In this document: one piece after another, positions 1 through 51,276 of the stretch
How positions within the stretch are numbered: position 1 is the first letter of the stretch
Layout of the letters: each line of letters starts with the position of its first letter
NCBI GenBank assembly: GCA_014874365.1
Contig: JACWAH010000016.1
Span: 1 to 51,276 of the forward strand
Direction of reading: 5' to 3'
Source of the DNA: Thermoplasmatales archaeon
Lineage (GTDB): Archaea; Thermoplasmatota; Thermoplasmata; Thermoplasmatales; Thermoplasmataceae
Length of the DNA stretch: 51,276 nucleotides
The notes under the pieces: generated by a model
Seen by the model: the letters and a program-made list of their open reading frames with translations, nothing else
Told to the model about the DNA's origin: nothing
Database searches by the model: none
Position numbers and translations under genes: made by a program

Positions 1-48
1 ATAAATAATGGTGCAAAGGAGGCATTGAGAATTAAAAATACAGGATAA
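1..48 (+). CDS. Possible 3' end of an upstream gene
   Basis: Frame 1 is open from the first base to a TAA at 46-48 and reads as a 15-residue tail with charged and small residues. No start is inside the window. It may be the end of a gene lying to the left or chance; the stretch is too short to decide. Nothing else is recognisable between it and the promoter of the cysteinyl-tRNA synthetase gene. Confidence 0.2.
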   Translation: MNNGAKEALRIKNTG

Positions 49-140
49 CAGATCAAGAAAGCAATAAATTATCAAGAATCAATGGAAACAGTAGGGTATG
101 GGAGTTATTTGTTCAACAGAGCAGCCAGGGTCGGAAATTA

Positions 141-148
141 ATAATATA
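141..148 (+). promoter_or_regulatory. TATA box of cysS
   Basis: An AT-only octamer (taatataa) about 28 nt before ATG 174. The spacing suggests that transcription starts at or very near that ATG, which is why the shorter cysS start is preferred. Confidence 0.5.
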
Positions 149-173
149 AGTGGGGATGAGCTTAAGGGAGTCA

Positions 174-1529
174 ATGAGATTCAGGGATACGCTTTCCGGC
201 GAAGTGAAAGAATTTACTCCAATTGCAGAAGGGAGAGTAAATATTTTCGTATGCGGCCCGACCGTTTACGACTACATCCAGCTGGGAAATGCAAGAACAT
301 TTGTTTTCTTCGACATGTTTGTGAAGTATCTCAGGGCGATTGGTTACGAAGTGTTTTATCTGCAGAATATAACCGACCTTGATGATAAAACCCTTACCAG
401 AGCAAAAGAGGAGAAGAAGGAATGGGATGAAGTTTCAAACTTCTATTACAAGGCGTATCTGGACGACTGCAAATCCCTGGATATAGATTCAGTCAGTCAT
501 CACGCCAGAGCCACTCTTTACCTTGAAGAAATTAAGTCTCAGATATTAAGGCTCATAAAACTTGGTTATGCTTACGCGTCATCCGACGGGGTGTATTTCG
601 ATACTTCCAAGTTCAGGGATTATGGAAAACTATCAAAGCAGAACCTGGATCAAATAATCATGGGGGCCAGAGTGGAGATCAGGGCGAGCAAGAAGAATCC
701 GCAGGATTTTGTACTGTGGAAACTGGCTGACGACAAACCGAACTGGAATTCTCCTTGGGGAAGTGGCAGGCCTGGATGGCACATTGAGGATACCGCAATT
801 ACAGAGCACTTCTTTGGGCCAGAGTATGACGTACATGGCGGTGGAACCGACTTGATTTTTCCACACCATGAAGCGGAAATCGCACAGATGAGATCAATCT
901 CTGGTTCAAAGTTCCTCTCAAAATACTGGATACATGGGGCCTTCCTTAATTTTAAGGGTGAAAAGATGTCCAAATCCACCGGAAATGTGGTAAAGGTACG
1001 AGACCTGGTTAAATCCAGTCCAGGTTCAGCTGTCAGGTATTTTCTCCTGAATTCCAACTACTCTTCCGAGATGCTTTACACAGACGAGGTTTTCCAATCA
1101 TCGGTTGAAGGCTGGAAAAGGCTCCAGAAGGCTTTTTCCATAGCCAACTCATTCCACAAATGCACAGAGGAGTGCAGGATTGAGAAAGACTCCGCCGACA
1201 TAATTGCCTTCATGGATGACGACCTGAAAACCAGGGAAATCATAGCCAGCCTGCATGATATTGCATCGGAAATCTTCAAGGGAAAAGTTGCAGAAAAGCA
1301 GATGATCACATATGTCCATAAGTTTAGGTTTGCGAACAAATTCCTTGGAATCTTCTCTGAACAGGCAACAAATCTTGGCCAGATTATGGGTCCGCTGCTG
1401 CAAGTCAGGAAGGAACTCAGGGAAATGGGATTATATAAGGAGTCGGACATGATACGCTCAAAACTTAAGGATGCCGGAATTGTAATCGAGGACAAGAGCG
1501 GAGAGACAACGTGGAGTATTGGGGGATAA
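174..1529 (+). CDS. cysS: Cysteinyl-tRNA synthetase
   Basis: Class I synthetase that charges tRNA-Cys in the cytoplasm. With ATG 174 the protein has 451 residues; the N-terminus (MRFRDTLSGEVKEF) and the Cys27 of VCGPTVYD then line up with the usual family start and zinc Cys28. An AT-rich box (taatataa, 141-148) lies about 28 nt upstream of this ATG, fitting a leaderless transcript; the in-frame GTG at 150 sits on top of that box and is less likely. KMSKS is intact (GEKMSKSTGN), as are HGGG and the H/E zinc ligands in FPHHEAEIAQ. Two active-site signatures deviate: the HIGH motif reads QLGN (Gln36), and the usual zinc-ligand Cys of WHIEC is Asp206 (WHIED). The gene is followed after 4 nt by the nicotinamidase gene. 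Confidence 0.93.
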   Translation: MRFRDTLSGEVKEFTPIAEGRVNIFVCGPTVYDYIQLGNARTFVFFDMFVKYLRAIGYEVFYLQNITDLDDKTLTRAKEEKKEWDEVSNFYYKAYLDDCKSLDIDSVSHHARATLYLEEIKSQILRLIKLGYAYASSDGVYFDTSKFRDYGKLSKQNLDQIIMGARVEIRASKKNPQDFVLWKLADDKPNWNSPWGSGRPGWHIEDTAITEHFFGPEYDVHGGGTDLIFPHHEAEIAQMRSISGSKFLSKYWIHGAFLNFKGEKMSKSTGNVVKVRDLVKSSPGSAVRYFLLNSNYSSEMLYTDEVFQSSVEGWKRLQKAFSIANSFHKCTEECRIEKDSADIIAFMDDDLKTREIIASLHDIASEIFKGKVAEKQMITYVHKFRFANKFLGIFSEQATNLGQIMGPLLQVRKELREMGLYKESDMIRSKLKDAGIVIEDKSGETTWSIGG

Positions 1530-1533
1530 CGTC

Positions 1534-2061
1534 ATGAAAGGAAATTCTGCAATCATTGTTGTGGATCTGGTCCATGATTTCGTGGATGGCAAATTCGGAT
1601 CGGAAGAAGCAAAGAGCGTTGTCAAGAGAACCAGGGATCTCCTCTCCAAAAGGAGGGAATTGCCACTGATCGTTACCAGGGATTATCACATGCCAAACGA
1701 TCCTGAATTTGCAATATGGGGAGAACACTGTCTACAGGGGACTGTTGGTTCTGAACTTGTTCCAGAAATCGCTGAATTTGAGAGTCATGTGATAACGAAA
1801 AGGCACTATGATGCGTTTTATGACTCAGACCTGGATGGGTATCTCAGTGCGATTGGAGCCAATGATATTTACATCTGTGGTATCAGCACAGATATCTGTG
1901 TACGGCACACAGTGGCTGGAGCTTTCTTCAGGAACTACTCTATTTCAGTAATAGAAGACCTCTGTGCAGCTATAGATCCGAATCACCATGCTGCTGCAAT
2001 TAAAGAAATGAAGTCCCTGTACGGTGTAAAGCTGGTAAAGTCAGGAGAATTGAAACAATGA
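1534..2061 (+). CDS. pncA: Nicotinamidase (isochorismatase superfamily)
   Basis: Hydrolyses nicotinamide to nicotinate and ammonia, the first step of NAD salvage. The 175-residue protein has the catalytic triad Asp11 (VVDLVHDF), Lys89 (VITKRHYDAF) and Cys122 (GISTDICVRHT), and the metal-site residues Asp50 and His52 (TRDYHMP) and His65 (IWGEHC), a pattern that separates nicotinamidases from other isochorismatase-family hydrolases. ATG 1534 follows the cysS stop by 4 nt and has a G-rich stretch (TTGGGGGAT) upstream; a TTG at 1519 inside cysS would add five residues. Its stop overlaps the start of the nicotinate phosphoribosyltransferase gene, so both enzymes are probably made from one mRNA. 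Confidence 0.9.
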   Translation: MKGNSAIIVVDLVHDFVDGKFGSEEAKSVVKRTRDLLSKRRELPLIVTRDYHMPNDPEFAIWGEHCLQGTVGSELVPEIAEFESHVITKRHYDAFYDSDLDGYLSAIGANDIYICGISTDICVRHTVAGAFFRNYSISVIEDLCAAIDPNHHAAAIKEMKSLYGVKLVKSGELKQ

Positions 2062-3239
2062 AAAAATTTAATATTGCAAGTGAGCAGGATATCCTTGACG
2101 GACTGACATCAGACGTATATTTCGAAAGAAGCCAATCACTGGTCAAAGCATTTCCTGATGTCGAAGTAACTGCTGAAATTACGGTTTCAGGAACTCCCTT
2201 CCCCTGGATCGTCTTTTCGGGTTTAGACGAAGTCGTTTCCTTATTGAAGGGAAAGAACATCTCCTTGAAGTCGGTGCCGGAAGGAACTGTAATCAAGCAC
2301 AGGGACCCTGATGGAATACCGGTTCCATTCGTGACAATCACCGGAACTTATAGAGAATTTGCCAGGCTTGAAACCATAATACTGGGATTCCTCTGCCAGT
2401 CGTCGGGTATATCCACCTACTCATCCATGGTAAGAATGTCCTGCGGTGATTCACCTTTCTATTCCTTTGGAATAAGAAGGATGCACCCGGCAATCTCACC
2501 AATGATTGACAGGGCTGCATTTATTGGTGGCGCGGATGGAGTGTCAGGGATTATGGGCGCAAAGCTCATCGGCCAGAATCCGGTTGGTACGGTTCCTCAT
2601 GCCATCAGCCTGATTTATGGAGACGATTCTGTGTGGAAAGCCATCGCAGGAGCAAGTCCTTCCGATGGAGTCAAGGTGGCCCTTATTGACACGTTCTATG
2701 ATGAACGGATGGGAGCGATAAAGGCAGCCGAGATGATTCCTGATCTAAATTACGTCAGGTTGGACACGCCATCTTCAAGGAGGGGAAACTTTCCTGCTAT
2801 CGTGAGAGAAGTAAGATGGGAACTTGACCTTAGAGGATTCCGGAACGTCAAGATAATGGTATCAGGAGGGCTGGAAGCTGAAGACATTCCTGAACTGAAG
2901 AGGGCAGGTGCAGATGCATTTGGCGTCGGTACATCTATTGCGTCCGGTAAGACAGTGGACTTTTCCCTTGACATTGTTGAAGTGAGAGGAAAGAAAGTCG
3001 CCAAGAAGGGAAAATTCTCCGGAGCTAAAACACTGCTGAGATGTCCATCCTGCCATGCTATCAAAAGTTCTCTGGATTCGGGAATTGTGAAATGTGAATG
3101 CGGTGAGACAATGTCGGACTTACAGAAGAATTATATCATTGGAGGAAAAGCGCTATCTGAACCCGAACATCCCGGTGACATCCGGAATCGAGCCATAGCT
3201 GAACTTCAATACTTCGCTCAAAAAGAATCGACTCAGTGA
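2058..3239 (+). CDS. pncB: Nicotinate phosphoribosyltransferase
   Basis: Joins nicotinate to PRPP to give nicotinate mononucleotide, using the product of the preceding gene. Length (393 residues) and the whole body agree with the archaeal Thermoplasma-type enzyme: the SFGIRRMHPA segment, the GADGVSG stretch, the phosphate-binding VSGGLEAEDIPEL and GVGTSIASG segments of the barrel, and a C-terminal zinc knuckle (CPSC near residue 329 and CECG about 20 residues later). The ATG overlaps the nicotinamidase stop in ATGA, indicating coupled translation. An AT-rich promoter for the next gene follows the stop, so the salvage operon ends here. Confidence 0.93.
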   Translation: MKKFNIASEQDILDGLTSDVYFERSQSLVKAFPDVEVTAEITVSGTPFPWIVFSGLDEVVSLLKGKNISLKSVPEGTVIKHRDPDGIPVPFVTITGTYREFARLETIILGFLCQSSGISTYSSMVRMSCGDSPFYSFGIRRMHPAISPMIDRAAFIGGADGVSGIMGAKLIGQNPVGTVPHAISLIYGDDSVWKAIAGASPSDGVKVALIDTFYDERMGAIKAAEMIPDLNYVRLDTPSSRRGNFPAIVREVRWELDLRGFRNVKIMVSGGLEAEDIPELKRAGADAFGVGTSIASGKTVDFSLDIVEVRGKKVAKKGKFSGAKTLLRCPSCHAIKSSLDSGIVKCECGETMSDLQKNYIIGGKALSEPEHPGDIRNRAIAELQYFAQKESTQ

Positions 3240-3270
3240 TCCAAATGTCAGACAAAACAGGCGCAATATT

Positions 3271-3280
3271 ATTATAATAA
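3271..3280 (+). promoter_or_regulatory. TATA box of the secreted-protein gene
   Basis: The stretch attataataa is centred about 24 nt before GTG 3299, the distance expected when the transcript starts at the start codon. Confidence 0.5.
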
Positions 3281-3298
3281 TGTAATATATTCATTTAA

Positions 3299-3997
3299 GT
3301 GAAGGCCTCAAACCTCATCGGGTTGCTGTCGACAATTGCGATTTCCTTCATGCTCACGTTTTCTGCAGCATATAGTTACAATGAAGTCTACGGATCAGGA
3401 TCTAGCGTGGCCTTTGGGAATCCGAGCGCAAATTATAGTTTCAATAACATCACTGTTTCAATCGAAGCCAGCGTTTCAAACGGAGGCCTCATCCCACTCG
3501 GTGTTTCATTGGTCGGCCAATCGGCAGAAGTTGCTGCTGGTGCAATCGGCAATCTATTTCTCTATAAGGTTATCAATTTCTCTGCGATCTCCGTTCTAGG
3601 TTATCCAACCTTTCCTGTCAAAATCCCTCTGAACCTTTCCGGCAGTTTATCTTCCATGTTTTTTGATAAATTACTGAATTTCAGTGTCGGAACTATTCTG
3701 TTACAGGTTCCATTTAAGAATTTCCTCCTTAATGTTACAGGGCAGTCAAATGGAGTATCAAGTTTTTCAGGTTTAACCCAATACATGTGGAGTTTTGCAT
3801 TCACAACAATCACCGGTTATATCCTTAATGACGGGATTAAAGCTGGAAGCGTGACTATAACTGATCTCCCCGGCAGCTATTGCAGTATTGCCGGAAATGC
3901 AAACCTGACCGGCAATCAGCTCAACCTGGCTGTCGGGAACCTGGAGATACCCTTATCAGTAAATGGCAACAATCAACTGATCCTTTCCAATCCATGA
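3299..3997 (+). CDS. Secreted or membrane-anchored protein of unknown function
   Basis: No family recognised. The 232-residue product begins with a signal sequence (about residues 1-26: Lys, a long hydrophobic run, then SAAYS) and continues as a Ser/Asn/Gly/Val-rich chain with many NxS/NxT sequons, without cysteine except near the C-terminal third (SYCS). This composition is typical of extracellular beta-rich proteins of acidophilic archaea. The GTG start is fixed by a TATA box 24 nt upstream. The gene stands alone and converges with the HAD hydrolase gene, their stop codons being only 4 nt apart. Confidence 0.7.
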   Translation: MKASNLIGLLSTIAISFMLTFSAAYSYNEVYGSGSSVAFGNPSANYSFNNITVSIEASVSNGGLIPLGVSLVGQSAEVAAGAIGNLFLYKVINFSAISVLGYPTFPVKIPLNLSGSLSSMFFDKLLNFSVGTILLQVPFKNFLLNVTGQSNGVSSFSGLTQYMWSFAFTTITGYILNDGIKAGSVTITDLPGSYCSIAGNANLTGNQLNLAVGNLEIPLSVNGNNQLILSNP

Positions 3998-4001
3998 CAA
4001 C

Positions 4002-4616
4002 TTAGGAAGATATTATTTCTATAAGCCGTGGAACCTCGGCTAATTGATCAATATAGTAATCTGCGTATTCACTTGTAAGTTTACGACCATGCCTTATCAG
4101 CGCAGAAACTGAACCAATTTTTCTTGCAGGTATCATGTCGTTTTCAGAATCACCAATAACCAACACATTTTCCGGAGGCAGAACCATCTCTTTTAATGCT
4201 TTAGTGTACGGTTCTGTACCGGGTTTGCCTGACGTCACGTCGTCAATCGTTATCACCGTAAGGCGGGGGAGATTCAACATGTTTACCAGTTCCCTCCTTG
4301 AAGAGGTTACTATGATTGTTTTTATATCATTACTGTTCATCTTTTTGATTACAGGCAAAGCATCAGGAAAAAGTGCCACGCTCCCAAGCAATTGCTTGAA
4401 ATTCTTTTCCTCCTCCATCTCTATTTCCATTGATCTGTCACTGTAAATTGACGCAAGAAATTCTCCAGGAAGACCGATAAGCGGTCTTAATTCTTCTCTG
4501 GATAAATTAATGTTAAATTTCTCGAATGCTTCCTTCCAGGCAGTCACTCTCAGTTCCAAAGTGTCCATCAGGGTGCCGTCCAGATCAAAAATTACCCCTT
4601 TTATGCGCCTTTTCAC
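4002..4616 (-). CDS. HAD-superfamily hydrolase, phosphoglycolate phosphatase/phosphoglucomutase-like
   Basis: Predicted Mg-dependent phosphatase of HAD subfamily I. Motif I is FDLDGTLMDT (Asp11 nucleophile, Asp13 acid), motif II the Thr/Ser in IIVTSS, motif III the Lys in the GKPGTEPYTKAL stretch, motif IV GDSENDM. Residues 15-75 form the helical cap of the phosphoglycolate phosphatase and beta-phosphoglucomutase groups. The substrate cannot be told from sequence. At 204 residues it is slightly short for the family but complete. The start is a GTG at the upper end. It faces the secreted-protein gene tail to tail. Confidence 0.85.
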   Translation of the reverse strand: MKRRIKGVIFDLDGTLMDTLELRVTAWKEAFEKFNINLSREELRPLIGLPGEFLASIYSDRSMEIEMEEEKNFKQLLGSVALFPDALPVIKKMNSNDIKTIIVTSSRRELVNMLNLPRLTVITIDDVTSGKPGTEPYTKALKEMVLPPENVLVIGDSENDMIPARKIGSVSALIRHGRKLTSEYADYYIDQLAEVPRLIEIISS

Positions 4617-4728
4617 GAAGGGGTATTATCTCAAAGTAATTCAATGATTACTGGAGAAGGAAATTAATTCAACACAGGAACCTGAAACCGGCAAGGAGTA
4701 ATTTATAGCAATGAAACATGGTGAAGAG

Positions 4729-5739
4729 ATGAGAGCCTCTTTTCTGGAAAAACTGAATGAATTTCCCGTAGTCAAGGAAACAGCGTTGCCAAATACAGCA
4801 CCAGACGAGGTGCTGATCAGGCAGAATATTACCGGAATTTGTTACAGGGATGTACTCACAATGGAGGGGTTCTTTCCAAGAGTGAAGTTACCCATCATCC
4901 CTGGACACGAAATCACAGGGATCATCGAAAGCGTGGGATCTGAAGTCCAGGGTTTCAAGGTTGGCGACAGGGTTGCAAGCCTTATCTATTCCCCTTGTGG
5001 AGAATGCGCGTACTGCAGGTCAGGAAGGACTAATCTATGTCTTAACAAGAGGACTTATGGCGAGACTCTTAATGGATCCTATGCCGAATACATATCTGTA
5101 AACGTTAGAAGTTTGGTCAAGGTTCCAGAAACCGTTGACGAGGAATCTGCAGCGATCTCTGCCTGCGTCACGGGAATGGTCTACCACGCACTTGTGAAGG
5201 TTGGCAGAATCATGAAGGGAGAGACCCTGCTGGTCACAGGAGCCGGAGGTGGCGTTGGCATACATGCAGTGCAAATCGGCAAGGCGCTCGGAGCGAGAGT
5301 TATCGCAGAGTCATCTTCAGAGTGGAAAAATGAATTGATCACGAAATACGGTGCTGAGGCAATAGTCAGGCCGGAAAACATGGATCAGGAGATCAAGCGG
5401 CTCTATGGTGGAGTAGACATAATCCTGGAAACGGTAGGCATTCCTACCTTCGAGAAGTCATTCAAGTCACTTTCTCCAGGGGGGAGAATCGTTGTAATTG
5501 GCAATGTTTCGCCGTCCGCTTTTCCATTGCCCCTGGGAGTGATGATACTGAAAGGAACTGGCATTTACGGGAGCATTAGTTCGACGACAGACGACATGAT
5601 CAAAGTAATGGGACTCGTGACGCAGGGAAAGATCAGGGCAGTGGAACATGAAAAGGTTTTTCTCGAAGACATTCCCAAGGCATACAAAGAGATGAAATCT
5701 AGGAATAACCTTGGAAAAATATTTGTGAAAATTCATTGA
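4729..5739 (+). CDS. Zinc-dependent alcohol dehydrogenase (MDR family)
   Basis: Medium-chain NAD(P)-dependent dehydrogenase with catalytic zinc and structural zinc sites. The catalytic zinc region is GICYRDV and IPGHEITG; the structural zinc ligands are CGECAYC followed by C seven residues on; the Rossmann glycine motif is GAGGGVG. ATG 4729 is preferred over ATG 4711: it lies 25 nt behind the box atttatag (4701-4708) and has GGTGA a few bases upstream, giving 336 residues. The exact alcohol or aldehyde is not predictable. It is convergent with the chlorite-dismutase-family gene. Confidence 0.88.
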   Translation: MRASFLEKLNEFPVVKETALPNTAPDEVLIRQNITGICYRDVLTMEGFFPRVKLPIIPGHEITGIIESVGSEVQGFKVGDRVASLIYSPCGECAYCRSGRTNLCLNKRTYGETLNGSYAEYISVNVRSLVKVPETVDEESAAISACVTGMVYHALVKVGRIMKGETLLVTGAGGGVGIHAVQIGKALGARVIAESSSEWKNELITKYGAEAIVRPENMDQEIKRLYGGVDIILETVGIPTFEKSFKSLSPGGRIVVIGNVSPSAFPLPLGVMILKGTGIYGSISSTTDDMIKVMGLVTQGKIRAVEHEKVFLEDIPKAYKEMKSRNNLGKIFVKIH

Positions 5740-5745
5740 GCAAAA

Positions 5746-6387
5746 TCACTGGCGGATCCCCACAAGTATCGGGGTCTCGAGATTGATCCATTTCCGTGCC
5801 TCGGCTTCCCTTAATTTTGCAGTTACATGAGACCATGAAGTGAGGCTATCAGTCTCATAAATGACAACAAATTCCTGGTCAGAGATACCAAAAGAATATG
5901 TTGTGTATGATCGGACATCTTTGTTTTCTTTATGTGAAACAGCCATTCCTATGTGTTCAGCCATTATCTTCTTCCTTGCATCGTAAGGCAATAAATACCA
6001 ATCATTTGTTTTTGTCATCGGGTAAGCTATAAGATATCGCAATGATGGTCTTTTCAAAGTATCTTCAAGGGAAGTCCCTTCTTTTGTGTATGGTGAATCC
6101 TCATAAAGCGAGAGGTAATAATGAGGGAATCCTGCAACCAGCCCGGTTTCCAGGATCCCTTCCTTAACTCTTGGAATAACGCCTGGATCATGGAATGAAA
6201 ACCAGAGAAGGAGGTCACAGTCGAATCTCAAAGAAGTGAAAATCTTTAAATGAATAATCTCCGGGGAGAGTTTTTTCATTGCCTTTTCAATCATTCCTCT
6301 CGCGTATCCGATTCCATTCTCTCCAACTGAATAACCTTCCTTGGAAACAGAGATGGTTAAAATCGCAGAAAAAATAGGCTCATTCAC
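5746..6387 (-). CDS. Chlorite dismutase-family protein (coproheme decarboxylase-like)
   Basis: Member of the dimeric beta-barrel family that includes chlorite dismutase and coproheme decarboxylase, with homologues in Thermoplasma. The C-terminal half carries family landmarks: YPMTKTNDWYLLP, MAEHIGMA (His at the proximal heme ligand position), YSFGISDQEFVVIYETDS and LREAEARKWINLETPILVGIR. On a hand alignment the distal position (Gln in Firmicute coproheme decarboxylase, Arg in chlorite dismutase) is a small residue, so true chlorite dismutase activity is unlikely. GTG 6387 lies about 28 nt behind an AT-rich box (6411-6420 on this strand). A perfect hairpin lies just upstream of that promoter. 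Confidence 0.78.
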   Translation of the reverse strand: MNEPIFSAILTISVSKEGYSVGENGIGYARGMIEKAMKKLSPEIIHLKIFTSLRFDCDLLLWFSFHDPGVIPRVKEGILETGLVAGFPHYYLSLYEDSPYTKEGTSLEDTLKRPSLRYLIAYPMTKTNDWYLLPYDARKKIMAEHIGMAVSHKENKDVRSYTTYSFGISDQEFVVIYETDSLTSWSHVTAKLREAEARKWINLETPILVGIRQ

Positions 6388-6430
6388 CAGTCAATATGAA
6401 TCACTATTACCTAAAATTTACTGACCTGTG

Positions 6431-6452
6431 GACAGGAGTTTTCCCTCCTGTC
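6431..6452. repeat. Perfect inverted repeat in a divergent promoter region
   Basis: GACAGGAG and its complement CTCCTGTC enclose TTTTCC: eight perfect base pairs with a 6-nt loop. It lies about 45 bp upstream of the chlorite-dismutase-family start and 165 bp upstream of the geranylgeranyl reductase start. The sequence to its right (TGTCAT, then TAGTGCGT) recurs beside a similar hairpin at 14487-14506, so it may be the relic of a mobile-element end rather than an operator. Confidence 0.6.
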
Positions 6453-6616
6453 ATTTAATTTAGTGCGTTCAAGTTGTAAAGGATTCTCTCACTCCAGATG
6501 GAAATTCCGGGGAATGTTTTACAAATCTATATGCGAAAGGTTTGGAAGCGATAGCACATTTTCAGATGAAGGAAAGCTACTAAAATATATTATTGAGCTA
6601 AAACTTAAAGGCTAAG

Positions 6617-7660
6617 TTGACTGGATCAGAATTTGACGCAGTTATAATAGGTGCAGGCACTGCAGGACTTTCAGCAGGTGCGATTCTGGAGAAATCCGGG
6701 TTATCTTACATCATACTGGACAAGAAGAAAGAGATAGGCGTTCCGGTTAGATCTACTGGCGCAGTATCGATCGATTGGGTCAGGAGAATCGGCATGCCGA
6801 CCGATCAAAGCATTGTATCTGCCGAAATAAATTCCATGAGTTTCAGGACTGATACAGGGAACAAGATTTCATTGAGTTATGACAGGACGGTGGGGATAGT
6901 TTACGATTTCACGAAATATGAGAAGTTCCTTGCACAGAAAATGGCCGGTAAACTCAATACCAGGCTAGAAACAAGGGTCCTGTCCGTCAAAGGCAATCAA
7001 ATTGAAACCGAGTCCGGTACTATAACCGGCAAGAAAGTTATATTTGCAGCTGGTCCGCAATCAAGTTTTGGGAAGAAACTTCAAAAGAATGAGGTGCTTG
7101 TCGCCTACGAAGAAATCAGGAAAGCTGAGCCAAGGAAAGATTACCAGATGGTTTTATGGTTCAGCGATAAGGCTCCGGGTGGTTATTTTTGGGATTTTGC
7201 CGAGTCAATGGATACGCGGAAAGTAGGGGTGTGTTACTATCCTGTTACCGGGAGGCAACCTAAGGATGTTCTTCACGAATTCGACGAAAGTTTTCCAGAA
7301 ATAAGAGGAGAATGCATTTCAACTATGGCGCACCAGATTCCGCTTGGAAGTCCAGCTGAAAAGGTCGTTGCCGGGGATTATCTTTATACCGGCGACATGG
7401 TAAACGCGGTACTCAACACAACTGCAGGGGGGCTGCAGGGAGCATTCTGGACTGGAAAGGCTGCGGGCGAGGCAGTTGTGAAAGGAGATGCTGGATTATA
7501 TCAGATCAAATGGGACAGCGAAATAAGACCCTGGCTGATGAAACACCATAACCTCCATAGAAGAATGCACCGAAAAGGGGTAAAATCCATAAGCAGGTTG
7601 ATGACTCTTGCTAAATTTATGCCTATGTCTGTTAAGAAAAAAGTATTTGGCGGATTATAA
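6617..7660 (+). CDS. Geranylgeranyl reductase-family flavoprotein
   Basis: FAD-dependent oxidoreductase of the family that saturates isoprenoid chains of archaeal membrane lipids. It has the FAD-binding Rossmann motif at the N-terminus (GAGTAGLSAG, residues 12-21), a VRSTGAVS segment, a YFWDFAES substrate-domain stretch and the second FAD motif DYLYTGDMVNAVLNTTAGG. It has 347 residues, a little shorter than typical digeranylgeranylglycerophospholipid reductases. The start is TTG 6617, about 29 nt behind the box aaaatatatta (6582-6592). A second family member is at 40989-41951; which one acts on lipids is undetermined. Confidence 0.78.
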   Translation: MTGSEFDAVIIGAGTAGLSAGAILEKSGLSYIILDKKKEIGVPVRSTGAVSIDWVRRIGMPTDQSIVSAEINSMSFRTDTGNKISLSYDRTVGIVYDFTKYEKFLAQKMAGKLNTRLETRVLSVKGNQIETESGTITGKKVIFAAGPQSSFGKKLQKNEVLVAYEEIRKAEPRKDYQMVLWFSDKAPGGYFWDFAESMDTRKVGVCYYPVTGRQPKDVLHEFDESFPEIRGECISTMAHQIPLGSPAEKVVAGDYLYTGDMVNAVLNTTAGGLQGAFWTGKAAGEAVVKGDAGLYQIKWDSEIRPWLMKHHNLHRRMHRKGVKSISRLMTLAKFMPMSVKKKVFGGL

Positions 7661-7767
7661 AAATTTAGGGAAAATCTGCATAAGAAGAATAGAATATTTT
7701 CAAGTTTAAGTACAAAGATAATTGCAATTAACAAATATTAAATATTAGAAATTTACTAGTGGTTCCT

Positions 7768-8271
7768 ATGGCGGAGAATGATTTGTCCAGTTCTTCCAAA
7801 TCCAGAAGAATGCCTGGCGCTCGTGGAATGGGGGGTTTGCTCATCGTCGGATTCCTCGTTATTGTTACTATTTTGGTAACAGATAAGAACCTGATGAACG
7901 ATTTTGGAACATTTACTGGAAGCGGGTATTACACATATTTTATCCACTGGTATGGCTTGCTTGCAGTGGGCATTGTCGACGTGATTGGAGGGCTGATACT
8001 TATCGCAAGACCATCCAGGCTTAACCTCGGGCTCGGATTTGCCTGGTCAGTCTTTATGGTCGCATTCTTGCTTGGTGACACCCTTCTCTACAGTCAGGTT
8101 GGATTTTCCTCTATGTCACAATTCTCGACTTACCTATTTGGCCTGAGTAAATACCCCGGATCTGAGAGCTACTATCCTGGCCTTTACGACGTTCTGGTGG
8201 GCATATTTGCACTGGGAATACTCTATTCCGGCATCGATCTGGCCCTTCACAGGAGAAAGAAAGCACAGTGA
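7768..8271 (+). CDS. Four-helix integral membrane protein, unknown function
   Basis: Not recognised. The protein of about 167 residues has a short basic Ser-rich cytoplasmic N-terminus and about four hydrophobic helices (LLIVGFLVIVTILVT; YGLLAVGIVDVIGGLILIA; GFAWSVFMVAFLLGD; VLVGIFALGILYSGIDLAL), ending in HRRKKAQ. ATG 7768 sits 24-25 nt behind aaatatta (7740-7747); an in-frame GTG at 7759 would add three residues. It is probably transcribed alone. Confidence 0.65.
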   Translation: MAENDLSSSSKSRRMPGARGMGGLLIVGFLVIVTILVTDKNLMNDFGTFTGSGYYTYFIHWYGLLAVGIVDVIGGLILIARPSRLNLGLGFAWSVFMVAFLLGDTLLYSQVGFSSMSQFSTYLFGLSKYPGSESYYPGLYDVLVGIFALGILYSGIDLALHRRKKAQ

Positions 8272-8322
8272 TCCGCTGCATTGAAAGTTAATCATCCGCG
8301 GTGGACAGATTAGTGACGTGAA

Positions 8323-9033
8323 GTGATAATAGAGAACCAGATATCTGAAGTTTTGCCTTTAAAGCAAGACGGGGAGATTTCAAATATAAAAAATGAAAAA
8401 ATAAATTACGCCCTTAATTTTAGTAAATCTCTACCGAAGAAAGGAGTCCTATTCATTGGAATCTCCGGTTCAGTTTCCTATGATCCAGGAAGGTTTGACG
8501 ACGTTGACTTATTCGTCATTACCAGAAATGGGAGTCTATGGGCGGTCCTCCTCACCTTTCTGATTAAGAGAAGGATCCTGGGTTTCAAGGACATATGCCT
8601 CTCCCTCAATCTGGACAATGCGAATGCAAAACGTATGTATATGGAAGAATTGACACCCCTTCGAAGAAGTGATGCATTTCATGTAATTCCCATTTTTGGC
8701 GAGGAATATTACAACAGTCTGTTAGAATTATCCTATTTGAACGGTAAGACAAAAGATAAACGTGAATCAAGTAATTTGCTGATGGATAAAGAAACAAGAC
8801 TTTCCGGAAGAGCTGGTAATTTGCTGCTCTTTTTTTTGCTATCCCCTTTGCTGTATCTTAAGGCATTGTTTGTTTCGCACAGAGAACAAAAGGGGAATTT
8901 GGCTGATATACGGTTTGATTCCAGACTCTCGTCCGGTTATTTTTACTTTGACTCCCAGAAATACAGACAGTTGTCCCTGAAGATAGAGGAGGAAAACATT
9001 GGAAACCTATTCAGTGGTAATATTCTCAAATAA
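8323..9033 (+). CDS. Nucleotidyltransferase-fold protein of a glycan-type pair
   Basis: Contains the polymerase-beta-type nucleotidyltransferase signature: IGISGSVS followed by DDVDLFVITRNGSLW (about residues 47-75), where the two Asp of DVDL are metal ligands. This G-S...D-D-V-D-L-x-V-I-T-x-x-G-x-L-W pattern resembles nucleotidyltransferase-domain proteins found next to glycosyltransferases. A single hydrophobic helix (LLLFFLLSPLLYLKALFV) near residue 175 probably anchors it to the membrane. The last 35 nt overlap the glycosyltransferase gene, so the two are likely co-translated. The substrate is unknown. Confidence 0.65.
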   Translation: MIIENQISEVLPLKQDGEISNIKNEKINYALNFSKSLPKKGVLFIGISGSVSYDPGRFDDVDLFVITRNGSLWAVLLTFLIKRRILGFKDICLSLNLDNANAKRMYMEELTPLRRSDAFHVIPIFGEEYYNSLLELSYLNGKTKDKRESSNLLMDKETRLSGRAGNLLLFFLLSPLLYLKALFVSHREQKGNLADIRFDSRLSSGYFYFDSQKYRQLSLKIEEENIGNLFSGNILK

Positions 9034-9883
9034 TGACCTGGATTCTCTTAAGAGGATTTCGGAGCAAATTTCGGCCGCACCTTGTCCGCAAGTGATTTGG
9101 GCGGTTGAGGGCGACAGCGAAGTCAGGGATTTTCTAAATGCACTCGATCCCGGTACTAATCGAATACTTTTTTCCAGCACCAGACTGGGAAAGGCTGCCG
9201 CTTACAACAGGTCTCATGAATACATATCAGGGAGCATTGTATTCCTCGTTTCTGCAGACATAGAGTTTGATCCAGAGATATTCAAGGATGTTTTAGATCT
9301 AATGTCAAAAACCGATGCAGATTTAGTAATACCGAGAATTGAGGTGAAACAGGTACTGTCATTCGCAGAAAGAATTGGCAGTGTGCTTTGGGAGTTGAGA
9401 GACAAAGAACTTGAATACTTGAACTCCCGCGGAAAGTTGATTCACGGTGGTGAATTTATCGCAGTAAGGAGAAAATTTCTTTCCAGGATTCCGGATGTTG
9501 TGAATGAAGATTCTCTTCAATGCATAATAGCCCAGGCCAATGGGGCGAAAGCAATTTACACAAGGGAGCTGACTGCATTCAATTCCGTGCCAATAAGCCT
9601 TGCAGGACTGGTAAACCAGCGAAGAAGAATTGACTATGGTTACATCCAGCTACGAAGAATGGGTTTTTCCATCAATGTGCTTTCGTTTATGGTTTCCAGG
9701 GACCTGAGAATTTTGTTCAAAATACTTGGTTTATACATAAAATGCAATCCATCGAAAGCCATTCTCTTGCCATTTCTGTTCTTCATAGAAACAGTAGGTG
9801 CAGCTTTAGGCAGGTCAGATTATAGACATGGAAGAAGTCATAAACTCTGGGATGTAATTGAGACTCACAAAACAAAATCTTAG
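8999..9883 (+). CDS. Family 2 glycosyltransferase
   Basis: GT-A fold glycosyltransferase: N-terminal VVIFSNNDLDSLKRI strand-loop, a LGKAAAYNRS stretch, the nucleotide-sugar/metal motif SADIEFD (DxD-like, about residue 82), the acceptor loop GGEFIAVRR and NEDSL. A hydrophobic C-terminal segment near residue 255 may contact the membrane. The TTG start at 8999 is supported by a strong Shine-Dalgarno sequence (GAGGAGG) inside the preceding nucleotidyltransferase gene. The pair probably modifies a lipid or surface glycan; this is inferred from context only. Confidence 0.78.
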   Translation: METYSVVIFSNNDLDSLKRISEQISAAPCPQVIWAVEGDSEVRDFLNALDPGTNRILFSSTRLGKAAAYNRSHEYISGSIVFLVSADIEFDPEIFKDVLDLMSKTDADLVIPRIEVKQVLSFAERIGSVLWELRDKELEYLNSRGKLIHGGEFIAVRRKFLSRIPDVVNEDSLQCIIAQANGAKAIYTRELTAFNSVPISLAGLVNQRRRIDYGYIQLRRMGFSINVLSFMVSRDLRILFKILGLYIKCNPSKAILLPFLFFIETVGAALGRSDYRHGRSHKLWDVIETHKTKS

Positions 9884-9912
9884 TATGGCCATGAGAATAA
9901 TATTACCCGGGG

Positions 9913-9949
9913 TTTCCGAAAAACCTCCCCTGATCATATTGCCGGTAAC
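9913..9949 (+). repeat. Insertion-sequence left end, copy A
   Basis: TTCCGAAAAACCTCCC...TGATCA...CCGGTAACA also occurs at 51142-51180, with 14 identical bases at the start and 9 at the end. Here it runs directly into a transposase C-terminus; at the right edge of the window it precedes what may be an intact gene. I read it as the conserved left end of an insertion sequence. Confidence 0.6.
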
Positions 9950-10242
9950 AAGATGCAGAAAACTTGATGAAATATGCATTCACAGATTACAACACTGTCA
10001 GGCCGCATTCATCCATAAATTATTTACCAACTGAGGAGTTCGAGAAGAGATGGAATGAAGACTGGGATTTCAGGAAAGAATTCCTGGAAAACAGGAAAAG
10101 AAAGGATGAAAGAAGAGTGAATAACAGAAATGAAAAGAAAAGGAGGTTGAGGGAAATATCTCATTGGATAACGGAATCTCTGTCCAGAATTAAGGGGGCA
10201 GATCAATTCTTATCTGAGTTACTGTTCTATCCCTATGAATAA
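9949..10242 (+). pseudogene. C-terminal remnant of an rve-type (IS3/IS481-like) transposase
   Basis: The reading frame opens after a TAA at 9946-9948 and immediately encodes the end of an integrase-core transposase: the characteristic YNTVRPHSSINYLPTEEF is followed by a highly charged Lys/Arg/Glu tail. The catalytic DDE residues and everything N-terminal are missing. Because the element's left end is fused to this fragment, the copy arose by internal deletion and cannot transpose. The frame's stop overlaps the start of the next gene by 8 nt; the last 25 residues may already be outside the original element. Confidence 0.75.
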
Positions 10243-11761
10243 CCCATATAATGATCCGTACGCCAATCCAGAGGAGTATCTGGTAAATCATATAACAGCT
10301 TACGAGGAACTGACAATTTTGTCATATACACCTTCTTTTCTTATTCGTAAAGATGCTTCTACCGAAATTAAGAAGAGATATGCTACAGAGGTGCTCAAGA
10401 GGATCAAGGATAAAGGGAACAACCCGAAACAGTCCGAAGATCCAAAAACTACAACAGTATATATAGCAGAATCCGGGCTGAAAGAAATTTCAAAGATTTC
10501 CATGAAAGAGAAAGAAGAACTTTTTGAAACTTGGGATGAGGTCATAGCTTTGAGTAAAAAATATCCGGAACAACTTAAGGTGTACGTTATTCCAGACTCA
10601 GATTTGCCTTCCATGAGTTTCATCCTGGGCAAAGTTTCTGGAACCTGGGGGAATAGGGCACCTTGGGACCTTCTCATAGAATACCGGATAGGAGTGACCA
10701 AGGATAACCTGTTCTCGATGGCTACCAGTGAAAATAAAGCAAAATGGTTTTTAAACATGCCACTCCCGCAACTTCCTAAGGAAATTAAATGGGTTTTGAA
10801 TAAACTCCAGAGAGAATCGACAATTATAGAATTTGAGGAATGGGTTACAAAAATAGATATTAAATCATCTCTCCCGCCACCAGAAGTGGCAATACTTTCC
10901 GCAATGCCAAATGAAATTGTTTTTTATCAAAAAAAATTCGGTGGGCCTTACAAAAATTACCCATCAGGCATTAATCGTGGTAGGTTCGATTTTAGCGATA
11001 ACGAGCATTTAGAACTAATTTTTCCCAACACTGGATATGGTAGATATAACACACACAAATCTGTTACCAAACTGGTCTTGGAACATCCCAACATAAACTC
11101 TTTCTATCTTACTGGGGTAGCAGGGGGTTCCGAACTCATGAAAGTGGAAATCTACGATGTTGTAGTATCCAGTGAGATTGTGGAGTTGGTATATGAAAAA
11201 ATAATACCAACTGTCGTGCAAGAACAGCTGAAACTGGGAAGAAAGAATCTTTCACTGAATGATGATATTTCCTTCGTTTTTGGCGTTGAAAAGCACTCCA
11301 TTGATGATTCTTTAAAGCGGCAAGCTCAGAGGCTCAAGGAATTGAGTGTTTCAGATCCCGGGAAATGGGAAGGTCTTCTTCAGTATTACACGAAAGATAT
11401 CTCAAATTCCGAATATAAAGAGAAGGTATTCTCCAGGAACAGGTTACCTGTGATTCACTTTGGACCCATATTTTCATCTGATCACAACGTCAATTACAAA
11501 AAATTCAGAGATATGATCTCCAACGAATATGGCGTTTTTGGATTCGAGATGGAAGGTGGTGGTCTTGCAGAATCTTGCAAATCGTTTGGTAAAAAATTCC
11601 TGGATATAAGAGGAATTTCCGATCTTTGCGATAGCTCTGATAATCAAAGAGAAAAAGATCCCATTCTTCAGCCTATCGCCTCGGCAATCGCGAGCGCGGC
11701 TCTTGATTGGTTATTAGAGATCAGGGTTAAGATGGAATCCAGCGACAATGTTTCTCAATAG
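10235..11761 (+). CDS. Nucleoside phosphorylase/nucleosidase-domain protein with unknown N-terminal domain
   Basis: Residues about 210-500 belong to the PNP/UDP phosphorylase superfamily (MTA/SAH nucleosidase, purine nucleoside phosphorylase): EVAILSAMPNE strand, TGVAGGS, and the substrate-binding FGFEMEGGG with a following RGISDLCD (Asp as possible general acid). Residues 1-205 are an extra domain that I do not recognise, Lys/Glu-rich with a hydrophobic YEELTILSYTPSFLI strand. Phosphorylase domains fused to extra domains are common in conflict and signalling proteins, but that role is inference here. The gene lies between a transposon remnant and an eroded cluster and is not part of an obvious operon. 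Confidence 0.7.
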   Translation: MNNPYNDPYANPEEYLVNHITAYEELTILSYTPSFLIRKDASTEIKKRYATEVLKRIKDKGNNPKQSEDPKTTTVYIAESGLKEISKISMKEKEELFETWDEVIALSKKYPEQLKVYVIPDSDLPSMSFILGKVSGTWGNRAPWDLLIEYRIGVTKDNLFSMATSENKAKWFLNMPLPQLPKEIKWVLNKLQRESTIIEFEEWVTKIDIKSSLPPPEVAILSAMPNEIVFYQKKFGGPYKNYPSGINRGRFDFSDNEHLELIFPNTGYGRYNTHKSVTKLVLEHPNINSFYLTGVAGGSELMKVEIYDVVVSSEIVELVYEKIIPTVVQEQLKLGRKNLSLNDDISFVFGVEKHSIDDSLKRQAQRLKELSVSDPGKWEGLLQYYTKDISNSEYKEKVFSRNRLPVIHFGPIFSSDHNVNYKKFRDMISNEYGVFGFEMEGGGLAESCKSFGKKFLDIRGISDLCDSSDNQREKDPILQPIASAIASAALDWLLEIRVKMESSDNVSQ

Positions 11762-11841
11762 TTGACTGAAAAAGACTGGCGCTGTGATGAAAGAGGGCTC
11801 TTCTCGATGTTGGATAGATGTATATAGGCGGTTCAATCAAT

Positions 11842-12047
11842 TCACCCTCTCATGAATATTGGACATGTGAGTTTTCTAGCAACATGGGGTAACATTGTAT
11901 CTCTGTATTCAGTATTCTTGAAATTATATGATTGCTTGAATGCCGTTCTGATCTTGTTACCTATTGCCTCTGCACCTTGATACATAGAAGGGGCATATCT
12001 CCCGTATTTTCGTGAAGTAAATCCATAGCTACAGACGTAAGTATTTA
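11842..12047 (-). pseudogene. N-terminally truncated gene remnant
   Basis: The minus strand has an open frame of about 66 codons ending at TGA 11842-11844; a TAA closes it just above 12047 and no good start is present. It reads like real protein (GFTSRKYGRYAPSMYQG, then KQSYNFKNTEYRDTMLPHVA), rich in Tyr and Arg as in DNA-acting proteins. I do not recognise the family. I regard it as the C-terminal part of a lost gene, possibly mobile. Confidence 0.4.
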
Positions 12048-12082
12048 ATTATATATAGATAGAAAATTTTTTTCCTGTAGCT

Positions 12083-12206
12083 TTACGGTACGGTTGGTCC
12101 CAGCAAATCATCCTTTGCTCGGTCCAGCTTCCCCTTAAAGATTGAGTTCCGGAGAACCCATAGAAAATTTTGCCGGCTTACGATACTTATCAAAAGTCAT
12201 GCTCAT
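12083..12206 (-). pseudogene. Short frameshifted remnant
   Basis: Starting at ATG 12206 the minus strand encodes MSMTFDKYRKPAKFSMGSP followed by ELNL and a stop; shifting by one base at that point continues as KGKLDRAKDDLLGPTVP to TAA 12083-12085. The continuity suggests a small, formerly intact gene of about 40 codons broken by a single-base change. Function unknown; it lies last in the decaying minus-strand cluster. Confidence 0.35.
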
Positions 12207-12217
12207 CACATTGAAGA

Positions 12218-12533
12218 CTACAAATCCCCATTATGTCCATGAGACATTAACGAGTCTATGACATCTTCCCTCGTGGACTTGTTTTTCAGGTAAAAACCGA
12301 ATATCTCGTCCTTGACCTCCCTGGGAGCAGTTAAATGGTCCCGTAGTAGAAGAGTCATATTTCGCCGTGTGGATTTTCGAAAGCAGCCAATCTTTCTGCG
12401 TCTCGTTTACCTGCACCCGTATGACTTTCATTCCTCCCAGTAGGTCTCCCGTTAAACCCGAAAGGCCCGCTTCCTTCAGCTTCTCAAATCTCTGTTCGTT
12501 GATCCATATACTGATCGGTATGCGCCTGTTCAC
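12218..12533 (-). pseudogene. Frameshifted gene downstream of the dead ATP sulfurylase gene
   Basis: GTG 12533 has a good Shine-Dalgarno sequence (GAGGTGAT) and opens a frame beginning MNRRIPISIWINEQRFEKL. After about 68 residues the sensible reading moves to another frame, EVKDEIFGFYLKNKSTREDV then IDSLMSHGHNGDL, ending at TAG 12218-12220. The combined product would be roughly 104 residues. Family not recognised. It follows the ATP sulfurylase pseudogene with no gap, so the two were probably one operon. Confidence 0.45.
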
Positions 12534-12537
12534 ACAA

Positions 12538-13800
12538 TCACCTCTTTCCGTGGTTCCCTGAGTTAGAACACACTTTTCTGTTTGCTTGATAACCGTCCGT
12601 TACGAACGGAGATCCGAATCCATATGCTTCATTCGCAGTCTGTACGACCTTAAATACCTCGGGTCGCATCACTCGCTTCGTCGGCTGGACTTCATCGATC
12701 AACATGCTTCGGATCAGGGTGCCACTGAAATTCTGCGCCGTAACAGCATGGTCGCACAACCCTGACCTTGTTACTTCATCGCATATCGGGCAAAACCAGT
12801 TCTCTTTCATGAAAACAGGCTTAATCGTCAGCCTGTCCTTGATCTGTTTCAGAAGGGTGTGAGCATCATACAGTTTGTAGAAATTATCAACTCCTGCATG
12901 ATCCCTCCCGAACACGTGATATGTGCATCCAAGGTTCGCTCTCATTATGGCGTGATGTACTGCTCCCTTGGCCCAGCATATCACTTGTCTCATAGCGTGA
13001 TAGTAACTGCAAACGTATCTTTCCTTAAATAACCAGCATTCGCAAGTTCTGCCTGGCTAAGAATAATTGCCTCGTCAATGTAGTCGCACTCCCCTCTTTT
13101 CGCCAATTATGGCATTTACCAGAACACCTGTATTAGACTTGTCAACCGGCAGATCCTCATTTGCTGCAAACCAGCAATATTTCATGAGCCACTCGTGTGC
13201 ATTATGCGGTACATTACGGGTCTGATGCGCTACCACGTGATCTCCCTGCTTTTCCCTGTAAAGAGCAAAATGGTTTCTTGGCGTCACCCAGAACCTGTCG
13301 AAGGGGGTTGAAATTCAGGCTTGCTCACAAGTGTAACTTCTCCGGAGATAGATTTTCCTTTTCTGGAAACTGTTCTCCTGACATCCGGATGCCTGGAGTC
13401 GGTGGTACCATATACCATACCGGCAACCCTTCCGGTATCCAGTTGAAACAACTCTCCTATTTTCAGGATTGCAAGCGATTCACAATGGTAGGTGAGAAGT
13501 ATCTCCCCCCCTTCCCTGAAATTACCTTTCTGAGAGGTTTCGCCGCCAATTTCCATTGTGATGGGGATGCTCCATAATGTCCTGCCCGGGAGAGACATGT
13601 CTTTGCACACGGACTCAACCTCATCACTTCCCATGAATCCCTCAATCGGAGAAAAGAATCCGTAGCAGATATCTATACATTCATGTGCGTACCGGGTATC
13701 CACCGCAAGTTCAGGCATATCACGAATCCTGTCAACCACCTTATCTTCAGTGAGAATTTTTTCCTTAATCTCCTTCTGCCAAGTTCAGCCAGTCTCATTA
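12538..13800 (-). pseudogene. sat: Degraded ATP sulfurylase (sulfate adenylyltransferase) gene
   Basis: The minus strand carries the whole enzyme in pieces. 13739-13284: YAHECIDICYGFFSPIEGFM, LAILKIGELFQLD and VYGTTDSRHPDV (N-terminal domain). 13287-13075: VVAHQTRNVPHNAHEWLMK with the QxRN substrate motif. About 13075-12990 continues as DYIDEAIILSQAELANAGYL with an in-frame TGA. 12993-12538: AVHHAIMRANLGC, GRDHAGV (catalytic HxGH-equivalent region), FCPICDEV and MRPEV. At least two frameshifts and in-frame stops separate these parts, so no active enzyme can be made. ATP sulfurylase forms APS from ATP and sulfate or the reverse. The exact upper boundary is uncertain. Confidence 0.82.
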
Positions 13801-13954
13801 TTGCATCCCCCTATGGAGCAGCATCTCCGGTTTTTCCTTTCACGATTTACCTGACAGGATAGGGACCCCTCAGAGCCATGCATCCAAATTGGCAGCATCG
13901 GGAATTCTGAAAGTTAATCGAAATCCTCACTTGAAGAAACAAAATTCAAGCAAT

Positions 13955-14182
13955 TTAACCTGACTTTGACTTTTCTCTTTCATAATCTATCGAGTTTACG
14001 ATCTGGTGGATTTCATAATCGTTGTTTTCCACCACCTTGTCTCCTACCGGTCTTCTCCTGATAAGTATCCCTCTTTTGCTCACTAAAAAAAGAAAAGATG
14101 CTCTTTTAGTGTCGACACCAAGGCAGATACCCTGGTTAGAAAAGAGGTACTTCAGCGGGAGTCTTTCAGAATAGACCTTCAC
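13955..14182 (-). CDS. Small hypothetical protein upstream of the sat pseudogene
   Basis: An intact 75-codon frame from GTG 14182, basic and without membrane segments (FLFLVSKRGILIRRRPVGDK, then EIHQIVNSIDYEREK). Not recognised. Because the other minus-strand genes around it are broken it may be a relic as well; only its unbroken frame argues for a gene. Confidence 0.35.
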   Translation of the reverse strand: MKVYSERLPLKYLFSNQGICLGVDTKRASFLFLVSKRGILIRRRPVGDKVVENNDYEIHQIVNSIDYEREKSKSG

Positions 14183-14233
14183 AATACGAAATCCACAATC
14201 TCAAAGATAAAGCTTTCATTATTCTCTTGCTCA

Positions 14234-14429
14234 ATGGACGATAGGGCAAACTTTACTGAAATTAAAAAATGCTTTGAAAGTCAACCAGGATTAGACACCG
14301 GTAAGAGGTCATTTGGCGAGGCCTGGGAGATGGTCCGGTGCTCCTACTAGAGCCCACATCCTGAAGAGCATCAATGCAATAATGGATTGGGCTGTGAGGA
14401 ATTATAAACTGTCCTTTGAGTCTGCATGA
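14234..14429 (+). pseudogene. Frameshifted small gene remnant
   Basis: ATG 14234 starts MDDRANFTEIKKCFESQPG and runs to SFGEAWEM; a one-base shift near 14335 then gives SGAPTRAHILKSINAIMDWA and NYKLSFESA to TGA 14427-14429. The joined product of about 65 residues looks helical. Family not recognised. It lies in the eroded region between the dead sulfate cluster and the Nudix-like gene. Confidence 0.35.
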
Positions 14430-14486
14430 AGAAACCTCAGGATCTCACGGGAACAGCCCCAGGGAGAATATTCTTATGCCGTATTC

Positions 14487-14530
14487 GGGAGGGTTTTCCA
14501 CCTCCCCCGTGTCATGGTGACGGTAGTGCG
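14487..14530. repeat. Hairpin plus insertion-sequence-end-like sequence
   Basis: GGGAGG and CCTCCC pair around GTTTTCCA (14487-14506). The right half, TTCCACCTCCCC...TG.TCAT..TG.CGGTA, can be aligned with the insertion-sequence ends at 9915 and 51144, apart from a missing GAAAA, and its TGTCAT...TAGTGCGT matches the sequence right of the hairpin at 6431. I read it as a decayed relative of the same element end. Confidence 0.4.
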
Positions 14531-14674
14531 TATGGCCAGGGAAAAGTTCATGTTCGCAAGCTTAGCTAACAATCTTTATGCAGTTAAAATCATACAGCGA
14601 TAGCGCAAAAATGGAAATTTCCCTCAGAAATAAGTGAAATTAAGGAATAAATGAAAAGGGAACGCCGTTAATGC

Positions 14675-15973
14675 ATGTATTCTCCAACGATTATTCGTTT
14701 ATTGAACAAATATCACAGGATTCAAGAAGTTAATCGGAATCCTAACTGCATAATGTTAAGACCTTCTCTCATAAGGCATTTGATTATCGTCTTGTCGTTT
14801 ATCATTTCAATTCTGTTCAGCCTGTACCTAACTCTGACCTACTCAATTATCGGCGGAATCCTGCTCGAAACCTTTTCCATACTTGCAATTTATACCTTTG
14901 ACCGGTTAGAATTCTTTCACGTCACGGTTAAAAACGCAAAGATCGAGAAGGATGGGTTCATATGCAAAGACGTTTCCGAGTTAGAGCATATAACCGAAAT
15001 AGAAAAATTAACTTCTGAGCCAGGAGATGCTTTTCTCTCTTACAAAGGGCACAAAACTGCAGCTGTGGAACTCTTCCCTGCCTGGAAAAAACCACAATTC
15101 AGGATTGATGAATGTACTTATCCTCTTGAAGAGAACGAATACACACTGAGGTTTCGCAATAATAACGAAAATGGGAATCATGGTTTTACGTCGAAAGACC
15201 TGCTCAATTATGGTAGGGCTACCGAGGCACGGTTAAGCAATGACATGGGTTTCTGGATCACCAGATTCAGGGTGTCAAGGGCCCGAGATTCGATTGAGAT
15301 TGGATTTGTAAACGCGGAATATTTCAAGAGATGGTGCCTGAACTGGCATTTGGTTTGCAAGTTTAATGAAGAGAAGGATTTTCCTTCGAAAATCGTGATG
15401 AACGCTGTTGCAGGTTTCCTGAATAACAGGAGAGAAGCCCTGGATCTTTCTGTAATACCTGCTACGCTGGGGACAGAGTGTCTTGTCATAACCAAGGACG
15501 ACTTTGTCGTATTGGCGAAGCGCTCGCATAGCGAGGCGACCGACCGACTCAAATATACGCTGTCGTCATCTGGTGCATTAGATCCTGAAGACTTTCTAAC
15601 GAATACTGGAGGGGAAAAGAAGCAGTTTAATGAAGCAGTCAACGATGGAGCCAGGAGGGAACTCAACCTGGAGACAGGACTGGGCAATCTGCCAGCCAGC
15701 AATTTCAGGCTAATCTCTGTGGTTGATTTTACACTGCAGAATGCCATAAGTTTTGTTTTCCTGGTCAGGATTGATTTGAATTGGAGTGAAATCAGAACCA
15801 TGGTGGAGAGCAAGAATAACCCAGAGGGCTGGGAGATATCCAGGATCAAGGTGTTTCCAAAGGAGGAGATCTTGAAGTTCAATGGAAATTGGAAGAAATT
15901 TTTCGAAAAGAATAGGGCGAGGATGACTTCGAGGCTCATGTCTGCCTTAGCAATCCTTCAAAATATGAACTGA
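14675..15973 (+). CDS. Membrane-anchored protein with a Nudix-like C-terminal domain
   Basis: 432 residues. Two adjacent transmembrane helices (about residues 32-78: LIRHLIIVLSFIISILFSLY then IIGGILLETFSILAIY) are followed by a cytoplasmic region. The C-terminal part resembles a Nudix hydrolase: the helix contains E-x7-ARRELNLETGL, matching REUxEExGU except that the first Glu of the EE pair is Leu, and the leading Gly is one residue off. Metal-dependent hydrolysis may therefore be weak or lost. The middle (residues 90-290) is unrecognised. It stands alone on the right flank of the eroded region; the start ATG 14675 is the first in frame. Confidence 0.6.
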   Translation: MYSPTIIRLLNKYHRIQEVNRNPNCIMLRPSLIRHLIIVLSFIISILFSLYLTLTYSIIGGILLETFSILAIYTFDRLEFFHVTVKNAKIEKDGFICKDVSELEHITEIEKLTSEPGDAFLSYKGHKTAAVELFPAWKKPQFRIDECTYPLEENEYTLRFRNNNENGNHGFTSKDLLNYGRATEARLSNDMGFWITRFRVSRARDSIEIGFVNAEYFKRWCLNWHLVCKFNEEKDFPSKIVMNAVAGFLNNRREALDLSVIPATLGTECLVITKDDFVVLAKRSHSEATDRLKYTLSSSGALDPEDFLTNTGGEKKQFNEAVNDGARRELNLETGLGNLPASNFRLISVVDFTLQNAISFVFLVRIDLNWSEIRTMVESKNNPEGWEISRIKVFPKEEILKFNGNWKKFFEKNRARMTSRLMSALAILQNMN

Positions 15974-16409
15974 CTACCAATTCCAAAGGCATTGCCACAT
16001 TATACTGCTGGGCTGCAAACAACTTGAAGGTAAACCAGTTTTCGGTAAAGGCTTTCATCAGCCAAACAGGAATGAAATAAAGTGAAACACCACCTGAATA
16101 CTAAGACGCATTCTTGGAGCTTAGTATTGACGTGCGCCTGATTATAACCTCCAATTTCAGGCGGCTTGAAGGACAACAGCACTGGATTTTGTAAATCTGT
16201 TAGCATAATCAGCGAAAATCCTTATCATGGATCGGAAACAGAGCGCAGGATATTCCTGGAGAATAGAGATGAACTTGGTTTTCTATTTGGCTGCTCCAGG
16301 TGAAGCTACGACAAATGGATGGGCCTGTTTTATCCAAAACAATTGACACCTAAAAGTGGTTGGTGGAAAGTCAGCTTACAAATTGCCATAATATTTGAAC
16401 GAGTAGTTA
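15974..16409. other. Intergenic region without a convincing gene
   Basis: About 436 bases with only short frames. The plus strand shows a 23-codon stretch near 16230-16302 (ERRIFLENRDELGFLFGC) that could be a gene crumb. The only clear structure is the 9-bp inverted repeat at 16097-16128. Confidence 0.4.
16097..16128. repeat. Perfect 9-bp inverted repeat
   Basis: AATACTAAG and CTTAGTATT flank a 14-nt spacer, 124 bp behind the stop of the Nudix-like gene and 280 bp before the next gene. It could be a terminator hairpin or a protein-binding site; no T-run follows. Confidence 0.5.
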
Positions 16410-17600
16410 TTGCTTGACCTGGTGACAACCAGCAGAAATAGAGAATACCTGATACTTCAACTGGGCAGGGAGTCTGTAAGACTGGCCTATGTTGACCTGG
16501 ATGATAGTACATATGTTGTATCGTCCGATTTCAACTCAAGGTGGCCATCCAATCTAATGCGAAGGGGAGAAGCCACTTTAATAATCGGGGAAATAAAAAA
16601 AATAGTTCATCCCGTAATGATGAAGGATGCAGGGATTAAATCTTCAATACTCTCAGCCCTGAAACAAAAATACGGGCAAGACAGCTTTGAAAAATGGTTC
16701 CCGAATCCCACCAGATTTGTCAAATTATCCGATACTCCTGTGGAGAAGTCTAAAGACAAAAATGAACGATATTTCAACTGGCTTGAAGATGAGTTTGACT
16801 CTATTTCCTCCCAATATGACAGGCACATTTTTGGCAACAGCATTAACGTATATCTGAGAGACAGGTCGGTGAGCACACTAACAAAAGCGTTTAAGGGGAA
16901 CTCATTCCTTCTCGAAATTGGACCTGGATCCGGTACGGAAACAGTTGAAATGCTAAAACTTGGAAATGAAGTTGTGGCTGCTGATATCTCCGGAAAAATG
17001 CTCGAAGTTCTCAACGAGAAGGCCCGCGCACTTGGACTGCAGAAATCGCTCACCACTGTCAGGATCAGGGCATCGAAAATTAGTGACCTATACAAGGACT
17101 ATCGGAACTCATTCGATGGAATATATTCCACATATGGGGCAATCAACTGTGAGCCCGACATAATGATGCTTCCGGAGAATTTTTCAAATCTTACAACGCG
17201 CAAATCGAAGGTACTTCTCGGGGTCTACAACAAGTTATGTGTATCTGAACCATTGCTGCACGCCATAGGCATCAAGCCTCAAAGGATTCTAGAGAGAATG
17301 TTCAACCCTATCCCGGAAGGGAAATCAAGATTTTGTATTGACGTCTATGCTTACACCCCATCATTTATCCAGTCTATTTTTAAAAGCGAGTTTAGTAAGG
17401 TGTCCCTTGAAGGCGTTCCCGTTTTTCTTCCGCCTTCTAATTATGATAAAATGGCAGCAGGGATTAAGGAAAAACACAAATATCTGACAAGAATCGATAC
17501 TGTTTTATCTCGACATTTTCCCTTCAATATCCTTGGAGATCATTTCCTTATCCTTATGGAGAAAAATAGTTCTGTTGATAAACGGTTATCAAAAGCCTGA
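16410..17600 (+). CDS. Fusion of a split-barrel (F420/flavin-type) domain and a SAM-dependent methyltransferase
   Basis: Residues 1-105 resemble the split beta-barrel of deazaflavin-dependent nitroreductase and pyridoxamine-oxidase-like proteins: TTSRN start, YVVSSDFNSRWPSNLMRRGE, ATLIIGEIKKIVHPV, ALKQKYG, WFPNPTRFVKL. Residues 125-390 form a class I methyltransferase: motif I LEIGPGSGTETVE, an acidic loop VVAADIS, and the YGAINCEPD region. The substrate is unknown. Start TTG 16410 follows an AT-rich box (cataatattt). The next gene, a DNA methylase, begins 2 nt after the stop by its longest frame, but probably at an internal ATG. Confidence 0.65.
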   Translation: MLDLVTTSRNREYLILQLGRESVRLAYVDLDDSTYVVSSDFNSRWPSNLMRRGEATLIIGEIKKIVHPVMMKDAGIKSSILSALKQKYGQDSFEKWFPNPTRFVKLSDTPVEKSKDKNERYFNWLEDEFDSISSQYDRHIFGNSINVYLRDRSVSTLTKAFKGNSFLLEIGPGSGTETVEMLKLGNEVVAADISGKMLEVLNEKARALGLQKSLTTVRIRASKISDLYKDYRNSFDGIYSTYGAINCEPDIMMLPENFSNLTTRKSKVLLGVYNKLCVSEPLLHAIGIKPQRILERMFNPIPEGKSRFCIDVYAYTPSFIQSIFKSEFSKVSLEGVPVFLPPSNYDKMAAGIKEKHKYLTRIDTVLSRHFPFNILGDHFLILMEKNSSVDKRLSKA

Positions 17601-17680
17601 GTGTGCCCGATTTAACAAGTATCAATCTGCAGAGTGCGTACCGGACAATAGTTAATAATTACCCGACAGTTTCTCAACGA

Positions 17681-18508
17681 ATGAAACCCCTGTTAAAATG
17701 GGCAGGAGGCAAGCGCCAGATTATACAGCATATCGTTAAGCTTTTGCCTGCCTCGTGGAATAGGTATTATGAGCCATTTGCAGGAGGCCTTGCATTGTTG
17801 TCTGAACTTGGGAATCGTGGGCTGGTTAGTTCAGCAATCATCTCCGATACCAATCCTGAGCTGATCAATTTATATCGTCAGGTCAAGGATTCGGCCGAAG
17901 CCTTAATTAAAACAGTATCTGAGTACGGTTTTGAGAATGAAAAGGATTACTACTACCAGACCAGATCAAAATTCAATGAAATAATAGGGAAAAACGACAG
18001 GAAATTGGAAAGGGCGGCAATCATGCTCTATCTCAACCGTTTTGGGTATAACGGGTTATGGAGGGTCAACTCTAAAGGTAGTTTTAACGTACCTTTCGGA
18101 AAATATGTCAATTCCCATTTGCCATCCAGGGATCAAATATTGCAATTCAGCGAACTATTGAAGAAAGTAGACATAGCCCTTGAGGACTTCCAGACTATCG
18201 CTCTTTCTGCTAAAAAAGGGGATTTAGTTTATTTTGATCCCCCTTATTTCCCGGTTTCGCACACTGCCTATTTCACTGATTATACCGCAGGCGGGTTCAG
18301 CATGAAAGATCAAAGAAGACTTTACGAAACTTGCCAGGAATTGAACAAAGAGGGGGTCAATTTCATTCTTAGCAACTCACACTCCCAGGAGTTGCTGGAT
18401 ATGTACAGGGAATTTCAGTGCTTTAAAATTGAAAGCAGGAGAAATATCAACAGCGCTTCAAATAAAAGGAAAGGGCATTTCGATCTCCTTGTCGCCAATC
18501 AGGATTGA
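17681..18508 (+). CDS. Dam-type DNA adenine methyltransferase (D12 class)
   Basis: N6-adenine methyltransferase. Motif I is LLKWAGGKRQIIQHI with YYEPFAGGLALLSEL; motif IV is DLVYFDPPYFPVS, the catalytic DPPY; LYLNRFGYNGLWRVNSKG is the signature of the Dam/DpnII group, which usually methylates GATC. ATG 17681 gives 275 residues, the normal Dam length, and starts MKPLLKWAGGK; a GTG at 17603 would add 26 residues of unconvincing sequence. An AT-rich box lies about 27 nt before ATG 17681. No restriction endonuclease is recognisable nearby, so it looks like an orphan methylase. Confidence 0.87.
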   Translation: MKPLLKWAGGKRQIIQHIVKLLPASWNRYYEPFAGGLALLSELGNRGLVSSAIISDTNPELINLYRQVKDSAEALIKTVSEYGFENEKDYYYQTRSKFNEIIGKNDRKLERAAIMLYLNRFGYNGLWRVNSKGSFNVPFGKYVNSHLPSRDQILQFSELLKKVDIALEDFQTIALSAKKGDLVYFDPPYFPVSHTAYFTDYTAGGFSMKDQRRLYETCQELNKEGVNFILSNSHSQELLDMYREFQCFKIESRRNINSASNKRKGHFDLLVANQD

Positions 18509-18531
18509 TCCTGCCAGTAGGAAGTGAAGGA

Positions 18532-19488
18532 TCAGACCCAGTTCCATATGTCCGGCTGGTAAGCCCTGACCCCCAGGAGACGAAACTTAGCCTCGGGATA
18601 ATTGCTGGCCATATCGTAAAGAATGGAAATCTGGCTATCCATCATTGACAATGGAAGGAAAATAAACGTTCTGTAAGTCCCTTTTTCAAACTTAGTTAGA
18701 ATAGCCGCTCTTGGCAATCTCACTTTGGAAGAATGTTTCCACAGGGTATCTAGAAATGGAGATTTTACGTACCTGAGATTAATCCCATTACCCAGCGTCT
18801 TGGTATTTTCCGAATCGTATTCTCCATCATTGTAAATAACCACCTTCAACCCCATACCCTGTATCGGTGTTGACATATATTCAATCAAATAATCGGTACT
18901 TTTACCATCGGGCAATCCGGTCGATTGAGGCATTTCTGATTGGTATGCCACAACGCCCAGATGAATGCGTGAATTAACTTCGTCGAATTTTGATATGCCA
19001 CCGCTACAGGGGCCAAGGTCTTCAATTCTCAGGCTGTTTTTCATATCTGAAATTTTCTTGCCAACGTTAGATATCATCTCCAGATCTGTATGATGAAATC
19101 TATATTCTGCATAAATTCTCCTGCCCTTCAGGTAAAACCCTACTCTTAGTGCAGACGGAATTTCGCTCAACCGGTTGATAATGTCAGAGGCCATTTCCAT
19201 TTCCTCTGCACGAATTCTTACGATAAGGCATTCTCCCATCTTCTCAGGTTTAAATGGAAACAAGCTGCCCTCCATCCGTATACCGGTTTCACCACATATG
19301 AAGAGGTCTATAAATGACCCTTCCTCCGTTTTTAGTGTATCAAGCGGGATTATCGACATTTCCCTTTGAAGCAACGGTATTATTGGATGAGTTTGTTCCA
19401 TTGAAATGGTCAACTGCATATCCAGCCTGCTGTCAACTTCACGATACAGCATTGAATTCACCCTGCTTAGATCGTTTTGGAACCTCAT
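18532..19488 (-). CDS. Conserved-looking protein of unknown function
   Basis: 318 residues, soluble, with no domain I recognise. It has alternating strands and helices, a region rich in Met, and no metal-binding cluster. The start ATG 19488 lies about 26 nt behind a TATA-like box (TTTAATTA on the minus strand, about 19510-19517), which supports leaderless transcription; a second ATG at residue 13 is possible. It converges with the DNA methylase gene (23 nt between the stops). Confidence 0.6.
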   Translation of the reverse strand: MRFQNDLSRVNSMLYREVDSRLDMQLTISMEQTHPIIPLLQREMSIIPLDTLKTEEGSFIDLFICGETGIRMEGSLFPFKPEKMGECLIVRIRAEEMEMASDIINRLSEIPSALRVGFYLKGRRIYAEYRFHHTDLEMISNVGKKISDMKNSLRIEDLGPCSGGISKFDEVNSRIHLGVVAYQSEMPQSTGLPDGKSTDYLIEYMSTPIQGMGLKVVIYNDGEYDSENTKTLGNGINLRYVKSPFLDTLWKHSSKVRLPRAAILTKFEKGTYRTFIFLPLSMMDSQISILYDMASNYPEAKFRLLGVRAYQPDIWNWV

Positions 19489-19773
19489 TTATCATAATAA
19501 CCCGGCTAATTAAATCAAAATCATGAAAGTCATTAGATAGGGAAATTTGAGTGCTTCCGGGAGTCATATTCCAAGTCCTCGAGAATAAGCCGAAGAATTC
19601 CCCACAAAATCCCGCCTGCAATTTATCTCACATCTTCCAGATACTCTGGTTATCTAGTCTAAAGCCAATCGGTTATAATAGTTATCCCCGTACGCTCATA
19701 TATTGGGCAGGAAAAAACGGAACATCGAGGTCTACTGCGAGCCTGAACCCGAATTAATCCCGGCTTTTGGAAA
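19489..19773. other. Intergenic region with no supported gene
   Basis: Only short frames occur in the 285 bases between the unknown gene's promoter and the tRNA. I see the minus-strand promoter box near 19512 and nothing else that can be supported. Confidence 0.4.
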
Positions 19774-19854
19774 CGCGAGGAGGGGGATTCGAACCCCCGC
19801 TCTCATAGAGAAACAGCTTAGCAGGCTGCCGCCGTACCGCTGGGCCATCCTCGC
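19774..19854 (-). tRNA. tRNA-Ser (anticodon GCU)
   Basis: Read on the minus strand, GCGAGGA pairs with TCCTCGC to form the acceptor stem; the D arm is GCC/GGC around AGCGGTAC; the anticodon stem GCAGC/GCTGT encloses the loop CTGCTAA with anticodon GCT; a long variable arm TTCTC-TAT-GAGA marks a class II tRNA; the T stem is GGGGG/CCCCC around TTCGAAT. It reads serine codons AGC and AGU. No intron, and CCA is not encoded. Confidence 0.95.
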
Positions 19855-19861
19855 TCAAAAA

Positions 19862-20020
19862 TTAAGCGCCGTATCTTTCCTGAAGATCGTTTGCCACCTG
19901 TTCAAGAACTTCTTCGAAGTCTTCATTTTCAAGAGTAACAACTTCCCCAGTGGGGAGGGTAATCCTGGCAAAGTAGACTTCGCCATCCTTTGATATTTCA
20001 ACTTCAGCCATTTTATCCAT
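19862..20020 (-). CDS. Small acidic protein (52 residues)
   Basis: A short intact frame directly upstream of the tRNA on the same strand, with ATG 20020 (or ATG 20011). It reads MDKMAEVEISKDGEVYFARI, continues with TLPTGEVVTLENEDFEEVLE and ends QVANDLQERYGA. The regular strand-strand-helix pattern and strong codon structure argue for a real gene. It is acidic and soluble. Function unknown. It is divergent from the membrane protein gene at 20136 and may be co-transcribed with the tRNA. Confidence 0.65.
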   Translation of the reverse strand: MDKMAEVEISKDGEVYFARITLPTGEVVTLENEDFEEVLEQVANDLQERYGA

Positions 20021-20103
20021 TTGCAGCACCAGCTTTTGGGTGTATGTATCTCTTTTTAAGATACTTTGCTTTCGCCATGTCTTTCAGGCGCACCCCCAAA
20101 GCG

Positions 20104-20111
20104 TTTTATGG
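20104..20111 (+). promoter_or_regulatory. TATA box of the CcdC-like membrane protein gene
   Basis: ttttatgg is centred about 28 nt before ATG 20136, which points to that ATG as the start rather than the upstream in-frame ATG at 20040. Confidence 0.45.
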
Positions 20112-20135
20112 CAGATTAGTTATCGTATCTGGAAA

Positions 20136-20660
20136 ATGGTATCCGGAACATTGGGAAATTTACAGTCCTATTTTAACAGTATCCCGCTTGCCTATCCATT
20201 ATACACTTTACTTGCGATTATTGGATTGATGTACCTTTTTCGAATAGGAAGAGCGATTCGCGGAGAGAAATTCTCTGAAACAAGAGTATTCATGACTCCT
20301 GTCATTTATTCGGTTTTTGTGGCATTCACTTTTATAAATGGAACTGAGAATGAACTTATTGCCGCACTGATTGATAGTGTAATAGGAATCGCTATCGGCA
20401 TTCTTCTCAGCGGAAAAATAGGGATATTCACAAGGAAAGGCAGGCTTTATTATAAAAGGTCAATAGGCGTTGCTACATTGTTTACAACTTTTTTTACCCT
20501 TAAAATAATGGCACTGCTGTATTATCCCATTCTGGACGCATTGTTTGTCTCCTCGATACTGCTTACGCTTGTAACCGGCATGATCATCGGTGAAGCTGTT
20601 CGAATATTCATTAAATTCAGGAAATACGATAAAGGATCCCCAGTCCAGGGCGTTGAATGA
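20136..20660 (+). CDS. Multi-spanning membrane protein, CcdC/DUF1453-like
   Basis: About 174 residues with five hydrophobic segments. It shares a spaced pattern with the protein at 32916-33419: a first helix, then a basic R..R.F...R.F..P loop, further helices, a G.LYYKRS or LMYKRS element, and a final TGMIIGE followed by an R..K.R basic end. This topology resembles CcdC-like membrane proteins. Function unknown. The start is set by the TATA box 28 nt upstream; the 32 residues before it in the longer frame are not typical of the family. It converges with the YyaL-type gene (2 nt apart). Confidence 0.6.
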   Translation: MVSGTLGNLQSYFNSIPLAYPLYTLLAIIGLMYLFRIGRAIRGEKFSETRVFMTPVIYSVFVAFTFINGTENELIAALIDSVIGIAIGILLSGKIGIFTRKGRLYYKRSIGVATLFTTFFTLKIMALLYYPILDALFVSSILLTLVTGMIIGEAVRIFIKFRKYDKGSPVQGVE

Positions 20661-20662
20661 AT

Positions 20663-22708
20663 TTATTTTTCGGAGACCTCAAGAGAAATTGAGCTGAGAA
20701 CTTTAGACAGAGAATCAACAGGTTTCCTGCATTCTTTCAATGTGCACAGGGAATATTCCACCTTCGGCGATTGTGTTGAATCGAGATACATATATGCCAG
20801 CGGTGAAAATTCAATTCCTGTCGTGTAATTTTTCCTGTACGCTTCATTATCGACTCCTGACGACTTGATAAAGTATGCGTGCTTCAACAACGAATAAGCT
20901 GACTGGATTAACACTGCGAAATACTGGGGGGATTCTGATGCAACTCCAGCGAAGAAATTGATCTCCTTTTGGGCGATTTCCAGGTATTCAGGTTTCTCTT
21001 TCAAATATGAAAGTATCACCAGGTTTTGCAATTCAATCGAATTGCCGGACGGAAGCGGGGCATCATAAGCTTCCTTGACCCTAACCGGAATGTCGTCCTT
21101 CAAGGGTGAAGTGTAAAATCCTCCTTCTTTATCAATGAAAACATCCAGCAATTTTGCATTGACCTTTGAGGCAATATCCAAGTATCTTTCCTCCGGAGCA
21201 ACAGAATATAGCTCAAGGAGGGCACTAACCAGGTAGGCGTAGTCGTTGAGCATTCCATCACCAAAAGTTGATCCTTTTATCATCTCGTGAAGTAATTCTC
21301 CATTTTCTTTTACCAGGTTTTTTAGGATGAAGTCAACGGTTTCAACTGCGGTTCGAAGATATTCCTCCTGTCCAGTTGCCTTGTATGCTTTGGCGAGAGA
21401 GATTATCAATAGTGAGTTGAGTTCCGTCACCACCTTTTTATCTATTCCTGGCGCTTCCCTGTTTTTTCTCGCAGAAAGCAGTTTGAGCCTTGAATCGTTC
21501 ATTCTTTTTTCAACAGACTCCTGATCAATTGACAGGATGGTTGAATATTCAGAAAACGGTTTTCCGGAATAGAGAATATTCAGGTGGTTGCTTCTGCCAG
21601 TGACCTCGTCCACGAAATTGCCTTTGGATGAACAATTATATATTTCCGAGAATAGTTCGGCATCCTGGCCAAGAATGGAAATTAGTTCCGCATAAGACCA
21701 GAGATAGTACCTCCCTTCACCAGCTCCGCTGTCCGCATCCATAGCGGAGTAAAAACCACCTCCCAGGTCCTTCATTTCTCTTGTCAGGAAAGAGTGAATT
21801 TCTGCTATTACTTTAGAGAAGAACCTGTCTCCAGTAATCTGGTAAGCTTCAGCATAAGACCAGATTGCCATGGCTTGATCGTACAGCATTTTTTCGAAGT
21901 GAGGAACAGTCCACTGTGGATCCGTAGAGTACCTGTGTAAACCAAAGCCTATCTGGTCATAAACTCCGCCATACCTTATCTTCCTCAGGGTCATGGTAAC
22001 CATATCGAGAGCTTCCTTCTCTCTGCTCACGTAGTGATATCGCATAAGGAAATTCAGGTACGGGAAATTTGGGAATTTCGGCCTGAAGCCGAAGCCTCCA
22101 TTTTCCGGGTCATAAATTTTCTTTAATTCGGAATAGGTTTTTTCCCATGCAGGGTCGATATCAAATTCGCCCTTCCTTATCCTTCCCATATTTTTTACTG
22201 CATTGACTACTTTATCAGCCTGATCTTTCAATTCACTTCTCTTTTCTTTCCAAAGCTCAGAAATTTGTGAAGTCAAATCTATGAGGCCAACCTGGCCGCC
22301 CCTGGACTCCTTAGGTATATATGTAAAGGCAAAAAATGGTCTCTTGTCTGAGTCCAGTACAAGGTTTAGTGGCCATCCCCCGGATCCGGTCATCATCTGG
22401 CAGACGCTCATATAAAATTGATCAATATCGGGTCTTTCTTCCCTGTCTACCTTTATGCTGACAAACGCGTCGTTCATCGCTTTTGCCACTGTTGCGTCCT
22501 CAAAACTCTCCTTCTCCATCACATGGCACCAGTGGCATGTTGAATATCCTATACTCAGGAAAACCGGCTTATCATCCCGTTTAGCTTTTGCGAAGGTCTC
22601 CTCAGACCAGGGATGCCAGTCTACGGGGTTGTACACATGCTGGATGAGGTATGGGCTCTTCTGGCCATCGAGATGATTCTTCTTGATTGTCATTTCCAGC
22701 CAATTCAC
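20663..22708 (-). CDS. YyaL/SPATA20-type thioredoxin-domain protein (DUF255)
   Basis: 681 residues, the usual length of this widespread family. The N-terminal thioredoxin-like domain has [33 protein letters not shown] with the CxxC, and [10 protein letters not shown]; the remainder is an (alpha/alpha)6-barrel-like domain resembling N-acylglucosamine epimerase, with [17 protein letters not shown] and [10 protein letters not shown]. The biochemical role of the family is not settled. GTG 22708 lies 25 nt behind a minus-strand AT box centred near 22733; ATG 22693 is an alternative. It is divergent from the ArsB-like gene. Confidence 0.88.
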
Positions 22709-22757
22709 AGGTGAGTGAAAAAACTATGTTAATTATCCAGATGACAATCTGGTGCCG

Positions 22758-22764
22758 ATATAAA
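22758..22764 (+). promoter_or_regulatory. TATA box of the ArsB-like transporter gene
   Basis: atataaa, centre 22761, lies 27 nt before CTG 22788 but more than 130 nt before the first standard start codon (GTG 22893) of the open frame. The spacing supports initiation at the CTG. Confidence 0.45.
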
Positions 22765-22787
22765 CGGGAGTAACGAATCTCGCCTTT

Positions 22788-24056
22788 CTGGAAAGTTCTG
22801 GGATTTTCGCGTTTACTCTCCTGCTGGTTATCAAGAAGCCAAAAGGAATTGGGATTGGTTTTTCTGCAATTCTTGGAGGGCTCATTACAATCGTGTTCGG
22901 CCTGATTACACTGCAGGACCTGGAAACCATATGGACAATCACCTGGAACTCCACCTTTACGTTCGTTGCAATCATCATTTTCTCGCTCGTACTCGAGGAA
23001 GCCGGATTCTTCAGGTTTCTTGGGTTCAGGATCGCGCAGAATTCCAGGTCGAGCAGGAAGGTCCTATTCATTTACATATCATTTTTTACAGCTCTTGTAT
23101 CCGCCCTCTTTGCAAATGATGGAGCAATTCTGGTAATGACTCCGGTTACATTCCTGCTATTGAGGGAACTTGGCTTTGATCCAAGAGAAATGATCCCATA
23201 CCTGATTTCAGTTGCGTTCATTTCAGACATTGCCTCCACCCCTTTCGTGATAAGCAACCTTGTAAACATTATTGCTGCATCGTATTTCAGCCTGGATTTC
23301 ATTACATATGCAGAAGTTATGTTCATTCCAAATCTTGTTGCGGTGCTAACCTCCATCGCAATTCTTTACCTTATTTTCAGGAAAGAACTGTCAGGAACGT
23401 TTGCACTGAATCACAAATTTGACGGCAGTTCCATGATTCAGGACAACCTGATTTTTAATCTTGCGGCCCCAATGACCATCGCCCTGATGATCACGTATGC
23501 CCTGACCGGGTTATACGGAATACCGGTGGCATTTGTTGCCGTGCCTTCCATCTCTGCCTTCTTTGCCATTGCATCCCTCAGGGGAAAAGTCGATTCAAGA
23601 AAGATACTCAGGGAAGCCCCCTGGCAGGTTGTACTGTTTTCTCTTGGAATGTTCATCGTCGTTTTTGCACTCGGGAATAGCGGACTCACATCGTTTATGG
23701 CTTCCTCTCTTTCCTGGATTGGCGACCATACCGGTGTCTTTTCTATTACCGTGTCGGGACTGTTCATCGTCCCTTTCACCTCTTTCCTTAACAACCTCCC
23801 TGCAACAATGTTAACGGGACTGGCTGTCCATTCCTTGGGTTCTTCTGGAGGTATGATTTATGAATTAATCATTGCAAACGATATAGGGACCAAGATTTCA
23901 CCCATCGGGTCTCTGGCCACCCTCCTTTGGCTGCATGATCTTTCCGTAAAGAGGAATATCAGGATACCTGCGGCTGAATACGTGAAGTACGGCGTACTGG
24001 TCACGATTCCCGCACTGATACTTTCATCGCTGGCTCTTACTGTATTTGTGTACTGA
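22788..24056 (+). CDS. ArsB/NhaD-type ion transporter, probable CTG start
   Basis: Integral membrane protein of the ion-transporter superfamily (arsenite, Na+/H+ or dicarboxylate type) with about ten hydrophobic helices; conserved-looking segments are FFTALVSALFANDGAILVMTP, DIASTPFVISNLVNI and TSFLNNLPATMLTGLAV. The substrate is not predictable. The first standard start codon is GTG 22893, but coding-quality sequence continues upstream (GIFAFTLLLVIKKPKGIGIG, the expected first helix and loop) to a TAA at 22761-22763 without ATG, GTG or TTG. CTG 22788 is 27 nt behind a TATA box and gives 422 residues, normal for the family. If CTG is not used, the start is 22893. Confidence 0.75.
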   Translation: MESSGIFAFTLLLVIKKPKGIGIGFSAILGGLITIVFGLITLQDLETIWTITWNSTFTFVAIIIFSLVLEEAGFFRFLGFRIAQNSRSSRKVLFIYISFFTALVSALFANDGAILVMTPVTFLLLRELGFDPREMIPYLISVAFISDIASTPFVISNLVNIIAASYFSLDFITYAEVMFIPNLVAVLTSIAILYLIFRKELSGTFALNHKFDGSSMIQDNLIFNLAAPMTIALMITYALTGLYGIPVAFVAVPSISAFFAIASLRGKVDSRKILREAPWQVVLFSLGMFIVVFALGNSGLTSFMASSLSWIGDHTGVFSITVSGLFIVPFTSFLNNLPATMLTGLAVHSLGSSGGMIYELIIANDIGTKISPIGSLATLLWLHDLSVKRNIRIPAAEYVKYGVLVTIPALILSSLALTVFVY

Positions 24057-24093
24057 GTCTGAAGTTATATTTGTTGCAGTAATCCTGTCACAG

Positions 24094-24669
24094 ATGGCTA
24101 CAATTTTCCTTATCAGGCATGGCGAAAGCGAAGCGAATGTTAAGGAGGTTCTTTCTGACAGTCTTGAGGGTTATCCATTGACTGAAAAGGGTAAGGATGA
24201 AATCAGGCGCATTTCATTGCAGCTAAAAGGAATAAAGTTTGACAAAATTATTTCGAGTCCAGTCCTCAGGGCCAGAGAATCAGCGGATATAATATCAAAG
24301 GTAACCGGCATCAGGATTGAGGTGGATGAAAGGCTGAGAGAGTCGTCTATGGGTGTGTACAACAATAAGCATTATTTCGAGCTTCCGGAAGGAGGGAGGG
24401 AAGCTAAGGGCCTTGAGTCCTGGGACTCAATAAGTACAAGGATGGTGGATTTTTCCAGGAATCAGGGAGGAACAATAATTGCGGTCAGCCACCAGATTAC
24501 TATCAGGGTGTTGTTAGCACATTTTCTTCAGCTGGGTGAATTGGAATCCTATGGTCTGGACATCTCTAAGGGTACATTGTCTGTGATTGATTCGGCCTCG
24601 GGGAAAGTTAGTGCCATCGGTTCAATGAGATTGAGCGAACGCCTCAAATCAAGAATGGGAGGTGACTGA
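24094..24669 (+). CDS. Histidine phosphatase superfamily protein, first of a pair
   Basis: Phosphoglycerate-mutase-like phosphatase. ATG 24094 gives 191 residues beginning MATIFLIRHGES, where His9 of RHG is the phosphate acceptor; the second catalytic His is in AVSHQ, and SSPVLRARESADII carries the usual substrate arginine. An ATG-less extension to 24046 overlapping the transporter gene is not needed. The next gene is a homologue (both have the RHGESE.NV start and an ESYGL segment), so the pair arose by tandem duplication. The substrate could be a phosphoglycerate, a sugar or a nucleotide phosphate. Confidence 0.85.
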   Translation: MATIFLIRHGESEANVKEVLSDSLEGYPLTEKGKDEIRRISLQLKGIKFDKIISSPVLRARESADIISKVTGIRIEVDERLRESSMGVYNNKHYFELPEGGREAKGLESWDSISTRMVDFSRNQGGTIIAVSHQITIRVLLAHFLQLGELESYGLDISKGTLSVIDSASGKVSAIGSMRLSERLKSRMGGD

Positions 24670-24670
24670 G

Positions 24671-25282
24671 GTGAAGTATGCAATATTTATCAGGCATGGC
24701 GAAAGCGAATCAAACGTGCTCACAATTCTCGCTTCCAGGAATGAGTCTTACCACCTGACAAATAAAGGAATAAGCCAGGTAAAAAGGACCGCGTCCCAAC
24801 TTCATGACCTGGACATCAAAAGCATGTACACAAGCCCGGTAACAAGGGCGAGAGATACAGGTGACATAATTGCAAAAGAATTGAACCTGAAACCAGAGGT
24901 CAGGGAGGAGATTAGGGAAACAGACTTTGGCAAGAGTGAAGGCAAACTCTTTCCAGGCAAGATTTCCGAACTGACGGATGAGGAGAGAGGGGATATGGGA
25001 ATTGAAAGCTGGTCATCACACGTGAACAGAATGCGCTCTTTCTTTTCAGGCCTTAGGGAAAATTCGGTAATCGTATCACACGGTTTCCTGATTAAGGCCT
25101 TCGTTTCAGATCTTCTGCAATTGAACAGCGACGAATCCTATGGACTCACAATCAGGTTTGCATCAATTACGATTGTTACCATACCGGATGGCAAATTGCT
25201 GACCATAGGATCGGTAGTGCTTTCAAAAGAACTTAAGGAGATTCTTGGAAATAAATCAGGAAAACACACTGGCGACTTCTAG
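24671..25282 (+). CDS. Histidine phosphatase superfamily protein, second of a pair
   Basis: Tandem paralogue of the preceding gene, 203 residues: FIRHGESESNV with the catalytic His, TSPVTRARDTGDIIA, the acid region REETDFG-like IRETDFGKSEG, and VSHGFLIKAF with the second His. The start GTG 24671 is decided by GGAGGTGA five nt upstream, a near-perfect Shine-Dalgarno sequence formed inside the end of the first gene; GTG 24662 would lie within that sequence. It was probably duplicated locally and may have diverged in specificity. Confidence 0.85.
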   Translation: MKYAIFIRHGESESNVLTILASRNESYHLTNKGISQVKRTASQLHDLDIKSMYTSPVTRARDTGDIIAKELNLKPEVREEIRETDFGKSEGKLFPGKISELTDEERGDMGIESWSSHVNRMRSFFSGLRENSVIVSHGFLIKAFVSDLLQLNSDESYGLTIRFASITIVTIPDGKLLTIGSVVLSKELKEILGNKSGKHTGDF

Positions 25283-25297
25283 GTTTCATGTGTTGTC

Positions 25298-25750
25298 CTA
25301 ATTCCTGATCACTTTAGAAATAATTCCTGCAACTTCATCAAGAAATGTTTCATCGCTCTTTGAAAAAGCATCTTTTTTGTCTGAGTCTATGTCGATTTCT
25401 CCGATAACTGTACCATTTACGCGGATTGGAACCACGATCTCGGAGTTCGTCGATGGGAAACAGGCCAGGTATGTATTGTTGCCCTTGACATCTGGTTCAT
25501 TCACGATCTGATCTCTGACAACAGCAAGGCTGCACAATCCTTCACCAAGGGTGATGACTTCATGTTCTGTTTTCTCCCCGGCATAAGTATCCAGATGCAA
25601 TTTTCCATCGGCTAGAAGATAGATGCCAACCCAATTGTAATCAGGAAACCGGTTCTTAAGTTCATCGCAAATCCACTGATTGATTGCAGTTCCTGACCGA
25701 ATTCTATTTTTAAGCTCTTCCAGGAAGGACTTGGCAGTATCATTATCCAT
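25298..25750 (-). CDS. GAF-domain free methionine-(R)-sulfoxide reductase
   Basis: A 150-residue single GAF domain of the fRMsr type, which reduces free methionine-R-sulfoxide with thioredoxin-like donors. The family signature is complete: NWVGIYLL, LGEGLCSLAVV (first Cys), a YLACFPSTNSEIVVPI stretch (catalytic Cys, then NSEIVVPI), VIGEIDIDSD and FDEVAGII-like end. The three-cysteine set of the enterobacterial enzyme is reduced to these two. The gene stands alone between the phosphatase pair and an unknown gene. Confidence 0.82.
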   Translation of the reverse strand: MDNDTAKSFLEELKNRIRSGTAINQWICDELKNRFPDYNWVGIYLLADGKLHLDTYAGEKTEHEVITLGEGLCSLAVVRDQIVNEPDVKGNNTYLACFPSTNSEIVVPIRVNGTVIGEIDIDSDKKDAFSKSDETFLDEVAGIISKVIRN

Positions 25751-25819
25751 TTTTCCTCAATGGATTGATCTGGCATAATTCTTTTCAAACTATATCATGG
25801 TGTTACTGCTGCAACTTTT

Positions 25820-26830
25820 TTAACTATTCTCCAGGACAAGGAATTTTCTAACGGTCTCCCTTGATCTATTCCAGGTTTTGCTTCTCTTTTCCAGTAACCT
25901 GAGTTCTGGTTTCCCAATTCTCAATTTGATTTCTCTTTCAGGAGGGACATAGTTTAAGAAATCCGTAAAAACGATGGATTCCAAAATCGATTCCATGAAT
26001 TGAACGTAACCTGCGTGATCCCGGAAATGACCTGTTTCCGGTTCCGGCCTTGGAGGTCTTCCGAGAAGAGTCTTAAAGTAAGTGTTAATTTTTTTCCGAA
26101 GTCTGAAGTCTTTCACCATAGCCAGGATGTCACTATTATTCAAGTTGGCACTGCGTTTCAAGAGGCTAAGGTCCCTGACGGAGATCCTGTCACCCTGAAC
26201 CAGGTCGGATGAAAAGAGTGAATCTGGAGAGCCTGGCTCGAAGAAACTTAACGATCTGTTATTCGTAGTGCATGAAATAATCCAGCCGATTGCAGCTATT
26301 CTTCCGTAAAACTCCATTATGGAATATTTGCCGAGGTTTTTCATCCCTCCGGTGGTCACCAGGAGCGATCTGGGGAATATTGAAATGTCTGATAAAAGAA
26401 GCCTGTTCTCTTTCCTGGCAAAGTATTCTGAAATAATATCGGCTATCCATAAATCCGTGGGAAGCGTAGAGGAGAAAAAGGAAATGTATGGGGTGCTGGA
26501 AAGTTCAGTAAGGAACGCCAGTGCTCCATTTCTGCTTCCAACGGGATATATGCTTATTCTTTCATCGTATCTTTCTAAGGAAACTTTCAGTGAATCCTGC
26601 TCTCCGCGGACTGAGGGTAACAGGATCTCAAAGCTCAGGTCAGCTTCTTCGGCTATTCTGATAATGGGATCTACAATTTTTTTAAAATTAGACGCCAGCA
26701 CGGGAGAATCTGGAATAAAGGTGACCGAGTTAGGGTATTCCCTCAGTACCGTCATCAATCGGCTTTCAAGGACTGTTTCAGGGTAGCTCAACAATATAGT
26801 ATTTACATATGAGTATTTGAGCTTGACCAA
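25820..26830 (-). CDS. Glycosyltransferase-2-like protein, uncertain
   Basis: 336 residues, no firm family. The first 200 residues follow a GT-A-like rhythm: strand, NSVTFIPDSP, FEILLPSVRGEQDS, a PVGSRNGALAFLTEL helix followed by PYISFFSSTLPTDLWIADII, where a DxD motif would sit but is absent, and IFPRSLLVTTGGMKNLG. The C-terminal 130 residues are basic and helical (RLRKKINTYF, KLRIGKPELRLLEKRSK). An inactive or highly divergent transferase is possible. The start is a TTG and is uncertain. An AT-rich promoter region lies upstream, shared with the divergent ABC transporter operon. Confidence 0.45.
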   Translation of the reverse strand: MVKLKYSYVNTILLSYPETVLESRLMTVLREYPNSVTFIPDSPVLASNFKKIVDPIIRIAEEADLSFEILLPSVRGEQDSLKVSLERYDERISIYPVGSRNGALAFLTELSSTPYISFFSSTLPTDLWIADIISEYFARKENRLLLSDISIFPRSLLVTTGGMKNLGKYSIMEFYGRIAAIGWIISCTTNNRSLSFFEPGSPDSLFSSDLVQGDRISVRDLSLLKRSANLNNSDILAMVKDFRLRKKINTYFKTLLGRPPRPEPETGHFRDHAGYVQFMESILESIVFTDFLNYVPPEREIKLRIGKPELRLLEKRSKTWNRSRETVRKFLVLENS

Positions 26831-26892
26831 TCCTTAAATTAAATTTAACATGTAAACTGATAACAAAAACATAGCAATTCTTTAAGTTCGGC

Positions 26893-26899
26893 TATATTT
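26893..26899 (+). promoter_or_regulatory. TATA box of the ABC transporter operon
   Basis: tatattt, centre 26896, lies 24 nt before CTG 26920 and 90 nt before the first ATG of the frame. It is the second example in this window of a TATA box spaced for leaderless initiation at CTG. Confidence 0.4.
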
Positions 26900-26919
26900 C
26901 CCTTCGGAGAAGATCATTT

Positions 26920-27738
26920 CTGAAAATCAACTGGGTATTCTGGTATTACTTTATTGGATTCTATAGATCGAGGAGTTTCTACTTCATGCTTTTCATTGTA
27001 TCCCTTGCGGGGACATTGCTTACATACCTGACAATGAGGTATTTCCTGCATTACAGTGGGAGTACCATATTTAACGTTCCTTCCTCACTACTGAGTGAAA
27101 ATGCACTTCTGGGTTACATCTGGACCTATATCGGGTCATACATCCCAGTTTTTGCTGCTGTTTTTTTCGGTTCCTCTGCTATCTCCGGTGAAATAGAATC
27201 GAAATCAGCCTATTCGGTTTTCCCATTGCCCGTTTCCAGGACCACTCTGATATGTGGCAAGTATCTTGCCTCCCTTCTGGTGGGTTTGCTGATAGTTTTG
27301 TACTATTATGCTTTCTTTGCAGTGAACTCTGTATTAGTGCTGCACACGGTGGATCTGCAGCCATTCCTCCTTTCTCTTGGGCTATCTGCACTTTTCCTGA
27401 GTGCAATCCTTTCAATGGCATTTCTAGTTAGTTCAATATTCAACAGGGCAACTTATTCCTACGTGACTGTTTTCCTGGTTTATTTTCTGATTTTTAGTGC
27501 TCTTAACTATGTCATACAGTTGTTGTACAAGTATTTCCCATTTTACCTGCTGGACAATACTTCAACCATTATTTCAAGGGTATTTTTTAACTTCAATTTT
27601 AGCAACCTGACTTTTAACCTTAGCATTAACCCGTTAAGCGCAGACGAAATCCTCCTTTATGCCGCAGTAATGCTTGCCTATTCCATCATCAGTCTGCTGA
27701 TTGCAATTTTCATATTCCAGGAAAAGGAGGTGAAGTGA
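26920..27738 (+). CDS. ABC transporter permease, probable CTG start
   Basis: Six-helix permease of the ABC-2 exporter type (about 272 residues): an N-terminal cytoplasmic amphipathic segment, a first helix FMLFIVSLAGTLLTYLTM, the GSSAISGEIESKSAYSVFPLPVSR loop typical of these permeases, then four more helices. The first ATG is 26986, yet the preceding frame reads KINWVFWYYFIGFYRSRSFY, the usual lead-in of such permeases, back to a TAG near 26870 with no ATG, GTG or TTG. CTG 26920 stands 24 nt behind a TATA box. It is followed directly by the ATPase gene; the stop codon touches its ATG. Confidence 0.75.
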   Translation: MKINWVFWYYFIGFYRSRSFYFMLFIVSLAGTLLTYLTMRYFLHYSGSTIFNVPSSLLSENALLGYIWTYIGSYIPVFAAVFFGSSAISGEIESKSAYSVFPLPVSRTTLICGKYLASLLVGLLIVLYYYAFFAVNSVLVLHTVDLQPFLLSLGLSALFLSAILSMAFLVSSIFNRATYSYVTVFLVYFLIFSALNYVIQLLYKYFPFYLLDNTSTIISRVFFNFNFSNLTFNLSINPLSADEILLYAAVMLAYSIISLLIAIFIFQEKEVK

Positions 27739-28617
27739 ATGCTAATTAAAACGGCGTCGCTACGCAGGAAGTACGGGCCAGTGATTGCCCTGAAAGGCCT
27801 TGACCTCTCTATTGAAACACCGGGAGTCTATGTAATTCTGGGGCCTAACGGGGCTGGAAAAACAACATTCCTGAAAATTCTTTCCGGCCTGGTCAAGCCT
27901 TCTTCAGGAACTGCCACAATCAATGGAATGGACGCGTGGGAAAAGCATCCCGAGGTTGCTGCAAAAATGGGTACACTGATCGAGCAACCAGAGTTCCATC
28001 CATACATGACTGCCAGGGAAATTCTTACCTTCCACGCCCGCCTTAAGGGGATAGCGGATATTGAACCGGAAATTAGAAAAGTCTCACTTATGACTGAGAT
28101 CACAGGATATCTGGACCGCAAAAGTGGGGGTTTTTCCCGGGGCATGAAACAGAGGCTTGCGCTCGCAAGTGCACTGCTCAACGACCCTGAGATACTGCTA
28201 CTGGATGAACCAACCTTTGGACTGGATCCTCTTGGAATGATCCTGATTAGGAATGTAATAAAGAAACTCAATACGGAATACGGGAAAACAGTAATCCTCA
28301 GCACACACCTGATAAATGAAGCATCTGAATTGGCTGACAGGATACTGATCTTTTCGAAGGGCGAACTTGTTTACGACCGTCCAGCAGACAGCGAGCAAAA
28401 GCTTTCAGTTACTTTAAAAGGGGATGTTTCACTGATCAGCAATCTTAAACCAACAGTCAACGGAAATGTAGTTTATTTTGACCTTGCGGGGAAACGAACA
28501 ATAAACAATATCCTAGCTGAAATTCTTAAGAAAGGTTTGGACATCGTATCCATCAGGGTCATGGATAACCTTGAACAAATCTATGTCAAAATGCAGGGGG
28601 GTAATCAGCCTGAATAG
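27739..28617 (+). CDS. ABC transporter ATP-binding protein
   Basis: Powers the exporter whose permease is encoded just upstream. Walker A GPNGAGKTT is at residues 36-44, the Q-loop in LIEQPEF, signature SGGFSRGMKQRLALA, Walker B ILLLDEPTFGLDP and the switch His in STHL. A 90-residue C-terminal part follows, as in CcmA/drug-exporter type ATPases. The start ATG 27739 has GGAGGTGA upstream. The cargo is unknown; the downstream genes in the same operon suggest no obvious substrate. Confidence 0.92.
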   Translation: MLIKTASLRRKYGPVIALKGLDLSIETPGVYVILGPNGAGKTTFLKILSGLVKPSSGTATINGMDAWEKHPEVAAKMGTLIEQPEFHPYMTAREILTFHARLKGIADIEPEIRKVSLMTEITGYLDRKSGGFSRGMKQRLALASALLNDPEILLLDEPTFGLDPLGMILIRNVIKKLNTEYGKTVILSTHLINEASELADRILIFSKGELVYDRPADSEQKLSVTLKGDVSLISNLKPTVNGNVVYFDLAGKRTINNILAEILKKGLDIVSIRVMDNLEQIYVKMQGGNQPE

Positions 28618-28641
28618 ATCAATTTTAAAAGGAGTGTGCAA

Positions 28642-29205
28642 ATGGGAATTTTAGATACGATTAAAGATCCCTCCACCTTCAATATAGTCTTTTTAAATCC
28701 GCTTACTGAAAACTTCAGGCTGTGTTTCAGCAAACTTGAGACTATAACCGCCCTGGAGTACGTGCTTTCCAACCACGAAAAATTTCATATTTATCCTGTT
28801 GTGAAGGACTGGACCTCTGGTAATGACTTCCAGAAAGTGAAAGTTGCAAGAACGAAGAATTCGGAGCATGAATCCAGGGGAATGGAATTTGTAGAAAAAT
28901 TTCAAGACCTCAGTAAACTTCTACCTGTAGCGGTGACTCAGAATTTCAACGAAGACCCACAAGATTTCCTGATTGATAAAAAGAAGAGCAGCAATATGAT
29001 TTTCATAGGGGGTTTCAATACGGAATTCGACGTGATGATGTATGCCGCTCAGCTTTTCCTGAAAGGATATTTGCCGGTAGTCATAAGCGACCTTTGTTCT
29101 TCCACAAGTGAAAGAGCGCATTTCTCATCTCTGGAAGCACTCTCAAGGTTTGCAGAAATAATTGATACAAGAGATTTTCAGAGGGCTGATAATTTTGGAA
29201 AATGA
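28642..29205 (+). CDS. Isochorismatase-fold protein lacking the catalytic cysteine
   Basis: 187 residues. The C-terminal half follows the isochorismatase fold: NMIFIGGFNTEFDVMMYAAQ corresponds to the segment that normally ends GxxTxxCVxxTA, and YLPVVISDLCSSTSERAHF to the usual late strand and loop, followed by FAEIIDTRDF. At the nucleophile position there is no Cys, so hydrolase activity is doubtful. ATG 28642 with GGAG seven nt upstream is preferred over GTG 28636. It overlaps the kinase gene by 11 nt. Confidence 0.5.
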   Translation: MGILDTIKDPSTFNIVFLNPLTENFRLCFSKLETITALEYVLSNHEKFHIYPVVKDWTSGNDFQKVKVARTKNSEHESRGMEFVEKFQDLSKLLPVAVTQNFNEDPQDFLIDKKKSSNMIFIGGFNTEFDVMMYAAQLFLKGYLPVVISDLCSSTSERAHFSSLEALSRFAEIIDTRDFQRADNFGK

Positions 29206-29791
29206 AAAATTCATTTTTATCATAGGGGGGGTACCGGGAGTAGGCAAAACCAGCATGGCGGGAAAACTCGCCTCGGATCTCCATATCGATGTTGTCCTCT
29301 CGGGGGATTACCTCCGTGAATTCCTGAGGCCTTACGATACTGCTGGCAAAATAACGACGTCAGTATATGACTCCTGGAAGAACCATGGGGTGATGAACAC
29401 CGATACCATTGTAAAGGGATATCTTGATCAGGCCAGTTATCTCTCTAAAGGAATGCAGCGAATTCTTAAACGATCTGAGAGAGACGGTGAAAAAATCCTG
29501 CTGGAAACACTCTATTTTATACCGGAAATGTGGGAGGGAGTGAAACCTGATTCAATCTCCATGGCGTATTTATACGTGAAGGACGAGTTACAGCACAGGC
29601 AAAAACTTCTTCAGAGAACGGAATTTACACATTTTAAGGAATCAGGGGAAAGACTTGCAGATCATTTGAAGGAGTACAGGACTATAATGGATTATACCCT
29701 GAACTTGTGCGATAGATTTTCTGTCCCCAAAATAGAAACCTCAAATTATAAAGAAGCTTACGATCGGCTGCTAAGGGTGATGATGAATTAA
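29195..29791 (+). CDS. P-loop kinase, 2-phosphoglycerate-kinase-like; candidate mevalonate 3-phosphate 5-kinase
   Basis: 198 residues from TTG 29195 (the end of the preceding gene overlaps by 11 nt). Walker A GGVPGVGKTS is at residues 11-20, followed by SGDYLREFLRPYD and a helical lid with Arg and Lys (RQKLLQRTEF), resembling archaeal 2-phosphoglycerate kinase-like proteins. Thermoplasma acidophilum makes isoprenoids through mevalonate 3-phosphate and a separate 5-kinase. Because the next gene belongs to the mevalonate decarboxylase family, this kinase is a candidate for that 5-kinase; the assignment is inference from context. Confidence 0.6.
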   Translation: MENEKFIFIIGGVPGVGKTSMAGKLASDLHIDVVLSGDYLREFLRPYDTAGKITTSVYDSWKNHGVMNTDTIVKGYLDQASYLSKGMQRILKRSERDGEKILLETLYFIPEMWEGVKPDSISMAYLYVKDELQHRQKLLQRTEFTHFKESGERLADHLKEYRTIMDYTLNLCDRFSVPKIETSNYKEAYDRLLRVMMN

Positions 29792-29795
29792 CGAC

Positions 29796-30893
29796 TTGGA
29801 GGTCAAGGTATTCAGGAATAGAGGAGAGAAACTGAGAAAGACCCTGTCTAAGTCAGGGATAATTGATAAAATATACATCCCTGATGACCCGGAAGTTACT
29901 GGGAAAGTTGGATTTGGCGAAGGTTATCCATCTAAAGCTATCTATAAGTTTCTCGGATATTATGAAAGAGAGACGAACATTGCCTATAACCCATCTTTCT
30001 CCCTTAACGTGGATATTTCTGTCTGCAAGGCATATTGCCACGTCAATTCCGGTAACAAGGATAGAGTCTGGTTTAATAGCGAAACAAGCCAGAAGTATAC
30101 GGACAGAGCAGAGAAAGCCTTGAATGCATTCAGGCGTCTTCTTGGCGTGAAGCACTATTTCGACTTTGCAATCTTTATAGACCGAAAATATGGCAGGGCG
30201 AAAGGGTTGAGCGAATCCTCAGCCATAGCAGGCGCATCCGCATGGGCACTTGCCAGGACCCTATATCGAAACGAGGATATCTCTCCAGAGTTTGTTTCGA
30301 TTCTTGCCAGACTGGTATCTGGTTCCGGTTCCAGGACAGTTTACAGTGAACCGGCATTATGGATTTCATATCCGGGCATTGATCCCTTGGATTCATTTGC
30401 CGTAAAGGTTGGAATTGAAAGACCAACATTTCACTTCCTGACCTTCCCAGAAGATAGTGCAATTTCCACCTCAGATGCACACTCTTCAGTGCCTGATTCA
30501 CTTTTCTTTGGGCCATGGATATCAAATAAGTATGATTGGCTTGAAAGCGATTCACAGAACGGGTTCAGGTTTACAACAATGCTTGAAAGGGCAACTGCCG
30601 AATCACTGTATTTGCACTCACTTCTCTATTCAGTAGGATTAATCACTAACAACACAGGTAGCATACAGATCCTGCAGAAATTCATTGAATTCAGGAAGAA
30701 AAACAAGCGGATATACCTTCTGCAGGACACCGGGCCATCAATTGTGCTAGCGTCACCGGAAAGAGGAATTTTGGCTGAATTTGCTGAGTTTTCAGGGAGG
30801 CAGGGAATAAGTACGCATGCTGCACCCGAACTCAGCGCGACTCCGGACAACGAACTCCTTAAGCGATCGCTTGAACTATTCGACTCTGGATGA
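29796..30893 (+). CDS. Diphosphomevalonate-decarboxylase-family protein (candidate mevalonate bisphosphate decarboxylase)
   Basis: GHMP-superfamily protein of 365 residues. Family marks: YPSKAIYKFLGYYERE (the catalytic-site Lys region), NPSFSLNVD, KGLSESSAIAGASAWALA (ATP loop), GSGSRTVYSEPALWI with the conserved Arg, and LQDTGPSIVL with the catalytic Asp. The Asp-Lys-Arg set of decarboxylases therefore appears present. In Thermoplasmatales this family includes mevalonate 3-kinase and mevalonate 3,5-bisphosphate decarboxylase; neighbourhood with a kinase favours the decarboxylase. Start TTG 29796 follows the kinase stop by 4 nt; its stop overlaps the HNH gene. Confidence 0.72.
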   Translation: MEVKVFRNRGEKLRKTLSKSGIIDKIYIPDDPEVTGKVGFGEGYPSKAIYKFLGYYERETNIAYNPSFSLNVDISVCKAYCHVNSGNKDRVWFNSETSQKYTDRAEKALNAFRRLLGVKHYFDFAIFIDRKYGRAKGLSESSAIAGASAWALARTLYRNEDISPEFVSILARLVSGSGSRTVYSEPALWISYPGIDPLDSFAVKVGIERPTFHFLTFPEDSAISTSDAHSSVPDSLFFGPWISNKYDWLESDSQNGFRFTTMLERATAESLYLHSLLYSVGLITNNTGSIQILQKFIEFRKKNKRIYLLQDTGPSIVLASPERGILAEFAEFSGRQGISTHAAPELSATPDNELLKRSLELFDSG

Positions 30894-31597
30894 TTAGAGA
30901 AAACCCGTTAAAGAATGTCGCAAGAGTCCCGCTTTCATCTCTAAAGAAGGCAGAGAAGATTACAGGCCTGGCGCCTGTAAAAGATTTTGATCCAAGAGGG
31001 AAAGCAGCAATGGATGACGAAAGGATCTCCTGGGTCCGGATTTCCGAAGCCGTCCTGATTAGGGATGATTATAAATGCCGGGTCTGTTCCAAGTCGGACA
31101 TTGTTTCTATGGACAGCTCTAACTCAAAAGTGCATATGTCAGTTGAAGTCCACCATATTTTGCCAAGGTCCAGGAAGGGAGGCGACGTCTTTGAAAACCT
31201 CATCACTCTTTGCGTGAATTGCCACCACCTGACTTTTGGAAACGACTATTCAGGCATACCATTAAAAAATTCAATGAATCTTGACAATTTCCCTTTTATC
31301 AGGAACATCGCTCTCCCTTCAACCTTCACATTTCAGGATAAAAGAACCGGGAAAATTGTTTTTTTAAAAGACTACGCCAGAAAGGAGGGCATTGATGAAA
31401 GTTGTAGCATCACGGAATCACAGGGGTCGGAGATTGAAGCATCACTTTTCGAAGTTTCAGATTCTGATTATACAAAACTTGTGAGATATCTGGAGGATGA
31501 GTTCCAGGTGGACGATTACCGGACGCTGATATTCAGGTATGGGGTCAATTCCTTGCCTGCTCGCGTGTTTGAATCTTCCGGCCAATTGTTCCTGTAA
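30890..31597 (+). CDS. HNH-domain protein (predicted nuclease)
   Basis: 235 residues. An HNH/treble-clef domain spans about residues 60-120: CRVCSKS, VEVHHILPRSRKGGDVFENL with the catalytic His pair, then LITLCVNCHH completing the zinc site. The N-terminal 50 residues are basic. The C-terminal region is unrecognised. The start ATG overlaps the upstream stop in ATGA, making it the last gene of the operon that begins with the ABC permease. Its position behind isoprenoid genes looks like operon hitch-hiking rather than shared function. Confidence 0.75.
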   Translation: MIRENPLKNVARVPLSSLKKAEKITGLAPVKDFDPRGKAAMDDERISWVRISEAVLIRDDYKCRVCSKSDIVSMDSSNSKVHMSVEVHHILPRSRKGGDVFENLITLCVNCHHLTFGNDYSGIPLKNSMNLDNFPFIRNIALPSTFTFQDKRTGKIVFLKDYARKEGIDESCSITESQGSEIEASLFEVSDSDYTKLVRYLEDEFQVDDYRTLIFRYGVNSLPARVFESSGQLFL

Positions 31598-32866
31598 TCA
31601 AAGTATAATCTTCTCTACTGGAATGGTTCTGCCCTCTATCCCAAGAATAGAGGAATCCATCCTGGTTCCACCATGAAGTACAACTTCTTTCTTCTGCCCG
31701 TACACGGAAGCAACATACCTCCCGATGCTGTCTCCTTTCAGTATACCACTGCCGCTGGTTCCGTCGGCAACAGTAACATTCATTGACCTGAAAATGTATG
31801 GCGCTTTATCAATTGTGTTATAACAGTAATATCCTGCCCACATTGAGGTAAGATTTGTCTTATCATAATTTTTCCAGTATGCCTCAAGTACTTGTCTCAG
31901 GTTCGTCTGGTAATATTCCTCATGCGCCTCCGGCTGTTCCTCAAAAGAAAAGTCCCTTCCAATGTCATCTGCCACTCCGATCCATAATGAGTTTTCCTTT
32001 GGTGCGGGTCTCAGGTAAACGCCGTAGTGAGGCATTATGGTAAACGGCAGGAGTGAATCGCTGTTGAATCCCTGGGTATGCAAAATTTTTTGGGCAGGCT
32101 CCCCGGATACCTGGAAAACCTCTCTTTTCTTTGGCCTAATGTGAGAATCCAGCCCCGTTGGATCTGTCAGTGCATTTGTCCACACATCGGTGGCGAGCAG
32201 ATACTGGTCGGCATAAAGATCTCCTTTGCTGGTGGAGAGACCTCCTATTTTCTTTTTTTGCCAGAGGAAAGGTTCCCCCGGGTAATTAAGCGGGTTTTCA
32301 GGCTCCAGTTTAAGGGCAAGAACTTCTGTCGAGAATGAGAATTCCACATTCATGGATTTGAGCTCGTTATAGTAGTAGGAGCATACAAGATCAGGCTCAA
32401 TTATTCCACAGTTTTCCCCCAGAATAGCATGATCGATCCTTTCAAGAGACATTATTTCAGCGACTTCCTTGGATGGGTCGAGGTTCAGCGATTCTATCCT
32501 GGAAAGCTCCTCCGACTCGATTACCCTGAATTTTGTCTTGGATTTTAACTGCATAATCTGTTCGTCCAGGTGATTCTTTTTTGCCAGGAGGAAGAGGTAA
32601 CCAACAAATTTCATTCCCAGGTCGAATCCAATTTCCTGCTGCACATGCTTATAAAACTCGACTGTGGAATGTGAAAGATTGAAATTGATTGGCGAACTGA
32701 ACAAATCCCTGAAGCCTGCTGCACTTCTTGCAGTATTTCCCTGTCCAAAGGTATTAGCTTTATCGATGACCAATATCGAAAGACCCGGGTCATTCTTCTT
32801 TATGTAATAAGCTGAAGTTAGACCGACAATGCCGGATCCAACTATGATCAGATCATACTTGAGCAC
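31598..32866 (-). CDS. FAD-dependent amine/amino-acid oxidase (DAO family)
   Basis: 422 residues. The FAD Rossmann motif GSGIVGLTSAYY is at residues 10-21, VIDKANTFGQGNTARSAAG follows, and the C-terminal TVADGTSGSGILKGDSIGRYVA holds the second FAD contact. The body matches glycine/sarcosine oxidase-like and glycerol-3-phosphate dehydrogenase-like enzymes; the substrate is probably an amine or amino acid. No signal peptide. GTG 32866 lies about 27 nt behind a minus-strand ATATAC-type box. Confidence 0.8.
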   Translation of the reverse strand: MLKYDLIIVGSGIVGLTSAYYIKKNDPGLSILVIDKANTFGQGNTARSAAGFRDLFSSPINFNLSHSTVEFYKHVQQEIGFDLGMKFVGYLFLLAKKNHLDEQIMQLKSKTKFRVIESEELSRIESLNLDPSKEVAEIMSLERIDHAILGENCGIIEPDLVCSYYYNELKSMNVEFSFSTEVLALKLEPENPLNYPGEPFLWQKKKIGGLSTSKGDLYADQYLLATDVWTNALTDPTGLDSHIRPKKREVFQVSGEPAQKILHTQGFNSDSLLPFTIMPHYGVYLRPAPKENSLWIGVADDIGRDFSFEEQPEAHEEYYQTNLRQVLEAYWKNYDKTNLTSMWAGYYCYNTIDKAPYIFRSMNVTVADGTSGSGILKGDSIGRYVASVYGQKKEVVLHGGTRMDSSILGIEGRTIPVEKIIL

Positions 32867-32915
32867 CGGTAGTAATTATGAATGCGTATATCTATTGTGG
32901 GTTTGGCTCCTGAGC

Positions 32916-33419
32916 CTATGCAGAGGCTATCGCCCTGTATTTTCTATATAGACGATCTGATTCGCCTATAATCATCCCTGTTTCAAATGAAAGCAGGCCC
33001 TGTACTATCAAAACAGCGTCAAGGTTTCCCGGGAACAGGAACTCGATTGCCAGCCTGCCCACCAGGGAAGCTCCCCATAAGGCCAGAATGATTACGGAAC
33101 GTTTGTACATCAACTGGTCGTTTGCATAATATAAAGTCGCCCCTTCTCCCCACCTTACACCAGGGAGTATGCCCGCAGCCAGAAGCACCACAAAGTAAAT
33201 GTAATAATTTATTGGAATAGTGATGAGTGATAATATGGTGATTAACGCAAACATGGCTGGTAAGGTAAACACCCTTCTGAGGCTGAATCTTCTTCCAGTG
33301 CTATATCTAAAGAGCCTAATGAGAACGATTACCACTATAAGAATCAAATAAGGGAGGCTGGAGTAAAGAGAAGTACCTGAAGAGGTGGAGGTTGCCAGTG
33401 CAAAAGTGATGGGATTCAA
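32916..33419 (-). CDS. Multi-spanning membrane protein, CcdC-like, paralogue of the 20136 gene
   Basis: 167 residues with five hydrophobic segments. It shares with the protein at 20136-20660 the pattern R..R.FS..R.F..P after the first helix, MYKRSVII in the middle and LSFETGMIIGESDRLYRKYRA at the end, so the two are members of one family. Function unknown. It lies between an oxidase gene and the FtsZ-like gene and is not evidently co-transcribed with either. Confidence 0.6.
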   Translation of the reverse strand: MNPITFALATSTSSGTSLYSSLPYLILIVVIVLIRLFRYSTGRRFSLRRVFTLPAMFALITILSLITIPINYYIYFVVLLAAGILPGVRWGEGATLYYANDQLMYKRSVIILALWGASLVGRLAIEFLFPGNLDAVLIVQGLLSFETGMIIGESDRLYRKYRAIASA

Positions 33420-33452
33420 TAAAGGGGAATATAGAATAAAATATAATAATTT

Positions 33453-34238
33453 TTAAAAATCAAAGCGCTTTTTGATTAATGCAGCTCTTTCCGAGAACCT
33501 GACGATCACGTGCTCGATGTCCCTGTTAATCTTGGAGTTCATTGCTTCGAAATCAACAAAAGATACATCTGTACTCATTACTTTGTCCTGCACGATGTAC
33601 TTGTCGTTATCGTAAATGCGCACGTTTCCAACTTCTGCATCCAGGCCAATTGCACCTTTAATTGCCTTTTGTCTTCTTTCCTTGTCGAATCTTGAAGGAA
33701 TTATGACCAGATTCATAACTTGAAAGTCCCTGTTCATCAGCATTTTGGCCATTGTTCTGTGGAGTCTTTCTGCAAATTCTCCTCCGAATGCGCTTATCAA
33801 AACGTATGACATAGACTTTGGAACAGAACTCAGTATCTGTTCACAAATATACTCAAGAGGCTGCTCAAGGTGATCTCTCTTGACCACGAACTGTTTAATT
33901 TTGAACATTACACTGAGAGCCATTCCATTGCTGAGATTTGCAGTGTTAGACTGCTCATCAAGCTCAACTTCATAGATCCCAAGTTTCTGTTTTTTCTTCC
34001 CTTTGACATGAGTTCCCTGAGGAAGTGCGCTCAGCCCTCTCCCTCCAACCTCGGGTACAATAGATGTAAAAGTGACCGAATCAAGGTTGCTTGAGATATA
34101 TCCCTTGATGACTTTGGAGGCAGCTCTACCTATTGCAAACACCGACGTATCATCCCTGTCAATGAAGTCGTTTACTATCCTGCTTAAGTTCCTTGTCAAA
34201 ACCCTCTCATCTGGCATGCTTTCAAATTGCTGTTCCAT
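33453..34238 (-). CDS. Divergent FtsZ/tubulin-like protein
   Basis: 261 residues. The sequence tracks FtsZ: an N-terminal SVFAIGRAASKVIKGYI in place of the first glycine loop, then a central VLISAFGGEFAERLHRTMAK in place of the GGGTGTG tubulin signature, followed by a very FtsZ-like VMNLVIIPSRFDKERRQKAI, AIGLDAEVGNVRIYDNDKYI and a helix. The GTP signature is not conserved, so nucleotide binding may be altered or lost. Two nt separate it from the ribbon-helix-helix gene upstream, so both form an operon. FtsZ-like side families have been described in archaea; a role in division or membrane remodelling is inference. Confidence 0.6.
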   Translation of the reverse strand: MEQQFESMPDERVLTRNLSRIVNDFIDRDDTSVFAIGRAASKVIKGYISSNLDSVTFTSIVPEVGGRGLSALPQGTHVKGKKKQKLGIYEVELDEQSNTANLSNGMALSVMFKIKQFVVKRDHLEQPLEYICEQILSSVPKSMSYVLISAFGGEFAERLHRTMAKMLMNRDFQVMNLVIIPSRFDKERRQKAIKGAIGLDAEVGNVRIYDNDKYIVQDKVMSTDVSFVDFEAMNSKINRDIEHVIVRFSERAALIKKRFDF

Positions 34239-34240
34239 TT

Positions 34241-34708
34241 TTATCTATACTCCTTTCTTTCTTCTTCAGTTGCATTCCTTCCCGATATGAACCTGGGCCG
34301 ACGGGCAAAATCGTCCAAAAGTTGCTCCAGATTCTTCTGTTCTTCTATTCTCTTCTTTACCAGCGTGTAAACATATTTTTCCGTATAGCTGTATTTTAGG
34401 ATTTCCTCGATTGCGTCCTCGTAGGCAGTGAATACTCCGCTGCTGATTGCTGCCATTATTGTGTCCTTGAGTCCTGTAGGAATCGATATACTGATGTTTT
34501 CCTTGTTGCCTTTGCTGGTATTTACTGCGGTGTAGTAGTATTTGCTTGTCCTGCCAGTTTTTACTGAGATAAAGTCGAATAGGACTCCTCTGATAAACTC
34601 AGATCTGCTTCCATATTCGGTATGCTCTTCAAGAAACTGATCTATAGTTAAAAGATCCTCTTCCGAGATTCTAATAGTCAGCTTCTCTTCTTTCTCCGTA
34701 TTACCCAC
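34241..34708 (-). CDS. Ribbon-helix-helix transcriptional regulator
   Basis: 155 residues. The N-terminal 45 residues form an RHH fold: a strand KLTIRISEEDL that pairs in the dimer to contact DNA, helix DQFLEEHTEYG, a SRSEFIRGVLFDF turn-helix. A second RHH-like unit (ENISISIPTGLKDTIMAAIS) follows, so the protein may carry two DNA-binding modules. The GTG start lies behind a TATA box at 34736-34743. It precedes the FtsZ-like gene in an operon, as the RHH protein CdrS precedes ftsZ2 in haloarchaea. A direct repeat upstream of its promoter is a candidate autoregulatory site. Confidence 0.75.
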   Translation of the reverse strand: MGNTEKEEKLTIRISEEDLLTIDQFLEEHTEYGSRSEFIRGVLFDFISVKTGRTSKYYYTAVNTSKGNKENISISIPTGLKDTIMAAISSGVFTAYEDAIEEILKYSYTEKYVYTLVKKRIEEQKNLEQLLDDFARRPRFISGRNATEEERKEYR

Positions 34709-34735
34709 CGTGTATGGACAGAATTGCCATTGCCC

Positions 34736-34743
34736 TATATAAA
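34736..34743 (-). promoter_or_regulatory. TATA box of the RHH-FtsZ-like operon
   Basis: TATATAAA on the plus strand (TTTATATA on the coding strand) centred about 31 nt before GTG 34708. Confidence 0.5.
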
Positions 34744-34766
34744 TGTATGTCCAAATGGGTGTACAT

Positions 34767-34800
34767 GCCAGACAAATGTATTAAATTGGCAGACAATTGT
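34767..34800. promoter_or_regulatory. Direct repeat, candidate operator
   Basis: GCCAGACAAATGT (34767-34779) and GGCAGACAATTGT (34788-34800) match at 11 of 13 positions and are 21 bp apart, two helical turns, so they face the same side of the DNA. They lie behind the TATA box of the ribbon-helix-helix operon, in the divergent space shared with aIF2-beta. Ribbon-helix-helix proteins often bind such repeats; binding here is inference. Confidence 0.4.
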
Positions 34801-34884
34801 CAAACTGACTTAAGATTAGACCCCAATTAACGTATATATCGAATAATGACTATATTAAGATATCGAAAAGAATGCTCGAATGAG

Positions 34885-34892
34885 TTTATAAT
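34885..34892 (+). promoter_or_regulatory. TATA box of the aIF2-beta operon
   Basis: tttataat is centred 24 nt before GTG 34912, indicating a leaderless transcript. Confidence 0.5.
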
Positions 34893-34911
34893 CAGTTCAC
34901 AATACTGAAGT

Positions 34912-35529
34912 GTGTCGGAATACGATTATGAAGAACTCCTGAAGAAAGCTGAAGGAACATTTTCCAAATCAGATAAACGGGAGATGCGGTTAAAGATACC
35001 GGATCCTGAAGTGCTTTACGAGGGAAAAACCACAATTGTCAGGAATTTTGGCGATATTATTGAAGTCATAAGCAGGGACAGCAACCAGGTTACCAAGTTC
35101 CTTACAAAGGAATTCGGAATAGGCGCGAGTATAAGCGGTAAGCGGTTGATGATCAACAAGAAAGTAACCCAGGATGAGGTCATTTCTAAAATCAACAAAT
35201 ACATTGAAATCTATGTCAAGTGTTATGAATGCGGATCGCCGGACACCGAAATAAAAAGGGAAGGAAGGGTCGACCTTCTCATTTGTAAGGCCTGCGGCAG
35301 CCAGAATCCAATCAAGCTCTCACGAGACATAAAGACCTCTGAAGCTGATATGGAGGAAGGTAAAGAGTACACAGTCACAGTAAGTGAAATTGGGCATTCT
35401 GGAGAAGGAAAGGCCTCATACAAGGGATACACGGTGATAGTTCCGGGTGGAAAGAAAGGAGAAACTGTCAGGGTGTTAATTAAGAAAATGCGCCGTGGAG
35501 TGGCCATAGCAGAAGTCCTAAAAAAGTGA
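34912..35529 (+). CDS. Translation initiation factor aIF2 subunit beta with TRAM domain
   Basis: Beta subunit of archaeal IF2, which brings initiator tRNA to the ribosome. Residues 1-30 form the helix that binds the gamma subunit; the central alpha-beta domain contains GKTTIVRNFGDI and LTKEFGIGASISGKRLMI; the zinc ribbon is CYECGSPD and CKACGS (about residues 104-128). After residue 140 a TRAM RNA-binding domain is fused (VTVSEIGHSGEGKASYKGYT, then IVPGGKKGETVRVLIKK), as in other Thermoplasmatales. Start GTG 34912 is fixed by its TATA box. First gene of an operon with the PIN and riboflavin kinase genes. Confidence 0.93.
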   Translation: MSEYDYEELLKKAEGTFSKSDKREMRLKIPDPEVLYEGKTTIVRNFGDIIEVISRDSNQVTKFLTKEFGIGASISGKRLMINKKVTQDEVISKINKYIEIYVKCYECGSPDTEIKREGRVDLLICKACGSQNPIKLSRDIKTSEADMEEGKEYTVTVSEIGHSGEGKASYKGYTVIVPGGKKGETVRVLIKKMRRGVAIAEVLKK

Positions 35530-35533
35530 GATT

Positions 35534-35896
35534 GTGCAGACAAATTGTGCACTGGCTGACACCAACGTGTTAATCTATTCCGTTCAAAAGAAGGTCAACC
35601 TTAAAATGGAGGTCTCAAGATTGCCAGAACTTGGCAAGGTGTTTCTCCCTTCTTCCGTTTTCAGTGAACTCGAAGGACTTGCAAGAACCAACAGAGATGC
35701 AAATATTGCAATGAAGTTATGCGCAGGATTCGACATGGTTAAAGCTACTAAAAATGGAGATGACGGTGTCATCGAGGCTGCAATTTCAACCGGTTGTTCA
35801 ATAATTACCAATGACAATGATCTTATCAACCGGGCCAAGACCCTTGGGATACGCACATTCAGTATGAGAAGCTCTGGATTGATAGAGGCTATCTGA
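35534..35896 (+). CDS. PIN-domain protein, Fcf1-like
   Basis: 120-residue PIN ribonuclease fold. Acidic metal ligands are visible in ALADTNVLIYSV (Asp9), SSVFSELEGLA (Glu), GDDGVIEAAI (Asp pair) and IITNDNDLINRAK. This arrangement, without an antitoxin partner nearby, resembles the archaeal Fcf1/Utp23-type PIN proteins linked to rRNA processing rather than a VapC toxin. GTG 35534 follows the aIF2-beta stop by 4 nt; its stop shares one base with the riboflavin kinase ATG. Confidence 0.78.
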   Translation: MQTNCALADTNVLIYSVQKKVNLKMEVSRLPELGKVFLPSSVFSELEGLARTNRDANIAMKLCAGFDMVKATKNGDDGVIEAAISTGCSIITNDNDLINRAKTLGIRTFSMRSSGLIEAI

Positions 35897-36570
35897 TGGA
35901 CGAGATCAGCAGCACTGAGTTCAAGGTTCTGAAATGTCTCAGGAAACTTACCACAAATACCGGGAAGGTGAACGTATCCACAGAAGAAATTGCCAGGATG
36001 ACTTCTCTCAGCCAGCAAACTGCATCCAGGGCAATAATTTCCCTATCTAAAGAAGGATTGATATCAAGAGTCCCTGAAAGCAGAAAGCAAACACTTTCTA
36101 TTACTGCAACCGGGTTATCATATCTTAAGCAGCAATTAGCGGAATTATCGCTCATACTTGGAAACATTAATGCAATTTCATTTACTGGAACAGTAGAAAG
36201 TGGCCTGGGAGAAGGAAAATATTACATTTCAAGAAAGAACTATATCGTCCAGTTTCAACAGAAGCTGGGCTTTATTCCCTATTTGGGTACCCTAAACGTA
36301 AGACTCTCAGAAGGCCAGGAAGCTAACGCATTGATTCTTAAGGATTCCAGCGGAATTTATATCGAGGGTTTCAAGACTGAAGACAGGACATTTGGGCCAG
36401 TCAAGGCCTTCAGGGTCGAATTGAATGGTACTGAGTGTGCCCTTATAATGCCGGAAAGAACGGTTCACGTAAATACGGTTGAGCTAATCTCCCCGCATTT
36501 CCTCAGGGAAAAGCTGTCTTTAGAAGATGGGCAGAAGGTCGATATAAAAGTCGATCTGCTTTCAAAGTGA
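35896..36570 (+). CDS. ribK: CTP-dependent riboflavin kinase with N-terminal winged helix
   Basis: Archaeal RibK makes FMN from riboflavin with CTP as phosphate donor. The C-terminal 130 residues carry the cradle-loop barrel signature: FTGTVESGLGEGKYYISRKNY, LGFIPYLGTLNVRL, GPVKAFRVELNGTECALIMPE and the HFLREKLSLEDGQKV end. Residues 1-85 form a MarR-like winged helix (NVSTEEIARMTSLSQQTASR), so the protein may also regulate flavin genes, as proposed for homologues with this fusion. The ATG overlaps the PIN gene stop by one base. It converges with the 36562 gene, overlapping its end by 9 nt. Confidence 0.9.
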   Translation: MDEISSTEFKVLKCLRKLTTNTGKVNVSTEEIARMTSLSQQTASRAIISLSKEGLISRVPESRKQTLSITATGLSYLKQQLAELSLILGNINAISFTGTVESGLGEGKYYISRKNYIVQFQQKLGFIPYLGTLNVRLSEGQEANALILKDSSGIYIEGFKTEDRTFGPVKAFRVELNGTECALIMPERTVHVNTVELISPHFLREKLSLEDGQKVDIKVDLLSK

Positions 36571-36840
36571 AACGCTCAGCCGTCCTTCTTTTATATCACT
36601 AACCAGGGAATTGAACCTTTCTTCGATTTCGCTTTCCTTCAGTGAACACTCATAATATTCCTTGTAAATCTCGAATATTTCCTCTGCATCTTTCTGGGAT
36701 GAAAGATAAACATGAGAGAATCCGCAGATTTTCTCTGCATCGAAATTGAGCCTGTACTCAAGTTCCACAATTACATTCATTTCAGGGATTTCGACCCTAT
36801 TTTTGTAGAGATCCCTTTTCTGTGTATTATCTGGAATCAT
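36562..36840 (-). CDS. Small protein of unknown function, distal gene of the zinc-finger operon
   Basis: 92 residues from ATG 36840 (the frame extends to 36891, but that part lies inside the upstream gene). It is acidic with strands then helix (PEMNVIVELEYRLNFDAE, then DAEEIFEIYKEYYEC). Not recognised. It overlaps the end of the zinc-finger gene by 14 nt, which suggests translational coupling and a shared role. It converges on the riboflavin kinase gene. Confidence 0.55.
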   Translation of the reverse strand: MIPDNTQKRDLYKNRVEIPEMNVIVELEYRLNFDAEKICGFSHVYLSSQKDAEEIFEIYKEYYECSLKESEIEERFNSLVSDIKEGRLSVSL

Positions 36841-37726
36841 ATTGCTTTGCCCTGGTAAGCCTTGCCTGCAGGTGTCTGTCCATTGCGTCAAGGGATCGCA
36901 GGAACGTGGACTGAACTTCTTCTATAAGATTCAGTTCCTTTGCATATTTCTCAATAAGGTCGAGTGCCTCCATTGAATACTCGTGGCTCGGGTCTGTAAC
37001 GAATTTCAGGTACTGCTTAACTGAGTCCGGTATCCACTCATTATCCAGGACGTTGGGAGCAAAAAATGGAAGTTTGGCACCATAATCTTTTAGCTGTGGG
37101 CAAAAAAATAGATCCATAGTGTTTATTGCCGCCACTGTTTCAATCCAATGGTCGTTCTCAGCGATAGCGTTCCAAATCTTTATTGAATATATAGTTGGTG
37201 GAAGGGGCATGCTATTCTTGACAGAGTCAATTCCAAGCCCAAGCCCTTCATACATTTTGAACAGCATCGCAATTTCGGCAGCATTATCCTTCATGTTGTA
37301 GTTTATGTTGGGGGATATTATTGTTGATTCAAGCTTCTGGATATCCTCTTTATCTGTTTTAGCAATCACGTATGCAAGTGACTTTATTTTCTGCTTCAGG
37401 AAAAAGTAATTCTCTACGCCGTAACCCATAAAAATTGACTTCTTCGGTTTCTGCATAGCTTCAATGAAAGGATGCGGTTTTTCTGAATAGAACTTCTTGG
37501 TGAATGTTGTGGCTATCCAGCTTTTCAAGCTTCCGTCGGAAATTTTAAAGAACTCCTTTAAATTATTAATGAATTCTGGACTCCCATAATTCGGCATGGG
37601 AACGTAATCCTGCAGCCACGCTGTATGGAACGGGTCATTTTTGTCGGATGCCAATGATAAATGCTTCGATAAGCTTTGATAGTCACCTTTCTGAAATACT
37701 TGGGAACACACTGGACATTTAGTCAT
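36827..37726 (-). CDS. Zinc-finger protein with a helical, possibly heme-oxygenase-like domain
   Basis: 299 residues. A C2H2-like zinc finger opens the protein (Cys4, Cys7, His22 and His34: TKCPVCSQVF...KHLS...FHTAWL). The remaining 250 residues are predicted all-helical, with NYFFLKQKIKSLAYVIAK, NAAEIAMLFKMYEGLGLG, HWIETVAAINTMDLFF and DPSHEYSMEALDLIEKYA; His and acidic residues recur in the manner of TenA/PqqC or heme-oxygenase-like folds, but I cannot prove the family. ATG 37726 has GGAGAGGT upstream, so unlike most first genes here it has a leader. A palindrome lies between TATA box and transcript start. Confidence 0.5.
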   Translation of the reverse strand: MTKCPVCSQVFQKGDYQSLSKHLSLASDKNDPFHTAWLQDYVPMPNYGSPEFINNLKEFFKISDGSLKSWIATTFTKKFYSEKPHPFIEAMQKPKKSIFMGYGVENYFFLKQKIKSLAYVIAKTDKEDIQKLESTIISPNINYNMKDNAAEIAMLFKMYEGLGLGIDSVKNSMPLPPTIYSIKIWNAIAENDHWIETVAAINTMDLFFCPQLKDYGAKLPFFAPNVLDNEWIPDSVKQYLKFVTDPSHEYSMEALDLIEKYAKELNLIEEVQSTFLRSLDAMDRHLQARLTRAKQYDSR

Positions 37727-37763
37727 CGTTTACCTCTCCGCAACTATGTCAACAAAATTTAGG

Positions 37764-37782
37764 GTAAAACGCGTGGTTTTAC
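37764..37782. promoter_or_regulatory. Palindromic operator candidate
   Basis: GTAAAAC-GCGTG-GTTTTAC, seven perfect base pairs each side, lies directly beside the TATA box of the zinc-finger operon (TAAATATT, 37785-37792 region on the minus strand) and spans the expected transcription start. Repressors commonly occupy such a position. Confidence 0.5.
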
Positions 37783-37871
37783 GATTAAATATTTTCATAG
37801 ATGCTTTTAGCGTAATCTATATAACGACTTAATACTTTTCTATTTATATTGTAAAAGTCAATATTATTAAA

Positions 37872-38402
37872 TCATGGTTGTCTGCTATTCCTCTTAACCG
37901 GCGGAGCTCCCTTTGCTCTTATAATCTCAAAAACTTCAGAAATGGTCAGGACGCAAAAAACCATCCCACTCAGCAGGCTTATGAAAAAGAATATCTGGAT
38001 GTCCAGAAAGAACGGTACTCCCTGGAATGAAAAGACCCCACTTTCAGGAATTATCCCTTGTGTAAAGTCCAGTATCATGAGCATTATCCCAGTAAGAATC
38101 GTGAAAAGGAAAAGCCTGTTGATCTGCGAAAATATAGGCATCCTGAGGCTCTCGCCTGTGAAATTAGGTATAAGTGCAACTAATACGGCATATGACGCAA
38201 GCAGCAGGCCAATCATGTTTGCATAAACTGATAGCGTGTCAGATGCCTGAAAAAAGAGGGTAAACTTACCCAAAAATAAGTCTGTTCCAAAACTCCTGAG
38301 GTATTGAGCAGTTATAAGGAATGTCAAAATGAATGCTACAATCAAGATTGTTTTAACTTTGTAAGAAGCCTCTACTCGTTCAACGAGCCTGATATTTCGC
38401 AC
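37872..38402 (-). CDS. Four-helix membrane protein of unknown function
   Basis: 176 residues. A short basic N-terminus is followed by four hydrophobic helices (ILIVAFILTFLITAQYL; YANMIGLLLASYAVLVALI; LFLFTILTGIMLMILDF; IQIFFFISLLSGMVFCVLTI) and a basic Pro-rich C-terminus. No family recognised. It lies between the zinc-finger operon and the second DNA methylase gene on the same strand, with an AT-rich gap on both sides, so it is probably its own transcript. Confidence 0.6.
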   Translation of the reverse strand: MRNIRLVERVEASYKVKTILIVAFILTFLITAQYLRSFGTDLFLGKFTLFFQASDTLSVYANMIGLLLASYAVLVALIPNFTGESLRMPIFSQINRLFLFTILTGIMLMILDFTQGIIPESGVFSFQGVPFFLDIQIFFFISLLSGMVFCVLTISEVFEIIRAKGAPPVKRNSRQP

Positions 38403-38466
38403 GGAGTTTCATAATTAGCCCGTATTTAATGGATTCCTCGGCCAAATCGTCACCAGAATTGGGATT

Positions 38467-39336
38467 TCAGTCCTTGTACTTCGTTTCTGATCTATTAACC
38501 CGCTTATTCTTTGCGTGCAAATTACTCATGGCATTTGTATAGAAGGCGATAACCCTGAAAGGCCTGGGGGTGTCCCTAGACCTGCCGCTTTCATTTCTGA
38601 AGGCTTTCGTGTAGGTTGGCTTGCCAAAAATTTCAATAAGCTTCCTGCTGTCAGCATTGAAGCTAAGTAAGTAGTCGCCCTTGATTTTCCTTAACATTGA
38701 TTTCAAGTCCTGGAAATCCTGCTGAGTAAAATCATTGTTATACCAATTTTTCTCCAAATACGGGGGATCAAAATAAAAGAATGAAGATTCATCATTGTAC
38801 TTTTCAAAGAGATCGCGAAAGTCAAGGTTCTCAATCTGCCATCTTCTTACATTGGACATAATCTCCGGGTAGTCGATCAGCGTCTTTTCAACATAGCGTC
38901 CAATTGATTTCTCAGCATTTGTCGCATATGTGGACCCCATTCCCCCAAAAGAGAATGTTAACCGGAAAAGAGTTGACGCTGCATTTTCCTGCTCAGCAGT
39001 GTTCTTGGCATTCCTGGTCTTCGCTATTCTTGCGAGCACCATGCGTGAAGCGGTTTCCTTTTCAAACATTTCTCCTGCTTCGAGTAAATCCGCAAGGTTT
39101 GCAAGGGCTATCTCAATAAACGAGGGATTCTGTTTTATTATTTCGAAAAGACCGGTAAGTTCGCGGGCAACATCATTATAAACCGGGACAGGCGAGGGTA
39201 TGTTAAGTGAAACGATCCCTGAACCGCCAAAAACATCTATGAGTTTATCTTTATTTGAAAGCAAAAATACTCTCCTGATTTCCGGAATAAGTGCCCCTTT
39301 TGCTCCAGGATATTTCATGATTCTAAGTACGTTCAA
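38467..39336 (-). CDS. DNA adenine methyltransferase, D12 class
   Basis: Second D12-type N6-adenine methylase in the window, only distantly related to the one at 17681. Motif I is MKYPGAKGALIPEI with LIDVFGGSGIVSLNI; motif IV is FFYFDPPYLEKNWY with the catalytic DPPY. TTG 39336 with GGTGAT four nt upstream gives 289 residues; ATG 39318 (MKYPGAKG) and GTG 39375 are alternatives. The C-terminus is strongly basic. The recognition sequence is unknown, and no endonuclease gene is adjacent. Confidence 0.82.
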   Translation of the reverse strand: MNVLRIMKYPGAKGALIPEIRRVFLLSNKDKLIDVFGGSGIVSLNIPSPVPVYNDVARELTGLFEIIKQNPSFIEIALANLADLLEAGEMFEKETASRMVLARIAKTRNAKNTAEQENAASTLFRLTFSFGGMGSTYATNAEKSIGRYVEKTLIDYPEIMSNVRRWQIENLDFRDLFEKYNDESSFFYFDPPYLEKNWYNNDFTQQDFQDLKSMLRKIKGDYLLSFNADSRKLIEIFGKPTYTKAFRNESGRSRDTPRPFRVIAFYTNAMSNLHAKNKRVNRSETKYKD

Positions 39337-39547
39337 TGTTATCACCCTGAGATATCCAATTTTTGGCAAATACACCGATTTGCCCCTTCAGATGAGTTTG
39401 AATCATGCCTACCGGTTTCCTGATACTGAATGAGCTTTAACCATTTCCTGAGTTTGTGACTGATTCATAACCGCATAAATTAAAATTGATCACTAAAAGC
39501 TCCCCGGAAATCTATTTAAAAGGACTTAAAATCCCTTGAGGATTTGA

Positions 39548-40273
39548 ATGAAGCGAACTGCAATAGTTACCGGTGGATTTGGAGGAATTGGTCTTGCAAT
39601 AATTAGACAGTTTCTCATCGATGGATACGAGGTCATAGCAGCCGATATTAGGGAACCTGCTTCCCTGCCCGGTGAATATGCAGACATTTCCGGGAAGTTT
39701 CACTCTGTTAAGGTGGATGTTTCAAGCTTTGATTCCTGCATGAAAATGAAAGACGAACTGGGTGAAAGGGGATTTGAAGCAATAGATATCATAGTCAACA
39801 ATGCCGGAATTACGCGTGATTCCCTCATTGCAAAAATGGGTTTTGATCAGTGGGATTCCGTGATAAAGGTCGACCTATACAGCATGTTCAACGTGACCAA
39901 GCAGTTTGTCAACGGCATGATCGAGAGAAAATTTGGGCGAATCATAAATACTTCATCAATCAGTCGCGAAGGAAACATAGGGCAGTGTAACTATTCGGCA
40001 GCAAAGGCCGGGGTCGTGGGATTCACGAAAGCTCTTGCCCGTGAGCTGGCAAGATATGGGATCACTTCAAACGCAGTTTCTCCTGGCCTGGTGAACACGG
40101 AGATCCTCAGTTCAATACCGCAAAACATAATGGAGGCCCTGATCAAAAAGATCCCGGCTGGAAGGCTTGCAAGACCTGACGAAGTGGCTTCGCTGGTTTC
40201 CTTCCTTGCGTCTGAAAATGCTGCATACATTTCAGGCGAGGTAATCAATATCAATGGAGATTTCATGTTCTGA
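39548..40273 (+). CDS. SDR-family oxidoreductase (3-oxoacyl reductase-like)
   Basis: NAD(P)-dependent short-chain dehydrogenase of 241 residues, close to 3-oxoacyl-ACP/acetoacetyl-CoA reductases. Cofactor motif TGGFGGIG is at residues 8-15, NNAG near residue 91, catalytic Ser near 137 (INTSSIS), Tyr and Lys in NYSAAKAG (about 149 and 153), and the family-typical end ASENAAYISGEVININGD. The start has GAGGAT five nt upstream. It is followed after 8 nt by the phosphoesterase gene. Confidence 0.88.
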   Translation: MKRTAIVTGGFGGIGLAIIRQFLIDGYEVIAADIREPASLPGEYADISGKFHSVKVDVSSFDSCMKMKDELGERGFEAIDIIVNNAGITRDSLIAKMGFDQWDSVIKVDLYSMFNVTKQFVNGMIERKFGRIINTSSISREGNIGQCNYSAAKAGVVGFTKALARELARYGITSNAVSPGLVNTEILSSIPQNIMEALIKKIPAGRLARPDEVASLVSFLASENAAYISGEVININGDFMF

Positions 40274-40281
40274 GGTTAACG

Positions 40282-40992
40282 ATGAGGGTACTTATAGCGA
40301 GTGATATCCATGCCAATCTGAATGCGCTGAAGAAACTTATTTCCACTGAATGGTACGATTTTGGAATATTCCTTGGTGACATTGTAGACTATGGAACCAG
40401 GCCGGTAGAAAGCATCGATATTGTTAAGGAAAATTTCGACGTCATTGTTAGAGGAAACCATGATTTTGCCGCTGCATCAGGAATAGACTGTCAATGCTCT
40501 GCAGAGAATCATGATCTGTCGGTTTATTCAAGAGAAACATTGACAAACAAACTTTTAGGTGAAAGCGACAGGGACTTCCTGAGGAAATTACCGGTTCACA
40601 AGGATTTTGAGGTCGATGGAATACCGGTGCATGCCAGCCATGGTTCTCCCGATGATCCTGTTTACGGATATTTCTATCCATGGGATGCAACCAGGGAGAA
40701 GCTTGCTTCACTGTCAGCAGACTATAGCAGCCAGGTATTCCTGATGGGACACACCCACTATGCGATGTTCTCTCAATATAAGGGCAAGCTTTTCATAAAT
40801 CCAGGCTCATCAGGCCAACCACGCGATTACTCGTCAATGCCGTCATATTGCATATGGGACCCGGGCAGTTCGGAGTTCAGCCTTAAAAGATTCAAGTATG
40901 ATAGCATCCCCCTGAAGAACGAGATCATTTCCGGATATCCGGACAGGAATATGGCACTCAGGCTCATCAGGCTGTTCAGGATTGCTGATTAA
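40282..40992 (+). CDS. Calcineurin-like metallophosphoesterase (YfcE/MJ0936 type)
   Basis: 236 residues with all dinuclear-metal motifs: SDIHAN (Asp8, His10), LGDIVDYG, RGNHDFA, HASHGSP and MGHTHYAMF. Such enzymes are phosphodiesterases or phosphatases with broad substrates. A Shine-Dalgarno sequence GAGGTTA lies between the SDR stop and this ATG, so the two genes share an mRNA. Its end overlaps the geranylgeranyl reductase homologue on the other strand by 4 nt. Confidence 0.87.
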   Translation: MRVLIASDIHANLNALKKLISTEWYDFGIFLGDIVDYGTRPVESIDIVKENFDVIVRGNHDFAAASGIDCQCSAENHDLSVYSRETLTNKLLGESDRDFLRKLPVHKDFEVDGIPVHASHGSPDDPVYGYFYPWDATREKLASLSADYSSQVFLMGHTHYAMFSQYKGKLFINPGSSGQPRDYSSMPSYCIWDPGSSEFSLKRFKYDSIPLKNEIISGYPDRNMALRLIRLFRIAD

Positions 40993-41951
40993 AGGATAGA
41001 TCGCAGCATATTCCATAAGCTCATTCCTACACCAAACGACCTGAAGTTCCTCAGCACGGTACGAATTTTAGGAATATTTGAAACCCTGAGCATAGACCCT
41101 TTCCTCGCTCCTTCAAGCAGCTCAAATAACTTGACATAATCTCCAAATTCATCAGTCAGGCGAGATGGATAAATATCCAGGAATTCCCTCAGGCCTGTAT
41201 TTTCCAGCATCTGTGAAATGAGAAATGCATTCTTCATTGATGGTACAATGCCTTCTCCTGTTATTGGTGAAACTGTCCCTGCACTTTCCCCAACTGCAAC
41301 TATATTATCTAGAACAGATTGATCAAATAATGGCCTCAGCCTGATATTTCTTCCTGTTATTCTGATTCGGTCCGGCTCAGACAGAATATATGAATTCAGG
41401 TCGTCTTCATCTGACCCGGATCCAATGTGACTGTTTTTTCCCAATGGAAAAATCCAGCCATACCCTCTTCCTCCGGCATAATAGGTGAATTCAAAATTGG
41501 TTCCGTTATTCTTATTAGAGACTGCCTCCACCGCTTTCATTGTGAAGTCATTTTTGGCTGGGCCGATATAAGCTCTTGAAATGCCCGTGCAATCGAAAAC
41601 AAGATCGTAGTCTTCGGGTACCAGTCTCCTCCTGGATATTGCAATCCCTTCAGCCATATCCTCTAGAAATCTCTTCTTATCGATTGTGCACAAACCTGTC
41701 GAAGGAAAACTAATGGATCTCTTCGAATTCCTGAATATGATTTTTGATGCCCTCGATAGCAGGTAAACGGAACCATCGATGCCTATCCTGGAAAGCAGGG
41801 AGTTGAACTCATGCTCATTGACTGCCCAACCGCATGGCGGGTAAAAGTCCATCCTCTTTGGGTCAAAGCACTCGATTTCATTAACAGAATTATCAAGCGA
41901 CCTGGCAAGGGTAGATCCTGCAACTCCCATTCCAGCAATAGCAATTCTCAT
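40989..41951 (-). CDS. Geranylgeranyl reductase-family flavoprotein, second copy
   Basis: 320 residues. FAD motif GMGVAGSTLARSL is at residues 7-19; RAYIG, GGRGYGWIFPLG and VGESAGTVSPITGEGIVPSM are the middle and C-terminal family motifs; NEHEFNSLL and FDPKRMDFYPPCGWA correspond to the region with the PxxxxCG motif of this family. It probably reduces double bonds in isoprenoid lipids or a related chain. It is shorter than the classic enzyme and differs clearly from the copy at 6617. Confidence 0.8.
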   Translation of the reverse strand: MRIAIAGMGVAGSTLARSLDNSVNEIECFDPKRMDFYPPCGWAVNEHEFNSLLSRIGIDGSVYLLSRASKIIFRNSKRSISFPSTGLCTIDKKRFLEDMAEGIAISRRRLVPEDYDLVFDCTGISRAYIGPAKNDFTMKAVEAVSNKNNGTNFEFTYYAGGRGYGWIFPLGKNSHIGSGSDEDDLNSYILSEPDRIRITGRNIRLRPLFDQSVLDNIVAVGESAGTVSPITGEGIVPSMKNAFLISQMLENTGLREFLDIYPSRLTDEFGDYVKLFELLEGARKGSMLRVSNIPKIRTVLRNFRSFGVGMSLWNMLRSIL

Positions 41952-42004
41952 TTCCAGTTTCTCTTTTCAGGATTGAAATTAATGATTAACTTAGCCGGGT
42001 CAGT

Positions 42005-43132
42005 TCACTCTTCATGTACAGTCCTGCCTTCGCCGATCACCAGTTCTGGAAATCCCTCCATGGAAAAAGGATCGCCTTTCCATACAACCAGGGAAGCTGC
42101 ATATCCCTTTGCAACTGAACCAATATCCCTGGCCTCCAGTATCTCGGCACTTCTTGAGGTCAAGTGTGAAATCGCGTCTGCCTTTGACATCCCAAACCGC
42201 ATGAAGTGCCTGAGAGTCAGGAAAAGGTTACGCTGCAATATCACTGGATGGTCGCTCATCATGCAGAAGTTTACTCCGGATTTCATAACAAACTGCGAAT
42301 TTCTCCAGCTCTCATGCTTAAGTTCAACCTTGTAAGGATGCGAGTCCAATGGACCGTATACCAGTGAGATACCTCTCCTCTTCATTTCCTCGAATGGTTC
42401 TGCACGATATATGTCGAGTCCATGATTTACAACCGCCCTGAAACCAAATTCATCTATAAGGGAGAACAGTACCATTAGATCGTCTTCCCTGTGCAAATGA
42501 ACCATCATTTTCGTTTTTTTCCTGATCAGATCGACGAAAACTCCGGTAACGGGCGTCATTTCTTCAGCGATTTTCTTGTTCTTTTCAACCTGGGATACAA
42601 AATTCCTGGCTCGTATGAAGTGATCCCTCAATAGTCCAACCGCACCCATCCTCGTCGTCGGTCTTTTCCCTTTCCAGTCTTTTACGCTTCTGGGATTGTA
42701 TCCCAATGCAGCTTTAATGCCAACGTCCATGACGTAGGAATCCGCTATGTTCCTGCCAAAGTTCCTGACCAAAATGCCCTTGCCGGCAATGGGATTGCCG
42801 CTTCCCGGGAGAACGGTGGAATATAAAATTCCGTTTTCAACCGATTCCGAAAAGGCCCGATCGTCCATGTATACGCTGTGCAAGGCATTTACAATCGGAT
42901 AAACGGAATCCATTGTTTCATTAGCTTCATCCTCAGCCGATGGCTCTCCTGCTCTTGCCATGCCAATGTGACTGTGCCCGTCTATGAAAGCAGGGGTGAC
43001 TATCCCTTCTCCGATAACCTCTCCTTCGGGTCTTTTTTCGCCCACATATTCTATTTTTTCGTTAAAGCCAACGTATACATTTTTTCTTTCAGACTTGCCG
43101 TCATACAGGGTGGTCGCTTTAATTACCTTCAT
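42005..43132 (-). CDS. Amidohydrolase family protein
   Basis: Metal-dependent hydrolase of 375 residues, imidazolonepropionase/adenine-deaminase-like. The HxH motif is DGHSHIG (His53, His55), further metal ligands are the His in MVHLHRED and in VVNHG, and the Asp of CMMSDHPVIL. The N-terminal and C-terminal beta strands form the small composite barrel (LVVWKGDPFSMEG). The substrate is unknown. ATG 43132 lies about 23 nt behind a CATAAATAC box on the minus strand. Confidence 0.85.
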   Translation of the reverse strand: MKVIKATTLYDGKSERKNVYVGFNEKIEYVGEKRPEGEVIGEGIVTPAFIDGHSHIGMARAGEPSAEDEANETMDSVYPIVNALHSVYMDDRAFSESVENGILYSTVLPGSGNPIAGKGILVRNFGRNIADSYVMDVGIKAALGYNPRSVKDWKGKRPTTRMGAVGLLRDHFIRARNFVSQVEKNKKIAEEMTPVTGVFVDLIRKKTKMMVHLHREDDLMVLFSLIDEFGFRAVVNHGLDIYRAEPFEEMKRRGISLVYGPLDSHPYKVELKHESWRNSQFVMKSGVNFCMMSDHPVILQRNLFLTLRHFMRFGMSKADAISHLTSRSAEILEARDIGSVAKGYAASLVVWKGDPFSMEGFPELVIGEGRTVHEE

Positions 43133-43266
43133 AAGAGGCTAACTTTTGTATTGTATTTATGATTTTTTGTCGTAAGTTTTATGATCGTGATTGCCGGCTT
43201 ATCCTTTCATATTCCCCGTCAGGGGGAAGTTTTACGCGAATTAAGCCTGGGCTGGACCATCCCGAT

Positions 43267-44919
43267 TCAAACAAATTCATTAATCTGTGGGAGCAGGTGC
43301 GTTCTCACTGAGTTCCTGCCACTCTGGATCGCAGTCATTATGTCATATTGTCGTTCCGGTATCAGGGAAATGTCCGGTTTTTCAATCTCCTTTACAAAAA
43401 CTATTCCAGCAGACTCCGCAATTTTGCGATACATAATCTGCCTGTCCCTGTCAAGGCTCGAAAGGCTTCTTTCAGTCATTGTCACACGGGTAGAACCTGA
43501 TAATCTCAACGCTTCGTCATGGTATTTGTAGATGGTGGAATCAATTCCGATCTCTGCTGCAGGTTTGAGTTCCGGGTAAGCAACATCAGGAAGGCAGTAA
43601 ACACCATTCCCGCCTCCGTTTGTATTGAGTTCCACCGTAACCCCATGTTCTTTCAGGACTGTTGCGTAAAATTCCCTTAACTTCGCAACCTCAGCCTTCT
43701 TGTAAGGATCGGAAAACTGGTTTAACTGGCCGCCAAGAGAATCTTCCCTTTCGATAAGGGTAACTTTCAATCCAAGCTTAGCTGAATATAACGCAGCCTC
43801 CATGCCCTTTACGCCTCCACCATATATCTCAATCTCGCCAGAAAGAGGACCCTTCAATACGTCTGTAAAAATTTCAAATCCTGTATCAGTATTCACGGTG
43901 CATCTCACTTCGCCGTAAGAGAGGTTTCTGCATCCCTGGTTGCATCTTATGCATGGCCTGATGTTTCCAGTTTTGCTTGAGTACTTTGCAGGAAAGAAGG
44001 GATCGGCAAGCAGTGCCCTTCCCAAGGAGACAAAATCTGCCTTTGAGAGCACGTTATCCACATCTTCTGGAGTAGTCACTGATCCAACTACCATGGTCGG
44101 GTGTATTGATTTCTTCGGCAGCCTTGATGCTATATGTGCATGGGAATGATAGAATGATGCTGTAGAACCAGGACTGGCGAATCTTCCGGCAGAAAAGTGA
44201 ACGTAGTCGATATTGGCCAGTGTATCTGCTACCTTCAACCCATAATCCGGGCCATATCCGCCTGAATCGTCTTCATACAGGCTCAGCCTGATTCCAAGAT
44301 TTGTATCAATTTCGGATCTTATGGATTCAATAATTTCCTGAGGAAACCTTATCCTATTTTCTATGGAGCCTCCATACCTGTCTTCCCTCTTGTTAAGGGA
44401 AGGAGAAATGAACTCCTGGATCAGGTATCCATGGGCGCCATGAAGTTCAATTCCGTCGAACCCGGATTTTTTGGCAAGAATTGATGCTTTGACGAATCTT
44501 TCTTCAGCTTCAGCGATATCATATTGGGTCATTTCCCTGGGGGTGATTCCATTGTATTCCACAGAGGAAGGGGCAAAGTTTTTTTCAGCATTAAGGGACT
44601 GCAATGCTTTTCCTCCCGAGTGCACAAGCTGGACAAACACCGGGGTCCCGAAACTGTGAATTCTCTCCGTAAGCCTGCTGAGCTTTGGAAGGAACATTTC
44701 CGAATGCATTCCCATCTCGTTTCTTGATCCCCTGCTGTTCAACCCGTCAATATAGGTGTACTCAGTAAGTATTAAGCCAATTCCGCCCAGCGCACGTCTT
44801 GCAAGGTACTCAATGTGGGCTTCGTTCGTCGAACCATCGGGATTTGCCAGATTTGAAATCATTGGGGCCATTACAAGCCGGTTTCGCAGGGTCAGGTTTC
44901 CTATACGCGGCATTTCCAT
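43267..44919 (-). CDS. 2,4-dienoyl-CoA reductase/Old Yellow Enzyme-family flavoprotein
   Basis: N-terminal FMN TIM barrel (residues 1-325: NRLVMAPMISNLA, GFDGIELHGAHGYLIQEF, YGGSIENRIRFP) followed by an iron-sulfur motif CIRCNQGC...VRC and a C-terminal FAD/NAD part with IYGGGVKGMEAALYSAKLG and VTLIEREDSLGGQL. Enzymes of this build usually have about 640-670 residues; at 550 the C-terminal nucleotide-binding portion is shortened, so a different electron donor or a single pyridine-nucleotide domain is possible. The substrate is unsaturated enoyl or dienoyl compounds by family. Confidence 0.85.
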   Translation of the reverse strand: MEMPRIGNLTLRNRLVMAPMISNLANPDGSTNEAHIEYLARRALGGIGLILTEYTYIDGLNSRGSRNEMGMHSEMFLPKLSRLTERIHSFGTPVFVQLVHSGGKALQSLNAEKNFAPSSVEYNGITPREMTQYDIAEAEERFVKASILAKKSGFDGIELHGAHGYLIQEFISPSLNKREDRYGGSIENRIRFPQEIIESIRSEIDTNLGIRLSLYEDDSGGYGPDYGLKVADTLANIDYVHFSAGRFASPGSTASFYHSHAHIASRLPKKSIHPTMVVGSVTTPEDVDNVLSKADFVSLGRALLADPFFPAKYSSKTGNIRPCIRCNQGCRNLSYGEVRCTVNTDTGFEIFTDVLKGPLSGEIEIYGGGVKGMEAALYSAKLGLKVTLIEREDSLGGQLNQFSDPYKKAEVAKLREFYATVLKEHGVTVELNTNGGGNGVYCLPDVAYPELKPAAEIGIDSTIYKYHDEALRLSGSTRVTMTERSLSSLDRDRQIMYRKIAESAGIVFVKEIEKPDISLIPERQYDIMTAIQSGRNSVRTHLLPQINEFV

Positions 44920-44950
44920 TTTGCTTTCCTTCTGATATTAAATATTACGA

Positions 44951-45724
44951 TTATTCGGTAGTGATCCTGATGAGCATGGGGCCTCTTGGTCTTTCCCTGT
45001 TCATTGAACATCTAATGTTGAGTATCACCGTCTTCTGGGCAGGGACCTCTAAAGGAATTGCAGGCGAAAGGCCTGTAATAGAGACCAGACCTTCCTCTGC
45101 CGTTACGTTAGTTACAGTATGATCGGAAAAACTCTCTGAGTTCTTGAGCCTAATCTTTTCGTCAAAAACAATTGATTCCCTGTTCTTGGATATTATGCTC
45201 CTCTTGGCGGTAACCACCCCTATTTTTGTAATTCCTTCCCTGGATACGCCTCTGGTTATGAGGTTCCTTAATGGTCGGAATAACACGTCTGGAACAAATT
45301 CAAGCGGTGGCCTCCTCCCGTCCGAAGAGATCATCTCGTATCTGACTGCACTGACCCGGTTTATTTTCACGTCGCTGTTAATCTTGATGCCCAGTCCCAG
45401 GTTAGCGGCAATGCAAAAGATAATAAAAATATAGAAGAGGATTGGAAAAAGGCCATTGATGACTAAATTCAGGAAGAAGAGTATGAATGCAGAGAATATT
45501 ATTGCAACTGCCGCAGACAATATCTTGGCTGAATCGAGGCCAAGGAAGGTATGCATAACTCTTGCATTTTCCGGTGTCTTGATCTGGGTTATATCATCCT
45601 CCACATTGAGTTTCCTCAACTCTTTACCGCCATAAACGGTATGGACTGTGGACAGAATCAGTGTAATGGTCAGGGAAACAGTATAGATCAGTGTACCTAT
45701 CACCAGGAATTGATTGGAAAGCAC
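44951..45724 (-). CDS. Membrane protein of unknown function
   Basis: 257 residues: a first helix (LIYTVSLTITLILSTVH), a charged loop, two hydrophobic helices (AAVAIIFSAFILFFLNLVI and ILFYIFIIFCIAANLGLGI), then a 120-residue soluble C-terminal domain of beta character. No family recognised. It is separated from the flavoprotein gene by 31 nt and could share its transcript. Upstream lies the strong hairpin at 45757-45788. Confidence 0.6.
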   Translation of the reverse strand: MLSNQFLVIGTLIYTVSLTITLILSTVHTVYGGKELRKLNVEDDITQIKTPENARVMHTFLGLDSAKILSAAVAIIFSAFILFFLNLVINGLFPILFYIFIIFCIAANLGLGIKINSDVKINRVSAVRYEMISSDGRRPPLEFVPDVLFRPLRNLITRGVSREGITKIGVVTAKRSIISKNRESIVFDEKIRLKNSESFSDHTVTNVTAEEGLVSITGLSPAIPLEVPAQKTVILNIRCSMNRERPRGPMLIRITTE

Positions 45725-45756
45725 GAGAGAATATCATGCATGAGTAAAAAAACCTA

Positions 45757-45788
45757 ATGCAGCCTGATCCGTATCAGGCAAGCTGCAT
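45757..45788 (+). ncRNA. Strong stem-loop, terminator-like or small RNA
   Basis: ATGCAG pairs with CTGCAT and, inside, CCTGAT pairs with ATCAGG around CCGT, giving a two-part stem with a CAAG bulge. A pyrimidine run ending in TTTTTT follows at about 45798. It lies in the space between two divergent genes, where a terminator would have no upstream gene on this strand, so a small RNA is possible. Confidence 0.4.
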
Positions 45789-45890
45789 CCTTTCCTGTTT
45801 TTTACTTTCGCTTCATAAGACCGGTATACCGTTGTTATAGGGATCATTTATATTGTTCTTTAAATAACAAATTTAGATTCCGAAGTTGCC

Positions 45891-46688
45891 ATGAGTTTGA
45901 GGAGAGAACAGATACTTTCTCTGGAATCCAAAGCTGGAATTTCCAAAATTGTAATCCAGGATGCACTTACAAAATACCTCAGGCCCGCCATAGTGTTAGA
46001 TGGCAGCAAAGAAGGTATTGCGGTGACACACCTTGTTAAGAGCGTTGTGGAGTCCATCGCCAGAAAAATGCCCCCCGCCATATTCGTGGATCACGGAGAT
46101 CACTTCCCGGAGACTCCAGGATTTTTGGGGAAAATAGCGAAAGACTGGAATTTCAATCTCATAACAGCAAGAAACGATAATGCACTTGACAATGCGAAAA
46201 ACGACATAATTTTTGTTTCATCACTCAACAAAGAAAACAGGAAGGAAATCCATCTTCTTGGATTTTCAGGCGAATTCTTCCAGAGTTCATCGGAATCAGA
46301 TGTGCGAAATCATCTCCTCAAAAGGGTAGCGTTGATTTCCGCCATAAAGAGGTACAGATTTGATTCCATTATTACAGGGATCAGGTGGGATTCCGGGCCA
46401 GAGGCTGGCGACGAGCTTTTTATTTCAGACAAGGGGACCCATGTTCAGGTATCCCCAATTCTCCCCTTCCTGGAAAGCGATGTATGGCAATATACGTTGC
46501 AGCTTAACCTTCCAATACATCCAAGGTATGCGCAGGGGTATCCTTCTATTGAGGGAATTCATTCGTCCCAGAAAGTCTCGGACATCCCTGCCTGGGAGCA
46601 GAAAACCGGGTCAGCGGGCAAGAGTGACATGCAAACCCAGAACAGGGAAGCTATGGCGGAAAAACTCAGGGCTCTGGGGTATTCGTGA
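45891..46688 (+). CDS. PAPS reductase/CysD superfamily protein without cysteines
   Basis: 265 residues. The ATP-pyrophosphatase fold is recognisable from AIFVDHGDHFPETPGF, the RYRFDSIITGIRWDSGPEAG stretch and the end VSPILPFLESDVWQY...LPIHPRYAQGYPSI. The N-terminal nucleotide loop normally SGGKDS is VLDGSKEG, and no cysteine is present in the whole protein, so it cannot work like a thiol-dependent PAPS reductase; a sulfurylase-like or transferase role is more likely. ATG 45891 lies about 27 nt behind tttaaata. Its stop overlaps the GTG of the sulfatase-like gene. Confidence 0.65.
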   Translation: MSLRREQILSLESKAGISKIVIQDALTKYLRPAIVLDGSKEGIAVTHLVKSVVESIARKMPPAIFVDHGDHFPETPGFLGKIAKDWNFNLITARNDNALDNAKNDIIFVSSLNKENRKEIHLLGFSGEFFQSSSESDVRNHLLKRVALISAIKRYRFDSIITGIRWDSGPEAGDELFISDKGTHVQVSPILPFLESDVWQYTLQLNLPIHPRYAQGYPSIEGIHSSQKVSDIPAWEQKTGSAGKSDMQTQNREAMAEKLRALGYS

Positions 46689-48079
46689 ACGAAACACCAA
46701 ATTTTATGGTCATCGTAATCGATACCTTGAGAGCAGATACCCTGATGAATAACCTGGAAAAATTGCCAAGCTTCCAGTACCTCTTAAAAGAATCCACCTT
46801 ATTCCAGAATGCTATTTCGCCATCCTCGTGGACTTTGCCGTCACATGCCTCCATCTTCTCTGGGTTGTATCCCTCTGAACATGGCATGCATTTCAGGTAC
46901 GACGATGATGAATATTTCAGGGCAATATCGAGTTTCCCAACAGGAACGCAACCAATACAGGAAAAACTCAAGCTTCAGGGGTACGACACCGTTGCAGTTG
47001 GCGGTAACCCATTACTCAGTAGCGGCACTGCATTTGAGAGGGGTTTTCGTCACAATGAGGTTGTTGGTCCATGGGCAATTCTGGAATATTATGAGAAGAA
47101 GATTAAGGCAGCTGCCGGGAATGTGCAGGATCTTCCATGGGATGACATATACTATTCATCGAGGGGCCAGTTCCTGAAGAGGCTGTTGCTTTTTGGAAAG
47201 GAAATTGGTCCCAGGAGGACTGCCGAAATCATTGGTCTTCTCTCAAGGCTAAGGAAAACGCTGGGTTCGCTTGGCTTTCCGGTACTCAAGGGATCGGAGC
47301 AGGTCATCAACATGTTCTCATCCATGAAGTTGAAAGCCCCATTCTTCGCATTCCTGAACATGATGGAAATACACGAGCCTTACGGAATACTTCCAAACGA
47401 GTTTCCGTTTCTGGAACGGGACTCCCTCAAGAGCATCGCTTCTGGCCAGTCCTACTTTCAGGAGAGATACGATTCAATCCTCAGGAAATTCCGGATGCAA
47501 TTGGTAAGTGAACTTACCATTTTAGATGGATATCTGGGTAGCATCATAAAGCACCTGAAAAAAATTGATGCCTATAATAAGACAACGATTGTTGTCACCT
47601 CAGATCACGGGCAGTCTCTGGGCGAGGACGGTTTTGTTGGACATAAATACCTCCTGAACGATGCATTGGTTCATGTTCCACTCATTATAAAAGACGGAAA
47701 AGCGTCTCAGGGAACTGAGAATAAGCTGGTTAGCCTTGTTGACATAAACGAGTACCTAAATTCACAGGCTTTGGGAGAATCCACGCAATTCCCAGGCAGG
47801 GAGTACGTTTTCGCTGAAGCCTTTGGGCTCAACAATTCCTTGTGGAAATCAATCATGGGAGAACTTTCCACCAAATTTATGCCAGAAATAAGGAAGAGAA
47901 TCTGGTCACGCGACGGTTTCAGCCTCACCCTGAACGGAACCAGCGGCAGGATTGAGGAATTCGCAAATGGCAGCAAAAAGCTGGATGCCCAGAGCAACAG
48001 CTCAATAAGGGATCAAATGCTCAGGGAAATGGAGATTTTCGTTGGGAATGGGCAATTCAAGGGCCCTTCCAGGTCCTGA
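46685..48079 (+). CDS. Alkaline phosphatase/sulfatase-superfamily hydrolase
   Basis: 464 residues. The N-terminal metal site is VIVIDTLRADTL; the nucleophile segment SPSSWTLPSHASIFSGLYPS has Thr where formylglycine sulfatases have Cys or Ser (C/S-x-P-S-R), and His for the Arg; the second metal site is VTSDHGQSLGEDGFVGHKYLL. A phosphodiesterase or phosphotransferase role is therefore as likely as a sulfatase. No signal peptide. GTG 46685 overlaps the preceding stop by 4 nt, so this and the PAPS-reductase-superfamily protein are co-translated. Confidence 0.78.
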   Translation: MNETPNFMVIVIDTLRADTLMNNLEKLPSFQYLLKESTLFQNAISPSSWTLPSHASIFSGLYPSEHGMHFRYDDDEYFRAISSFPTGTQPIQEKLKLQGYDTVAVGGNPLLSSGTAFERGFRHNEVVGPWAILEYYEKKIKAAAGNVQDLPWDDIYYSSRGQFLKRLLLFGKEIGPRRTAEIIGLLSRLRKTLGSLGFPVLKGSEQVINMFSSMKLKAPFFAFLNMMEIHEPYGILPNEFPFLERDSLKSIASGQSYFQERYDSILRKFRMQLVSELTILDGYLGSIIKHLKKIDAYNKTTIVVTSDHGQSLGEDGFVGHKYLLNDALVHVPLIIKDGKASQGTENKLVSLVDINEYLNSQALGESTQFPGREYVFAEAFGLNNSLWKSIMGELSTKFMPEIRKRIWSRDGFSLTLNGTSGRIEEFANGSKKLDAQSNSSIRDQMLREMEIFVGNGQFKGPSRS

Positions 48080-48138
48080 GCTCCACGATCTTGAAATCAG
48101 GATAACCCATGTCCAGTGAGAATTCCAGAATTAAAGGC

Positions 48139-48145
48139 TTTATAT
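48139..48145 (+). promoter_or_regulatory. TATA box of the GRAM-like gene
   Basis: tttatat is centred 24 nt before ATG 48166, consistent with a leaderless transcript. Confidence 0.5.
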
Positions 48146-48165
48146 CCTGAGAACATCGGTTATCA

Positions 48166-48816
48166 ATGCCAATATACCAAGTGGGAGAACATGAACTGCT
48201 GGCCGAGTCTTCCAGCATGATAACTGGAATTGATGAGCAATTAGAGGGTAAACTCTTCCTCACCGACAAGAGATTAATTTTTGAGAAGCATGGAAAAAAG
48301 AGTCTTCTTAGGGCGTCCCCCGGGCAAACGGTGATCGATCTCTATCTCTATGAAATAAAAAACGTATACGGGGCTGTTCCCAAGTTGAGGATTTTTACGA
48401 CCAAAACTCTCACGGTGGAATATCTTAGTGAAGGTGAAATCCAGAGTGTCAAGTTTGCACTAAGAAACCCGGATGAATGGGAATCTGACATCAGGAAATT
48501 TGCCTCGGATCTCAAGAAACTGCATGAAGATGAACAGAGGAGGACTGATGAAGACATGCACAGGAGGAGTGTTGAAATGGCAAGAGCCAAGGCAGGCACC
48601 ACAAACGTTGGCGTAATGAACGTTCGCCCCGAAGGGACGACAATGAAGAAAAAAGAAACGGTCGTTGATGCCGAGGGTGCTGAAACACTATTACCACAAA
48701 GAGCTCCAACCACCGACGTAGTGGAATATGATGGCAACTGCATTGAATGTGGAGGGCCACTTCCTTTTGGATCTAAATTCTGCCCTTCCTGCGGATTAAA
48801 GGTCACAAAGAAGTAA
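48166..48816 (+). CDS. GRAM/PH-like domain protein with C-terminal zinc ribbon
   Basis: 216 residues. Residues 1-95 resemble a bacterial PH/GRAM domain (EHELLAESSSMITG, EGKLFLTDKRLIFEKHGKK, LYLYEIKNV), residues 105-145 are charged and probably coiled coil (KLHEDEQRRTDEDMHRRS), and the end is a zinc ribbon CIECGGPLPFGSKFCPSCG. Such proteins may sense membranes or partners; function unknown. It is followed after 1 nt by the CinA-type gene, indicating an operon. Confidence 0.65.
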   Translation: MPIYQVGEHELLAESSSMITGIDEQLEGKLFLTDKRLIFEKHGKKSLLRASPGQTVIDLYLYEIKNVYGAVPKLRIFTTKTLTVEYLSEGEIQSVKFALRNPDEWESDIRKFASDLKKLHEDEQRRTDEDMHRRSVEMARAKAGTTNVGVMNVRPEGTTMKKKETVVDAEGAETLLPQRAPTTDVVEYDGNCIECGGPLPFGSKFCPSCGLKVTKK

Positions 48817-48817
48817 C

Positions 48818-49618
48818 ATGGCCACCATATCTATTCTTTCAATAGGTAATGAATTGCTGAAAGGCAGTACGGTAAACACCAATATGGCGTTCATTGCCAA
48901 GGAGGCCACGTCGAGAGGGCACAAGGTTGTCATGGCGATGGAAGTGCTGGACAGGGCTGATGAAATTTGCCAGGCATTGAACTATTCACTATCTAAAACT
49001 GAGTGTGTTATCACAACCGGCGGCCTGGGGCCAACATTTGACGATATGACCACCAGATCGATAGCTGGTTGTTTTGGTCTTTCTTATGGAATAAATGATG
49101 AGGCGCTTGCCCTGGTAAAGAGCAAATTGCCAATGAACATGGAACTCTCAGAATCCAGGTTGAAGATGGCTTATCTTCCCGAAACATCCACCCCAATACA
49201 GAACCCGGTTGGAACTGCTCCGGGCATGTTCCTGAAGCGGGGAAACAAAGTAATACTGAGTTTTCCGGGAGTTCCAAGAGAGATGGAATCAATGGTGGTG
49301 TCCTCCTTTGATCTCATTCCAAAGTCCAACCATTCATATTACCAGAAGAGTGTTTATATTTCCGGTGTTTACGAGAGCCTCTTCTCCCCTGTTGTAGATA
49401 GATTGATGAAGTATTATTCCGGAAAAATATACATTAAGAGCCATCCACGAGGAAACGGAAAAATAAGCATGCTTGAACTAGATGTCTCCTCGTATTCAGA
49501 ATCTCCGCAGGAGGCATCCTCCCTCGTCGAAAAGGCCATAAGTGATATCAAGGAAATTGCAGTCCAGATGGGGGCAGAAGTCCTCTCTGATCAGGAAATC
49601 CCCAGGAGCTCGGAGTAG
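48818..49618 (+). CDS. CinA-type MoCF-domain protein
   Basis: 266 residues, only the N-terminal molybdopterin-binding-fold half of CinA, without the NMN deamidase domain. Motifs: SIGNELLKGSTVNTN, TTGGLGPTFDDMT and FPGVPREME. In other organisms this domain hydrolyses ADP-ribose or related dinucleotides or is linked to pyridine nucleotide repair. It converges with the 49591 gene, with the last 28 nt overlapping. Confidence 0.85.
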   Translation: MATISILSIGNELLKGSTVNTNMAFIAKEATSRGHKVVMAMEVLDRADEICQALNYSLSKTECVITTGGLGPTFDDMTTRSIAGCFGLSYGINDEALALVKSKLPMNMELSESRLKMAYLPETSTPIQNPVGTAPGMFLKRGNKVILSFPGVPREMESMVVSSFDLIPKSNHSYYQKSVYISGVYESLFSPVVDRLMKYYSGKIYIKSHPRGNGKISMLELDVSSYSESPQEASSLVEKAISDIKEIAVQMGAEVLSDQEIPRSSE

Positions 49619-50772
49619 TCATCCGCATCTTTTCCCAGCATCTGTAATCTCTCTTTTATGTAGTCCTTTGTGACGTCAATTGGCGGTGATCCTGAATTCC
49701 TGGTTCCATCTCCCTTCACATGCATACAATGATAGATTGAGGCGCACGCTTTAAGGAAAGTCGGGGCGTCCAGAGTAGCAATAATATCTGTTTCCAGTGC
49801 AACAAGAGATACCAGCCTGGCTTTGTAGGTGACAAGCATCCTCAGCGAGTCTGTTATAATCTTTGATATTTCCTTAAGCGACGCGGCGTCCACGTTATTA
49901 GCCAGTACGGAATTTGCCATCAAGTCAATTTCCTGGGCCTCATCCTTGTAGGTCAACCCAAGGACAGAACTCTCGGAATTGTCAGAGTAAGAAATAATAA
50001 AGTCAGATTTAGTCTCGTCTATTGAAAGAGTTATTTTTGCATTGCTGTCGCGCATCTCCACCGACGATACGTAATACTTATCCATCTTTTCGAAATTAAT
50101 AACCGCCTCCTTGGAAGCCCATCCTACAGCACTGCCTATCGGTAATTTCAGCCCCTTTTTCAGGTCCCCCGAGCGCAGTATCTTGGCGAAGAGTTCAACG
50201 GCGGAAGTCTTGAGTGAAAACTCAAAATTTACTGATGCATCATCTCTGCCCAGCATCTTCCAAAGCATGCGGGCACCCTTCTCGCAAATTTTGCGATCTA
50301 TGTGCCCTTCATAAATAGCCCTGCCCTCGTAATGCCCTTCATTCCATTTCAGGGAAATTCTTGTAAGGCTGAACAGGTCTGGATCTAGAGCCAGGTATGA
50401 TTCTATTGCTTTTATCAGCGATTCCTTCTCAAGCTGGATGGTCTTTTCTGCTTCAATCAGCCTGTTGCCAATCTCTTCACTTTTCCTTTTTTTATATTGG
50501 TCCAGGATAGTCTTTGTAAAATCGAGTAGCCTGGCTTGCGTATCCTTGAAATCACTTCTCGATCCATCTTTCGAGAAATCGGAAAGCACTCCATTGATCC
50601 TGTCAAAGAGAGTATCCACAACTAAATTTCCCGCTGCGATTCCTGTTTGTATCTTTTCCAGGTTAGAGGCAAGTTCCTTGAGCTTAACCGATGAATACGA
50701 GGCGGCTACAGGCAGGTTAAGTATCATCTTCAGTGCCGAAGGACCTCCTGCTTTTGGACCAGGTTCGACCAT
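49591..50772 (-). CDS. Protein of unknown function with coiled-coil segment
   Basis: 393 residues, soluble. Residues 25-125 are helical and charged (EEIGNRLIEAEKTIQLEK), followed by a mixed alpha-beta region with SLKWNEGHYEGRAIYEG and a C-terminal helical part. No motif known to me. The start ATG 50772 is preceded by a plausible AT-poor stretch without a clear promoter. Its end overlaps the CinA-type gene by 28 nt on the opposite strand. Confidence 0.55.
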   Translation of the reverse strand: MVEPGPKAGGPSALKMILNLPVAASYSSVKLKELASNLEKIQTGIAAGNLVVDTLFDRINGVLSDFSKDGSRSDFKDTQARLLDFTKTILDQYKKRKSEEIGNRLIEAEKTIQLEKESLIKAIESYLALDPDLFSLTRISLKWNEGHYEGRAIYEGHIDRKICEKGARMLWKMLGRDDASVNFEFSLKTSAVELFAKILRSGDLKKGLKLPIGSAVGWASKEAVINFEKMDKYYVSSVEMRDSNAKITLSIDETKSDFIISYSDNSESSVLGLTYKDEAQEIDLMANSVLANNVDAASLKEISKIITDSLRMLVTYKARLVSLVALETDIIATLDAPTFLKACASIYHCMHVKGDGTRNSGSPPIDVTKDYIKERLQMLGKDADDYSELLGIS

Positions 50773-50824
50773 TGTGGATGGGATAGCTCAATCACTATTT
50801 ATTGGCAGCGGATCGATTATCGTC

Positions 50825-50834
50825 AAAAAAAAAA
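50825..50834 (-). terminator. Poly-T terminator of the 50860 gene
   Basis: Ten consecutive T on the minus strand, about 25 nt behind the stop of the 86-residue gene. Archaeal RNA polymerase terminates at such T-runs without a hairpin. Confidence 0.5.
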
Positions 50835-50859
50835 TGGGTTTTAAAGGGATCTGGAGCGA

Positions 50860-51120
50860 TTAAAATATCTTTTTCGTTTCAAGTATCCGATTCTTGGTTG
50901 GAGGATTTACTTTGTCCAGCAGACCCTTGAGTTCGCCGACGCTTGGGCATTCCCAGTTGCAGACCGCTCTTCTCTCGCCATTTATAACGTTGACTGACTT
51001 CAGGGAAAACCCGCTGGGCAATTTGCCGCCTTTTTGCATATCGACAATGCTGCCTACTACAGAAAACACTTTCTCCTGGTCTCTTTCTTTCCATTCATGT
51101 TCCACTATTGCGTTTACCAT
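50860..51120 (-). CDS. Small protein with DUF3303-like build
   Basis: 86 residues beginning MVNAIVEHEWKERDQEKV and containing VNVINGERRAVCNWECPSVG; two strands, helix, strand, helix typical of ferredoxin-like small proteins. Function unknown. An insertion-sequence-like end (51142-51180) lies 20 bp before its start, where its promoter would be expected. Confidence 0.6.
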   Translation of the reverse strand: MVNAIVEHEWKERDQEKVFSVVGSIVDMQKGGKLPSGFSLKSVNVINGERRAVCNWECPSVGELKGLLDKVNPPTKNRILETKKIF

Positions 51121-51141
51121 TCTTGTGACCTCTACTGAGAA

Positions 51142-51180
51142 TTCCGAAAAACCTCCCTCTGATCACCTTACCGGTAACAG
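51142..51180 (+). repeat. Insertion-sequence left end, copy B
   Basis: Counterpart of 9913-9949: CCGAAAAACCTCCC, TGATCA and CCGGTAACA are identical and in the same order. A possible gene start follows 34 nt later, so a longer element may lie to the right of the window. Confidence 0.6.
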
Positions 51181-51213
51181 TAAGATTTATTCATGAACCT
51201 GCCATGTTAATGT

Positions 51214-51276
51214 ATGAGCACACTTTATGGCGAAACACTCAGGGAAATATACAAGCTCAACGGCATCCATGATCCA
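51214..51276 (+). CDS. 5' end of a gene that leaves the window (possible transposase)
   Basis: ATG 51214 opens a frame to the end of the window that begins MSTLYGETLREIYKLNGIHD. The preceding insertion-sequence end suggests a transposase N-terminus, but 21 codons are too few to recognise a family. Confidence 0.5.
   Translation, partial: MSTLYGETLREIYKLNGIHDP

Follow-up and report, generated by a model that had tools for sequence, protein, structure and literature searches.

The window, that is, the whole stretch of 51,276 nucleotides analysed here, is a contig of a 1.48-Mb genome, and it carries on its minus strand the gene of a ribbon-helix-helix (RHH) regulator followed by that of an FtsZ-like protein. 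The original prediction had this order and strand right, and the two open reading frames, of 155 and 261 amino acids, respectively, are separated by only 2 nt. The features of the locus are the following:

32916–33419, minus strand: membrane protein gene (167 aa), directly 3' of the FtsZ-like gene; seen there only in the window genus
33453–34238, minus strand: FtsZ-like gene (261 aa), predicted FtsZ N-terminal nucleotide-binding fold up to helix H7, without T7 loop and without C-terminal domain
33537–33551, minus strand: FEAMN, start of H7, counterpart of F(K/R)VAD
33597–33614, minus strand: YDNDKY, counterpart of the T6 base-binding loop PNDKL
33768–33794, minus strand: SAFGGEFAE (residues 149–157), replaced tubulin signature (T4 loop), at the position of GGGTGTG in FtsZ
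34113–34136, minus strand: AIGRAASK (residues 35–42), degenerate first glycine (T1) loop, aligned with GAGGGGSN of FtsZ
34241–34708, minus strand: RHH regulator gene (155 aa) with two predicted RHH halves, strands KLTIRIS (34664–34684) and ENISISIP (34478–34501)
34711–34720, minus strand: TGTCCATACA, match to the TGTNNNTACA site
34736–34767, minus strand: promoter element CATGTACACCCATTTGGACATACATTTATATA, putative RHH-type sites abutting the TATA box; conserved before the RHH gene

The membrane protein gene is a possible third gene of the operon. Proteins of this kind have 167–176 aa and no Pfam family, and they are also found in the window genus at L088:6820–7344 and L090:6817–7347; in most other genera, the gene after the FtsZ-like one is pyrI, on the opposite strand.

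The replacement of the GGGTGTG signature had been recognized correctly, the window protein having GGEFAER where a functional FtsZ has that motif. In the family alignment, most members of the Thermoplasmataceae, to which the window genome belongs, read S(G/A)FGGx(F/Y)xQxxH at the T4 loop, with E instead of Q in the window genus. As most of the family has this signature of its own, SGFGGx(F/Y)xQxxH, in common, the phosphate loop does not seem to be merely eroded. The first glycine loop, which had been described as lacking, is there in its degenerate form. The loss of both glycine loops makes GTP hydrolysis by the window protein improbable, and to this extent the idea of a non-GTPase paralogue is well founded. 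Among the aligned members of the family, D210 of YDNDKY is invariant and N211 nearly so, and N234 of FEAMN, an N in place of D at H7, is also invariant. It had been claimed too that the FtsZ body is kept downstream of the signature, which holds as far as H7 but not beyond, because only 103 residues follow T4, in comparison with 218–236 in full-length FtsZs, and both NxDxxD and FtsZ_C are gone; in short FtsZs (n = 42), the corresponding stretch has 88–157 residues. In a motif table of 72 sequences, 42 of them short FtsZs, the T7 loop NxDxxD appears in none of the 42 aligned short proteins, the window protein included. Pfam finds FtsZ_C (PF12327) in both canonical FtsZs of the window genome and neither in the window protein nor in four short relatives, and short members match PF00091 but not FtsZ_C. 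Compared with canonical archaeal FtsZ1 and FtsZ2, the window protein thus has the N-terminal fold, the DN of the T6 loop, and the H7 helix, whereas it is devoid of GGGTGTG, an intact first loop, the T7 loop, and the C-terminal domain. The FtsZ-like protein is under purifying selection, with a dN/dS of 0.07 from a single unsaturated pair, most other pairs being saturated; for the RHH gene, dN/dS is 0.07–0.11.

When the window protein was searched alone against Pfam, NCBIfam, and PDB, neither a family match nor an FtsZ match was obtained, and for this reason homology was tested with family profiles. The profile and its alignment were built from homologues across genera of the window family. Using hhalign, this profile matched 18 Thermoplasmata FtsZs with a probability of 83% and an E value of 9e-6, while the RHH alignment, taken as control, gave 0.2%. 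Against PDB sequences, the profile found 47 matches at E ≤ 1, all of them FtsZ, with a best value of 3e-4. A same-family orthologue exceeds the cut-off of Pfam Tubulin (PF00091; 35.9 bits vs 33) and matches TIGR00065 at 1.2e-8, under the cut-off of that model. Moreover, the AlphaFold2 model made from the family alignment (pLDDT 70.4, pTM 0.68, with low confidence at residues 66–111) gave FtsZ at rank 1 in a Foldseek search of PDB, with E 1.1e-7 and TM about 0.53. Profile search and structure prediction point in the same direction, as the original prediction had anticipated, and the window protein can be assigned to the FtsZ/tubulin superfamily with a predicted FtsZ N-terminal fold. FtsZl1, FtsZl2, and Tubulin_2 also are divergent members of the FtsZ superfamily, and FtsZl1 is likewise without canonical filament elements; unlike the window protein, it mostly has added coiled-coil and C-terminal domains (PMC2875224). 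One short relative from the class matched Tubulin_2 below cut-off only. The window protein resembles CetZ in being an archaeal FtsZ/tubulin paralogue, but CetZ is a full-length polymerising GTPase, whereas the window protein is truncated and has no intact loops.

An RHH fold is predicted for the 155-aa regulator from its sequence. It falls below the cut-off of Pfam RHH_8, and its two halves match those of an RHH_1-positive tandem paralogue encoded beside pheT, with E values of 1.3e-9 and 5.2e-7. A second tandem RHH gene (about 96–131 aa) is found directly upstream of pheT (phenylalanyl-tRNA synthetase beta) at L206–L218, in genera of the window family that include the FtsZ-less ones. In haloarchaea, cdrS and ftsZ2 are cotranscribed and RHH control of division genes has been shown (PMC7439475, PMC8406309); an RHH_1 neighbourhood has also been reported for ftsZ2 (PMC9871819). 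The window pair has the same arrangement, with the RHH gene 2–3 nt upstream of the FtsZ gene, and we infer cotranscription here as well. The two systems differ in that FtsZ2 is full-length while the window protein, of 261 aa, has kept only the head, with degenerate loops, and in that two complete FtsZs are encoded elsewhere in the window genome, neither of them next to an RHH gene. CdrS is short (the NCBIfam model has 61 positions), unlike the 155-aa window regulator with its two RHH halves. Identity of the regulator with CdrS itself was considered and rejected, as the protein is longer, has two RHH halves, and scores 15.8 bits against NF058555, for which the cut-off is 100.

The likeness to CdrS-FtsZ2, first noted from gene order, turns out to be more than a resemblance, since the pair is kept across the class and, in sister classes, the proteins nearest to it are FtsZs of full length that follow a short RHH. 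The relatives compared include MAGs of Thermoplasmata and Thermoplasmatales. In the window family, the RHH gene lies directly upstream on the same strand for all 40 distinct FtsZ-like proteins with enough flank. The same is true for 47 of 51 other short FtsZs, a set that is biased because part of it was found via RHH, and for 24 of 115 full-length FtsZs; the homologue loci of the window family and also the loci L279–L283 and L285 were found via the FtsZ-like protein instead. No RHH gene adjoins either of the two canonical ftsZ genes in the window genome. In a class-wide sample of 20 genomes from different lineages, RHH plus a short FtsZ is present in nearly all, mostly with intact GGGTGTG, and in one genome a full-length FtsZ stands behind RHH.

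The region before the RHH gene gives some hints on regulation. The core of CATGTACACCCATTTGGACATACATTTATATA, formed by its 3' 22 bases (34736–34757), has one exact match in the window genome, at the RHH promoter. The TGTNNNTACA site is found upstream of 28 of the 37 RHH genes of the window family, a count taken over related genomes that are not independent, as against 1.9 expected in shuffles and a maximum of 8. It is present in none of 12 canonical ftsZ promoters of the family. A different palindrome, TGTCNGACA, stands upstream of 4 of 12 canonical ftsZ genes in the window family (L176, L179, L180, L136) and about 31 nt before the RHH start in seven of the eight operons of RHH and full-length FtsZ (L185, L186, L188, L120, L121, L127, L254), and it is a candidate for a CdrS-like operator. 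In other families, the same region has TGAC/GTCA inverted repeats in 9 of 18 cases (0.5 expected). In view of the conservation of TGTNNNTACA and of the promoter element, it is likely that the RHH protein autoregulates its operon via this putative site. Genes for eIF2-beta with a TRAM domain, a PIN protein, and a CTP-dependent riboflavin kinase (34912–36570, plus strand) diverge from the RHH promoter, and many members of the family have, at the corresponding position, a divergent gene of eIF2-beta size (about 203–209 aa); the putative RHH site, being next to this operon, may affect it as well.

Within the window's order, the T4 motif forms a graded series: it is GGGTGTG or GGGMGTG in family f5, mostly GGGTGSG in f3, GGGMGTG or GGGMGMG in f4, and lost in the window family. 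In some genomes of the order, an additional locus combines RHH with an FtsZ of full length. Outside the class but within the phylum, the best relatives are full-length proteins, mostly of 370–418 aa, encoded directly behind a short RHH. One tree splits the Thermoplasmata FtsZs into short and full-length ones with UFBoot 98. In a second tree, built without named FtsZ1/FtsZ2 references, the short members group with full-length FtsZs that stand behind RHH in sister classes (UFBoot 94), and those of the window family fall together with the short members of their order (UFBoot 99), the deeper nodes of the short clade being weak (81 and 55). The best PDB matches did not discriminate FtsZ1 from FtsZ2, and the FtsZ2 origin of the short FtsZs is based on gene context and on tree support that is moderate. 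In the window genome, the FtsZ-like protein occurs beside two complete FtsZs, and sequence comparison together with modelling identifies its gene as a third paralogue of FtsZ, which belongs to the lineage linked to RHH, with the cdrS-ftsZ2 arrangement. As read from the same alignments and models, the T7 loop and the C-terminal domain were lost early in Thermoplasmata, and in Thermoplasmataceae the phosphate-binding loops were lost too. Since short FtsZs stand behind a tandem RHH in nearly every sampled family of the class and full-length ones behind a short RHH in other classes of the phylum, the window protein is the furthest-degenerated form in a lineage of truncated FtsZ2 proteins. The simplest reading is that an operon of the cdrS-ftsZ2 type was duplicated, that one copy was truncated in the class ancestor, and that the GTP pocket was lost afterwards in Thermoplasmataceae. 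We think that the window gene very probably encodes a truncated, non-polymerising, FtsZ2-derived protein in an RHH operon. In our searches of open-licence papers, no account of a truncated FtsZ linked to RHH came up for Thermoplasmata.

Genomes without complete FtsZ are relevant for understanding what the pair does. In three genera of the window family, 10 genomes have no FtsZ at all, in agreement with reports that Picrophilus, Acidiplasma, and Ferroplasma are FtsZ-less (PMC10936438); this loss is probably a single event. The RHH gene is kept in nine of these 10 genomes, with E values of about 1e-33 or better; it stands mostly among the same neighbours, and an open reading frame of about 160 aa follows it. 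An exact co-loss of the FtsZ-like gene with FtsZ is ruled out, as the RHH search found the locus persisting with this shorter partner. When compared with FtsZ, the partner gave an hhalign probability of 3% (E 0.014), and its AlphaFold2 model had no FtsZ match; judging by its position, it may descend from the FtsZ-like gene. Family f10 retains a short FtsZ, though a full-length canonical one was not found there. Its near-complete genomes G104, G123, G137, G143, G179, G187, G191, G198, and G204 have no homologue scoring like a complete canonical FtsZ. Each of these genomes has one or two short or divergent FtsZ homologues, several of them directly behind an RHH gene (loci L279–L283, L285, L297–L301).

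In FtsZ protofilaments, the T7/C-terminal face of one subunit sits on the nucleotide face of the next. A head-only protein, not having the first of these faces, cannot polymerise in the usual way; at most, it could sit at one end of a filament or act by binding another protein. The explanation that we consider best, with the scales evenly balanced for and against it, is that of a non-polymerising regulatory partner of the RHH protein and/or FtsZ. The RHH protein would autoregulate its operon, and the truncated FtsZ-like protein, no longer forming filaments, would bind the RHH protein, an FtsZ subunit at its exposed T7/C-terminal face, or both; transcription would in this way answer to the state of the division machinery. 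This binding might be controlled by GTP in relatives with intact loops and be independent of nucleotide in the window lineage. The constant pairing with RHH favours a role together with it. That the partner is shorter in genomes without FtsZ hints at a further contact, with FtsZ itself, but a single evolutionary event probably lies behind this. We count against the regulatory partner the 0 of 12 canonical ftsZ promoters with TGTNNNTACA and the partner of about 160 aa without a demonstrable FtsZ fold.

Another explanation, which in our opinion is unlikely, would be an FtsZ antagonist or end cap, in which the head-only protein would bind the last FtsZ subunit at its C-terminal/T7 face and block further growth, with RHH setting only the dose. 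The top contact face belongs to the half that was retained, the window genome has two complete FtsZs, both with FtsZ_C, and the partner is down to about 160 aa in the FtsZ-less genera, all of which would fit. Nevertheless, the contact face is the nucleotide face, whose loops are lost in the window family, f10 keeps a short FtsZ though no full-length canonical one was found, and the partner persists where FtsZ was lost, probably in one event.

RHH adaptors combined with filament proteins are a known design for partition. The window pair has in common with TubZR and ParMR a DNA-binding protein and a cytoskeletal-fold partner in one operon, and putative RHH-type sites are present at its promoter. 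A DNA-partition module with RHH as centromere adaptor and the FtsZ-like protein as motor is nonetheless very improbable, because the pair stands at a single chromosomal locus in a stable housekeeping neighbourhood, has no motor features, and has a few sites at most per promoter, as opposed to a long array. Even less credit can be given to the original proposal of a polymerising tubulin paralogue for cell shape. The FtsZ fold and the precedent of CetZ proteins, which have a cell-shape role in haloarchaea, speak in its favour; however, the T7 loop and the C-terminal domain are gone from every aligned short member, both glycine loops are degenerate, and the constant, always co-encoded partner is a DNA-binding protein. 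The absence of a cell wall, which had been invoked in that proposal, explains nothing specific, as other families of the class keep the version with intact motifs. For a toxin-antitoxin pair, with RHH as antitoxin and the FtsZ-like protein as toxin, hardly any room is left, since the gene order and tight coupling resemble those of RHH toxin-antitoxin operons but the pair is near-universal, vertically inherited with the same neighbours within the window family, and under purifying selection. Least credible of all is a decaying, functionless pseudogene, which would account for the lost loops and the still shorter form in FtsZ-less genera, but not for an open reading frame kept in 40 distinct members, a dN/dS of about 0.07 for the measured pair, and the conserved signature FGGx(F/Y)xQxxH.

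Returning to the regulatory partner of RHH and/or FtsZ, a wider version of it can be put forward tentatively for the whole class, although we would sooner doubt it than rely on it. An FtsZ2 copy stripped of its filament half would have become the sensor subunit of an RHH transcription switch; in at least one family, f10, no FtsZ homologues were found other than this one and further short or divergent copies. In Thermoplasmataceae, the protein would be a pseudo-GTPase reporting the division state to transcription. FtsZ is normally a polymerising GTPase, and here a conserved branch without the filament half has been kept for the age of the class, almost always beside a DNA-binding regulator. We think that the pair is a testable candidate for coupling division and transcription in wall-less archaea. 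Besides, FtsZ counts in Thermoplasmata genomes may include proteins unable to form a Z-ring. Along the series, which goes from intact GTP motifs through degenerate loops to a partner of about 160 aa with RHH still beside it, relatives can be compared to test what the GTP pocket does.

Two further observations concern other short FtsZs. Family f5 holds another kind of 259–265 aa, with GLGGIVGT or GLGGVLGT and without RHH link (L170:3773–4570, L172:3885–4667, L174:3553–4332). In the class-wide short FtsZs L249, L256, L257, L263, and L268, the C-terminus consists of a linker that varies and a tail that is conserved, for example PVxFDxxGFIGxR; this tail recalls the C-terminal peptide by which FtsZ binds membrane anchors.
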